64,000 bases of DNA from Ganoderma boninense. Lineage: Eukaryota > Basidiomycota > Agaricomycetes > Polyporales > Polyporaceae. Both the position numbers and the translations under genes were made by a program. Every line of letters starts with the position of its first letter. Positions within the stretch are counted from its first letter, which is position 1. The stretch is from contig CM035305.1 of the NCBI GenBank assembly GCA_002900995.3, positions 1-64,000 on the forward strand, read 5' to 3'. This document shows, piece after piece, positions 1 through 64,000 of the stretch. The notes under the pieces are model-generated. The model saw nothing but the letters and a program-made list of their open reading frames with translations, searched no databases and was not told the DNA's origin.

Positions 1-495
1 CTTAATCAGCACGTGCCTCATCAGGTGAGTGTTGTATCACGTGGGGTCTGGAAGTCACATGCTACGTCATGTGCCCAAGAAGAGGCACGTGAACACGCGC
101 GTCGCGAACGTGACTCATCACATGACCCACTGGCGATACGGGCGCTCGGCTACCGCCGAGCGAAGGCGCCAGATGGTCAGGTGATGTGGACTCGGGCCGA
201 AGTAGTCAGAACTGCTGATCTCGTTGCCTTCGGCAACTCGGCAGTTACTCCGCCCGTCCGGCAACGGACGACGGCGTCGGGATTCCGTCATTGTTGATGA
301 CCATGTCCGATCGGAGGTTTAGTCACCTCCTCACGTGTCGGATACGGGATAGACACGGAATTACTAATGGCAGCCCTGATGAGCCTCTATAAAGGCGAAA
401 CAGGCTGCGGTAGGAAGATCCCTACCGCCTGTCGGCTGCTTCGCCTTAGTCGCGCTCACGCTCGCTTCGCTCGCGTTCGCGCTCCTCCCTAACCC
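1..495 (+). repeat. PLE pseudo-LTR copy 1
   Basis: This is the first of three near-identical units (also 4884-5428 and 5429-5964). It differs from the others by only a few scattered bases. It carries four CACGTG palindromes, several GC-rich hairpins, the hammerhead ribozyme at 370-439 and a terminal stub of telomeric repeat (ccctaacccc near 488). It precedes the RT ORF by about 40 bp, so it is the likely promoter and 5' leader of the element. The ORF-like reading 13-297 is not conserved in copy 2, so the unit is non-coding. Confidence 0.85.
370..439 (+). ncRNA. Type I hammerhead ribozyme, copy 1
   Basis: All core elements are present in order. Stem I 5' strand GCAGCC is at 370-375 and the core CTGATGA at 376-382. 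Stem II is GCC/GGC (383-385 with 394-396), with an 8-nt loop. The second core element GAAA is at 397-400. Helix III starts at CAG 401-403 and closes with CTG 429-431. It encloses an 8-bp hairpin (407-414 with 421-428) and a small bulge. The scissile UC is at 432-433, and the stem I 3' strand GGCTGC is at 434-439, fully complementary to 370-375. Cleavage is expected after C433, 104 nt before the RT start codon. Stem I is the open helix, so this is type I. Hammerheads are known from PLE pseudo-LTRs; activity here is inferred. Confidence 0.9.
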
Positions 496-537
496 CTTTC
501 GAGCACCTCCTTCCCAAGCATCCACCAATCGCCCTCC

Positions 538-3500
538 ATGTCCCACGCCCCCCTCTCTTCTTTTGCTTCCTCTTCCTCTTCCCTGTCGTCCGCGCTTGCG
601 GCGGCATCGGCCAGTGTGGAGGCAGCGCACCTACCTGCGTGGTCCAAGGAAACACTGCGAGGCGCGCACCTCCCCGAGGACCGCCTCAACGCGCTCGCCA
701 CGGAGTCCGAGCACTCCGCGGCCTTCGTTCGAAGGCTCGCCTTCAACGACGCGCGCTCGGTAGCGGACCTGTGTCAACAGGTCCCGGTAAACTACCGACT
801 CTCCCTGTCGGAGGCGATCCGCCACATCGCCGATCTCGCTGAAAAGCGGGTAAACGTCAGGTCCGCCATCGCTAGGGCGGAGGCCGCGCAAACGGCCGAG
901 AAGGCGCTCCCCGCTCTCACGCTGAAAGTTCCGGTGTTGCAGCCGACGCGTGAGTACAGAGACGCGGGGAAGTGGGCGCCCGTCGAGGCCCAGGTCAAGG
1001 CGGCCATCGCCACGGCCCAGGCCGAGGTCTCCCGGCTCAACCTTGCTATGCACAAGGACGAGCTCGCCCACTTTGACGCGCTCCTCTCCAGGGACGCGAC
1101 CCTGGCCACGCTCAAGGATGCCGGTGAAGTCCGGTTCAAGGAGCTGGTCCAGTCCCACCAGGAACCAGTGCTCGAGTGGGCGGTGCCGTCTCCGGATGGT
1201 GCCGAGCCCATGGAGCCAGTGTGGTCGGCCGTCAGGCCGGCCGGTGCGAGGGACTCGCGGGTCGCAGGTTGGCGCGTGTCGCCGACTATCGAAATGGAGT
1301 GGGAGAAGCTCCTCCGCGACCTTCCCTTCCTCGCGATCCGCGCCGTCGGCATCGTCGAGAATCGCGATCTTGCGATGAAGATCAAGATCGAGAAGAAGGC
1401 CGCGGTCGAGAAGACCGCTGAGCAGGCGATGCCGCAGGTGGCCCAGGCCGGGCCATCCGTGCAGTCCCTCGTGGACAAAGCCGTCGCCGGCAAAGTCAAG
1501 TCGTTGGAGGCCCAGGTTAAGAAGGCGAGTCCGTCCGTTCGTTCGCGATTGATTCCGCTTATTAACAACCTTTCAGGTCACGCTCGAGACCAAAAAGGCA
1601 AAGGCCGCCAAGCAGTCCGCCGCCAAGACCCTCAAGAAGAAGGTCTCGCCGAAGCCCACCGCCCAGACCAAGAAGTCGGTCGCGTCGGGATCGACGAAGA
1701 AGGCCGCCGCGGGCAAGAGCAACAAGTCCAACGCCGCCGGCAACAAGAAGGACAAGGGCAAGGGACGCGCCAGTACGTATATGGCCGCCCTCGTACTTTG
1801 CCGGACAGGATACTAACTTTATCGCACTCGGATCAGATTGATTACGTGCTCCGGAATGCCCCGATCGGTATCATCGAGGCGTCCCGCTTCTCGGACTACG
1901 TACATACGTCGCCGGGTGTAGTTGTACCTGAACGCATCGCATATTCGCTCTCCGTTGGACTTAAATATATGTATCACCAGCCTCGAAACTCAGAATTAAT
2001 TATGCGTGCTTATAATGATTTCGACCGGCGAATCAGATGGCGTATCTTTTTCGCTTTTAAGGAAGGGCTGGATCAACCTTATGATCCTGATTATGACGTA
2101 GTGCGTGAGCGGGCCAACCGCCCACCACCGCGTCTGGCAACTTGGCTCGAAAAGGGACTCCAATTGGGTAGGCGCTTCGTTCAGGATACGATCGCCAAGA
2201 TCCCGGAGGATGACGGTGTGGCACCATACAAAACGCTCAGCCCATCGCCGACCGAAATAAGAGCTTTTCTTAACGAGCGTAACTATGTCGTTACTCTCAC
2301 AGATAAGAATTTGGGACTCGCCGTGTCAGAGCGTACCTGGCTTCATAAGGAAACGTTAAAGCTGTTAAGTAATACGAACGATTATGTACCTATTAACTTA
2401 TTAATGGCAAATGCGAAATTTAACGATAAACAAACACGAATTCGGGAGATAGCTAAAATCGTGGACAACATTCCCGAATGGGCTCAACTCAAGATCGATA
2501 AGTTCTTGTGCTCCAAATTCACGACCTCTGGGGAGTCGCACCTGTATCCGATATTCTATGGGATTCCTAAAATTCATAAGAATCCTGCAGGATTTCGGCC
2601 GATAATCCCGTGCCACTCCGTCGTATTTGGGCCCGCCGCTAAATTCGTGTCAAAGCAACTTAAACCTCTTATTCAAGCGGCGCCAACCGTTATTCATGGA
2701 TCCAAAGACTTGGTGCAAAAATTAAGTAAGCTACAACTTCCTAGACTTAACGTCGGCGAACGGTGGTACTTAGTCACCGGCGACGTCGTCGCATTTTACC
2801 CGAACGTTCCACTGAAAAAGTGCCTGGACATCGTATACCAGGCATGGCTAGACTTCACGTTCGATCCTTTAGTGTTTAATACGACGGAAGAGGAGCACGG
2901 CCCCGGCTGCAAAGGTCCCGACTTGCGCAGAAGGGCCGAGGTCTTCCGACGCTGTCTAGAAGTTGGTAATACAGATTTGATAACTAAATACCAGGATAAC
3001 TTATACCTTCAAAAGCGAGGCCTAGCTATGGGCGTCGCGGATTCTCCAGATTTGGCAAACCTTTACGGCTGCCACTTCGAAGCGAAGGCTGGTATAATGA
3101 CCGATGAACGCGTCGCGTTCTACGGTCGTTACATTGATGATTGCTTCAGTATAGTTCGTGCTAAGAGTAGTGACGAAGCCGAACGTTATATAGATTCAAA
3201 AATTAGATTCGATGGATGTCAAATCTTATGGGACTCTTCTCCATTGCGGTGTAACTTTTTAGACGCAACCTTCTACTTCAACGAGCGCGGAACGAAGTTA
3301 GAATGGCGACCGTATCGCAAAGGAAAGAACCATTTAGAACGAATTCCTTGGATATCACACCATCCTCTGGATGTTAAACGCGGTACTTTTACCGGTGAGA
3401 TGTCACGGTTAGCGACGCTCAGTAGTACTTATTCCGTCTACTTGGAGTCCGTGCACGACTTGGTATGTCTGTACGTCAAGCGGGGCTACCCACAAGACCT

Positions 3501-4137
3501 TATTTCGAACTGGGTGAGGAGATACCTTACCGAACGATGGGAAAAGCGTTTGAGTGAGAAAAACGCTGAGGAAGATGGAAACGTCTTGGTCCTCAAATCC
3601 GAGTTCAATACGGCCTGGAATTGGTTTAATGCTAAAGAATTAGGAGATATTATCCTCGGTTACTGGAAGGATTGGCATGCAGTTGCTGATGCTGGCCACG
3701 ATATGAAGCCCAGTACGCTTCAGAAGTGGCCGCGCCCGGCGCTGTCGAACATCGGCAGCCTGGGGGACACCCTCCATCAGTTTAAAACGCTGGTGAAGGT
3801 GTGGCCTTCGGGGGAAGAGTACATTCCCGACGTGCGTCTCATAGGACTTACCGATAAAAGACTGATCGTGTCGCGGAAACGCACACGAAACATGTTTGAT
3901 TTTACAAGCCTTTGGAAAAAGGAAGTATTCTCCAAGTTGGACGAGGCTGTTCTCGAAGAACGAGACCTAGACGCACCGGCTCCGCCGATGCCGGAACAGC
4001 CAACTACCGCTTCCAGCTCTCATCATCCGCCTCTTGGGACCGACCCGAGGGGTGACTCGGATGATGACGTGATTTATGTCAATTATAATCCATCTGGAAG
4101 ACGCTCGCCCGGTCTCGGTAGAGGAACGTTTGGTTAA
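538..4137 (+). CDS. Penelope-like reverse transcriptase, endonuclease-deficient, with two introns
   Basis: The protein copies element RNA into DNA, probably at chromosome ends. Residue numbers below follow the unspliced 1199-aa reading. The N-terminal third (about 1-330) is Ala/Glu/Lys-rich and not recognised. The RT part has DKNLGLAV near 589, PIFYGIPKIHK near 671-681, motif A GDVVAFYPNVP at 748, motif B RGLAMGVADSPDLANLYG at 827, and motif C YIDD at 865-868. No GIY-YIG domain follows. The direct reading across 1577-1792 gives an odd Arg/Gln-rich stretch, whereas another frame gives a Lys/Ala/Ser-rich, NLS-like segment. An intron at 1516-1576 (CAG|gttaag ... ttaac ... ttcag) switches into that frame. 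A second intron ending at 1836 (tactaac ... atcag), with a frame-keeping donor at 1793, switches back. Intron-containing PLEs are known in animals. The start at 538 is the first ATG after the ribozyme and the frame runs to TAA at 4135. The frame is intact, so the element may be active. Confidence 0.88.
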   Translation: MSHAPLSSFASSSSSLSSALAAASASVEAAHLPAWSKETLRGAHLPEDRLNALATESEHSAAFVRRLAFNDARSVADLCQQVPVNYRLSLSEAIRHIADLAEKRVNVRSAIARAEAAQTAEKALPALTLKVPVLQPTREYRDAGKWAPVEAQVKAAIATAQAEVSRLNLAMHKDELAHFDALLSRDATLATLKDAGEVRFKELVQSHQEPVLEWAVPSPDGAEPMEPVWSAVRPAGARDSRVAGWRVSPTIEMEWEKLLRDLPFLAIRAVGIVENRDLAMKIKIEKKAAVEKTAEQAMPQVAQAGPSVQSLVDKAVAGKVKSLEAQVKKASPSVRSRLIPLINNLSGHARDQKGKGRQAVRRQDPQEEGLAEAHRPDQEVGRVGIDEEGRRGQEQQVQRRRQQEGQGQGTRQYVYGRPRTLPDRILTLSHSDQIDYVLRNAPIGIIEASRFSDYVHTSPGVVVPERIAYSLSVGLKYMYHQPRNSELIMRAYNDFDRRIRWRIFFAFKEGLDQPYDPDYDVVRERANRPPPRLATWLEKGLQLGRRFVQDTIAKIPEDDGVAPYKTLSPSPTEIRAFLNERNYVVTLTDKNLGLAVSERTWLHKETLKLLSNTNDYVPINLLMANAKFNDKQTRIREIAKIVDNIPEWAQLKIDKFLCSKFTTSGESHLYPIFYGIPKIHKNPAGFRPIIPCHSVVFGPAAKFVSKQLKPLIQAAPTVIHGSKDLVQKLSKLQLPRLNVGERWYLVTGDVVAFYPNVPLKKCLDIVYQAWLDFTFDPLVFNTTEEEHGPGCKGPDLRRRAEVFRRCLEVGNTDLITKYQDNLYLQKRGLAMGVADSPDLANLYGCHFEAKAGIMTDERVAFYGRYIDDCFSIVRAKSSDEAERYIDSKIRFDGCQILWDSSPLRCNFLDATFYFNERGTKLEWRPYRKGKNHLERIPWISHHPLDVKRGTFTGEMSRLATLSSTYSVYLESVHDLVCLYVKRGYPQDLISNWVRRYLTERWEKRLSEKNAEEDGNVLVLKSEFNTAWNWFNAKELGDIILGYWKDWHAVADAGHDMKPSTLQKWPRPALSNIGSLGDTLHQFKTLVKVWPSGEEYIPDVRLIGLTDKRLIVSRKRTRNMFDFTSLWKKEVFSKLDEAVLEERDLDAPAPPMPEQPTTASSSHHPPLGTDPRGDSDDDVIYVNYNPSGRRSPGLGRGTFG

Positions 4138-4841
4138 AGATCGATCGGTGAATCGTCGATCTGGCGCCGGTACTTGGATACTGGCCAAGGGACTCAGCCG
4201 CTGGTTGGCCGAAACGTAGGCCGGAACAACGGCTCCCTTGATGGGCTAACTTTGCAGCCCCGACATACCCCGGTTAGGCACCGGGGCCGTACCTGTTTGG
4301 GCGGGTAGTATGGCCCGGAATACCACCCCGAAAGGGGCACCATTCCGGAGATCATCACTACTCGTCCTCTGAACAGGTCATGCACATCGCGAATGTCTCA
4401 ACGTTGTGGGATTGCGAGTGCTGTTCTGCTCCACTGCCTTGGCTACCGAACGCGGCTCGCTGCGCAAGCCACCGTTAATAGGTCTGAGTCGTCGTCAGCG
4501 CGCCTTTGAATGGCGACGACGAGCGCCGAGGCATCCCGGAGCGGGACGCATAAGCGGTCCTGCTTCTTGGTTAAGAACGCTACAGTATACATCATGGCTT
4601 GTGGGGGTCACGGTGATTCGAGGCGCATGACGTGCGCTGGTGTGGCTTCTACCCCCCGCCCCAGAACTTCTACCAAACGAAATCTACTTAACTTGTTCTT
4701 TAGAACCTATCACCATCAACGATGGACTACATTGTACGGCGACGCTCACCGTCGTCGGCGCGGTCTAACCCAAACCCTAACCGTACGTGTACATCACTGG
4801 ACTTAATCGTCCTACAGTGAATCTTGCTGACTACTATTCAG
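4138..4841 (+). other. PLE 3' region
   Basis: This is non-coding sequence between the RT stop codon and the terminal telomeric repeats. It contains several GC-rich inverted repeats (for example around 4258-4345), expected to fold as RNA hairpins, and a first patch of degenerate telomeric sequence (ctaacccaaaccctaacc, 4765-4782). It probably serves as the 3' UTR and the RT recognition region. No second ORF with recognisable domains is seen. Confidence 0.6.
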
Positions 4842-4883
4842 CTAACCCGAACCCTAACCCGAACCCTAACCCTAACTCTAACC
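4842..4883 (+). repeat. Telomeric-type repeat (CCCTAA/CCCGAA)
   Basis: Six to seven degenerate units of CCCTAA, CCCGAA and TCTAAC lie at the 3' end of the PLE, directly before the next pseudo-LTR. The C-rich strand reads left to right, as expected if the telomere lies to the left. TTAGGG is the usual telomeric repeat of basidiomycetes. Confidence 0.9.
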
Positions 4884-5291
4884 TACCCGCCCCAACGCTA
4901 AGTACGTTGAGGAGGTACGGCGCTTAATCAGCACGTGCCTCATCAGGTGAGTGTTGTATCACGTGGGGTCTGGTAGTCACATGCTACGTCATGTGCCCAA
5001 GAAGAGGCACGTGAACACGCGCGTCGCGAACGTGACTCATCACATGACCCACTGGCGATACGGGCGCTCGGCTACCGCCGAGCGAAGGCGCCAGATGGTC
5101 AGGTGATGTGGACTCGGGCCGAAGTAGTCAGAACTGCTGATCTCGTTGCCTTCGGCAACTCGGCAGTTGCTCCGCCCGTCCGGCAACGGACGACGGCGTC
5201 GGGATTCCGTCATTGTTGATGACCATGTCCGATCGGAGGTTTAGTCACCTCCTCACGTGTCGGATACGGGATAGACACGGAATTACTAATG

Positions 5292-5361
5292 GCAGCCCTG
5301 ATGAGCCTCTATAAAGGCGAAACAGGCTGCGGTAGGAAGATCCCTACCGCCTGTCGGCTGC
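5292..5361 (+). ncRNA. Type I hammerhead ribozyme, copy 2
   Basis: It is identical in sequence to the copy at 370-439: stem I 5292-5297 with 5356-5361, CTGATGA 5298-5304, GAAA 5319-5322, expected cleavage after C5355. With copy 1 it would cut a read-through transcript into a unit of about 4.9 kb (434-5355) that contains the whole RT ORF and the telomeric repeats. Confidence 0.9.
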
Positions 5362-5408
5362 TTCGCCTTAGTCGCGCTCACGCTCGCTTCGCTCGCGTTC
5401 GCGCTCCT

Positions 5409-5428
5409 CCCTAACCCTAACCCTAACC
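5409..5428 (+). repeat. Telomeric-type repeat, short
   Basis: Perfect CCCTAA units at the junction between pseudo-LTR copies 2 and 3. A partial unit (ccctaaccct) also ends copy 3 at 5954-5964, where the element array stops and the satellite repeat begins. Confidence 0.88.
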
Positions 5429-5964
5429 TACCCGCCCCAACGCTAAGTACGTTGAGGAGGTACAGCGCTTAATCAGCACGTGCCTCATCAGGTGAGTGTT
5501 GTATCACGTGGGGTCTGGAAGTCACATGCAACGTCATGTGCCCAAGAAGAGGCACGTGAACACGCGCGTCGCGAACGTGACTCATCACATGACCCACTGG
5601 CGATACGGGCGCTCGGCTACCGCCGAGCGAAGGCGCCAGATGGTCAGGTGATGTGGACTCGGGCCGAAGTAGTCAGAACTGCTGATCTCGTTGCCTTCGG
5701 CAACTCGGCAGTTGCTCCGTCCGTCCGGCAACGGACGACGGCGTCGGGATTCCATCATTGTTGATGACCACGTCCGATCGGAGGTTTAGTCACCTCCTCA
5801 TGTGTCGGATACGGGATAGACACGGAATTACTAATGGCAGCCCTGATGAGCCTCTATAAAGGCGAAACAGGCTGCGGTAGGAAGATCCCTACCGCCTGTC
5901 GGCTGCTTCGCCTTAGTCGCGCTCACGCTCGCTTCGCTCGCGTTCGCGCTCCTCCCTAACCCTA
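5429..5964 (+). repeat. PLE pseudo-LTR copy 3
   Basis: The third copy of the unit is in direct orientation and near-identical to copies 1 and 2, with a handful of substitutions. One changes the fourth CACGTG to CATGTG near 5800. It ends in one and a half telomeric units and passes straight into unrelated satellite sequence. No RT ORF follows, so this is a solo or truncated insertion, the innermost and presumably oldest of the array. Confidence 0.85.
5837..5906 (+). ncRNA. Type I hammerhead ribozyme, copy 3
   Basis: The same 70-nt motif as copies 1 and 2: stem I 5837-5842 with 5901-5906, CTGATGA 5843-5849, GAAA 5864-5867, predicted cleavage after C5900. Every core base is retained although the flanking repeat carries substitutions. 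Confidence 0.9.
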
Positions 5965-6640
5965 TTGATGTGAACTCTTTTGCACAGCATGAGAGAGGTC
6001 TACATCGACAACTTTCTCTCCTCGCGCACATCAGTTTGTCAGCAGATTGACCCATGAGGAGGCCGGCATCTAAGCCTAGCCTAACAGGTAAACAGGTGCG
6101 CGAAGGTGCGCGAGGCCCATAGTGCAACAACGAAGACAGGTATCAACACCAAACCTTTTGGAGAGCAAGGGCATGGTCAAAGGCTACAACTTTCTCTCCT
6201 CGCGCACACAGGTTTACCAACAGGTTGACCCGTGAGAGGGGCAGGAGTAGGGGCTATGCCAATACCCAAACAAGTGTGCGAGCACTGCGCGAGGCCCCTA
6301 CCGCCACAACGGAGACAGCTATTGGGGTAAACTCTTTTGGGCAGCGTAGGGGAGGTCTATATCTACAACTTTCTCTCCTCGCGCATGTCAGTTTCTCAGC
6401 AGGTTGACACGGCAGAGGGCAAGGAGTGCTCTAAGGCCTTGAGGCAAAAAAGTGCGCGAGCACTGCGCGAGGCCTCTACTGGCCCAACGAAGACAGCTAT
6501 TGACATGAAACTTTTTGGAGAGCATGTGGGAGGTCTAGAGCTACAACTTTGCCTCCTCGCGCACGTCAGTTGGTAAGGAGGGTGAGGCGTGGCGGCCCAA
6601 AAACCCAACTGCGCGAGGTGCGCGAGCTGGCCCCAAGGCC
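5965..6640. repeat. Subtelomeric tandem repeat, period about 178 bp, four copies
   Basis: The landmark 'actttctctcctcgcgcac' (with small changes) recurs at about 6011, 6190, 6368 and 6546, giving spacings of 178-179 bp. Each unit also contains 'agacagctattg', 'cttttgg..agc', 'ggaggtct' and 'gcgcgaggc' in the same order. The units have diverged by scattered substitutions and small indels. The array starts directly at the end of the PLE pseudo-LTR and fades out at about 6640. No coding sense is seen. Confidence 0.85.
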
Positions 6641-7322
6641 TTGGGGCCGGGTTTATATAGATAGGCTAGGGTTTATCTCGACCCTAGGGTCCATCCCCTT
6701 TGCACCTTCCCATAACCCTATACAAGAGACGCCCTCGCGTCGCTCCGGCAGACTTATTGAAGGCTGACATTCTTCAAAAGTCTGTCGTTTGTACATCCAC
6801 ACTCAAAGACTTATATGAGCGGAGGGCTTGGATAGACAGAGCGGCGGTGGATGAGGACTATATAGTGACCGGTGGTGCGAGACGTTGAGGCGTGAGGATG
6901 GCAGGTTGACCAACGACGAACTGTCATAAGTAAGTTATTCAGAAGCGCTGCGCGCGCGTGGAGTACTTGACGAAGCTGATGGCGGTCTGGGGTAAAACAT
7001 TCCGTTGCAGGCAGGCAGCTGGTGGAAGGGGAGTGGCGAGGACCACTCGAGCGAGGATCTCTGGAGGATGATTAAGCGCTCTATGCAAACAGATCGAAAT
7101 GCGGCCAAATAAGACCACACGAATTCACCGGGTTTCTTTAATAATACGACTTATATAATGGCCCACTGACCTAGCAATTCATCGGGTGAATATCACACGG
7201 CCACCAGATGATTTTGTCCTGGTGACTTTCACCCGGTATGTCAACAACTCGGTCACCACCCGGTTCTCGGGTGAACTGGAGTTTTCATCCGTTACCCGTG
7301 TCAAAATCGCCCGGAGCCGCCT
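6641..7322. other. Subtelomeric intergenic sequence
   Basis: No gene is supported. The stretch has a TATA-like 'tttatataga' near 6651, a palindromic 'ctagggtttatctcgaccctaggg' near 6666-6689 that resembles two half telomeric units, and several short repeats of 'cacccgg/ccgggtg' between 7125 and 7270. Confidence 0.5.
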
Positions 7323-7710
7323 TCACAGTGGTACACTGTGACCTGGACCATCAACCTCCTTTCCCCACGGGAACATACCATTCGGGAACGGCACTTCTGC
7401 GACATCGTGGGGCTCGTGATACAGTGAGTTCTCGCGCTGGACTGCGTTTGAGATCGAGCACATTTGACCGTATTGAAAACAGAATTACCGTGATCATGGT
7501 GATATAACCCTTGAATGTGACCGTCTTCAGCTCCTCGATGCTTTGGTCCAGTTGGTCGAATCGTTCATTGGCCCGATCGATTCGTTCATTGGTCCGATCG
7601 ATTCGTTCATTGGTCCGATCGATCACCTCCTGGAATCCCTTGCGCATTTGCTCCTGGAGTTCCGCTTTCATTTGGTCCATTCTCACAATGATCGCCTGTA
7701 GTGCATCCAT
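7323..7710 (-). pseudogene. Mug135-like coiled-coil protein, 3'-truncated copy
   Basis: The first exon starts at 7710 with MDALQAIIVRMDQMKAELQ and continues as a heptad coiled coil with the seven-residue unit R-T-N-E-R-I-D repeated three times (21-bp DNA repeats, about 7556-7620). A second block in another frame (about 7451-7332) reads VAEVPFPNGMFPWGKEVDG. It matches VPFQNGMFLWGKEVNG in the gene at 27747-28349. An intron or frameshift must lie between the blocks. The C-terminal part present in the other copy is missing, and the frame stops at 7323. It is probably a truncated paralog, although an unrecognised downstream exon cannot be excluded. Confidence 0.5.
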
Positions 7711-8306
7711 AGGCGGACCCCCTAACGCTATAGCTTCAGATTACCTCCCAGAAAGACATGTGAGAGTACAAACCCGCCGCTGCCGCCGCCGCATGAACGA
7801 CTTGGTGTTCGTAAACGATGGCAGCCTTCCTGGCCTCCGAACTTGCACCTTTCTTCACTGAACGGGCCGAGATGATCGTCAGAATAGGAACAGCGACGTA
7901 CAAAGATCACACAAGTGGCGTACACCCTTCGTTGGCGACCACACGCGCGAAGCGCCGTGCGGCGAGAACATCGTCGGCGTCCGGGATCGCGGTGCGGATT
8001 GGAGTCGGTGGCAATACCATATAGTCGAGTTGTGGAAGGGAGATGAGATCCGGGGCGGCCATTGTGGGCGTTCAAGTGTAGAGGTGCGATGCAAGGTTGT
8101 CGAAGTGCGAGTTGCAGGACGGCGGGCGGTGGTTGACAACTTACTTAATCACCACATTTGAATTGCCAGCGCCTATGGAGGAGAGCAACGCGTGCTGCAG
8201 TCTGCAGAACGAGAAAGCCCTGGACGACGTCCTCGACGGTCGCCGCCTGCATCCGTCTACCCTCTGACACTTGCGTCGCCCGTTCATCTCGTCCTAGTCC
8301 ATCCGC
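7711..8306. promoter_or_regulatory. Intergenic region upstream of ATG7
   Basis: About 600 bp between the start of the Mug135-like fragment and the ATG7 start codon. The two are divergent, so it must hold the ATG7 promoter. No clear TATA box and no gene are seen. Open frames on both strands here lack any family resemblance. Confidence 0.5.
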
Positions 8307-11046
8307 ATGCCGATCGTCCAGTTCGCGCCCTTTCAATCCCTCGTCGAGCCCGCCTTTTGGCACGCCCTCACCGATCTCAAGATCGACGTCCTCCGTCTCT
8401 CCGACCATCCCGTCCCCCTCACTGCCTCGTACACAACAGGACGCTCTATCAATGACCGCGAGACCGGAAAGGACATCGCACTCGCCTCGACCTTGACCGT
8501 CGGCGGCAGCGCCTTTGCCGAGCACCCACAGTGCGTCTTCCCCATCTCCATCTCCATCCCTCCAATATCTACATATCTACACCCTATTCTTGACGCTCTA
8601 CAGGACCCCTCAGGGCGCGATCGCTGCGCGCGGGTCGCTCAAGAACTTCAACACGATCGAGGACTTCAAGAACGCGGACAAGGCCGCGCTCTTCGGCGCC
8701 CTCGCCGACGAGATCTGGACGAGCATCACCGTCGACAGGTCGACCGCCCTCCTCAACCGCTTCCTCGTCATCACGTTCGCAGACCTGAAGAAGTACAAGT
8801 ACTTCTACTGGTTCGCGTTCCCCGCCTTCGCGGCCAAACCTGCATGGGAGATCGACGGAGACTGGGCTCCGGCTGAGGCCACGCTTGGGGCGGACGCGGT
8901 ACGTCTTTTGTGTTTGACACCATCTCCAAGACATGCTCTCGGTGAAACCTATGGACGATGTTGGATGCGCGCGTTACGCGGCGGTGTATGCACCGCGTCC
9001 ATATATTGTATCGCAGTCCATCTATCATCGAACGCATATATTCCGCGTGGTTTCCGGACGCGACAGACCTTTGCGCTAGCAAGCAGACATGTATGCTCAT
9101 GCACGTCTAACTAGTACTGTTGGGATGCTGTCTGCTACGATACCACCTTGTGCTCTTGCGTCTCTGTTCTGTGCCATACTTATACCAACGTGGTGTCCCT
9201 TGTCAGCTGTCCGCCATCCGCTCCCAGCTTCACGCCTCGCCGCGTCCGTTTTTCCTCGTGCGCACCGCGGCCGGACAAACAACAACAACCGCCCCCGTCG
9301 AGGACTACCCGTCCTTCTTCGCCAACGTTCCCCCCTCCGAACGCGCCATCGGCTTCGTCGACCCCTCCGCCGTGCCCACGAACCCCGGCTGGCCCCTCCG
9401 CAACCTCCTCGCGTACCTCCGCGCGCTGTATCCCGACGACGCCGCGCAGGGCTTCCGGATCCTTTGCTGGCGCGATGCCGAGGCGGCGCCCGCCGCCACT
9501 GGAGCCTGGAAGAGCCGCTTTGGGGTCGTGAAGCAGGGCGCGGGGGAGGCCGCCGCTGCCGCTGCGAGCGATAAGCCGAGCGCGGTGGGATGGGAGAAGA
9601 ACGTGAATGGCAAGCTTGGCGCTCGTGTCGCTGACCTCGCGCCGATGATGGACCCGACGCGGTGTGTAGCTCTGTGCGATCTGGCTCGATGAGAGAGAGA
9701 TTGATCTGTGTCTGTGTCTATGTAGGCTCGCGGATCAAGCGGTAGACCTGAACCTGAAGCTTATGCGATGGCGGATTTTGCCCGCGCTCGAACTGGAGAA
9801 GGTTGCGAGCACGCGCTGTTTGCTGCTTGGGGCCGGAACGCTGGGGTGCTACGTCGCGCGGACTCTCATGGTATTCTCCTCTCTCTCTGCGCGGAGCCGG
9901 TTCCTTTCTTCTGGGCCATGAACTCATGGTTGGCTTGCACAGGGCTGGGGCGTGAGGACGATCACGTTCGTGGACTCGGCGCGCGTCTCGTTTTCGAACC
10001 CCGTCCGCCAACCGTTGTTCGACTTTGAGGACTGCCTCAACGGCGGGAAGCCCAAAGCGGCGTGCGCAGCGGAGAAGTTGAAGAAGATCTTCCCCGGGGT
10101 GGTGCGTTCTTCTTGCGTGCGATCATCTTGCAACTCATGGACATAGATTGGCTGCCGGCGCTTCAGAACGCGACTGGGCACAACCTGTCCATTCCCATGC
10201 CCGGTCACCCTGTCCCGCCCTCCTCGGTCGAGCAAGCGAAGAAGGACGTCGCGACGCTCGAGAAGCTCGTCGACGAGCACGACGTCGTCTTCCTCCTCAT
10301 GGACTCGCGTGAGTCCCGCTGGCTGCCGACCGTGCTCGGCGCGGCTAAGGGCAAGGTGGTGCTGAACGCCGCGCTCGGCTTCGACACGTTTCTGGTGATG
10401 CGACATGGGGCGCGGACACCGAACGCAGAGGGCCAGCGGCTGGGCTGTTATTACTGCAACGACATCGTCGCGCCTTCCGACGTGAGTTCGCGGTTTGCCA
10501 CTGTGCTGCGCCGAAACTGAAGTCATGGTCCTCGCCCCCTCCAGTCCCTGACAGACAGGACGCTTGACCAGATGTGCACGGTGACGCGGCCCGGCCTCGC
10601 GCCGATTGCGGCGTCGACGGCGGTTGAGTTGCTGGTGTCGCTCCTCCAGCATCCAGCGGGGTACGTCATTGCTGTAACTCATGGTGGTAAGCTACCTAAT
10701 CTGACTGTTATCCAGCGTTAACGCTCCTGCACCCCCACCGCAATCGGCCAGTGAAGACGCGGACCACGGGCACGAGTCGATCTTGGGACTGGTGCCGCAC
10801 CAGCTTCGGGGGTTCCTTGGGCAGTTCAGGAACGTGCCGATTGTAGGCTCTGCGTACAACCGGTGCACGGGCTGCAGCGAGACCGTGTTGGAGGCGTACG
10901 AGAAGGAGGGGTTCGTGATGCTGCTGAAGGCGTTCAACGACACAGAGTTCTTGCCGGAGCTGACGGGGCTGAAGAAGATGTACGAGGAGACGCAGGCGGC
11001 GCTGGAGAATGACGACCTGGTCGACGCGGAGGAAGACGACTTTTAG
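8307..11046 (+). CDS. ATG7: ATG7, E1-like activating enzyme of autophagy
   Basis: It activates the ubiquitin-like proteins Atg8 and Atg12 in the cytosol and passes them to the E2s Atg3 and Atg10. Eight exons can be read: 8307-8530, 8604-8898, 9207-9661, 9726-9870, 9943-10101, 10167-10481, 10545-10660 and 10716-11046. They give 679 aa, normal for fungal Atg7. The N-terminal domain starts [18 protein letters not shown]. The ATP-binding fold shows [19 protein letters not shown] and the following [20 protein letters not shown]. The crossover region has [10 protein letters not shown] and [13 protein letters not shown]. The active-site cysteine is in the motif [17 protein letters not shown] (exon 7). 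Zinc-ligand pairs CYYC and CTGC are present, and the C-terminal tail is acidic (ends EEDDF), as in the family. The intron at 8899-9206 is long (308 nt). The start is the only ATG that gives the conserved N-terminus. Confidence 0.95.
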
Positions 11047-11427
11047 ACTGGAGGCTGGGGCCGCGATGCGCGTAACGACTACTAACGAACGAACGAACGA
11101 GCTGGAAGCTCACGAAGCGCCGAATGGTCCTGTATTGATTTTGACTCTGAGCCTTGTATCACGTAGCACCGAGGTCGCCGAGTATGTACGTATACCAGAG
11201 TAGCCGTCCTATACCTACGCCAAATGCTAGAATATGCTCGAATCCCAGACGCGGCGTGTGCGGGTCGGTGAATGATGCGCTGGCTGAGAAGGAGCGCCGG
11301 CGGGCGGTGGATGTTTGTTGTTGTTTGGGACTGCCACCTCAGATGTTAACGGGCGACGTGTCTGGGCAGGATACAACTCACCTCCGTTCGCTGACCCCAG
11401 CCGCTCCTTGGTTTACTTTCTTCCACC

Positions 11428-13313
11428 ATGAGCGGATGTATGTCTTTCCTTCCTGCTCTCTGTGCTCGGAATACTCACCAGAAACCCCACCAGTCCGGTT
11501 CCTGAATCTCGTCCGACCGTTCCTGCCCATCCTCCCCGAGGTTTCGTCCCCAGATCGCAAAGTAAGTTCCCTCCGCTCTCCTTCGTCCTCATCCGCACCT
11601 CATCATCTCATATTTTCCGATTCTGTACCCTCCGCGCGCGCCGCTCAGGTCCCGTTCAACCAAAAAGTGCTATGGACCGCCGTCACCCTCCTCATCTTCC
11701 TCGTCTGCTCCCAAGTCCCCCTGTACGGCATCATGTCCTCAGACTCGGCAGACCCGCTCTACTGGATGCGTGTCATCCTCGCCTCTAACCGTGGCACTCT
11801 CATGGAGCTTGGCATTACCCCCATCGTCACCTCCGGCATGATCATCCAGCTTTTGGCGGGCGCGAACTTGATTGAGGTCGACTTCTCGCTGAAGGAGGAT
11901 CGCGCGCTGTTCAGCGGAGCACAGAAACGTGAGTAGCTGTTATTCGTGTGTCTTGCGGGTCTCGCAGGGCTGTAAGGGGTGCTCGCGAGGGGTAGAAGAA
12001 GATGCGCTGGTCGGAGGCGGAGCTACGTCATCTCTGCGCGGGTCGCGTGCTCCCGCCTCTTCGACCGGGATCTAAACTAACGATCTCCAGCTTCCTTCCA
12101 TTCATTGTCTGCTATATGCGCTTGCAGCATCACTTGTCCTCCAAATTGCCCGCAACCTTTGCTAACCTGCCCTCCCAGTGTTCGCCCTCATCTTGGCCCT
12201 TGGCCAGGCCACTGTCTACGTCCTTACTGGCATGTACGGTCAACCAAGTGACCTCGGCGCTGGTATCTGTCTCCTCTTGATCATCCAGCTCTGCTCCGCC
12301 GCCCTCATCGTGATCCTCCTCGATGAGCTCCTCCAGAAGGGCTACGGTCTCGGCTCAGGTATCTCCCTCTTCATTGCCACCAACATTTGCGAGTCTATCG
12401 TTTGGAAGGCCTTCTCCCCCACTACCGTCAACACTGGTCGTGGGCCCGAGTTCGAGGGTGCCGTCGTCTCGCTCTTCCACCTCCTCTTCACCTGGAACGA
12501 CAAGGGCCGTGCCCTGCGCGAGGCGTTCTGGCGCGACCGTCTTCCTAACGTCATGAACCTCATCGCGACTTTCGCCGTCTTCGCTGTCGTCATCTACCTC
12601 CAGGGTTTCCGCATCGAGATTCCCGTCAAGTCCAACCGTTTCCGTGGCCAACGCGGCTCATACCCCGTCAAGCTGTTCTACACCTCGAACATGCCCATCA
12701 TGCTGGAGTCCGCGCTCACGTCGAACGTCTTCATCATCTCGCAGATGCTCGCCAACCGCTTCCCCAACAACTTCCTCGTCCGTCTCCTCGGTGTCTGGGA
12801 GCCCCTCGAGGACTCGCCCCAGCTCGCAGCCGTCTCGGGTATCGCGTACTACATGTCGCCTCCCCACACGCTCCGCGCGGTCCTCCTCGACCCGATCCAC
12901 ACCATTGTGTACATCGCGTTCACTGTTACCGCGTGCGCGATCTTCTCCAAGACGTGGATCGAGGTCTCTGGCTCCGGCCCGCGCGATATCGCGAAGCAGC
13001 TCAAGGAACAGCAGATGGTCATGGCAGGGCACCGCGAGGGCTCGATGTACAAGGAGCTCAAGCGTGTCGTCCCGACGGCCGCCGCGCTCGGCGGCGCGAT
13101 CCTCGGTCTCCTCTCCGTCGTCGCGGACTTGATGGGTGCGATCGGCAGCGGGACTGGTATCCTCATGGCGGTCACCATCATCTACGGCTGTGAGTATTTG
13201 TGTTAATTGTCGTATCTTCGAACTGTTTGTACTGATGCTTTTTGGCAGACTGGGAGATCGGAATGCGTGAGTCTGGTGGCCCTGAGATGGCTGCGCTCGG
13301 AGACCTGTTCTAA
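11428..13313 (+). CDS. SEC61: SEC61 alpha, ER translocon channel
   Basis: The channel subunit of the Sec61 complex, which moves nascent proteins into or across the ER membrane. The exons are 11428-11437, 11494-11561, 11649-11928, 12179-13189 and 13249-13313, giving 477 aa, the usual length with ten membrane segments. The tiny first exon (10 nt) is fixed by the conserved start [20 protein letters not shown]. Family hallmarks follow: [19 protein letters not shown] (plug region), [35 protein letters not shown], and [19 protein letters not shown]. The third intron is long for this genome (11929-12178, 250 nt). The gene lies 380 bp after ATG7 on the same strand. That gap holds the promoter, with several CT-rich tracts next to the start. 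Confidence 0.96.
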
Positions 13314-15428
13314 GCGACCGTCGAATGTCGAGCGGTATAGTAGTATCGCCATTTGGCACTGGTGCTAGCAGTAGCGCTGGGTCTTTGAGGGCGCAGGAAA
13401 CACCTCACCATCTCCAGGGGCTGGGCACTTCAGCGGGGCGGTCGCTGTCTCACGGTTTTACGACGATGTTCAAAGTTATGTTACCGGTAGCACCGACGCT
13501 TTACAGTAATTTAATCTGGTGGTCAGTTAGTCGTGTGCGAATGGGGCGGATCCTCCCTGTCACGAGTACCAAAAACAACCTGATTTTCGACCTCGCTGGA
13601 GGTGTCAAAATGCCATGACTGCTCGAGTGCATCGTGGCTCTTGGTGTGTGCGCGAACTGCTGTGCATGACTTTGGATGGTCCCGCAAGGTATCTGTTCGA
13701 GACCGGGTCATGCAAGGGAGTGCGCCAACGAGCTCGAGGTTAGGTTACGACTAACCTTGTAGGTTCAGGCCAAGATACGTATGAGAAACAAAACTAAAGT
13801 CCACTTACGATAACTCCGAGTAAATTACGGGTACGCGCGACCCTGATACGAGATGTGCAACTCGGGACATTCCCAGCAGAAGGGTGTCGACCGGTGATAT
13901 TGTAGACGGTGCAGGAGAGGGACGGTATAGTGTTGTATGCGGCGTTCCCAAGAACCCTCCGGCTCTCTTCTGAATTCGGTTCCTCGGCGTCCGACCCCCA
14001 CAGAGTCGCTTCAAATCGAAGTGGTGAATAACGACAACGTGGAGCACAAAATTCAAAGCGGGACGATATGCGCAGAATCAGAATCATAAACACAAGAACC
14101 GGCCTACTCACCAATGTCGCGAAGCAAGACGGAGTGAATACAGTATGTATGTCATTCGACGCGCTCAAATGTGGAGGGTGGAGACAGACCGATCGAATGA
14201 CGGGCGACGCAGAAGATGATTAACCCCCTTCCCTATCCGGCTTCCTCCCGTTCGCTGGGTGAGAGGGTGAGCGGGTGGAAGCCGGGAGGGTACAGAGGTC
14301 GAACGATACGGTTACTATGATGGAGGAGTTTCTCGATGAGGACGATGTGAGTTAAGACCATGCGCCGGCAACTATACCGCTTGAGCTGAAGCTAATCGAG
14401 CGCGTCGCTGCGTGTGGAGGTGTGGTCAGGCCAGACGACTTGGCCGCTTGAAAGGTGCCTGGTGAACGGAACTCATCCCTCGCTGATGTCCCGCTGGGTG
14501 AGGAGGTCCAGGTAAGCATTCCACTGTCCCCTACCAGTCGCTTTCCCGCACGAAAAATAACGCACAGGGATGGTTAGACAGCCTGTGAGCGGAAAAGAGA
14601 TGAACATTGTCCCAAGAACGTAGACAGATGGATTGCTCACCATCGCCGTTGCAGTCAACTCGGACCTGCGACTCGAAGTCGGAACGAGCATCCACCGCGT
14701 GGCTCAAATTGCCGCCGAACGTGGGCACCTCCAGGACAGCGTTAGCATCAAGCAGAGAGAAATTCGACGTGCGAGATTCGAATTCTATTCCCCCTGTACG
14801 TGAGCATGGTAGGTAGTACATTATATACTGTAGAATAAAGACGCGACGATAGCTATCGACAGGATGCATGGATGGATGTGGTGGTCCGGACAGCGAATTG
14901 AGGTGGAAAAATAAACAAGTCCCTTGCAAAATGCAGAAGGTCCGTGTATGATGTATGACTGAAGGAGCGGCGAGGGATGCGGGTCTAAGTATGACCGAGA
15001 AAGAGAGTCGAGACCGAGACCAGGACCGAAATAGAGACAGAGATGGGCGTAAAGGAGCGTGTGCAGCACGGCCCGCATACGTGGGCGTGCTCGGGAGGCG
15101 TTAAACGGACAGATGACAGGATACTTAACGAGAGTGGAGGCGTGGGCAAGCACGGCCCCGCAACGATGGATGACGACACGATGATCTGTAGGTGATGAAT
15201 GCACGATGCGGAGTGGCGGGGGAAATGCGTGGGTAAGGGTATGTGTGGAGAGGGATATGCTGACTGGGGGATGATGCGGATGGCGCTTTAATGCTACACG
15301 TGAGGATGCATGCGGTCGCGACCAGTCCACCAGTTCAATGGTACTCTAAACACCGAAAGCTATGTGAACGAAGGAGAGGAACGAACCGATATCCAATGAG
15401 ACGAGGCGGTGTGCGGTGCACGGGAGCA
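13314..15428. other. Long intergenic region, no supported gene
   Basis: Between two convergent genes (SEC61 + and the PIP5K -). Several open frames of 60-130 codons occur on both strands (for example 13794-14168 - and 14531-14929 -). They carry no recognisable domains and no consistent codon bias. A small untypical gene or non-coding RNA could still be here. Confidence 0.5.
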
Positions 15429-18022
15429 TTACTCCGACTTGAATCGGGTGCCACCCTCGCCGCCTCGCATGATTGCTCTCATAAAGGAGAAGAACCGGCC
15501 TGCGTACTCAGGCGGAGGAACTGGGCTAATTTTATGCTAAAAGGAACTGTATCAGCGCTGACGACACAACTACAACGAAAGATGGGCCCATACCCTATCC
15601 GCGCTGAGACCCTTCCAGCAATGCTCGATCTTCTTAAAGAAGCTGTACGGCGTAAGGATGTCGATGACGCCGAGGTAATAAATAGTGTCCATGCCCTCGT
15701 TCGCCTCGTCCGTCGCCCGCAGGCCGCCCTCATCCTGGTAGAAGAGGAAGTGCTGCCGCTCACCCGTGTCTTCTTCGGGCAGGGAGAGGGTCGCAGCCTC
15801 GAGGCTCTTCGGGTCGGCCTCGCGCATGATGCGGCGCATCGCGATCGCTTCAGGGGACCGCGGGCCTTTACTCACCGTCTTCTTGCGGGAGATCATGGGC
15901 ATGTCCGGCTGAAGGAGGTAAGACGGAGACATGAGGGCGGGCACACGAGGGCGGAGACATGAGGGTGAAGGGAGGTGCGCAAAAGAAAGGACCACTCACC
16001 GAGAAGACCTTAAGTGTACGCCTCCGGACGTTGTCCCGGTTACCTCGCTGCATGAGGTGGATGCCCACGAGGAGCGAGTAGTCCATCACACCCAGCTCCT
16101 TCAACAGCTCCGAGTCTCTCCTCAACTGCTCCGTCAAGAGCGCCCTCTTCTCCGGACCGAGCTCCAGCATCTTCCCCTTGTTGATCCAGTTGAGGTCCTT
16201 GAGGACAGCGCGCGGGTTCACCGCAGCCTTCTCCTCGGGGTACTCGCGACCGACCGTTGACCCTTTCAGGTCGTACGTCTCGTGGATATCCTTATGTGCG
16301 GGGAAAAGGTTGTTCATGATTACGAAGTGAATCTTGCGCCCATGGGGAAGCTTGACACGATGGAGGCCATAGAACCGAGAGATGAGCGTGTGGGGGTTGT
16401 TCTTCACGTGCTCGTAGTACTTCTTCAGGATCGACCGCAGGAACTTGTGCTCGGAGTGGTGAATCGTCTTAATGATGAACCGATAATCGCGAGAAAAGTA
16501 GAAGAACGACCCCGACTTGCCCGGAGAGCCAAGCTCCGATAAGATGTACTTGGCGGTGAGTGACAGGAGGTAGTCGGCGGGGTCTAAGTGGAAGTAGTCT
16601 TCACGCAGCTCGCGAAAGACCCATGGGGCGTAGTCCTTGAACTTGAAGTCGTACTTTGCGGAAGGCGTGAGTTCGTTGCCGACACTGTCCGGAGATTAGT
16701 CCGAATGCGAACGTAAACGCGCCGAGCATCGATACGCACATATCAAATGAGTATTTATGTCGGGCCGTGTAGTCTTCGTCGGTCAGTGGTCTCCGTATCT
16801 TCGCCTGACATCGCGATACCTACATAGCCGGCACAGTCCCAGCTTCAATTCAATTCCCCCACGCTGTGCACGGACAACGCCAAGACTCACCGCTATGCGG
16901 ATGCCGGTCAGCATGTTGTACATCAACACATAGTTGACGTGGTCCTCCCCAATCAGGTTCCCGACGAGCGGCCCCTCGTCTGCCTTCTTCACGACGGTCG
17001 TCGAGCGCGTGAGGGCGCGCTCAGCCTCCTGCTGCGCCTTGACGCGCTTGCGCTCCCTCCGGATCTGCTCGGCGTGCAGCTCGATGTCGTCCGCCAGCTC
17101 GCCCACGTCCTCGAACGAGGTCGGATGGGCGCCGTGCATCGTGGCCATGCGTGATATGCGAGGGGGCGATGCGGGCGGCGGAGGGGCGGCAGCGCCGATG
17201 GTGTTCCTGCGTGAGGGTCGATGAGGCGCAGGGGGCTGGAGGTAGCCGTCGACGGAGACATGCGAGCCCGCGCCAGATGTGGACGTCGCTCCGGGTGCAC
17301 TGCGGGAGGGGAGGGACTTGGATATTGACGGGGGAAGGATCGGCGCGGTTCGTCGGTGAAGGGCGTGTCGAGGGTGGTTTTGGGGTATGCTGGGTGGGCG
17401 GTGGGGGGAGACGCCTTGGTCTCTGCGGAGGCACGATGGCGGAGGGTGTTGTTGCCCAGTCGTGAACGCTGCTCGCGAGAAGAGGACGAGGCGCGCTCGA
17501 TCGGTTCCTCGAACGTGACGGGAGGGCGGGGAGAGCCGTCAGGATATGACGCAGAGGAGGAAGAGATACTGGCCACTCTGCGGGGAGGAGGGAGCTCGCC
17601 CTCGAAGCTGGACGGGGGAGAGGCGGGGGAGGACCGTAGTTGGAGTCCATGCTGCTTTCACGGGGTGTGTGGAAGACGGGGACATGCTGTGCGAGGGTCG
17701 CACCAACCTTGTGGAAGACGGCCTCTGGGAGGGGGCCTGCTTCGAGATGGAGCGACTCTGTGACCTTGAGGATGTGCAGCTCTTGTGGGGGAGACTGCTT
17801 GGTGGACGAAGAGGCGGCAAAGGCGAGGGCATGGAGGGGAGTGAGGTCGTGGTCCTTGCGGGACGAAGCGGGGGCGTGAGAGGAGGAGGAGCGGGAGGAA
17901 ACCATGGAGTGAGAGGAGGCGAGGTGAGAATGGGTCGGAGAAGAAGAAAGACGGTTGGGAAGTCGAGGGTCGTCGAAGGATGCTGGCGACGCTGAGCGTG
18001 CGATCGGGATTGCGGAGGCCAT
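15429..18022 (-). CDS. MSS4: Phosphatidylinositol-4-phosphate 5-kinase (Mss4/Its3 type)
   Basis: It makes PI(4,5)P2 at the plasma membrane and so controls actin and cell-wall signalling. Clear exons (genomic order): 15429-15536, 15594-15908, 16001-16684, 16740-16819, and one starting at 16891 that leads into the N-terminal region up to the ATG at 18022. Visible motifs are [17 protein letters not shown], the G-loop [20 protein letters not shown] with the ATP-binding Lys, the DLKGSTVGR catalytic element, [13 protein letters not shown], and the specificity segment [20 protein letters not shown]. The last exon gives [20 protein letters not shown] and the end at TAA. The N-terminal 350 or so residues are Ser/Pro-rich, start [18 protein letters not shown], and change frame twice between 17640 and 17330. 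Further introns there were not resolved. Confidence 0.92.
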
Positions 18023-20132
18023 GCGTTGAGGATGAAGATGGCCGGGGGTAGAAGGGCTGGTGGGTGGTAAACGTCTGCCTTTTGTCCTCGTCGCCTGCGA
18101 GAGGGAGAAGTGGAGGACGAGGTGTGTGTGGGAGAGAGCAAGGCGGAGGCGCGGGCGACCAGTCCGACTTGCGCAAACGCCCAAATCCACGTATCCGCCC
18201 GCCGATAACCCCATTCCGAGACGTTATCCGACAAAACTTGTCCGCCGCGTCTACGGTCCGCGACGCCTTCTTCCTCTCTACCACCAATCAATCTTCTCCC
18301 TCTCTCGGCCTCGGGGCCGTTTTTGAATGGACCAGCGGGTACAGCTTCCTCTTCATCTCCGCCCCGAGCCGTAAGTTCTCGCTCTTCGACATAACACCGG
18401 TACCGTCATCTTCACTGCGCCATGCTCCCACCTCGACCGTCTCATGGGCGACGCACAGGACCCATACTGCTCCACACTGCGGCCCAGGAAGTCCTCGAGC
18501 TCCGCTCTTCCAACCACGACTTCAATCCCGCAAGTCATGTGTTGGTCGGTATTACACCCGACAGGATCCTCATAGTACCCGCCGTTCAAACGCCGTTGAC
18601 TTTCGGATACGGAGGGTACATTAAGAACTCCCAAAAATTCCTGCGGTGAAAAAAACATCCCGGTAACCCAACCTAGCGCACAGGCCCAGACCGAACGAGC
18701 GCGGGGTTGCCGCCGTATTCCGAATCCGACGATCTGTGCAACCTATGTACTGCAAACACTGCGGGGTAACATACAGTAACACCGCTCGTGCGCCCGGTGC
18801 CTCGCCTTCCCAAGATCCCAACCACCACGCAGCCCCGTCGAGGCAACCATGGCAACGTGCAGCAATCCACATAAGTACCTGTACCTCGGGTGAGTCGTGA
18901 CTCTCCCGGCTCTCCCCAAAATGCACCATACGTCGCTGAAGGCGCGTTGAGTCGTCGCCCAGAGCTCTGGCGAAGTTCGAACACCGCCCCTGCGTTGATG
19001 TCGACGGTGAGCGTTCCGGCCGAACGAGGCCAGGGAATTCAATTGGGAGTGGAAACACAACCTCTAGGGCAGCCGGATAAGTCGACTCGGATTCCGCATT
19101 CGACATTCGCGCTCCTAAGAGAACAGTGCTAGCCAATGCCGTCCGCCGCCTCCGAGGATCGTGTAGCTCCGGTGGGTGATCGCCGGGCCCGACATGTACA
19201 AATGGTATGCTAAGGACTCAGGACGCCGACGCCTGCTGTCCGTGTAAGCAGCTAGACTGCTGCGTACCCTCCTGGCGGTTCTGCGTTCGCTTGATTGACA
19301 AAAACCCTGCAGGAACCTCTGCGCTGTTCAATACTTAGGTTCGTACCTAACCCCCTTCACGTAAGCTTGAGGGACCGACGGTCTGAGCATGACATTAGCT
19401 CAAAGCTAATGTGCGTTACTCAACTGCATATGGCCAATGGCCATCGTAATGTATAGGGCGTCGTCCTCTGCCTTGCTCGAAACGGTACTGGGCGTACGCA
19501 ATTTCAAGTCTCGCCCGAGCATAATTTCATCCGAGTCTCGAGCTCATGCAAACTCAACAGCTGCAGGTAAGTTCGCGATCCGAGCCACGTCCAAGCACAC
19601 CCCGGCGAGCTACGTACGACCTTCGGCAGCCTTCCGCTCGACCCATCTCCCCGCCTATGTCTCGCCGGAGGCATCACACCTGCCAGCACATTGTATATGT
19701 ACATCCGTGTTTGATTGATACATATACTTGCTACAACGATGCTGACGAAAACACATTAGCCCGTAAGCCAACAGGAGTGCCACTACGCCCTAAGGTTTTT
19801 CCACGTCGCGGTGGAGGAGAATGCAGGTCGACGGACCGGCGAGAAGGACGGGGTATTACAACAAGGGACGAGTCGTGTTATACAGTGATGATTGGCCGTG
19901 ACGGGTGCGAGGTGGTAATATACCGCAAGGTTCGCAACGACGGGAATACTAAATGCGGATGCCTGCGAAAGTAGATCGTGGTTCGTCGGGAATCGAGGCC
20001 CGTCGATAACAAGTACAGGGGGAAGGGGTAAAATGCAAGGGGGAATGGCCGACGTCTAGGTGCTTGAAGTCCGCACTGCAACGGTTTGAAAGAAAGAAAA
20101 AAAAACCTGGATCACAAGTCCGACGGAAACGA
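18023..20132. other. Long intergenic region, no supported gene
   Basis: It holds the PIP5K promoter (CT/GA-rich tracts at 18060-18160) and about 1.9 kb of sequence with only short, unconvincing open frames (for example 18621-19136 - and 19546-19974 +). The tail next to HOG1 has an A-rich stretch (20091-20107) that may lie in its 3' UTR. Nothing else is recognised. Confidence 0.5.
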
Positions 20133-21949
<1,817 letters not shown>

Positions 21950-22765
21950 CTCGCTCGCCAAAGAGAAGGGTTAAGAGGGATGAAATTGAGGAGGAGCGAT
22001 GGGCCGGAGGGGACTGGGGGAGGCGAGACGAGGACGATGGTGTGGGAGAGGAAGAGGAGAAGGACGTCGCTCTTGTAGGAAGAGAGCACGGACGGGGACG
22101 CGGACATATGGCGTCGCTCTGCCAATCCAGGGTGCGGCGACTTCCGATTACCTAAGCCCACCTTGACATTTGGCTCCTCCCGCCGATCCATCTCCTGTCC
22201 CCCTCCTCTCCTCCTCCTCCCTTCTACCACCCCCTTCGCGCGCGTGCTATGTTCCCTCCTCTGCACTCTCCAATATCCTGGGCTTTGGGGCAGGCGATTT
22301 GCTTGGAGGAGGAGGGGGGGGGGACGGGGAAGATAGCTATGACGTCAGTGGCAGTGTGGCAGGATGGGACGGGCGGTTGCGGCTGGTGATGTCGCCCAGG
22401 GCCCTTGTGGTCTGGACGCGTGTTCGCACTCGAGTCGTTCTCAATTGTCGATGACGTCGTTCTTCGCGGGTGTCAAATAGAGAGGCACATCTGTTGCCCT
22501 CCAGCCACGCGCGTCCTCGCGCGCCTCATTCACTCGAATTGACAGCACAACTGTCATCGTCCTTCGCGCGAACACGCTCCTGGCAGCCCCCGGAACGCGC
22601 AGGCAAGACGATGGTGCCATTGGTCCGGAGTGTCCGTCGGGCATTGCCGCCGGTTGCCGGCTGAGGTCATCGTCCGCGACGCGCAATGTCTTCAACGCGA
22701 GTCTCGCAAGCGTCGACGAGTAGACGACTCTCGCTCCAGCCACGAACGCCAGTTGAGTGCCCGCC
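21950..22765. promoter_or_regulatory. Divergent promoter region HOG1-MCR1
   Basis: It is 816 bp between the start codons of HOG1 (-) and MCR1 (+). It contains C/T-rich tracts (22195-22235), a G-run (22314-22323), a CRE-like 'tgacgtca' palindrome at about 22340, and 'tgacgtcg' at about 22452. Whether the two genes are co-regulated is unknown. Confidence 0.55.
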
Positions 22766-24224
22766 ATGTCTTTCGTCCGTGCCTCTTTCTCCGCTCGCAC
22801 GGTGGTATGTCTTCTCCTCTTCTCTTCTCTTCTCTTTTCTTGTCTTCCCTCTCACCCATTACGCTCTTTTTCCAGCTCGCGAACGCACGCCGATACTCCA
22901 CTGCTCCTCCTTCTCCCGCCAAGCTCAACAACCTCCCCATCTTGCTCGCAGGTGCCGCCGGTACGTCTTTCCTCACTACTCCATTCATCCCCTCACTTTT
23001 CAACTCTGATCCAGGTGCCGCTCTTGGCGCATACATTTACAATGCCGCCACCGCCGCCCCAGTCAAACCAAAAATCTCTGACAAGAGCCCCCTCGACCCC
23101 CAGAACTTCGTCGACTTCAAGCTGAAGAGGGTCGAGGAATATAACCACAACACCGCAAAGTACGTCTTCTTCTTGCCTCCCTCCTCCCCACACCCCGACC
23201 TCCAACCCGCTTCTTCGTTCAGGTATATCTTCGAGCTTCCCCCCGACACCGCTTCCCTTCTCCCCATCGCCTCATGCGTCGTTGTCAAGTCTCCTTCCGA
23301 CGCATCGTCCCCCCTCCTCGACGCCAAGGGCAAGCCCGTCATCCGCCCTTACACTCCCATATCTCCCTCCGACCTCCCTGGCGAGCTCACCTTCATCATC
23401 AAGCGCTACGAACAGGGCAACATGTCCAAGTACATCCACAACCTCGCCGTCGGCGACAAGCTTTCCATCAAGGGTCCTATCCCCAAGTTCGAGTTCAAGA
23501 GTCCGTCTTCTCTCTAACCTCTTCGAGTCCTCTCGATGCTAATATCGCGCCGGCAGTCAACCAGTTCGACGAGGTCGGTATGATTGCAGGCGGCAGCGGC
23601 ATGTAAGCTCGTTCTGTTCTTCACGTAATCCGTATTTGTGCGCTCATTTCCCCTCCCAAGCGCCCCCATGTACCAGGTCCTCGACTTTGCTCTCAAGGAT
23701 CCCTCCAACAAGACCCGCTTCACCCTCCTCTTCGCCAACGTATCTGAGAAGGATATCCTCCTCAAGGAGGAGTTCGATGCCCTCCAGAAGAAATACCCCA
23801 AGACGTTCAACGTTGTCTATACCGTCGACAAGGCCGAGGCCAACTGGCAAGGTCAGTCCGCCACTTCCGTAGGTGTGTTGAATCGCGCTGACGTCTCTGG
23901 ACTTTTGTAGGGGCTACTGGCTTTGTCACCAAGGAGCTCATCCAGCAGCACATTGCGTCTCCGACTCTCGGCGAGAAGACCAAGGTTTTCATCTGCGGTC
24001 AGTGTTGAGCTCTTCTTCCTTCATCGGTCTCGCTAATCGCCGTGCTCGTACAGGTCCACCGGGTCAGGTTGCTGCTATTGCTGGTAAGAAAGAGGGGTTC
24101 AAGCAGGGCGCTCTCAGCGGTGTCCTCAAGGATCTCGGTTACACTGAGGACCAGGTACGCGTCCGCATTTTTGATTCTGAAGGGGTCCTCTGATACGCGT
24201 TTCCGTCAGGTCTTCAAGTTCTAG
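22766..24224 (+). CDS. MCR1: NADH-cytochrome b5 reductase, mitochondrial (Mcr1)
   Basis: An FAD enzyme that passes electrons from NADH to cytochrome b5 and similar acceptors in the mitochondrial outer membrane and intermembrane space. Nine exons: 22766-22804, 22876-22960, 23015-23159, 23223-23500, 23557-23602, 23661-23851, 23911-23997, 24054-24154 and 24210-24224. They give 328 aa, typical of the family. The N-terminus is a Ser/Arg-rich presequence (MSFVRASFSARTVLANARRY) followed by one membrane segment (LPILLAGAAGAALGAYIY). The FAD site shows RPYTPISPSD and GNMSKYIHNLAVGD. The NADH side shows GMIAGGSGIAPMYQVLDFAL, LLFANVSEKDILLKEE, and KVFICGPPGQ. The protein ends in the family-typical VFKF. 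Confidence 0.95.
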
Positions 24225-24226
24225 AC

Positions 24227-24281
24227 AGCATATATCCAGCGTATATCCAGCATATATCCAGCATATATCTAGCATATATCC
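24227..24281. repeat. 11-bp tandem repeat after MCR1
   Basis: Five units of AGCATATATCC in a row, with one base change in two of them, starting 3 bp after the MCR1 stop codon. The unit is AT-rich in an otherwise GC-rich area. It lies in the 3' UTR and may act in 3' end formation. Confidence 0.9.
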
Positions 24282-24520
24282 GATGTATCAATGCGATCTA
24301 ACGAACGTTCGAAAGCATTCGAAAGCATAAATAGTGGATGAGGCGCCGAAGCGGCATTTGCCGGCCCTTGTATTTCGGTGAGACGCGTGCATCGTGACCG
24401 TCTCGAGGACGAGTACAACACGGCCCTTGTACAGATCCAGGTTCGAGTCCGCGTCCCGCCCTACAAAATGATACGGGGATGCGATCTCTGGCTGCCCATA
24501 TCTCTTCCTCCCCACCCACC

Positions 24521-26915
24521 ATGGGCCAACGCACCAGTGGGTTCGTCGATTTGGCGAATGCTCACTCTCAGACTATTCGCATCCCCAACTCAAAACAAAA
24601 GATGCCTTCAGTGCCGAGCCGTGTTCTCAACGACGACGTCATACTTGATAACATCCTCCCAAATTTGGACTTGAAGGACATCCTTGCTGTCCGGCAGGTG
24701 AGAATTTGCCTTGGCCGACCTTCAGCCTGCGCTCACTATGTTTCCAGGTCAGCGACCAAATGCGCCAGTGCTCGAACCAGCCAGCTGTGTGGAAGCGTAT
24801 CCTCGCCAACACCGAGCACCGGCTGCCTCCCCTCCCGCCCACTGCACGCTATTCGTTGGCTAACCTCTCTCGATTCGAAGCCGAGCGCCTTTACACTCGC
24901 TCTGTCTCCCTCCCCACGCAATGGGACCAGGATCGGCCGAAATGTATGCGTCGCTGGGAGATAGATGCCCAGCGCAAGGTTCTCGAGATGGCTTTGCTCC
25001 CTGGGGGGCAGTACCTCGTCGCGTCCATGCAAGACCGGAAACCGACGCGGCATTCTATTGAGGTCTTCGCGTCCGATTTCCAGTATTCGATGGGCTTTCC
25101 CTTTGCGCGGTTCGAGACGCCGACGAAGGCGTTCAACCTTCGCGCGAAGTACCTGACGTTCCACGGAGAGCCGGGAATTGTCATTGCGTACATTCGGAGG
25201 GATTATCGCAGGGACAAGTTCAAGAGCGAGTGAGCGTTCGGCTCTGTTCTTATGCGCATTGTAGAGAACTGACGTCTTGCCATGCAGATTCGACGTGAAC
25301 CGCATCGCGCCCGACTCCGACTGGTTCTCCTCAAAAGTGAAGTACGAGTGCGTCGTCCTGCACGTCCCGCTCAAGTCCCTGGAGCACCTCTTCAACAACG
25401 ACGTGCCCTGGGACTGTCGCGAATACCGCACGCGCGCCCGACAGCAGCCCCGGCCGTTCCGGGTGCTGACAGAGATCACCTCGCGGTCGCGCATGAGCGT
25501 GCCAGTCATCGACGAAGACCGCCACGGCACGCCGTTCGTCGCGGTGCTCAAGCACCCGGACCGCATCGTGTACAAGAACCTCGACGGCGGCCTCGGGTGC
25601 ACGATGTACTGCGAACCGCATCCTACCTACGACGAGCTCGTACGTGCACCATCTCCTATTTACCCATTCCGCTCATCAATGAATAACGACACGCTCGCAG
25701 CCGCACGCGATCATGGCCTTCACCTTCCTCCGCCGCCAGCACCAGTTCCTCCTTATCCGACGCGCGGGCGACGACCCAGACGTGTTCGACCTCGCCGCGA
25801 CGGCCGCGCACCTCGCCGAGCTCGACCCCGACGAAGACCCGAGCGGGCCCTACTACTTCGCCGAGCTCTACGACGTCGACGCACTCTGCGCCCCCGGGAC
25901 GTCCTCGACGCGCACCGCGGCGCAGCGCACGGCCGTGCACGACGCCGGGTGGAACTTCTGGCGGCACGTGTGGATCACGGACCCGAGCGCGGGCGCCGCG
26001 CTCCGCGCCGACGCGAGCGTGCACGCCGACCGGGGCGACAGCGCGAAGTCGAAGTCGAAGCCGCCCCCGATCACGATCTTCGTGCAGGCGGCGCGCTCGT
26101 ACGGGCTCGTCTTCAACACGTTCTTCCCCGACCCGGAGCCCGTCCCCGTTCCCGTGCGCGTTCGCGGCGCGGGGGAGGAGGGGCGCTCCGACTACGTGTT
26201 CGTGCTCACGGAGGACGACGAGTTCGTCGAGACGCAGCCGCTGCCGGAGGGCGTGGAGAGCCTGAACGATGTGTACGAGCACCGGGTGCTGCTGGGCGCG
26301 ACGCGGCCGGTCATCTACGCCGTGCCGCGCGAGGGGAGCCGGGCGCACGGGTTTAAGGTCCAGATGCTCGGCGGGGTGTGGGACGAGGGGCTGCTGGACA
26401 GGCCGCTGCCCGCGCCCGGACTGCCGGTTTTGGGGGAGGCGCAGGAACAGGAAGTCGACGCTGAAGATGAAGAGGCCGGGGTGCCGGGGGATGACGATGC
26501 GGATGGCGACGCAGAGGATGCAGAGGATGCAGAGGGCCAGGATGCGGCTATGGAGGACGGGGTCGATGACGACGCCGACGACGATGCTCACGGGGTGGAT
26601 GAAATGGCGGGGGACGAGGACGAGGACGAAGACGAAGACGGGAACGAGGATGGAGGCGGGGGAGATGCTGCGCCTCTGGATGCTGGAGATGCTGGGGATG
26701 ACGACGACGAGACGTCGGACATCCTCGAGGACGTCGACTCGAGCCGCGTCCGGGTCAGCCACCAGTTCGACATCGCGTTGGAAGACCTCGGTGACGTGTC
26801 CGCGATCGCGTGGGACGAGACGATAGGGCGGCTCTGCATAGGGTACGCAAGCAACTCGAAGATCGCGGTGTTTGACTTCGCGGGCGCACCAGTGCCGGCG
26901 GATGCTCGCGCCTAG
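24521..26915 (+). CDS. F-box protein with long acidic C-terminal region
   Basis: A likely substrate receptor of an SCF ubiquitin ligase. Exons 24521-24697, 24748-25229, 25288-25639 and 25701-26915 add up to 741 aa. An F-box-like segment spans residues about 33-75 (VPSRVLNDDVILDNILPNLD, then LKDILAVRQVSDQMRQCSNQ and AVWKRILAN). The middle part alternates short beta-like stretches (RWEIDAQRKVLEMALLPGGQ, PTRHSIEVFASDF). The last line ISR-like VSAIAWDETIGRLCIGYAS looks like a propeller blade. Between residues about 570 and 690 there is a strongly acidic, low-complexity stretch of Asp/Glu with Gly, Ala and Met, made by GAC/GAG/GAT codons. The substrate is unknown. The F-box call rests on pattern only. 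Confidence 0.75.
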
Positions 26916-27170
26916 TTACCTCAGTCGTCTGGGGCCACACACATTTCTGTACACAAAACTTGAACTTAGCAGACGGAGCCTGGCAGATGACGAATGCGGT
27001 GTACAGTGTATATTATTTGCTCAGATACATATGACGATGCTCACGCTTAGTTATGCAAGTGCCAGTCGTCTTGGGCCCTATACTTACTACACCTCTGTAC
27101 ACAAATTATATTCAAGACGCGGGCTGGCAGGCGATGAACGCACGGTGTACTGTACTGTATCTTAGATACG
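26911..27170. repeat. Diverged tandem duplication, period about 140 bp
   Basis: The block 26911-27010 (cagtcgtctggggcc ... tctgtacacaaa ... gcctggcagatgacgaa ... ggtgtacagtgta) recurs at 27050-27160 (cagtcgtcttgggcc ... tctgtacacaaa ... ggctggcaggcgatgaac ... ggtgtactgtactg). It lies at the 3' end of the F-box gene and probably in its 3' UTR. No coding potential. Confidence 0.75.
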
Positions 27171-27746
27171 AAAAGGTATTTCCTGGCCAGTGACTTCGTG
27201 GTTAACAGCTATGTCACGAAACCTCGGTGTGCGCGGCGGGGGCCGGGCCGGGACCAAGTTCAAGTACTCCCTTAATCTACTCCCGGGCCCCTTCTGGTGT
27301 GAACACTTCTCCTATACGGAGCTACGCCAGTGAGTGCTGTAATAGCATAATGACTCTTGTCAATTGTCGATGGGAGTCACTCGCCACATTTTCCTGTCGC
27401 TACCGTCAACCACAATTAATGGCTCAGGCTGCCGTCCCGACTGGTCGTTGCCGCGGGCGCTTCAAGTTCATCATCCACCGGCACGCCACAGTGTGCTCCT
27501 GAGTCTTGTCTACTCTGCGCTCGCTGTTCTTACGTTCACCTTGAACCCGTTCAGCAGAGAACTGTGCAAATTCCGTAGGCTTGGAAGGCTGCTATCATAT
27601 TGCCCAACATCAAGTCGCGCGTGCCGCAATCCGAGTTGAGAGTAAGTACCGAGCTCATATGATTATGCATATTCTGGTCGGGGTTTCTGTGCTATCTGCG
27701 GATGGGCCGCTGAAGCTGTGGTGACTAGTTAGGGGTTTCGCGGGCC
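27171..27746. promoter_or_regulatory. Intergenic region before the Mug135-like gene
   Basis: No gene is supported. It holds the presumed promoter of the Mug135-like gene. Apart from 'aattaatggc' and short GC-rich hairpins nothing stands out. Confidence 0.4.
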
Positions 27747-28349
27747 ATGGATGGAGCGGTCTGGCAGCAGCTTATGGCGGCGATGGATCACATGCAGGCG
27801 GAAATGGCCCAGGGCTTCGCCGAGGTGAACGCACGACTCGACGGGGTCATCGCACAGTTCGACGAGATGAATACGCGACTCGACGAGATGCAGGCGGTCT
27901 CAGTCAAGGGCAATGAAAAAAGAATGACCAAGGTATTTACGTGTTCCGCCCCTGTCAGGCCCAGCTTGTTCTCAAACGCAGTGCGAAAGCGCGAGAACGG
28001 GGTTTACAGCGACAGCTCCGGAGATATTGCGCAAGTGCCGTTCCAGAACGGCATGTTCCTATGGGGAAAGGAAGTCAACGGTCCAGACAATACCGTGCGT
28101 GCATTCATGGCTTATTCAACCATCTACTTACTTACTTTCCCCTTCGGGTACTTATATATGCTGTGTCTGCTGCAGAGGGTCACGCTCCCGGAGCTCAGGA
28201 GCGTCGATGCCGTCAAGAGCCTCACTGCGCCCGAACTGTACGGGTTCTTCCAAGGGTACTACCCCGGCGAAGCGCTGCCTCCCGCTGTCCACTGCCGGGA
28301 GAAGATCCTGCTCGCTATCGGGATGAGGAAAGCTCTTCATCTGCTGTAG
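27747..28349 (+). CDS. Mug135-like C-terminal domain protein
   Basis: A small protein of a lineage-expanded basidiomycete family related to the S. pombe meiotic gene product Mug135; its role is not known. The N-terminal half is an amphipathic coiled coil (MAQGFAEVNARLDGVIAQFD and following, about residues 12-55). The C-terminal half has the family pattern VPFQNGMFLWGKEVNG, then VTLPELRSVDAVKSLTAPEL, then YGFFQGYYPGEALPP. The uninterrupted frame is 200 aa, but a good intron (28095-28175, gtgcgt ... ctgcag, 81 nt, divisible by three, no stop) probably removes 27 hydrophobic residues and joins GPDNT to RVTLP. A second, truncated copy lies at 7323-7710. Family assignment is by recalled pattern. 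Confidence 0.65.
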   Translation: MDGAVWQQLMAAMDHMQAEMAQGFAEVNARLDGVIAQFDEMNTRLDEMQAVSVKGNEKRMTKVFTCSAPVRPSLFSNAVRKRENGVYSDSSGDIAQVPFQNGMFLWGKEVNGPDNTVRAFMAYSTIYLLTFPFGYLYMLCLLQRVTLPELRSVDAVKSLTAPELYGFFQGYYPGEALPPAVHCREKILLAIGMRKALHLL

Positions 28350-29018
28350 TGTGCGTACCGTCTCAGATTTCATCCATCCCTATGACGTGGCGGTAACGTT
28401 GTTACATCCTACTCCGGCTGCACTCCTTTCAGAACTCACGGTCGTCAATTCTATACGCATACACATCTATGAACTTCTCCGAAAAGCACACCCGTACCTT
28501 TCCGTCCTCTGTCCGAGCCCGAATCCGAGTCATGCCTTCTCCCCCAATCCTTTAACCACGGTGGACACGCGTTGAAGGCAGCGATGTGCCGGGTACGCGT
28601 AAGGAAGACCACGATTTGAGGGGGACCCTAGGCCTGGACCGGCGGTGGCACGAGAGTCGAGAGAGGCGGAGGGAGTGGGTAGTACCGACACCGACGGCAT
28701 GGTCGCGTCGGATACCAGACAGCGTGATCACAAAGTGCGGGAGGACGATGCAGAGAGCGAGTACGAGTACGAGTCCCTGTCCGTGAGGTTGGTTGCCCTT
28801 GTATGCGTATGCGGGGTATATGCACAAGTCGGTGGCCTGCGCAGCCGGGGTCGCGCGTGGGGCCGCATAGAGGTCTGTGCCGTCGGTCCGAGCCAGAGTC
28901 TGATATGTACCGTGGCCACGCGTCAGAGCAGGGTCACCTATCTGACGCATCGTCCTGTCAACACCTCGCGTCGTCCTTCCTTGCAAACAAAGAAGCCGTG
29001 CAGCACCCTCAGGAGCTG
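28350..29018. other. Intergenic region, convergent 3' ends
   Basis: It lies between the Mug135-like gene (+) and the membrane protein gene (-). A long frame on the plus strand (28645-29334) overlaps the downstream gene antisense and has no recognisable content. No gene is supported. Confidence 0.45.
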
Positions 29019-30829
29019 TCAAACGGTCCCCTCAGGCTTCCTCCGCGCGCCATCGCACGCGTTCCAGGTGTCGGTGTCCCCCGAGTCCTCGTTGTTCAAG
29101 TTGACGCGGCCCACCTCCGAGCCACCAAGCTCGATGAGCGGCAGCTCCGCCCGCGCGACCGGCGAGTGTCCGAATTGGTTTCCGTCGAGGCCAAGCGCGT
29201 TGGTGTTCGTCTCGACTGCGATCTGCCCCAGTTGGAGTTCCAGCGCGTCGAGGGCGCACTTGTCCCGGTCCATGAACGCCTTGTCGATGTGCGACCTGTC
29301 CAACGCCACGAGGACGACGATCAGGGCCGGGTAAATCGCCTGGCGTCACCGTGACAGGGAGCAACGTCGATGCAGTGCGCGAGTGACACCCACGGCCGAA
29401 CGGATAGAGAAGAGTCAGACAAGCTCAAGTTACGGACCAGCTCGGCTCGATCGTCGCACGCATAGTTGAACTGGACGTACGATAGCAGGCACGAGAGCCC
29501 CATTGACCACGACCCCAAAGATGTCCAGGAAGCTGTTGACGGCCGGGCCCGACGCCGGGCCCGGCGGCGCGTACTGCGTGAACTGGAACGCCACGATGAC
29601 GACCTGCGTTGCATATACAACGGTCTCAGCACCGCCCTCAGCCCGCACGACAAACACAGGCGAGAGACGTACCCAGAGCGCAGAGTACCCCACGCCGGAC
29701 TCCACGAGGAGCGCGAGCAGCTTCTCGACCTGTGCCGCGCGCGGGCCCGCGACGAGGTACCCCTTCAGGCGCGTCCGCGACTCCCTGCGCCACCGCGGCG
29801 CACGACATGAGAAAACGCGCATACACAGACACCGTGCACACCCGGGGGGGAGGGGGGACCGGGGGAGACTCACCACGCCTTGTACGCAACAAGCCCCGTA
29901 GCGACGCCGTTCGTGACGAGCGAGAGCACGCACGCGGCGATCCCCGCGGGGAACCGCTCGTACATGACCCCGGTCGTGAGCAACACCGCGCAGTCGGTAT
30001 AGAACTTGACGCGCGCGCTGCAGCTCAGCGCGGTGGCCGCGACGCCGAGCGCTGCGGAGCGGCGTGAGTTTGAGTGCTTGAACGACTCGAGGCGGGGCGT
30101 AACGTACCGAAAGTCGCGCACACGAGCGCGGCGCAGGCGGCGCTCACCGCTCGGTGCCTGTTCCACACGGCGCACGCGCGCCAGCACACGATGGCGTCGC
30201 CCAGCGTGATCTGCGGAGGACGGTCAGAGAGCCGAGATACTAATGAGTGATGTCCCCAGGGTGGACGACGAACGACGCACGTTGACGGTGAGTGCAGCGG
30301 TCGACGCGCACGCCTGCGTCGTGGAGTAGTCCTTGACGACGTCGGCAGGGAAGACGTGCACCTGCATGTACCCGCCGTAGGACCACAGGGAGGTCCTGGA
30401 CGTGATGACGGCGGAGAGGATGTTGGAGATGTGGAAGAGGATGTTGGTGGACACGTGAATCGTCGTGGACGTGAAGAGGCCGAGGAGCGCGAAGCAGAGG
30501 ACGATGCTGGTCGGGTCTTTGCGGCGGGCGCGGCTATGGGTTCAAGGAGGTGTGTTGAACTCAGGCTCATGGACGGCGCCGGATATACATGGACATTGAA
30601 CGCACCGCGCAAGGCCATAAATTGACAAGAGAAACACGATGGTGAGCAGGCCTGCACTCCGAGATGTTGGGCGTCAGCAGGTGCCATCAGGAGCCAGGAC
30701 TGGAAACGCCGTACCATAGAGACCGCCGAGCAAGCCAATCATCACGAACCGCTCGTGAATCTGGCGGGCGAGATATCGATAGCTACCTTCCAGAAAGGTA
30801 GCGGGCGGTATTGGACTTTGGTGGTCCAT
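29019..30829 (-). CDS. Serpentine membrane protein of the basidiomycete DUF6533/6534-like type
   Basis: A multi-pass membrane protein of a family abundant in mushrooms; function unknown. Start MDHQSPIPPATFLEGSYRYL at 30829, then short exons with hydrophobic segments: FVMIGLLGGLY, LLTIVFLLSIYGLA, DPTSIVLCFALLGLFTSTTI, the family-typical ITLGDAIVCWRACAVW, a helix around FYTDCAVLLTTGVMYERFPA, CVLSLVTNGVATGLVAYKAW, KLLALLVESGVGYSALW, ATQVVIVAFQFTQYAP, and AIYPALIVVLVALDRSHIDK. About seven helices result. The soluble tail of roughly 80 residues is acidic (LGGSEVGRVNLNNEDSGDTD) and ends at 29019. The exon set is fairly secure, but not every splice site was checked. Confidence 0.75.
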
Positions 30830-32399
30830 CCGAGTCGAAGGGGTCGCACGTGCCGCGAAGAGCCTTCTTCAAGTTGAACGGGTCGTGGTATGTTAACGTT
30901 ACTGTAGGAGGGCGGCGGATCGCTGTGCTCGAGTCGTAGAGGCGGCCCCGGGCAAAGAGTGGGACAGGCGGGTACTTATGGACCCCGTCAAGAAGACGCT
31001 GCTCACCCAAAAATATGTCACCAGTGCGCGTATGATCGCAATGACTCCTAGTCGGAGGATGTTTGATAGTTCGTTCGCACGGAAGTTTGCCTCGCAGTAG
31101 ATCATGATCCAACTCCTAGTCCATGCAGCTTTCGCGAAACGTAGGACAGGATGTCCGTGTATCGCATCGTGCGCAAACGCTGTGCCATGTACAGAGGTGC
31201 GCGGGGACGCCAAGAACGATGCGTGGAGGAGGAGGAGGAGGAGGAGGAGGAGGAGGAGGAGGAGGGAAGAATAGAGTTGAAGAGGCAGTGACGTACTGGT
31301 TTGGGCGAGTCAATCTGGCCGGGCGCTGGCGTTGTAAAATCCGAGCACAGGTTTGGGGGTCCCGCAGCGCTCTACATACACGAGAAAGATAGAGTGCACT
31401 CGCCTGTTGGAGATAGAGTGTCTTCGGTGGGACAAGGCTAAGCTTTACATAAGCCGTGGCCAGACACTAGTAATGCAAGTGCAGTGCAGCATCGCGGGCT
31501 GCGCTCGGCGGTAGACGTGCACGTAGCTGGAGGAGGTCTGCAGGGTGCCGAAGATCTGATGGTTGAGGAGGCTCAAAGCAACTCTGTCGGCTGGTCAAAC
31601 GAGAGGATGGGTTCCGAGTTGGCGATGTTGGCAGTGGATGTGGATGCGAAGTAATAGACAGCGGGAGAGGGAGAAATCGAATAATCTACCGCCGCGAAAC
31701 AAGACACGATGATGCACGACGACTCGAAGAAGAGGAGAAAAACTTTTGAATTTGTGGAGCTGGAGCAGCCGTTCACACAGATCCAACAAGGGCTGAGACA
31801 AGCGACGTCGACGTAAGAAACGTTTGAGTCAAGTTTGAGTCGAGGCGATCGACAGGCTGACACTGAGGGTGAGACACTGTCACAGAGGCGGCGGCCCGGA
31901 GTCGACGTCGTAAGTAGCCACAGCCACATCCATACCGCTCATCCGGCGTTTATCGGCCCGCGGACCCAACGTCACAAGTCCCCTCTCTCGTGCACACCCC
32001 CAATGCCCATAAACGCTCTCCACGCGTCCTCGTTCTGTAAAACTGCTAGCAGTCAGGCCAACAAATAACATCACTATCAGACCAATCCCAATACATGCGC
32101 TTCTTGCCCCCTCACAAATGTATTCAAGTCCAAATCAAATCACTGTCCCGCGACGACTCGGACATTATCCCATTGATTGCCATTAAGTCCCAGATATGTA
32201 TACTGCGAAAGGAACGCGACACTGATCCAATATAGCCGCAATTGCGAATATGGTACTAAAGCAAGAAAGAAAGAGAAAACAAATGCCCGAAAGAGACGAA
32301 AAGTGACAGCCCGTAGCATCGCATCGTTGTACGTCCGCTCATCCCCTTCTAGTTCACGTGTTCACCTATTAAATAATCCGTTCAACTAGAATGTGCTCT
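30830..32399. other. Intergenic region with GGA microsatellite
   Basis: It holds the upstream region of the membrane protein gene and the 3' flank of the laccase gene. The part 32040-32395 is A/T-richer, probably terminator and 3' UTR of the laccase. Frames of 60-118 codons at 30899-31929 show no conserved content. No gene is supported. Confidence 0.5.
31225..31265. repeat. (GGA)n microsatellite
   Basis: About 13 uninterrupted GGA units. On the opposite strand this reads as poly-proline codons, which is a by-product and not a gene. Confidence 0.95.
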
Positions 32400-34431
32400 T
32401 CAAAAGCTCTCGTCAAGGATGCTGCGCCTCTTCTTGGTGAGACCGCTCGGGTACGCAGACGCGTAAATCGGGCAGAGCTCCTCCCACGCAGCTGGTAGTA
32501 CAGCCCCAAACCAATCAGTCTCGGTCTTCGAAACACCAGAAGCGGACAGCACTTACTCGTCGGGGTGACGGAGCTCGAGACCTCGTCGTCCTCCTCGGCA
32601 AGCACGATGGCGAAGCCGGCCTCGAGGTGGTAGTCGATGTGGCAGTGGAGGAACCAGGGGCCCGGGTTGTTTGTGGTGAAGCGGATGGTGACGTTGTCGC
32701 CGACCTCGCCGACGTTGACGACGTCGCGCTGGGGCGGGTTCACGAAGTTGTAGTCTGTCTGCCCCGCGGAGCGCACCACGTAGAACGTGTGCTGTCCGGC
32801 GCGTGTGGTCAGCGGGGGTCACAGCAGCGCGGGGAGGTGCGAGAGGGGGGCACTTACGCCGTGCAAGTGGAAGGGGTGCGGTGCGCCGGCGGCGCCCCCG
32901 GAGCCCATGGAGAACGAGATCTCAATGGACGCGTTCGACGGCAGCGAGTAGTAGCTGCCCGACGGCAAGAGGTCGGCGGCCGCGACGCTGCCGGAGAGGA
33001 TCTGTAGGAGGGCGGGGACGGAGGGGGGCACGAAGGCGACGTCATTGATGAAGAACTCCGTGCCGTTCTGTGAACACGTTCTGTCAGCGTCCTGGATAGA
33101 CACGGAACCATAACAGAAACGCACGAAGTTGAAGTCGAGGTTGAGCGCGTAGTCGACACCGCCGACCTCGGCCGTGCCCGGCGCCGCCAAGTTCTCGAGG
33201 GGGACGAGGTCCGTCTCGTTGAGCGCGAGGACGGACGTCGTCTGGGTGGTCGTGGGCTCGATGGCGTCGGCGCCCGAGTAGCGCAGGACGGCCGAGTTGA
33301 CACCGCCGTCGAAGGTGGTCGTCCCGACGTTGGGGAGAGCGCGGATCCAATAGTTGTCCACGTCTTGGTCCGCCGTAAGCTAGAAGCAATCGAGTATTTA
33401 GATATATTCCCCACGACAGGACGAGGACAAAGGACTTACGACGAACGAGTAGCGCTGCCCGGCGTAGATCTGGATCGAGTCCACCACGACCGGCTCGTGG
33501 TTCACCGCGTCCGCCTCGATCACCGTCATGTCGTGCCCGTCGATCGAGAACGTGAAGTTCGGGTCGCACGCCATCGACACCAGCCGGAACCGGTACCGCT
33601 GGCCCTGCGTCACGTTGAACACCGCCAGGTCGCTCGACGCGCCCCCCGCGAACCGCCCCAGCCCGTTGATCAGCGTCGAGTCCGCCCCACCGCTGTCCAG
33701 TCCCACGCACGTCGTCAGCACCCTCACTCCACGTATATGCGCACTCCGAAGAAACAGAAACTCACGGGAAGCGGTTCCCAAGGCGCGCCGCCGTGTGCGT
33801 CCAGTCCGCAAGCGTGATCACCGTCGTCTCGTCGTCCACGTCGTACAGGCCCGCGTGCGGGTCCTCCGGGTCGTACACCACCATCGGGCCCCGCAGCCCG
33901 TCGCAGTACTGCGTCGACAGGTGGCTGTGGTACCAGAACGTGCCCGCCTGGCCCGTCGCCGTGAAGTCGTACAGGAACGAGTTCTCCGCCGAGATCGGGC
34001 ACTGCGTGATCATCGCCACCCCGTCCGCGTAGTTCGTACCCTGCTGGAACAGCCCGTGCCAGTGCTGTCGAATGGCGTATGGGGGACGCGGTCAGTTAGG
34101 TTGAGAGCTCTGGAAGGAAAAGCGTGCTAGACGTACGACGGTCGTGGCGGTGAGCATCGTGGTGTTGTCGAGGTTGTTGATCACGTTCAGCTGGAAGTTG
34201 TCGCCCTGTGACTGGGTTAGCTGTTTCCTCTGGTAAAATGTTGAATGAGTGTACCTTGTTACCGACAATGAGCGGGCCAGGGAACTGTCCGTTCATCACA
34301 ACGGCCGCACGAGTGTAGCCATCGGGCGTGATGTCCGCGTCCGAGATCGTAAGGTCCGCAACGGGCCCGATGGAAGCAGTGGCAAGCCGGACGAGGGCGG
34401 CCAGCACCGCGAAGCTTCGAGCCTTGCCCAT
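32400..34431 (-). CDS. lcc: Laccase, secreted multicopper oxidase
   Basis: It oxidises phenols with oxygen, as in lignin decay or pigment formation, outside the cell. The ATG at 34431 opens a signal peptide ([20 protein letters not shown]) followed by [20 protein letters not shown]. The four copper-binding boxes are present in order: [50 protein letters not shown] and [20 protein letters not shown]. Ten residues after the type 1 copper Cys is Phe, the feature linked with high redox potential. The usual HCHIDWHL has Tyr in place of Trp here. About nine short introns were seen. The last exon encodes [20 protein letters not shown] and a Lys/Arg-containing tail, stopping at 32400. A TATA-like 'gatataagc' lies about 145 bp upstream of the start. 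Confidence 0.95.
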
Positions 34432-37103
34432 AACGTTGGAGGAACGAAAGAAGGAAAGAGGACAGAGGCTGGAGGACAAGGACACGCTGCTGCTGTAGGA
34501 GCGCTGAGGAGAGGAGAACGAAGAAAAGACGGCGGGTTGTTGGTGAATTTGGAGGACGGCAAGCTGGGTGCTTATATCCCTCCTGATAGAAGCGGCGCGT
34601 CGACGCGTAAGTGCTGCCTCGCCTGTATCGTTGGATGACATATCTCCAACGTCCGGCTTCGCTTGCAAAAATCGCGCGCGTACGAGATACGGTCCGGTCT
34701 ATCGGACACGACTGCGGTCGATACTTTGCCCTTGCCTTCATCAAATGGTTCCGCGAAGCGATAATGCGGTGAACGCGTGAACATGGTCCCTTTGGGCGAT
34801 AGAGTATGTCTTGGCATAATGGAATGGCCGTGGTGAAACAACCGCGTCGTCCACAGCAGCGACCTTCGTCTGGCCCATAGATGATAGCGGACTAACTAGA
34901 CGCGTTAGCAGGTTCTGCGTACAATCAAGGGTCGAAAAGCACGCTTACAACTACCGCGGTAGACATTGCTTGCTGGGTGAAGACGAGTTTGCAAGCACTC
35001 TGAATCATCTCTGATGGGGCGATGTACGCGGCTGCGGGCGACAAAGAGTAGTTGAGTTGACCGCGAGAAGAAACTTCTGTAAACCATGAGCGGAATTTGC
35101 GAGCTCCCAGCAGATGCTGCGCTACTACACTGATTACTTTCCCTTCTCGCCTCCGAGTCGACTGCGGATGCAAGACGCGACCTGCCACAACGATGGTGCC
35201 TGATGTTGAAGCAACCGCAAAGAATGGATGGTCTTCTCCGGCGATCGCCGATTTGCTACTTATTCCTTTTCCCACTTGCGCAGTGGGAAACGTAGAAATG
35301 CTTAAAGTTAGTGCGATTATCGAAGAGTGCTCCAGACGTGCTCGGTGCCTGCCGGCGTCCGGGAAGGCTGTGAGGTAACCGGTAACCAACCACTCACTGC
35401 GCTCTTTACGCCGGCCGAGGACCAAGCCCCTCATCGGCATCTAACTTGTGGTCAACCCAATTTCCACTACCTTCCAGTGCAGGAAACGAGACATTGCCCG
35501 ATACCATGGTCGCCCTAGACAGTCCATCAGCGTGTACCATCCCATGGCTCGCCTGGTCGCTCGTTGATGATCGGGTAGGTGCGTATTCTCGCGCCTCGCG
35601 GATAGCGACGGAGGTGAACCGGTCGAGCGTGGAAGAGGAAAACGTGGCCCAGCGGGTACAGTCTCGAAGGTCAAGTTAACGACATGGAGCCAGATATTTG
35701 CCGCCAACTCGCATTACAGAGCTGGAATCAATCGATTCAGAGCAGCCAGACGTTCCAAATGGAGTGGGTAGAGTGAGTATCCGAGCTGAGCGGCGGGCCC
35801 CGGGCGCGGGAGCGAGCCGGAGGGGCAGCGAGACTTGGAGAAGAGCGGTCCACACCGGACCTTCAAGTTCTGAGAGAAAGGAGCCGTATTCATGGACCTC
35901 CAGCCCCATGTCCCCGGGTTGGATCATGATGCGAGGATACGTAGCTCGAAAAAGCGGCCTTCTTTTCCTCTGCTAGGGCGGGCACTCGTGGGAGTGCGGT
36001 GAGGACCAGTAGCTCGCCGCATGTACGCGTCCTATAGGCGCGGATTTACAAGCATGGTCAACTTGTGGTAGACAGAGGTAGGATGAGGCGATGCGGTTGC
36101 GGCGAGCTCTCGGGCGGGGCAGCAGTTGGCTTGAAGAACGGAGAGAGACGAACTGGGCCTACGCCTCAGCAATAAGTATTAAGACAAGAATGAACTCACC
36201 CGTTACTCGTGAGATCCCTGGAGCCCATGTTGTCCAACGCACTGCCCGCGAACCAGATTCAATCGGCCGAGTCCAGCTTGAACTTGAATGTTGTGCTACT
36301 AGATTTTGGCTTTCAGGTTACCTTGCGTGTGGCGGCTTGGCGGACAGATTGAGATGGACAGAAAGAAGGCAGTCGAGGATACATAGACACAGAGGCGAGT
36401 GCGAAGGAGGCACAGTGACAAGGCGATCTGTACTTAAGTACGACTTCATCACGGCCGAGTCACCGCGCCGGGACGGAAGGGCCGCACGTTGCGGCGCGGC
36501 GCGGCACACCCGAATAGGCAACTCTACCAGTCGCCTACTTGGCGCCGAGGAACATCACGGCCAGATCTGTCGTACACTCAGGCTCTACAAGGCAACATAC
36601 ACCATCGTGCGAGATGGGTACAGATGTAATGCTACCCAGTGAATGCGACGGTGATGAGGAGAAAAACTGCCAGTGGCAGTCCGCCGAAGGCGTAGGGTAA
36701 GCCATCATCGATGGGAGTCGACGACGGATTAGAACATATTACCAGCGATGTAGCACTCGAACGCCGAAGCACGGCAGTGGGAGTTACAGTCATTACTACA
36801 TATTCCGTCTGTGGTCACGCTACTTCTCGGAACAGTCCCCGAGGTCGTGGACTCAAGTTTAAGTTTCGTCTACCGCAGCACACACACATGGTTTTGCTCC
36901 CGAACCCTATGACCATGAAACACGCCTTCTCCTCGAGGCCGACCGACATGCATTTGCTAAACTTAGATCGTCAAATCAGATTGTGCGCATCAACTATAGA
37001 CACGAGACACGACAAACGGTCTACTGGAGACTGTCCCCATGGTTGGTACCGCAGCAGCAACCAAACCCTACGACTACTAGACTACCTTTGCACAAAACTC
37101 CGA
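34432..37103. other. Long intergenic region with laccase promoter
   Basis: The first several hundred bases include the laccase promoter (TATA-like element near 34571-34579). The rest has only short open frames. On the minus strand near 36660-36730 a frame ends in a hydrophobic stretch (LPYAFGGLPLAVFLLITVAF) that could be the tail of an unrecognised small membrane protein, but no start or further exons could be shown. Confidence 0.45.
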
Positions 37104-37980
37104 TCAACCCAGCGCGGACGCCAGTCGTCCGAGGGTCACCCCCAACCCCTGGAACACCGAGAAAACGCCTGTCGTGAAGCCTCCATAGACGACACCTTGG
37201 ATGCCAGCCGCCACGGAACCTATAAAATAAGTAAGCACCATCGGAGCGTAGAGCGGAACGGCCTAGTGGATAGTGGAGGTAGGGTGGAGTCTCGACATGG
37301 AAAGGCTGAGCGCACCTGCTGATATACCAGTCACCGTGAAGCCAAGAAGATTCAGGATGCTTGCTGCGAGCCACACGAAGAGACACTTGATGGCGCCGAG
37401 GATCCACAAAACAGCTGCCGGTGCAATTGCAAGTTGCACCCGGGGATATGGCATATCGATTATCATTCAGGCATCGTTCAGGGTCTTTCTGCGCGCTCGG
37501 GACACGAGGACAAGCGGCCTCACATACCCGTCCATACGGCACTGCCGATGGCCATGAGGCCGCTGCCTACCGCAGCAAGCACAGAGAGCAAGAGTGGCAA
37601 CACGAAGAAGAGTCCGATGATGGCAAGGAAGACGATCCCGGCCGCTTGGACCTCTGTGGGGTGCTCTTTTGCGATGTGCCGATTGCCGCCATATCATGTC
37701 GGATCGCGAGAGAGGATGAACTTAGGCTGGGGGATAGAACGACAGTGACGGGAGGCAAACCTTCGTAGAATGACAGAGTTGCGTTCTTCGCTTCGTCCCA
37801 GCTCGGGAGCGGGGCTGCGCCGGGAGCGACGGTGAGTGCCATCCGACTGGGATATGGTGCGTTACACTCACGCAGGTCGGGAATATTGGCGATGGGCGGG
37901 AGGGAGATGTTGAAGCTCGATTGTGCCAGCTGTAGGTTCGAGTCGAGGGGCAGTGACAAGTCGGGCGGGATGAGAGGCAT
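37104..37980 (-). CDS. IFI6/IFI27-like small hydrophobic protein (copy A)
   Basis: A small multi-pass protein of the interferon-alpha-inducible 6/27 (ISG12) family, also found in fungi; role unknown. ATG at 37980. Exons by splice signals and homology to copy B (44772-45686): MPLIPPDLSLPLDSNLQLAQ and following; then PLPSWDEAKNATLSFYEG; then a membrane exon (AAGIVFLAIIGLFFVLPLLL); then CLFVWLAASILNLLGFTVTG; and finally the diagnostic GSVAAGIQGVVYGGFTTGVF with SVFQGLGVTLGRLASALG before the stop at 37104. The Gly-Ser-Val-Ala-Ala ... Gly-Val-Phe-Ser ... Gln-Gly/Ser-Leu-Gly pattern is the family signature. There are five exons and four short introns. Confidence 0.75.
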
Positions 37981-38936
37981 GATGGGAGCTGCCGAGGTCT
38001 GATCTGAATCCAACGATGGTGGAGAGAGATGGACGAGGATGGGAGGACGAATGAAAGGAATGGGGTGCCCTGTATCATTTAGATTGAATACGCTGTCTTC
38101 TTTCGTGCACGAGCACTCGGCCTGTTGGGCTACAGGGTTCAATAGGTCCCCTACCTCATGTTCGGATTCTCCCGCTTCGAATCAAACTTTGCGCCCAGAG
38201 CCACCGTCAGCAGAAAAGAGCTAAAATGCAAGCTTTACGCCAATGTGGGTGCCAGACTTTCGCCTTGGCGTGACGAGCACCCCAGCGAGGCTGTCAGTTT
38301 GAAAGACCGCCACCTATAACCGATCTATTAACTTGACTCTTCGAATTTGGTCAGAAGAAAGCTGAGGCTTCTACCGTAATATCTTTCGGACAAAAAGGTG
38401 AGTTGTTTCATGATAGAAAAGGGACAAGCATTTCGAGATCATGGCACCAGGAAGATGTCAAACCACGAGTCGGGTAAATTCACTTCGGGCCCCCAGATAT
38501 TCCCGGCAACGGGCTGTTTCCTGTCGTTCAGACCACAGGTTGTGGGTATGCTAATTACGGACAGGCGTTGACCATATTGGCTGCACTGAACCCCAGACAC
38601 GGGGTCACGCTGGGTGGGGATGAAAAAGACGAATGAAAATAAAATACGGTGGGGCCCTACGACAACGTCCATGGAAAATTGACGATACAGATGGGTGAGA
38701 GGATGGATGAGAGAAATAAAATGTTTGACGAACTTACTGACGGCTACTAGCAGTAGTTGTGCGCATGCGCAAGTACTGATGGTGGGTCTCCGAAGTTGGC
38801 GGCGAGTGCTATTAGCGCTGGGGCACGTGGCTCTCAGAGAACCTTGCCGCCTGCATCTTGGGTCTGACAACCTCCTCCTCCTCCTCTCCGCAGTCCCTGC
38901 CTCCCCTGCCCCCATTCTCGTCCTATAACTTCCCCA
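37981..38936. promoter_or_regulatory. Divergent intergenic region between IFI-like A and UBP2-like genes
   Basis: 956 bp between two divergent start codons. It contains CT-rich tracts just before 38937 and a palindromic 'tgcgcatgcgca' (38759-38770). No gene is supported, although part of a long minus-strand frame (38439-40046) runs through it antisense to the UBP2-like gene. Confidence 0.5.
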
Positions 38937-41900
38937 ATGACTCAAGATTCTCCTTCTTCCTCTCGTCTTCAACAAAAGTCGTCCGATTCTGACAATCGCT
39001 CTCGCTCTCATGCAAACAACCATGCCATCGACCCCGCCACTTTCTACGGCGCATCGGCCTCGAACCTCGGCTCCTCCTCCACCTCCTACATCTCCCCGGA
39101 ATCCACATCCACATCCTTCCGCCAGCCCGAGCTCGTCGAGGAGGAGCCAATACCCAAACACACCTCCACCTGGGACCCCGAGGCTACCGCCTGGGGCGAA
39201 CCCAGCGATGGATGGGGCAACCTCGACTCCCTCGGCTCCTGGACCGACCCTCCCGTCTCCGTCAAGGTCCCCATAGACGGCAGAGACGACTACGAGGAGG
39301 TGCACTGGTACGATCCCGCCGTCCGCGCCCTCCACGCCCGCCCCGGCCCCGGCGGCGTCCTCCCGCCGCTCCTCGCCGACATGCTCCACGACCCCGACCA
39401 CGCGCTGTACTCGGTGAGCACCCAGGCGCACCCCACGCTCATCTCCCCCGCCACGCCCTACACGCCGACGGCGGACGAGGTGCGGACGGCGATCCCGCAT
39501 CCGAACGCGTACTTCTGCCGCGAGCACAACGGCTGGGTCCTCCTCCTCTGGAAGGCGTCCACCGTCCTCCCGCCGCTCGTCCGCGAGCCCGAGCCCCCGG
39601 TGCCCGACCAGGCGCGTCGGAAGCGCACCAACTCGTGCGTCGGGGACGGCGAGCAGCCCTTCGGCCAGGCGAACCTCACGCACCACTGGCACCGGTACGA
39701 GAAGGCGGTCGACGCGGCGCGGCTCAACCCTCCCTATGCCCATGGCGAACTTCTGCTTGACCTGTATCTCTGCTGCCAGTGCTCGATGCACTGCCTCGTC
39801 TCGGACGTTATTCCTGGGGTCATTCCGCTCTCGCTCGTGAACGAGTTTACGCTCGACAAAATCGGACATCCCGCGATCGACAAGACGCCGAAGGCGACGG
39901 TGGTGGCTGGTTGGGAGACGGTGCTCACGTGAGTAATGCGTCCTGCTTGTGTTCGTCTTTTCAGAAGAAGACTGGTCAGAGGGAGGGTGTCTGCTTCTCA
40001 TTTTGGTTGCAGCCCGAGTGGCTTTGCTAAAAAAAATCGAGATCATGAAATGGTCGCCTCTCCTCTTCCCCCCGAATTGCTACACCGTATCCACCTGGCT
40101 TGCCTCCCGTCGCCGAATATGAATGAAGAAGATGAATTTTAAGCTATGGCGTCGTCTGGGTTCTACTACATTCTCACAGATTCCAGGTCGTCTTTCCAAA
40201 CTAACACGCTGGAGACGGCAATTAAGTGCGACAGACCCAGTCGACCCTAAAATCTGCTGTTGGGCGGGGCTAGTGATTTTTCGATGAAATCCACGGGTAG
40301 GAATTCCTCGTACTTTCTGGGGATTTAGTGCAAGATGAAGTAGCTTCACGCCCATGCACAGCTTTTGCATGTCATGATCATGGTCGATTAGGGCTATTTA
40401 TCGCATGACCGGCACGGCGGTCGGCGTACTTGGTGTCCATCCAGATCAGTATTGACTGTAGTCCATCAGGATCATCGACAATCGACTGTGGAGAGACGAG
40501 AAGCGTTCCCTGCCTGTAACACGACCAAGATTCCACACCAAACTCGGCTGGAACGACCATGTGTGAGTTACATCTATGCTCCACGGTGCGTGCACTGACT
40601 GGGCGCAGCAAGGGCGTTTTCGCTGCGCTTGGGTTTCCCCTCGACAAGCTGAAGCAAGGTGACGGGAAGGGGGATGAGCTGGCGCTGCAGCCACCGCCCA
40701 TCGACCCGTCTACGGCGGAAGGCAGGGCGTCGCGGACGAAACTGCTGCGGGCGTGGGTCGAGCTGAGCGCGTGGCTGGCTATCTACGAGAAGGCGAACAG
40801 TGAGTCGACTAGGCCAAGACGTGCGCTGCTGCTGACTTTGTACAGAGGAGGCGCTCAAGGACTACAACCCGATGGTCATTCATGTCAAGACGGACAGCGA
40901 GCGCAATCTGTACCAGACGGGCATCGGTGCACATGTCTCCCAGAGTTGGTATTTTATTTGGTTTCCTCGTCACTCGCCTCACGCCCTGTGTAGTAGCGCG
41001 AGGCGGCCTTCCCGAACACGTCATCGCCGAGGCCCAGTCGGACCCGTCGTGGAAGGCGTTGGGCATGACGCCGATCACTTATTCCTGGGGTAAGTCTGAT
41101 CTCTGCCAACCCATCTGCGCCTCTCACGTACTCGCCGGCAGAGCTCCTGGTGTTCGCATATCTGGCGCAGTGCAGGTGCGACCCGGCGAACACGATGGTG
41201 TACTTCACGCATCTCGTCAAGATTGTGGACTCGCTGATCAACTGGCGCGCGGGCGAGCCGGACCAGCTGCAGGCGTTCATCGTGCAGGAGAAGGAGCGGT
41301 ACCGGTTTACGCTGAAGGAGCACGACGAGTACGCCCGCCAGCTCGGGTTCGGACGGAACAACGATCTTGGGGTGGAGCTGGATAGCGACGTGGACGACGA
41401 GTTTATCGCGCGGGCATGGCGTAGCGCGCGGCAGCGGGCGTGGATGAACCCCGGGGACGCGTCGCAGAGGCGAGCGGCGCTGAACGACGCGCTGAAAGTC
41501 GTGGCGGAGCAGCGGGGGAGCGCGGCGCTGATGAAAGTGTGGATGGAGGAAAAGGGGAGTGGGATGTCGCCCGAGACGGCGTACCAGACGCTGGACGTCC
41601 CTCGGGACGTAGACGAGACGATGCTGCTAACAGTGTACTCGATGCGGGTACGTGATTCTTGCCGCTATCGGGAGGGATCTGACGATCTTTCTCTCGCATT
41701 TTCAGATCGAGGACCAGCCGAGTCAGGCGGACAGGATGCGCGAGGCTCTGAATATCATTGCAGAAGTGACTAACAGCGAACGATTGCGCCAGTTCCTGGC
41801 GACGGGCCGCGATCGTGGGTGGTTTTGTCCACTAACCCCACTCTGATCTGACGATTCCACAGCGGGGGACACGAACATCTTGAACACGAGTCCGGAAATG

Positions 41901-44111
41901 CCGAGAGGTCTTAACCAGCTCGGAAACACGTGCTACCTCAACTCGCTTCTGCAGTACTTCTACACCATCAAGGATCTGCGTGTGGCGATTGCCTCTCTGG
42001 CGACAGTGGACTCAAAGTTCCTCGATGACAGCAAGTTCACAGACGACGATCTCAAGCGCCACCGCGTCGGTGGTCGTCTTGTCACGCGCCGTGAGATTCT
42101 GCGGTCCAAGAAGTGTACGCGCGTCTTCGCACCAGGGTTGCTGTATATGACTTACGTACCCTGCAGTCGTCAACCTCCTCTCTGAGCTGTTCTGGAACAT
42201 GGAGTTCTGCGAGACCGCGTCTGTGACGCCCGCGATCGAGCTTGCCAAGCTCGCGCTCGTCACTTCGCAGGACGAGGAGGAGGACGAGACTGACAAGGCA
42301 GGCACCGACTCCTCGAACGATACTGACGCTACTCTCGTTGACGATATGGCCCCTCGTCCCGTCTTTGACCGCTCGTCGCCGCCCGCCCCCACGCAGAGCC
42401 CGAAGAGCCCGACGGGCAGCGTCCTCGGCAAGCGTACCCGTGACGGCGACGGCGATGGCGACGCGGACGGAGAGCTGCCGATGGACATCGACTCCACGCC
42501 AGCGCACTCACCCCCAGGGCCGAGCGTGGCAAGTCCTCCGAGCACGAAGGCGAGCGGCTCGAGCGGGTCACGCAGGACGAGTGAGGACCCGACGACCTTC
42601 ATCGAGGACGCTGCCGGCTCGTCGTCGAAACGGCGTGCAGCGGGCAGCGGGGACGGCGACGCGGACCCGGACGTGGAGATGAAGGACGGGTCGCCGCCGT
42701 CTCAGGCGGCGGGCAAGGTGCCGCCACCGCTGCCGCCGAGGAAGAGGCAGGCGGCGGACTCGGTGATGATGTTCGGTATGTGCTGTCGGTTAGGTTTCGA
42801 ATAGGGTGTGTGGGCTGAACGCGATGTTGTTCTGCTGCAGGACGCCAGCACGACGTGTCGGAGTGCATGGACAACTGTATGTTCCAGATCGAGACGGCTT
42901 TGCTCGACTTCCAGGGGATGGCGGCTTCGGACGATGACAAGACGAGCCCTATCAAGAGGTAAGTTTCTTTTGGTTTCGGCGGCTAGGTTGTGGGCGTTCA
43001 TATAACATGGTTGCAGGTTATTCTACGGCAAGAAGCGGCAACGGCTTGTCTCGCTGTCTCCCAACGACGATGCCAGACATCAGTCATCCATTCACGAGAA
43101 GGAGGACTTGTTCTCGCAGGTCCATGTCAACGTCGCTGAGGAGGGGTTCGACATCTATGATGGGCTTGCGCGATACTTTGACGACGTCGTAGAGATCGGG
43201 GGGCTGAAGAAGCAGATGGAGGTCTCGATCGTCGATCCACCGCCACTCCTCCAAGTCCAGCTTCAGGTAGCGTTCTTCTTCTCAGTCGCTTTTCCGATAA
43301 GTGCTTATGATGTTCGGTCCAGCGAGTGCAATTCAACCGCGAGACGCAGCAGGCGTACAAGTCACAGGCTTACGTGAAGTTCGGCGAGACCCTCTACATG
43401 GATCGTTTCCTGGAAAGTGCAGATCCGGCGAAGAAGGCGCGCTCGAAGGCCGTCCAAACGGAGCTTACCAGTGCACGAGAGCGGGTTCAGCGCCTCACAC
43501 AGGGCAAGGTCTGCATTGCCGTGGACGACTCTCGTTCATATTTCGAAAACCTGACCAATTATATGCAGCACGCTCCGTTCGCGCCGGCATTCAGCAACAC
43601 CGCCGAGTACCTGACGAAGCAGGGGGTTCTCGACCTAGAGCTGGACGACGACTTCGCGCTCTCGCTCTCGCGCGAGGAGTCGCTGATCACGGAGCAGCTG
43701 CGCGTCGAGCGCGAGCGCACGACGGCGCTCAAGACGCAGATGGAGGAGATCTGGAAGGACGAGACGGCGGCGGCGTACGAGCTGACGTCGGTGTTCATCC
43801 ACCGCGGGTCGTCGCCGTCGTGGGGCCACTACTTCTTCTACTCGCGGAACCTGCCGAACGGCCCGGACGAGTGGTTCAAGTACAACGACTCGGACGTCAG
43901 CGCGGTCTCCAAGGACGAGGTGCTCGCCGACACGACTGGCTCGACGGCGAATCCGTACATGGTGCGCGCGCCCTTGCTTGTGGTCCGTGCGAGAACGGCG
44001 TACTGACGTACCGATCATCCGGTTTTGCAGCTGGTCTTTGTGCGGAAAGACTGTGACGCGATCGATACCGTGCATAGATTCAACCCGGACTCTCTGCAAG
44101 AGGCCGAGTAA
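38937..44111 (+). CDS. UBP2: Ubiquitin carboxyl-terminal hydrolase, Ubp2 / USP25-28 type
   Basis: A cysteine protease that removes ubiquitin, with preference for K63 chains in the yeast relative. The ATG at 38937 opens a 330-aa Ser-rich and mixed N-terminal exon. After a long intron (39929-40469) come IIDNRLWRDEKRSLPVTRPR, KGVFAALGFPLDKL, and helical repeats up to 41650. The catalytic Cys box is RGLNQLGNTCYLNSLLQYFY (about 41905-41965). The His box is SSPSWGHYFFYSRNLPNG, followed by the Asp/Asn-type box VSAVSKDEVLAD. A large acidic, Ser/Pro-rich insertion with an NLS-like KRTRDGDG lies between the boxes (42260-42760), and GRQHDVSECMDN follows it. The last exon starts LVFVRKDCDAIDTVHRFN and stops at 44111. 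Roughly a dozen introns. The protein is over 1300 aa, as in the family. Confidence 0.92.
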
Positions 44112-44771
44112 TCGGGACGTCATCCTGTCCGTGCCACCCGTTATGAGCTTGATGGCCTTGATTTTCGATTATTTTTTTCCGTGTCCGTGTTCGTCTCCTC
44201 GCTGACCCGGTTACCATGACCCCCAACTCCCCTCATGACGGACTGGACCCTGCAAGCATAAGCATCTTGTCGAATTTTGTATCCATGCATCTGCAATAGT
44301 GTAGCACCACCACCGCACATACGTACATGCTCCCCATGTTCAACTGTTGTCTTCGTCGATGCCCTTAAAATCATAGTTTCCGCGTATGTTTACCAACATC
44401 TATTCTCTCTTCCGACACTCGAGTGGGTCCGGCTCGTTGCACCTCAACAGGAATACCTCTTTTCGATGCGTGGTGGAATGGTTAGCCCGGTACAAAGGGA
44501 TGACGTCCATGGACATGGAGGTGCGTTGAGAGGTATTCTCCTCACGTTCGAAGCTCGATTGAAATTCATGAGACGTCAGGACCGTGACCAAACGTGCTGC
44601 CACTCCGCGGAGCGACGCACGGGTACCGTTTGTAGAAGGCCGATCGAAGCCTATAACCCAACACGACCGGCTGGCATGGGCACCTCTACTCCTTTCCTTT
44701 CCCCGTACCTTGCATCCTCGTCCATCGCCGACTCTCTGCCCTCGTTGAACTCCGTCAAGCCCCCCATCACC
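44112..44771. promoter_or_regulatory. Intergenic region before IFI-like copy B
   Basis: It holds the UBP2-like 3' flank (T-rich 'tttttttcc' at 44172-44180) and the promoter of the IFI-like gene. The upstream open frame 44277-44771 runs in frame into the IFI start, but it lacks family resemblance, so the ATG at 44772 is preferred. Confidence 0.5.
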
Positions 44772-45478
44772 ATGCCTTTCATCCCGCCTGGCTACGATCT
44801 CCAGTCGTATCTGGCACAATCAATATCCAACATGTCTCTACCGCCAATGGACATAGTTGTCCCCGACATACGTGAGTCCGAGTGTCGCCCGCTACGCCCT
44901 GTCACGCTCTACAACTTAAACGCTCCCCATCGCCTCTAGACCTTCCCAGCGTGCACTGGCACGCGGTCGTCGAATTCTTCCTCTCGCTGTACCAAGGTCC
45001 GTCCCCCTCACTCGCCTAGCACTCCCACTCCGCGTCGCCGCGTACGCTCACACGTTCAAACAAATTCCTCCTGCCGTACAGTTATCATGAGGGTGCTCGC
45101 CGAGCTCCCCGCCCACGCCGGGCGAGTCGTCAAAGAGCTCGAGCACGCCGCGGGCGTGCTCGTCCTTCTCCTCGTCGCCCTCGCCCTCGCCATGGGCGCA
45201 TATAAATGTATGTGTACCCGTTCCATCTGCCTATGCGTATCCCACGGTCACTCACCCCCACTCTCACTCTCACTCTCACTTCGCATACCGTCGACTGGGG
45301 AAAATGTCGTCGTCCGGCTCGCCGCCGACCGACAGGGGTGCCGTTCGTCTACCACGTCGTCCGATCGGTCCTTGTATGCGTCGCACGGGCCGTCCTGACC
45401 CTCGTCGGCTTCACCGCCAACGGGGTGGTTGGAGGTACGTCGTCAGGTCATGCGCCTCCGTCACAGCTCCCCTATGCA

Positions 45479-45524
<46 letters not shown>

Positions 45525-45686
45525 CTCATGCCGGGTACTGTACTCAGAGTCAGAGCGAGCTGACCTTTTTTATTCGACGCAGGGTCAGTCGCGGCTTGCG
45601 TGCAGAGCGTGGTGTACGGGGCGTTCACGCGAGGCGTTTTCTCGGTCCTCCAGTCGTTGGGGGCAACTCTTGGCCGATTTGCATGA
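44772..45686 (+). CDS. IFI6/IFI27-like small hydrophobic protein (copy B)
   Basis: A paralog of the gene at 37104-37980. Five exons: 44772-44871, 44940-44996, 45082-45207, 45336-45434 and 45583-45686, giving an intact 161-aa frame. The start MPFIPPGYDLQSYLAQSISN parallels copy A's MPLIPPDLSLPLDSN. Exon 2 (LPSVHWHAVVEFFLSLYQ) parallels its PLPSWDEAKNATLSFYEG. Exon 3 has a membrane segment (GVLVLLLVALALAMGAY). Exon 4 gives FVYHVVRSVLVCVARAVLTL and VGFTANGVVG. Exon 5 gives the family signature GSVAACVQSVVYGAFTRGVF and SVLQSLGATLGRFA. Introns fall at the same places as in copy A, which supports both models. Such proteins usually sit in internal membranes; function here is unknown. Confidence 0.78.
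45479..45532. repeat. (CCCATG)n hexanucleotide repeat in an intron
   Basis: Nine near-perfect units of a six-base repeat inside intron 4 of IFI-like copy B. Since the unit is divisible by three it stays open in frame, which explains the His/Ala and Cys/Pro runs in naive translations. Confidence 0.92.
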
Positions 45687-46984
45687 GGACCCGCGAAGGC
45701 TTGATCTCGACCGAACTTTGTGTACTAGTGAAGACGGTGCGGAGGGTGGGCTGTCACGATCACGGTGCGCGCTTCAACCTCGCAGCCCGATGGAAGGATT
45801 CAGCAAAGTCGCGTATACAAATGCAAATTCCAGTTCCAGTAGCACGTACATACTAGTTAGAATGTAGTAGCCATGAGCAGATGCCAGCGCCGCGACGCCG
45901 TTACGAAGTTGAAATCCGTCCGAAGTTCGTTCTCGGCATATGCGGGCCTGGGCCGGCCCGCGTCCCGACAACACACTTCAGAGCCGCCCATCAGGGGTTC
46001 GAGTCGGCTTTCTTCTACCTGCTGTGTGTTGTTCCCCCCATCGCTTTCCCTGCGTCGATCTCAACTCCTCTGCTATCCTGCCGCGTAAACGATTGAGCAA
46101 AGTCAAGGGGAAATGGAAATTTGGGTCGCAGGGATGGTGCAGTGGATGATGCGAGAGTCTTGCGAGTGAGTCCATTGTCAATCTCGTGTTCATTCGGCGG
46201 CCCTCCATTCCTCTTCAACCCCTACGACGAGAGGTGGCCATGGTCCTCACAACACGTATTGCCTGTACCTGCCTCCGTCTAAGTACTATAGAACATGTAA
46301 GTTCGCGCATACAAGACATGAATATGCAGCGAGCTACAAGCACCTACTACTCACCTCACACCCGCGAGCACCCGCACTTGCAAAGTTACAAAGGCTGACT
46401 TTTTTTAGTTATTCTCGCGTCCAATTTACCGCCGCCCTGTACCGCGTTTTGTCAATCCAGGCTGTTGTTCGTCGCGTCTCAGCTGCCGCTCGTCGCTGCT
46501 CGCCGTCGCTCGTGTCGAGTCTGGCCTATGTCCAATACGCGGTCCTCGATGACGACGACTCGGAGGCGAACCCTCGGTGCTGGCACTGGCATGCTGACGT
46601 TGATGAGCATCCAGGGCACGTCGTTTGGGCAATATGTCGTTTGCTGCGCTCGCCGGCAGCGGGACATTCGGTTGACCACACACGACAGGCATTGGGGAAA
46701 TTGACATCCTGTAAAATGTGAGACAAAGTCGGGACGAGCACTCACCTTTGTCACCAATTTGACACCGATTTCAGTCTTGTACAAAGTTAACGTTTCGCCC
46801 GCCTTTGGGCCGCCTTTGGACAGCAACCCAATTTGGGTGCTTATGTGATCCATCGCACGTGGACGAAGGGGGGCCAGACCCCTCCTTTTGACCGGATCTG
46901 GAATCCAGGATGTGTTCCACTTCAACCCGAATTTAACCGAGCTCCACTTTCTAGCCCGATTTAAACTCCGTCCCGCCTTTGTCT

Positions 46985-47660
46985 CGAGGACAAAGGAGAA
47001 CTCCGACGACTGCCGGAGCGCCCAGATTAATTAATACAGTCATCAACCGCCCAACGTAACGCCGAATTGAATTTTTGAGCTTTCTCCCTCATTTCTGCGG
47101 CTATTGCCATGATTATAGTGTCAAATTGTAGCTACTGTTAATCTGAATGCATTGAAATCAATTATGTGTTGCGATTTCATGAAACGTAGGCTTGATTGTC
47201 CAAACGTTCTTTTAGCGCTTAAGGAAGCTTTCCCACCTGATGTAACACCTTGGCTCAAATTCGTCGTGCAGCACTGTGTATGTCCGGGAAAAAGCTCATT
47301 ATAATTATCAAAACAAGGGACATTTAGTATGCAAAGTTTCATACTATGGTGTGATGATTTGAATGAAGCATAGACGAAACATTCATAGAGAGTAGGTACA
47401 TATTTCGCACAGTCAAATTTACATGGTTCTCCAATGTTTACAGCAAGATTTTGTGGGGTTGAATGAACGTTGTTGGTCCATATTTTGCACATAGTTTAGA
47501 GACAACATACGGAATATATTGCAACAAAAGTCAGGGGGAAAGCTTCACCCCTTGTCGAGATATAAACAAAATGTTACACTAGATGGAGGTGTTACGTCAG
47601 CCGGTTGATGACTGTATTGACTTTTAATTTGTTTTACTCCGTCTGATATTTCCTCGTCAA
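46985..47660. other. AT-rich island
   Basis: The base composition changes sharply to A/T-rich compared with the GC-rich flanks. The only sizeable frame is 47121-47492 on the minus strand (123 codons), Cys- and Asn-rich and unrecognised. A mutated (RIP-like) or horizontally acquired mobile-element remnant, or a regulatory/replication region, would all fit; the sequence does not decide. Confidence 0.55.
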
Positions 47661-48059
47661 CCCGAATTGATCGCCTCCGACATGTCCCTCCTGACGTCCT
47701 GGGCAAGAATATCGACCTGGCCCTTGGCAAGAAGAATCACTCCTGCAGATGGAAATTCTCCTCAGCTGCAGTGTCGCACGCAGTCTGCGCCTGATTTACA
47801 CAATGGAACGACACAACAGAACATTTGACAAGAACGGAGGGGAACTTAGCCCACTCTGCCCACCCTCCTCAGTCGAAACAAAGGCGACGACAGAACAAAC
47901 GAACCTCGGCGTAAGGATGAAGGTCGTGGATCATGGCCGCCAAGGACCACGCAGAGTATCCTGTAAGCCCGTGTTACGATTACCCATCCAGGAGGTATGA
48001 AGCGACGTACGCAGCTCCTGAAACTGAAATCTTGGCCACAGACGTGGAGGCTGGTGGCG

Positions 48060-48447
48060 CGAGAGAGGTCGCGAGCGGCAGGGTGGGGGAAAACGAGTGG
48101 CAAAGAGGAGGCTTCCAACAGGCGGAGAGTTGGCGATCGACACTAGAGGCGTGATGGGCGAGGGCGGGGTCGGGACAGAGCACCCCAGCGCGGCTAGCAC
48201 CGACTCCAGCACCGCCCGACGACCCGCTGGCTGGCCGCACGCAGGGTATTTGCGCAGGACCAAGCCAGACGGAGTCGCCCTGGGCTAGCCATCGTCGCCG
48301 GGCATAGCGCAGCAAAAGTGAGCCACATGGTGGTGGGAGGGACTCAGGGAGATCGAGCTTGGACCGCACGTTGCCAATCTCCCGCAATCTTCCGCGATCT
48401 CCCACCAACTCCCGTGTTCTTCCGCATTCCAGTTATGGCATCTCAAG
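48060..48447 (-). repeat. Dispersed repeat, copy 1
   Basis: Read on the minus strand it begins with 'cttgagatgccat' (48446-48434) and continues to 'gctagccca...gactccgtctggcttggtcctg' and 'gtgcggccagccag...gggcggtgctggagtc' (48300-48185). The same series, in the same order, is on the plus strand at 53703-54140. The two copies are inverted and about 5.3 kb apart. They are clearly diverged. No coding content. Confidence 0.75.
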
Positions 48448-49643
48448 CGTCCCCGTGGAGAGTCTCGTTTGATGCCCTCAAATGTTGCGTCCTCACCGCA
48501 AGGGCCGGTGCTTCCAGGAAGGTTTACATGTACTGCAGATGTCTCTGACGTATGTGCTGACATCGATATATCTAGGTCCAGGCTGTCCTGTCCAAAGGGG
48601 GCGAGCGAAGAGGCAAGAGCCCTGCCTCGTGGTGTCGTCGAGAGCGAGCTTGCGTCCTTGAGTAGGTCGAGTTCTATCGCCACGAGAACATTGTGCGCTC
48701 TGTCAGCTGCCAGTTTCATACAACGTACTCAGACTCAGATTTACCTCGCCCCACTAGATCGACGACAAACAGCGTCTTCCACGAGCACATCAAGGACGCC
48801 AAGGTTCTCCCATCTGCCAGCGGGATACCTCACCTGCGAGCTCCTTCATGAAATCGACTGACCTCAATGTCTACGTTATCCCGAGCGTTGGTTCGCGCCA
48901 CGCAGATCTCCGACACGCAGCTATTGGGCGCAACGTCCAGGTGCAAGAGGTGACGGGCTCGACAGTCGTCTTAGTCACAGAACAGCGGCGGCATCCTCAT
49001 ATTCGCGCGTAGCGACGGAGTCCTGTGCGTACCCTCTCCTCTCTTTCTCTATGTCTATCTGCAAGCCTTTGCTGCTTCATTAGCGCCGCGGCACGTAGGC
49101 TCACAAGATGACGTCAACGTCTCGAAGGGCAGGTATCCTGCGTCCCTCGCGACGCGCATTTGACCTCGAGAGCAAGGCTACCGGCAGGCTCGAAGTCAGC
49201 CGTGATTAGCTACTGCGCTTCTAGACGGTAGTAAATTCAAGCTGACTCGCTCCAATATAGAGACTCCGCCGCTTTACGGACGGCGCATGCATCGCGCGCG
49301 GCCTGATTCGCGACACGAGAGACGTCAGTGTTCAAGTCTAGCTAGCACGCGTAGCCTGCGATCAAGGAACACCCCCGTGCTGGATGACGAACCCGCTCAG
49401 CGATGGGAAGACCGTAATACTGCGCTAGTCGGGCTCGACGCGCGATGCGTGGGGCTCAAACAGATCCTCGAGAAGTACATCAAGAACGCGAAGGCAATTT
49501 TGAATGTCTCCGCTGCGCTACAGAGAATCTAGCTCACATATTGTTCAACAAGTAGTACTGTTTCCTGTTTGAACTATTCGTTGTAGAAGGATAGGGATCC
49601 AACATTAAGGCAAAGAGATTACAGTAACGTCCCTTCGTGTCAA

Positions 49644-52132
49644 CTACCATCCCTCAGGCAGCTTCATGAACCCCAACGTCCTCGCTCTGGCGGCGGCAGT
49701 CCACTGCGCACTGCTCCGCAGATGAGGGGATACAATCACAATCTCGGGATGACAGTAAGGCTGTGAATCGGCGCTTTTGCCAAGGCATGATCTCAACGGT
49801 ACAGTTGGATGCCTGGGACCAAGGTCGCAGAGTCAGCAAGACATGCTACATAATCGGCTCACACGTACCTCTGTTGTGCATGCTGTATCACATCTTCAGC
49901 ACCCCTGTTCAAGGGAGGACCGCCATTCGAAAATGGGAAGTCGCAGGCTGTGCATTCCCAGAACGCCTGGCGTTCGGCTTCAGCGGGGACCAGGTTACGA
50001 CGATGGTACTCCAATTCAACGACCTTCCGCTCAATGACGGAAGGGACTGGTGTCCACCCGGGATCCTGATCAGGGTGCACTGTTTCCGCATGTCGAACCT
50101 GCGAGGTACGTCAATAAACTTAACCGTCTCACAGAATAAACGGGTCACTTGCCGCTCGGCGCCACCCCATCGCCAACAGTGAGGCTCCCTTGTCAGAGCA
50201 GATGGCGCAGGCCAGGTGAACGTTCTTTTTGTCCAGTACCTCGGGGGTGCACTCTGCCGGAGTCTCGCCAGATGCGTTGACGATCTTTTCGATGGTCGGA
50301 AAGGTTGAGATGAGTGTAGAGGACGACCAAGGGAGTCGACCACAAAATTGAACCAGGCAGGCGTTCTCATATGTGTCTGCATCAATCGTGGGCAGCCTTC
50401 CATCCAGAAACTGTTCACTGTTTACAGTCGACTTCCAGTCCTCCTTCCATGCATAACAGCATGCGTGGAAGAAGGCAGCAGAAGGTGACAGCAAATGGTT
50501 GCAGGCAGAACACTTGAAACCTGCGCATGCCAGCGCAAATGGAGGGGGGTGAGGAACAGCAGCATTCCGGCGAGTTCGCCGTGGGATAGGGACAGCCGCC
50601 TCTATCGAGGTCTGGCCAGTGGAGAGTTGGGGAGAAATTGCCAGTAAGTGAGCAGCCACGTCCGCTCTCCACCTCTCGGCGAGGCGAGGGACCAGTCGAC
50701 GGAAAACCGTGGGTGACAATACAGTCCCCGGAACCACCTCTAGGTCGACGATAGTGCGCACTTCGACGTACCCAGCCAGGTCTGCAGCGTGTGGGCACGT
50801 TGCATCCACTTGGAGACCATCCCGATACGAGCCGATGGCCTCCTCGAACAAAGCAAGGCGCCTGCGTTGCAAGTCTCGCGCAGCAATTCTTGCCTGTAAC
50901 TCACGGCGGTCATTGAGGAAGTAGGTGAGGACGCGTTTGACTTGGCTCCATTCTGCATGGCGAGATCAATACATGGAAGCGTAACAGCAAGAGGTTTCGG
51001 AATACTCGCCTGATTCCTCCAGCTCCCTGGGCTGCATGACTAATCGTCGCGCCTCGCCGGATAAACCGTCGTAAAATAGCCCAAGACCTACGACTTCGTC
51101 CCGGAATCCAAGATCGGCCATTCGATCCATGATCCTAGATGCGTTTGAGTAACAATATTGTTGACCGAGAATAACCCTCGCGTACGTGTTTCGTCGGTTT
51201 CGCTGTATGCTCCCCAATCTCTTCATCTCCTCATGAACGTAAGCCTCCTTCCAGGCTCTGCATTGGCGAGCAACCTTCAAAGAAGGCGTCTAAATAACGA
51301 TATCTTTGGACCCCGAATTACGTGCGCACCTGTTTTCTAAGCCTCGTTTCTAAGCGGCGTTCGATCAGGATGGACATCTTCGAAATGTGACCGGGTGCTG
51401 ATGTCAAGGCATTTCTAATATCTTCGACATCGGTTCTATGAAAAAACACATCATAGTGGTCGTCACCTATGGGCACTGCACACAGGAATGGGTTTAGCTC
51501 AGCATGAGGGAGATTGTAAAAATATGTCCTTACACACCACGGACGGAAGCGTCAGGTGGGAATGGTAGACGCGTCCGTGCCGACCTTGACGGAGTCCCTC
51601 AAATGGGTCATCACAAGACAAACTAGGTGAACGGCGAGATCAATTCATGCAGAGCACACAGGTGAACGATGTCTTACACCGATGATGTGCACTTGTCACA
51701 GTAACGTGCGAAAAACTCCCAGAATGTTCCATGCATCTCGTCCGAAACATTATCCAGACAAACGTCGCAATGCTTCTCAAAGCACAGTGACGCATATCTC
51801 GGGGGGCTCAACCATTGGGGACAAGGCGGTAGCCCAGCGACGCCGCTCAAAGCATCTCTCCACAACTTATCGGCCGTCGTGGTCTTGCTCAAGACGAGTG
51901 CTCGCAAGTGGATCTGCACGCGCGACAGATGGAGCAAGTCGATCGGCGCCAGGTAACCGAAAATCTGATGATATTTGAAGTGAGCAGACTCCGACAAGTG
52001 CTACTGGTGACGTACGTCATAGATGAGTTCCAAAGGTAGCCTCTCTTGCAGTTTGAGGGAGTGGCGAGTGATAATAGGTGTGGCGGTGACCCGTCCTCGA
52101 CGAAGCCGCTTACAAGGAAAGCGCGGAGGCAT
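49644..52132 (-). CDS. F-box protein of the mushroom-expanded type
   Basis: A likely SCF adaptor. The ATG at 52132 reads MPPRFPCKRLRRGR and, after RHSLKLQERLPLELIYD, splices to IFGYLAPIDLLHLSRVQIHL, a clear F-box. It is followed by the pattern shared by many basidiomycete F-box proteins: WRDALSGVAGLPPCPQWLSP, then PPRYASLCFEKHCDVCLDN, a Cys-pair motif (CDVC ... CDKC). Further exons give AWKEAYVHEEMKRLGSIQRN, QVKRVLTYFLNDRRELQARI, and FKCSACNHLLSPSAAFFHAC with Cys/His pairs. The last parts include WECTACDFPFSNGGPPLNRG and the stop near 49644. The 3' end and some introns are less certain. Substrate unknown. Confidence 0.75.
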
Positions 52133-53493
52133 CGATGCAGCAGAACTTGAGTGTGCGCTCTGTGGATAATATATAGCAGAGGGATCCGCAAGCTTTAGCT
52201 ATCAACAAAAGGCTCTCGATAGGGAAACGCAGGCCATGAACTCACCTGAGTTTGCCATGCGAGCCGGATATCGTATTGGCCAGCAAGAGACAATGAAATC
52301 CGAAGTCAGGGAGTGTCTAGTCGCCGTGATGTGGATTCCTTGATGCGACTCTCGGAGCAAGGGGAAAACTAGATGCCGGACAGCCGAGCTGTGTTAGCTG
52401 AATTTTGATCCAGGGACGTCGCTAACGCAGAGGAGAACAAAGGAATATGAACTGCAGCCCTCGTGTGTGGAAAACGAATGGTCAGTAGCAAGCGGAATTT
52501 CGCACTTTACCTCGGCCCGACAGTTAGCGACGAGTGCGCCCGCCAAGCTCAGCGATGGTCACATATCCGTGTACAATTGGCAGAGTTACTGTCAATCGAC
52601 AATGCGCACGACGATCGCTTGGTGTCCGAATCACGACCGACGAAGTGTTGGGGGACCCTGGCGTGAATTCCAGAAATCATGATAAATATGACACGCAGAG
52701 AGAAGAAGAGAAGATGGGACGCACGACGCCTCGGAGGTAGAGTGCCGGAACTACTGGCATCTGGGGGGGATGCGGCACAGAGCAATATGAAGGGAATGTC
52801 ACGACTCGCCAACAGGACGAGGGCGGGATTAACCACAACGAACGCGGACGAAGGAGCTTCGAGACGCCCGCAACGAAGCCGGTAAGGTGGGTGCGATGGG
52901 TTCAACGATGGCCCAGTGAGTCCTGCAAACCGAAAGAACGTCAGCCGTGCCCTTCTCCGGGTCCTTCCATCTACTACACGGGGAGAACGGAGTGGAACAA
53001 GCTCGAGTACGTACCTCTTGGTGCTGCGCACGAGTCGCAAGCGATACCTTCAACCTCCAGGGACAATGACAACGAACGATCCCGGCCATGTCCCAGAACA
53101 ATGGCCAATCGAACACGGTGAGCCTGCGAAAGAGCGACCGCGTAGACTAAGGACAGGAAGGTGCTCGCCGTTGCCGTCGGGCAACAAGGGGTCGCTTGGG
53201 CCGGGCTGAGAGGACGAGATTGGAACTGTATTCGTGATGCGAATGTGCCTGAGAGATGGAGGAGGATGGAGGCTGTGACGGTGGGGCGAGACGGAGCAAA
53301 GACTGCTGGAAGCGAGTCCAGCGCCATTTGGCTGGCCGCTCGCGGTGTCTGGAAACGAACGATTGAGATGGATGACTACATAGGCACCGCAGCTGGGCAC
53401 CGCGAGTGGAACGCCAGCGGTCGAAGAAGGCGGTGGGAGTAGACTATTCCGTTTCGGCCATCTCCGGATGCTCCAGAAAGCCAGCCGCCAGAA

Positions 53494-53716
53494 ATGGCAT
53501 CTCAAGCGCCCGTGGTGGCGCATGTGAGGCGAACAATGTGGTCGCCCATTGTTCTCTCGTAGCGACACAATGACGGGGATGTGTCTACCAGGGTAATGAC
53601 CGTTCTTATCCCACGCTCCTGTGCTGCAACGGCTGGTGAGCGGGCCTTCCACATGCATGCAAGGCACTTCCGATCGCCTTGCTGGCTGATGGAGTTCACG
53701 GCGCTTGAGATGCCAT
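53494..53716. repeat. 223-bp stretch with 17-bp terminal inverted repeats (MITE-like)
   Basis: The left end reads ATGGCATCTCAAGCGCC and the right end is its exact reverse complement (ggcgcttgagatgccat). The next base or two also match (c/cGTG against CACgg). No clear target-site duplication is seen. The right end coincides with the start of the dispersed repeat, so the ends may mark one repeat family inserted into, or next to, another. Confidence 0.6.
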
Positions 53717-54140
53717 ACTGGGAGTCCGGAGATGGCAGGAGATGCCCGGGATTGGCTGATGGTCTGCCGGCGTTCCCACGTCCCCCGCTGCCCGGCCTGC
53801 TGCCCAGTGCCACCCAGGTGCCACCTCCTCCCTGCCTTCTTCCGCCTTGAGGCCGTGGTTCGCTTGAGGACCAACGCTCCCACCCATCGCCCGCTGTGTC
53901 CGACGACGATAGCTAGCCCATTGCGACCCGTCTAGGCTGGTCCTGCCCATGCACCGCGTGCGGCCAGCCAGTGAGTCCTCGGGCGGTGCTGGAGTCGGTG
54001 CTGGCAGCGCTGTCGTGTGCTGTGGTGCGCTCTCTCCCCCGCCCCTCCCGTCGCGTCGTCGCCCCCTCAACCCAGCACCCCCGCCTCCTCTCCTCCCCGC
54101 TCCCTCTCCCGCTCGCGACGTCGTCCATGCAGCCAGTCCT
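53703..54140 (+). repeat. Dispersed repeat, copy 2
   Basis: It begins 'cttgagatgccatactggga' and runs through 'cgacgacgatagctagccca' (53903-53922), 'ggctggtcctg' (53935-53945), 'gtgcggccagccagtgagtc' (53959-53978) and 'cgggcggtgctggagtcggt' to a C/T-rich tail. It matches copy 1 (48060-48447) in inverted orientation. Confidence 0.75.
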
Positions 54141-54574
54141 GGCCTCTGATTTCTCGCCGTCCGATCGCCGTCCGACCCTCCTGGGCCCGCCTTCTCACCT
54201 GGGATCCCCGGTATGTCCCCGTCCCACCCTTCTCAGGGCAGCTGCTCATCCTGCTCTCTCGGCTCGCCTTGCGGTCGCGTAGTCCGAATCGGTTCCAGCA
54301 GACACGTTGACGTGTAATCATGGAAATCGTATGTCTTTGATGCCTTCAAGTTGTGTGCAGAACACTAATATCTTTCACCGCTCTATCGGATTTACCTCGC
54401 GGCGCTACTTTGTCTCCCTCGCTCCCGGCGCAGCCCTTGATACCAAGCGTTGCGTCTTTGTTCATGCGCGACGAGATTACCGACCGTATGCTTCTCGACT
54501 GAGGTGCGTGCTGTCGGTAGGCGGTAATGATACGTAGTTGTTAGGGGCCACTCCCCATCCGCTTCACCTTGCCT

Positions 54575-55522
54575 ATGCCCGGCTACTTGGACTCGTATCG
54601 CGGCTCTGGCCTGCAGTCCCACCGACTTTCGGATGTCGCGTGGATGTGTGAGTACGCCGTCCCCCCATTGTTCTATTCAGCGACCAGATGACCGACTTGT
54701 CTGGTCTCGCAGCGTAACTGCGTCGCTCCTCTTTTCGCTATTGTTTCGTACTCACGCGGATTGCTTCAGTGTCTTCATTGTCCTCACAGTGTATATCATC
54801 GTCCGGTACATGTATGACAGTGTATACAGGGAGTTTCACTATGTCTTTGCATCGGTGAGTCTTCGACTTCAACTAGGCTCTCGTTTGCTGATGATTCGCT
54901 CTAGAGAGGCCCTTATCGCCTTTTCAATGCCCGGCATATGGTATACCGAGGATATGAGGGATGGCCACATGCTCGACGGCAGGGAAGTAGGGCGCAAAGT
55001 GCATGTGCTCGTCGCGGAGTGTGCGGAAAATCTCCGTAAGGTTTTGTCTTTTTCTTGCGTGGAGACCAATCCTTCGAGCGTTTAACAGATGCTCTCCTCA
55101 TCTGTGAACTCAAGGACGGCGATTTCTGCGCCGATCCGCCTGTCGTCTTATATCGCATCATGGTGCCTGACGTGAGAGTGATCTTCAAGATGGATGAGGT
55201 ACGTTCTTCAATGACAGCGTTTCCGCCGGGCTATTCTGACCCTAAATATAACCTTGCTTCCCCTCAGGAATTTTTCACGATCACTGTCACCGATAAATTC
55301 ACTTGGCGGTTTTACCTCCAGTTTCAAGTGGACCATGAGTTTTGGGAAGTTTCAAGACTTATCGCTGAAGCCAAGGTAGCGGAGGGTGCCCGCGGATCTC
55401 ATGTCAATGATCTGATTCGCGGGGCGCTGGATACTATCCCAACGGTCGGCAGTCCCTCCGAGTCTGGAGGCCGCACCCCTAGGAGTGCGCGACCATCGGC
55501 TAGCGATATGGGATTGGAATGA
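54575..55522 (+). CDS. Unassigned protein, possible PH-like fold
   Basis: Not recognised. A start MPGYLDSYRGSGLQSHRLSD at 54575 with a donor shortly after is plausible. The body is clear from 54900 on: ALIAFSMPGIWYTEDMRDGH, then REVGRKVHVLVAECAENL, spliced (donor near 55036, acceptor at 55088) to ALLICELKDGDFCADPPVVL and YRIMVPDVRVIFKMDE. A further intron (55199-55267) leads to EFFTITVTDKFTWRFYLQFQ, VDHEFWEVSRLIAEAKVAEG and a Ser/Pro-rich tail stopping at 55522. The alternation of short beta strands closed by a helix with Trp resembles a PH domain, but this is a guess. The number of exons between 54650 and 54890 is unsure. Confidence 0.55.
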
Positions 55523-55808
55523 TTACGCGTTCTCTTTGTAGTAATATGTGGGCGTGTTACAGGGGTTGACGATAGCTACCACTATGTACGGGGCCTCTGG
55601 ACAATGATCACAGGTTGTTGCTCCCTTCGAAGTTAGCTTGTCGATGCGGGCGCTGGAGGTGCGACGGCGACGCAGTGGCCTCTCAACCCTAACCTAGGTA
55701 AATAAATTGCCGGAGCGTGTGGTCGTCGTGGCAGCCAGGTCTGCGAGGCTTGAATTCATGCCCAATCATAGCGGGAGTTGAGCGTTGACCTCACTCGTCA
55801 ATCCCTGA

Positions 55809-58251
55809 ATGGCACCAAAAAAGGGCTCCAACGGGTTGTCGTTGTCTAAAGAGACTGGTATGGCCATTTCAGCGTGGGTGAAACAGCAAACTGACACGTC
55901 GTCCCAGGGCTGCAGACGTTCCCATGTTCCAACAAGTCCCTCCGCGGAAGGCAGGGACTACCGACGAGATGTTTTGTCTGCGCAGGTCGAGGAATTGTCA
56001 AGAAAGATAATTGTAGATTCAAAGGCAAGCGACAGCTACTTTCAGACGGCGATATGCTCAAATCTCGTGTGCAGATTTTCGAGTTCTGAATCCAGAGCCC
56101 GGACAACCAATGTTTCAGCTGCTGGACACCCTTAGATTGGATATGCCAAACTATCCCTTCAAATTTAACACCATGCTGGACAGGAAAACTCTCATCGGAC
56201 TGCAGGTGCGTCGTTGAGCTCTGAGCTTGACGTTTCCAACCGTGCGGATAGTATGCACTCGCACGAGAGGTCCAGAAGGTCGTCATCAAGGTGCAAGAGC
56301 ATGAAAGTGCCAGTGACCTATTGAGAAGGCAACCAGAATTATCCACGCGTGTCATCTGTGGTGAGTCTGTGCTTTGACTGACGTGATAACTATTAACCTT
56401 CACTCGGCGACCTTAGATGCGTGCTCCACGCCAATATTCTCCTCTTCGTTCCTGTGTGTTGTTTGTGGATATGAATTATGCAGCCTCTGTCACAGCAATA
56501 AATCATCACATCACGCGCCGCTATGCGACGCCGACCGCGAGGTGAGTCAAATATCCGTCACTTGGATTGTCATTGAAGCTGCTATTCAGGAACACAGTTT
56601 CCGTCCCCTCTCAAGACTCCCTGCAGGACAGGTCGCGGAGGTTTCTCGCCAAGTAGCGCAGATCCTTGCTGTTCAGGACGAGCTTGATGAATATCCTATC
56701 ACCGTCGACGCGAAGGCCTTCAAATGTAATGCCGAGGCGTCTCGACGTATTCCGGTACTTACCCCGGGGAGAGAAAGCGTTTTCCGCTTCTTGTGGTCTC
56801 ATGATATTCCAGTGGTGGTCACCGGAGTGCAAGCATTTCTCAAAGGATTTTGGACTCCAGCCGCCTTCGTCGAGTCTCACGGAGGAGATCTTCTCACGAT
56901 GATCACTGTGGCTCAAGGCGACTTATCGACTCGCAGGGTGACTGTTCAGGAATTTTTCGAAGAGTTCACCAAAGATGAAGCAACCCGAGGCCGTGTGGTC
57001 AAAGTCAAGGTCAAACACGGTAGCTTGACTTCGTTTGGCTGTTCTCACTGTTGGCCCTGCAGGACTGGCCACCTTCCAGTAGTTTTTCAGACTCTTTCAA
57101 GCCCTATTGCGAAGCTTTTATGGACGCCATTCCCATGCCGTCTTACACTCAGAATGACGGATACAGAAATTTGGCTGCGCATTATCCTGAACCCACAGAT
57201 AAACGGCCCACGTTCAAGCCGGATCTAGGTATGTGCCTCGATGCTCCATCCTCATTGGTGCACTCCTTCACAACAATGTAGGGCCCAAGATGTACATTGC
57301 AACGAGGGATGTCGGGGAACGTGGATCAACGCCCCTCCATCTTGATGCTACAAGCGCTGTCAATATTCTCGTACATGAAGAACCAACCAGCTTAAGCACC
57401 GAGCAGGGTGGCGCGTACTGGGAGATATACGCTCGAGAGGACGCTCCAAAACTACGAGACTACCTGCGGAAATCTAGAGACAATCTCTCTGGTGACCCTA
57501 TCCACTCACGAAGCATCTACATCACCAGAGCAATGCGGAACGACTTGGAAAAGATAGGCGTCGTACCTTATGAGGTTCATCAACGGTACGGTCAGGCGGT
57601 ATTTATACCGGCGGGCTGCGCTCACCAGGTATTTTCCACACGGATTTACAAGTCACATTCTTACACGTTGATTTCTAGGTAAGCAATCTGGGTGGTTGCA
57701 TCAAGATAGCCAACGATTTCCTATGTGTGGAAGGCATACCAGCGAGTATCGCCATCTCAAAGGAGTTTCAAGCCGAGGGAGAGGAGGGTCTCATTTGTTT
57801 GGACGCGATGCTTTGGCACAGCTGGGCGTCGGTTTCCCGACAGCTCAAAGCCCTGCCTGTTGAAGAATCTCCGATCCTCAGTAGGAAGCAAAAGAAGCGC
57901 AAGCGGCGCAAGGAGGCATTACAGGCCGTAAGTGACTCCCAAGGTCACGAACCGAAGCGATCGCGGAGTGAACCCACTGCCAGTGGCGCAACCACCAGCA
58001 GCTATACCGGTTTGACGTGCCCAGAGGCTGACTGCCGGAGAAAAAACCGTGTATACAGCTTGGACGGTGTCTTATGTCATCTGTAAGTCAGCATCTACTC
58101 GAAGAGGTCCTTTTCGCTGACAGCCAGCAGGCGCCAACACCACTCGATCCAGATAGACAGAGAGGACCGGGAGTACTTGCTCCAATGTTCCTCGAACTCA
58201 TTCCTAGATGAGTATCAATGCTGGCGGAAGAACAAGGGTAACAGTCTGTAG
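55809..58251 (+). CDS. KDM3-like JmjC histone demethylase
   Basis: A likely Fe(II)/2-oxoglutarate oxygenase acting on chromatin (H3K9 in the animal family). The N-terminal region (from MAPKKGSNGLSLSKE at 55809) changes frame. One reading at 55920-56090 is Cys-rich (CSNKSLRGRQGLPTRCFVCA), probably a zinc finger. Then come YALAREVQKVVIKVQEHESA and a Cys-pair finger (CDACS ... CVVCGYELCSLC, about 56415-56490). The JmjC part has FRFLWSHDIPVVVTGVQAFL, the metal-binding H-x-D in STPLHLDATSAVNILVHEEP, and the second His in QAVFIPAGCAHQVSNLGGCI. The tail is basic (RKQKKRKRRKEALQ), then holds a C2H2-like finger (CPEADCRRKNRVYSLDGVLC with HLRQHH), stopping at 58251. The start and first two introns are uncertain. 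Confidence 0.85.
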
Positions 58252-58836
58252 ACGCAAGCTTCCAAAACGCGTTCCGACATACTTGCCATCCCTGTAAAAA
58301 GTCTCGGTTGATAATCATATTCAGCTCGTCTCAATGCGCGATATCCCTCATCGGCATGTCATGAAATTGATAGAGCGACGTCAGACTCCAAACTTTGCCG
58401 ATCAACTGTCATTTCTAAGTCCATCCCTGTTGGATCCGACACGAACTAAGGCTGCTTTCACCATCGTGGAGACAAGGGCAGGGAAGCTCTATCTGATACC
58501 ATTGGATTGATGTATGAGTATACGTGGGGGATAAGCAACATGATGACGGAGACGATAATTGTACACAACAACAGTCAATGAGAGAGCAGTGGATATCAAA
58601 GCTATACACATCAAAAACAGATACTACGCGTGGATGACTGTTCGTGCAGCTAAATTATCTCTAAAGAAGTTTCCAATCCCGATGAGAGGGGAAGACAGAA
58701 GGAACTGGGAGAGCTTTGTGTCGGTGTGTCGTTCAATGCGAATAGACCATATCTCCCTAACGCCGAAGGAGAGGAATTTGATGAGACAGAAGAGGACTTG
58801 TGAGACCCTGCGCACCATCAACCGAGCCGCAGTGTG
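58252..58836. other. Intergenic region, convergent 3' ends
   Basis: It lies between the JmjC gene (+) and the ECL1-like gene (-). Only short frames; nothing recognised. Confidence 0.45.
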
Positions 58837-60424
58837 CTAATCGCGAGCACCCCCAAAGAGGAACAGTCGCTTGATGGGCTGTTCTATCAACACCTCGACT
58901 TCGACGTCCTGCTCCACGCCATCGACAACCCTTCGTTCAACACGTATTTCTTTCTTCGGAGCCGTCCGCAGAATGGGGTATGTGACAGCCTCCGATGCGT
59001 AGCTTTGGGCATGATCTACGAAACAACATCATCAGTTACATGAACATCTCGAAAGAAATGCATACTCACTACCATTGGGTTCCATGTCGCCTTTTCTCTC
59101 CCTGTGGGTATATTTCTGCCCGTCCAGACGAACGACGTTGGTTTTACCGGCGCTGAGATCTGCACCGGAGAATGTGGATTTGACAAGCCGCATCTTCACG
59201 TCGGGAACCAGGAGACGACCTTCAGCGCCAGGCTTGAGGAGGGGGACCTCACGAGGAGGACCCATGAAGGTCGAGCGCGCACCGCGAACGTGGTCCGAGG
59301 TCCGAGACCGAGAACGTCGCGTGAAGGATTCGCAGTATTGGCGGTAAAGTTCTTGAGTGGAGGGATCAAGGGTGCTTGGGGGAAGCGAAGACGACGACGG
59401 TGATTGAACTTCAGTGGCGGGCTTGTTGCCATGAGCAGACTGTAAGCCTCGCGAGCGGTGGGGAGTTGCGACGTAGGAGCCATATGCGCGAATGGCCGCC
59501 TCGTCGGGGTCGGTGCGAGTGAAGTCTCGAGGAGGCGCTAAGCCATAAACACTCGCGCGCCATGCATTCGACCCATCTGTCCATCCTGGAATAGGCTTGT
59601 TATCGCCCCCAGAGTCGCTATAGATGGGATAGCCCCACGAGGTCTTCGGGGGCGTGTTAATACAAAGAGCGGCCTGAATGCGGCGGGCAGCCATGATGAT
59701 ACCACCCTCGAGTGGAGCCGGCCCCTGAGGTGAGGTCGTCATCTTAGGTGGGAAGGAGGGGAGCGGAGGGAGAGGATCGAAGTTGCAAACTGGACAGAGG
59801 TGCGAGTATGCATTCAGCGCGCGGCCAGTGGCGGGGGAAGACGTTGATGAACCCGACTCGGATGACGCTTGAGTCAAGCAATCGCTATCGTCTTGAGAGC
59901 CATCGGTATTTACCAAAGAGTTGGGGGGGGTCAGCGGCAGGCATGGAGATGTACTCGAGCTAGAGTCGTACTCGACGGCAATGGCGCCGGGGCAAGATCG
60001 GCGATCCGCGAAACGACATTGATCGGAGCAGAATAAGGTGTCAGCTGTCCAGTTGATCGCTGCGCGGCTGGAAAACGGACGAGGAGGGTCGGAATCCCTG
60101 TGGATCGTGCGGGCTGTCGGGGCTGTAGAAGTGACCTTGGCAGGTGGCACCTGGTTTGGGACCTCGAGGGCATTGCTAAGACGTTGAGCCTTCTGGAGAA
60201 TAGGATCAGAGTAGATATGAGCGAGACAGAAGCGGTCGTTCTGGTCGTCGGAGCCTGAGGATGAGTATTAGCAGCGAGGAAGGAACAATGACTGGGCAGC
60301 GGCGCTCACGGACGGCGATGTCAGACGTGGGTGGATCAAAGCTAGGATAAGGCTGGACAAGAACAATTTGACGATGGCAAACAGAACACCGAGTGAGGCT
60401 GGATGGAATGTTGACGGGGCCCAT
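58837..60424 (-). CDS. ECL1-like zinc-binding protein
   Basis: Probably a member of the fungal Ecl1 family, small Cys-box proteins linked to chronological lifespan in fission yeast; the molecular role is unsettled. Exon 1 starts MGPVNIPSSLTRCSVCHRQI (60424) and is spliced (gtgagc ... cctcag) to RSDDQNDRFCLAHIYSDPIL. Then WTADTLFCSDQCRFADRRSC supplies the second Cys pair, so CxxC ... CxxxC form the putative zinc site. A long Ser/Pro-rich middle follows. A late intron (donor near 59068, acceptor before 59000) joins MEPN to DHAQSYASEAVTYPILRTAP, and the frame ends EQPIKRLFLFGGARD at 58837. If read without this intron the protein stops at 59032. It is much longer than yeast Ecl1, so the family call rests on the Cys box alone. 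Confidence 0.6.
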
Positions 60425-60631
60425 GATGTGATGTCGAGAGAGGAGGTGTTGAGGGAGCCTCGTCTCTTACGATGCAAGATGCCAGTGTTGGCACGATGGT
60501 GGGAATACCAGTCGCTCGTGAGCCGGGCATCTCCGAACAGAGTCTGTCATGCAAAGGCATTTTGTTACTTTTATTGCCATGACCACAAATTCAGTGAGAT
60601 GTGCTACCATGTTCCCACCGCAATATATATA

Positions 60632-61490
60632 CTATGTTCGACCCCTCCCTAATTTCGCCACAGCAGTCATAATGTGTGGGTATGTCCTCTGCACAGTTGA
60701 TGCAGACACCCAAGACGGCCCATACTTTGGTGTCAGCACGAGAAATCTCCCCTTGAATGGCCCTACATGGCACTCAAAGCCCTCTTCCACTAGTTTCCAA
60801 ACTCCAACCTCTCGCTTTACGGCCCATATCCAAAGTCGTTTTCTACCATCACCTGGGGCCTTGTGATGATAAACATCAAACGCAACTGGAACCCATTGGA
60901 ATTCCGACAGGTCTGGGGGGGTTTGCAGAGGAAAATCCCCCTCTGATTGGAACAGTTGGAATTTGAGATCCGTTTTGCGGATCACCCGTTCCAGCCTGTC
61001 CACATTGACTAGTGCCGGCCTACCCGTTTGCGGCTTGCAACAAATTAGACGTCCGGTTTCCGAAGATAACATTCTCGAACAAACTCACCAATTGTTCTCG
61101 TCGATCCGAATCCGGCACCCTAAATGATACTCCACGTCGTCCTCTACTTATGTCGCGACCATTCAGTGAAGCTGCTCGGAATTCTTACAGGGACACTCAC
61201 GGGTTTGAGAGTGGCTCGACCCCCGATGGACGGGAGCTGTCAGAGGGAGGATTGCTTGGCGTGCCTTGTTCTCTCGGTACGACATTCGCAGCCGCTTGGA
61301 TCATCCTAAACCCTCGTGTGTGAGCTACATAGAAGCCTAACGGGTCGCATGCCACACCTTTCAGCCTGTGCATCCCATACAACGCGGGTTGACGGCGAAG
61401 AGTCCAACTCCACGAGAACTGGCCAGAAGTCTGCATTTTGAGGGAGCTCTACTCGTGTCGTGTAGCAATGTGGGCGTAGTTCAGTCATGG
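60632..61490 (-). CDS. Hypothetical protein
   Basis: Not recognised. The 3' part is a solid 120-residue frame (NVDRLERVIRKTDLKFQLFQ, SEFQWVPVAFDVYHHKAPGD, KRLWIWAVKREVGVWKLVEE) with mixed, globular-looking composition, ending at 60632. An acceptor (cactag) lies before its first residues. Upstream, another frame (MTELRPHCYTTRVELPQNAD, 61488) looks like the first exon, with one or two introns between. It could be a real gene of a small family or a decayed one. Confidence 0.4.
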
Positions 61491-62904
61491 GAATGAAGCG
61501 ACTGCACTCGTAGTGGCGGTGTTCATCCCTGCACTCACCGGTGTGACCATGGCTTATAAGGGCGGCGGCGGCGGAGTTTGTACCGGTCTATAGTGCTGCT
61601 AACGCCGTGTGGCGCTGAGACAAGAGGTGGGAACAAGCTTCATTTGGTCGGCATTGTCCCTGATGATCAACGACTGTGAACAATGGGAAATCGGCCATAC
61701 GTGGCAACAATTACTCCAAAGTCCCAACCACGAGCTTTCCGTTTCCAGATCCGACCACAGAGGGCTACTGGGCGGTACACTCGCCATCGATCTCCCGAGA
61801 CCGACGCTCAGAGTCAGGGGCGCTGTTTTCAACAGCAATCTTGGCCGCGAGCCGCGCGGTCATCGCGGTTTCCCACAGCCGACAGCGCCTGCGACCTGAA
61901 TGCTCCATAAAGCGTCCTGACGGACATGGATAGGATTTACTTCTCTGTACGGACACAACAGGACTGGGACTCACTATTCAGGTAGCATATACGATCATCC
62001 GGGGCTCGGTGCGAGCGAGTCGATGTATGCGCCGGCTCTTCGGGCGTAAAGCCGTCTGTAATGGAGCCAGGACCGGTGAACGAAGTCTGCACAATCATGC
62101 AAGGTTGAGTGCGAAAATCTGGAGGGAAAACCATGTCTGGAAGCGCACCTTCTCGAGGAATGAACGCCGGAGTAGGCCTGCAGCGAAGTCATCCTCGGGC
62201 ACCACGGTAAAATAGAATAAAAACGCAGGAAAATGATTGGCGACGATGACCCGGTCACAACCTCTGCAAAAGATAAGCTCAGTACCCAAAGATGATACAC
62301 GGAGGAATCGTCGCTCCTCAAGGTTGGTAAATCATACGTCTAGCTAATCCAAAGGATACAGAGATGGCCTACCACGGTGTTGGACCAGTCGCCGTCAAGC
62401 TTTTGCATGCCGTACAGAATTCCACTAAGCCCGCGCGCCGCACGCCGCAAAGTCCTGGTGACGAGAACGGAATGTTAGCATGCAGAAAAGCGATGAGCCG
62501 GAGGGATGTATCATGCGCAGACATGTGCCGCTTCTAAAATCCTGCGTTGGCTCTGCAAGCGATCAGCCATCCAGACCACCAGGCTCTCGTCCTCTTCAGA
62601 GCGGATGGCAGACGTTGCGGCCAGAAGCGGGAGACCTCAGACAGTGGATTCTAAAAAGTCAGCCTGTCTGGTCTCCTGTGGTCCAATCCTAGGGTATGCG
62701 TCTTAACGCACTGAGCTGCTTGACGAATTGGCGGACGGTGTAGAGGGTAGGCCTGCGATTCGACTCGGCGATTGCGCTTCAACACCAATGAGTAGGGAGG
62801 GCAGAGGGATCCCATTCGAAGGTCATAGAGGGAATGTAAATGATCGCAGCGAGCAAGTTCCAAGTCCGAGCAGTCGACCACATTACGGTAACAAGCCTGA
62901 GTGC

Positions 62905-62926
62905 GGAGAGAGAGAGAGAGAGAGAG
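62905..62926. repeat. (GA)n microsatellite
   Basis: About eleven GA units in an unassigned region. Confidence 0.9.
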
Positions 62927-63600
62927 GGCGTATTCGACCAGTACAGGCGAGACAGTTGGGACGCACCGCCACCAAGGAGAGCCCCCAATTAAGCGCTCGA
63001 CCCTCGCAGAAACTCCACTACTGACCTCTCGCCACTGTCTCAGTCTCTGCGTCCCGGCCATTTTATGCATCCACTGGGCTTGCGCATCTGAAATGGCCTG
63101 CCTCGGGGAGGGGTTCGTGCACATGCTATGCACCTTGACAACGAAAATTGCCTCAGCCATATATATCTTCACTCCCTCCGACTCTGCGACTACCCCGCCA
63201 ACTTGCGTTTTTCGAGGTGTCTTTTGTCTTAGTTCATGTTCATCTGAGATTTCTGATCTCACTATGCCCTACAGGAAGGCATCTTCGCTCACAATACGTC
63301 CGGCATCTATCATGGCCGTGAGGTCGAAGAGCAGTGCGCTTCGGCATGAGCAGTGGATATGTCTTTGCTTGCCCAGGGAATCTCGCTTCGCTGCCACTCG
63401 GTTCTGATGAGCAAGGTACGCCAATTTGTTGCTACATGCCTCAAGCATTGCATCGGCATTTCCTGCAGTCACGGTACATACCCAGGTGTCTCAGGATGCG
63501 TCAGTGTAAGCGCATAGTGCTCTACGAGGAGAGGCCGAAGGTCATGGCAACGTACCAAGCATTTCTGCTTTGATACATGGCACGAGTTTCCGTCGCTCGA

Positions 63601-63626
63601 ATAAATCTATATATGGTATATATACG
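63601..63626 (+). promoter_or_regulatory. TATA-rich promoter element
   Basis: The 'tctatatatggtatatatac' stretch lies about 95-115 bp before the ATG at 63720, the usual distance for a fungal TATA box. It is the strongest TATA element noted at a gene start in this window. Confidence 0.6.
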
Positions 63627-63719
63627 TACCCAGTACCCTGAGGCGTCCATTCCCACGGGGACTTGTGCTGGCATCCACCATCATCAACTCCTACTGCTCA
63701 CCGTTGTATCCTATCCGCC

Positions 63720-64000
63720 ATGTCCTTCCCCATCCAACCGAGCATACATGTGACGAGAGGCGCTGTGAGGCCCTGTAAGTTTAAGACTGTCAGCATACAT
63801 CATGCGTCATGTCTTATCGGGGAATCGCAGCGACTGGTAACCGAGGGCCCGGCACGTATACAGGAGGACTTCTGGAGGAGGAGGACTCTGATATCAAAGT
63901 CAATGTACCCCTCAGCTGTGAGTCTTTCTCTTTATGTACTCGAGATGAGGCTGAATGGGGAAAACACAGTGTTGAACAAGCTACGATTGGCTCTGCGAGA
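63720..64000 (+). CDS. 5' end of an unassigned gene (cut by window edge)
   Basis: It starts MSFPIQPSIHVTRGAVRP (63720-63774), spliced (gtaagt ... cgcag) to STGNRGPGTYTGGLLEEEDS and DIKVNVPLS (63831-63917), and again (gtgagt ... cacag) to LLNKLRLALR from 63970 on. The phases of all three exons agree. The product is not recognised and continues beyond the window. Confidence 0.55.
   Translation, partial: MSFPIQPSIHVTRGAVRPCKFKTVSIHHASCLIGESQRLVTEGPARIQEDFWRRRTLISKSMYPSAVSLSLYVLEMRLNGENTVLNKLRLALR

Follow-up and report, generated by a model that had tools for sequence, protein, structure and literature searches.

The window, the whole 64-kb stretch of DNA analysed here, forms the start of a 5.46-Mb contig in a genome of 55.6 Mb and opens with a retroelement of about 5 kb on the forward strand, in which we saw a single long frame but no accessory gene. 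Its 5′ pseudo-LTR (positions 1–495) is clipped by the contig end and ends with CCCTAACCC (487–495). The open frame that follows (538–4137) comprises 1199 codons and encodes, from about position 1846 on, a putative reverse transcriptase of telomerase-like fold with a YIDD motif; removal of two candidate introns, at the borders tried, resulted in a broken frame. An internal telomere-like tract (4842–4883) lies upstream of the 3′ pseudo-LTR (4884–5417), and telomere repeats (5409–5427) link the latter to an inner solo pseudo-LTR unit (5428–5964) that ends with CCCTAACCCTA (5954–5964) and gives way to unrelated sequence.

Each of these three repeats contains the same 70-nt type I hammerhead on the forward strand, at 370–439 in the 5′ pseudo-LTR (copy 1), at 5292–5361 in the 3′ pseudo-LTR (copy 2) and at 5837–5906 in the inner solo unit (copy 3), i.e., offset from copy 1 by 4922 and 5467. 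The original prediction had placed three identical hammerheads at exactly these positions. Every core base, the three stems and the GUC triplet are present in all of them, and the predicted cuts fall at 433|434, 5355|5356 and 5900|5901. In copy 1, stem I (370–375/434–439) leads into CUGAUGA (376–382), stem II (383–386/393–396, loop 387–392), GAA (397–399) and stem III (400–404/428–432, bulge 405–407, then 408–414/421–427, loop 415–420), followed by C17 at 433, directly after G431-U432. Base 434 would thus be the 5′ end of the cleavage product, as had been anticipated. Helix III had been described as long, with an 8-bp extension; it is indeed long, yet in the hammerhead register it consists of 5 bp, a 3-nt bulge and 7 bp (12 bp in total), and it is in the free hairpin alone that its upper part extends to 8 bp. 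We also read from the sequence a possible outer arm of stem I, overlooked before, in which ACUAA (363–367) pairs with UUAGU (446–450) across an internal loop (368–369/440–445). Copy 1 with this arm, for which the energy was computed, spans 363–450 on the forward strand, and the possible arm and both loops, the would-be partners of a putative loop 1–loop 2 contact, are present in the sequence.

The hammerhead motif stands out clearly from chance expectation. The core pattern CTGATGA-N4-30-CGAAAC has three matches in the window, compared with a mean of 0.13 in 100 shuffles. A descriptor of the whole type I fold, which required the core, at least 3 bp in stem II, at least 4 bp in stem III from A15.1-U16.1, H17 and at least 5 bp in stem I and which allowed G-U pairs, matched three times on the forward and never on the reverse strand of the 64-kb window, and not once on either strand of 40 first-order Markov controls of 64 kb. 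The earlier assignment to type I, based on CTGATGA, GAAA, the UC site and paired stems, therefore holds. With CUGANGA, GAA, A15.1-U16.1, H17, three stems and an open-ended stem I all in place, the three sequences are, as judged from their sequence, a complete type I hammerhead fold, and the controls exclude chance. Covariance models, which had been suggested as a check, gave a divided answer. Scanning the entire window at E ≤ 1 brought up no Rfam hammerhead, whereas a search over 330–480 (151 nt) returned RAGATH-1-hammerhead (24.4 bits, E 0.023, gathering score 56.3) and Hammerhead_HH9 (20.9 bits, E 0.0036, gathering score 52), both below threshold and both on the expected core. The gathering score is a curator's threshold and not a chemical feature, and the long helix III probably lowers the Rfam score. 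A genome search with RF00163 gave no match, but its 14 controls were equally silent. The pattern CTGANGAG-N6-16-CGAAAC had 32 matches in the genome, 15 of this hammerhead family and 17 others, with 23 matches for the reversed control pattern.

From its sequence, the hammerhead likely cleaves itself, and it should be able to do so as a monomer because helix III has 12 bp. The minimum-energy fold of 358–458 is not the hammerhead. Vienna, whose model leaves tertiary contacts aside, favours other folds over it by 1.0–3.4 kcal/mol, depending on the transcript ends tested, and assigns, under the same restriction, pair probabilities of about 7% to stem I, 14% to stem II and 2–3% to the inner 5 bp of stem III. 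One such competing pairing, of 440–447 (UUCGCCUU) with 392–399 (AAGGCGAA), hides the core with a mean pair probability of 0.79. We considered it as a switch and dropped it as not special, since 186 of 500 shuffled 3′ flanks disfavour the hammerhead at least equally.

The element appears to encode its own reverse transcriptase. The last 763 residues of the 1199-codon frame, analysed as protein P0001, had 499 homologues at E ≤ 0.001 among 7998 candidates scored, and Psilocybe cubensis (46%) is the only organism named among the best 120 of the 499; going by this homologue, the host is probably a basidiomycete. Pfam returned no domain at E ≤ 10, hence no GIY-YIG, a PDB sequence search gave no match, and curated families gave nothing above cut-off; three weak reverse-transcriptase matches in NCBIfam lay far below cut-off, and RVT_1 was just under its cut-off in two of five homologues scanned. 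An AlphaFold2 model built from 25 sequences (pLDDT 71.6) was compared with the PDB by Foldseek, in which ranks 1–12 were all telomerase (E 1.5e-7 to 4.9e-6), although superpositions were poor (TM 0.29–0.36 by query length, rmsd 15–25) and telomerase led only narrowly, with a viral polymerase at rank 13 (E 6.2e-6) and other polymerases from there on. Because of the low TM, the high rmsd and these other polymerases, we read the result as a match of general fold only: P0001 is modelled as a reverse transcriptase that is telomerase-like in its general fold. The alignment of 25 sequences shows little or no variation at most residues of the motifs DKNLG, GIPKIHK and YIDD, which we take to be marks of Penelope-like elements (PLEs). 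GIY-YIG had six matches in the genome, all on contig C19 and none at the element. The search for relatives in DNA by protein alignment yielded none among 47 candidates from viral contigs and one among 62 from genome contigs, a bacterial match of 46% over 48 residues. A pattern scan of viral contigs gave at least 120 stretches.

A 131-nt query recovered 17 copies in the genome, which we grouped into 11 sites. Core mutations in most genomic copies, which the original prediction had named as an outcome that would speak against it, were not seen: 13 of the 17 are identical over all 70 nt. The other four carry a loop II substitution (L026), a change of U7 to C (L028) that hammerheads presumably tolerate, an insertion in the core (L031) and several indels (L032, on contig C11); core-disrupting indels were found in 2/17 copies. 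Repeat identity is 97–100% for most copies and 92% for the one on C11. Of the 17, two form 5′ pseudo-LTRs that lead into the element body, four precede a further pseudo-LTR unit, and eleven are terminal 3′ ends. All eleven terminal ends finish in ...CTCC (CTCCTT in C11) followed by approximately one to four CCCTAA repeats, which begin about 53 nt past the cut site, while the flanks beyond vary between sites, as judged by eye. The earlier view of the host as a telomere-linked, Penelope-like and probably fungal retroelement is supported. At ten of the eleven sites the nearer contig end is no more than 123 kb away, trivially so in one case (C27, a 52-kb contig), and the eleventh, on C7, lies at 257 kb; the 5′ end points toward the nearer contig end at eight sites and does not at three.

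Among the five readable 5′ truncations, one, on C7, lies within the reverse transcriptase and is capped directly by (CCCTAA)5CCC. Such telomeric repeats added to a truncated 5′ end are the signature described for endonuclease-deficient PLEs in PMC3846280. At the four others, on C6 (54 kb), C9, C13 and C27, the element borders on other sequence, with TAACCC some tens of bases away; all remaining 5′ ends reach unreadable sequence or the contig end, so that the count covers these five. Four copies of the reverse transcriptase frame were found, two of them uninterrupted over 763 codons.

The intact cores had been attributed to selection or very recent copying. Substitutions do surround unchanged cores as noted before, with seven variable places outside the 70 nt of the window repeats and none inside, a distribution with a chance probability of 0.35. 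Genome-wide, sites vary about as often in the ribozyme (2/70) as in the rest of the repeat (10/470; Fisher p = 0.66; C11 copy excluded, loop II change of L026 included). Selection on the core is therefore not supported, and recent copying suffices, as the copies are mostly 97–100% identical.

We consider it highly probable that these type I hammerheads reside in the pseudo-LTRs of an endonuclease-deficient, telomere-adding fungal PLE of the Athena or Coprina kind, and that they take part in a scheme of tail priming and partial cleavage. The element resembles Athena (rotifers) and Coprina, which we take to be the fungal kind of endonuclease-deficient telomeric PLE, in its telomerase-like reverse transcriptase, in the absence of a detected GIY-YIG, in a 3′ end on telomere repeats and in one telomere-capped 5′ truncation; this is a likeness by features. 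In the proposed scheme, the CCCUAA tail of the RNA would pair with the G-rich overhang at a chromosome tip, and the paired overhang would serve as primer when the element is reverse transcribed; copies ending prematurely could receive telomere-repeat caps. The hammerhead would offer the tail as a folded 3′ module and would cut some of the transcripts, probably to remove read-through RNA that stems from adjacent tandem units and possibly to form circles.

Tail presentation with partial self-cleavage is put first because the tails follow uncut hammerheads, in agreement with observations on the lizard PLE PAc and with the Terminon model. A hammerhead lies upstream of the tail in 16 of the 16 tails found, each 120–125 nt from the start of the known hammerhead stretch, and no copy starting at the cut site was seen in a search that tolerated up to two mismatches; the indel-bearing C11 copy was unmatched in it, and more divergent orphan tails would escape. 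The inserted template was thus uncut at this place, or cut and religated, and cleavage is not needed for it. For PAc, PMC11167929 describes that dead hammerheads do not stop insertion and that cleavage in vitro needed the protein. In the rotifer Terminons, as PMC6431247 describes, the 3′ end carries reverse-complement telomere repeats with the hammerhead immediately before them, and the hammerhead is modelled to expose a telomere-complementary tail. Our element shares this arrangement of hammerhead and tail, and differs from the giant Terminons in its size of about 5 kb and its single long frame.

The same observations raise the possibility, which we regard as real though unlikely, that the hammerhead is a passive 3′ module, there only to bind the reverse transcriptase and to keep the telomere-complementary tail exposed, with self-cleavage incidental or switched off. 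Besides the uncut hammerheads before all tails found, the alternative folds that compete with the hammerhead are compatible with such a role, as are the PAc hammerhead mutants that still insert and the unprocessed RNA reported as the main substrate (PMC11167929). Yet all catalytic bases and the GUC are kept in 13/17 copies, which would be needless for a pure structure, even though the copies are young, and PLE hammerheads self-cleaved at 3–25 mM magnesium in earlier work as related in PMC11167929.

The tandem units invite a further reading, in which both pseudo-LTR hammerheads cut, the released RNA forms a circle, and rolling-circle reverse transcription at the telomere yields head-to-tail units, as proposed for retrozymes. 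Both full-length copies indeed carry a hammerhead at each end. Two pseudo-LTRs stand in tandem at four sites, and at three of the four (copy 3 in the window on C2, and C6 at both 43 kb and 54 kb) the beginning of the second unit falls within the telomere-like tract that occupies 4842–4883 in the full element; units are spaced 542–555 nt at three sites. In the C6 element, both the 5′ and the 3′ pseudo-LTR lack the same three bases, which are kept in the eight other copies covering the place. Against these points, the 5′ and 3′ repeats of the C2 element have no private change in common, and the fourth tandem, on C13, begins well inside the pseudo-LTR. Moreover, the three window repeats show 2, 6 and 6 pairwise differences over 495 positions outside the 70 nt (last two bases omitted, where copy 1 enters the element body): copies 1 and 2 differ at two places and copy 3 differs from each at six, so that copies 2 and 3 do not stem from one copying round. 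As linear read-through transcripts explain the same layout, we hold this reading to be improbable. We give still less credence to the related proposal that a monomer-active hammerhead makes RNA circles, that the G-overhang primes on them via the CCCUAA tail and that rolling-circle reverse transcription lengthens chromosome ends; with RNA circles, the tract at 4842–4883 would let a stopped cDNA be the next landing end. The tract may allow stopped cDNA to stand in for a telomere, or may be a recombination site. The tandem layout fits stepwise addition at a chromosome end and leaves rolling-circle copying unproven. A chance resemblance or dead relic is scarcely credible given the silent controls, the 13 exact copies and the reverse transcriptase frame still open in two copies, despite Rfam scores below gathering thresholds and core-disrupting indels in two copies.

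Telomere-associated PLEs have been noted in a fungus: according to PMC7473861, a telomere-to-telomere study of Agaricus bisporus found PLEs at two chromosome ends without telomere repeats and called them telomere-linked. PLE hammerheads are portrayed as minimal, with helix III or loop contacts missing, in three reviews (PMC6155905, PMC7761336, PMC7229834), and PMC7761336 applies the same term to those of Terminons. Like the minimal metazoan PLE hammerheads, ours are of type I and occur in both pseudo-LTRs; unlike these, which are described there as usually lacking helix III and as possibly cutting as dimers, they possess 12 bp in helix III and perhaps an outer arm of stem I. With retrozymes they share small tandem units with one hammerhead each, but here the units are part of an element that encodes a reverse transcriptase itself.

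The original prediction had regarded the long helix III as making an unusual variant. This is doubtful: the full-size helix differs from the minimal PLE hammerheads of the reviews, yet its kind has apparently been described already. Cervera and de la Pena, in a 2014 paper that the reviews cite, reportedly found canonical hammerheads in plant PLEs and monomer-stable variants in fungal and protist PLEs, and the latter are apparently of the same kind as ours, for which reason we file the present ones among already described hammerheads. A literature search of titles and abstract beginnings retrieved none on fungal PLE hammerheads, which is no proof of their absence in print.

What hammerheads contribute to PLEs remains a mystery according to PMC7761336. 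The present element offers a clean case: its ribozyme is full-size and putatively self-sufficient, its copies are young, and a telomere-complementary tail lies about 53 nt away. It lends itself to distinguishing between cutting, tail presentation and circle formation as roles of the ribozyme.

The reading frame of the probable Penelope-like element (538-4137) holds two intron-like stretches, at 1529-1576 and 1773-1836, with the branch-like motifs TTAAC and TACTAAC and CAG ends, and it stays open without splicing. Matches to the GIY-YIG endonuclease domain were found in the genome on a single contig, C19, which carries all six of them and may be mitochondrial.

Within one element on contig C6, the 5' and 3' pseudo-LTRs (copies 54844 and 59761; L019, L018) have a 3-base deletion in common, which is present in none of the eight other copies covering that place. 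A telomere-like tract lies within the element at window 4842-4883, 5' of the 3' pseudo-LTR (4884-5417), and three of the four junctions in the genome at which a second pseudo-LTR follows the first fall in this tract. Directly on the inner side of the last pseudo-LTR (5428-5964), a 178-bp unit forms a tandem array (5962-6571). Elsewhere in the window, an Rfam match to SMAD5-AS1_2 at 40582-40694 is at chance level (E 0.99, 20.8 of 50 bits).

The 5' junctions of two truncated copies on contigs C6 and C13 (L030 and L062) are both preceded by sequence ending CCCCCTACTTTACACCCTAT, and this flank joins the two copies at differing element positions. The 5' flank of a further copy, L025 on contig C27, is comparable, and 70 bases of it were found again once, on C9. 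It may be that a different telomeric repeat lands on truncated ends and that the flank ending CCCCCTACTTTACACCCTAT is its 3' end.
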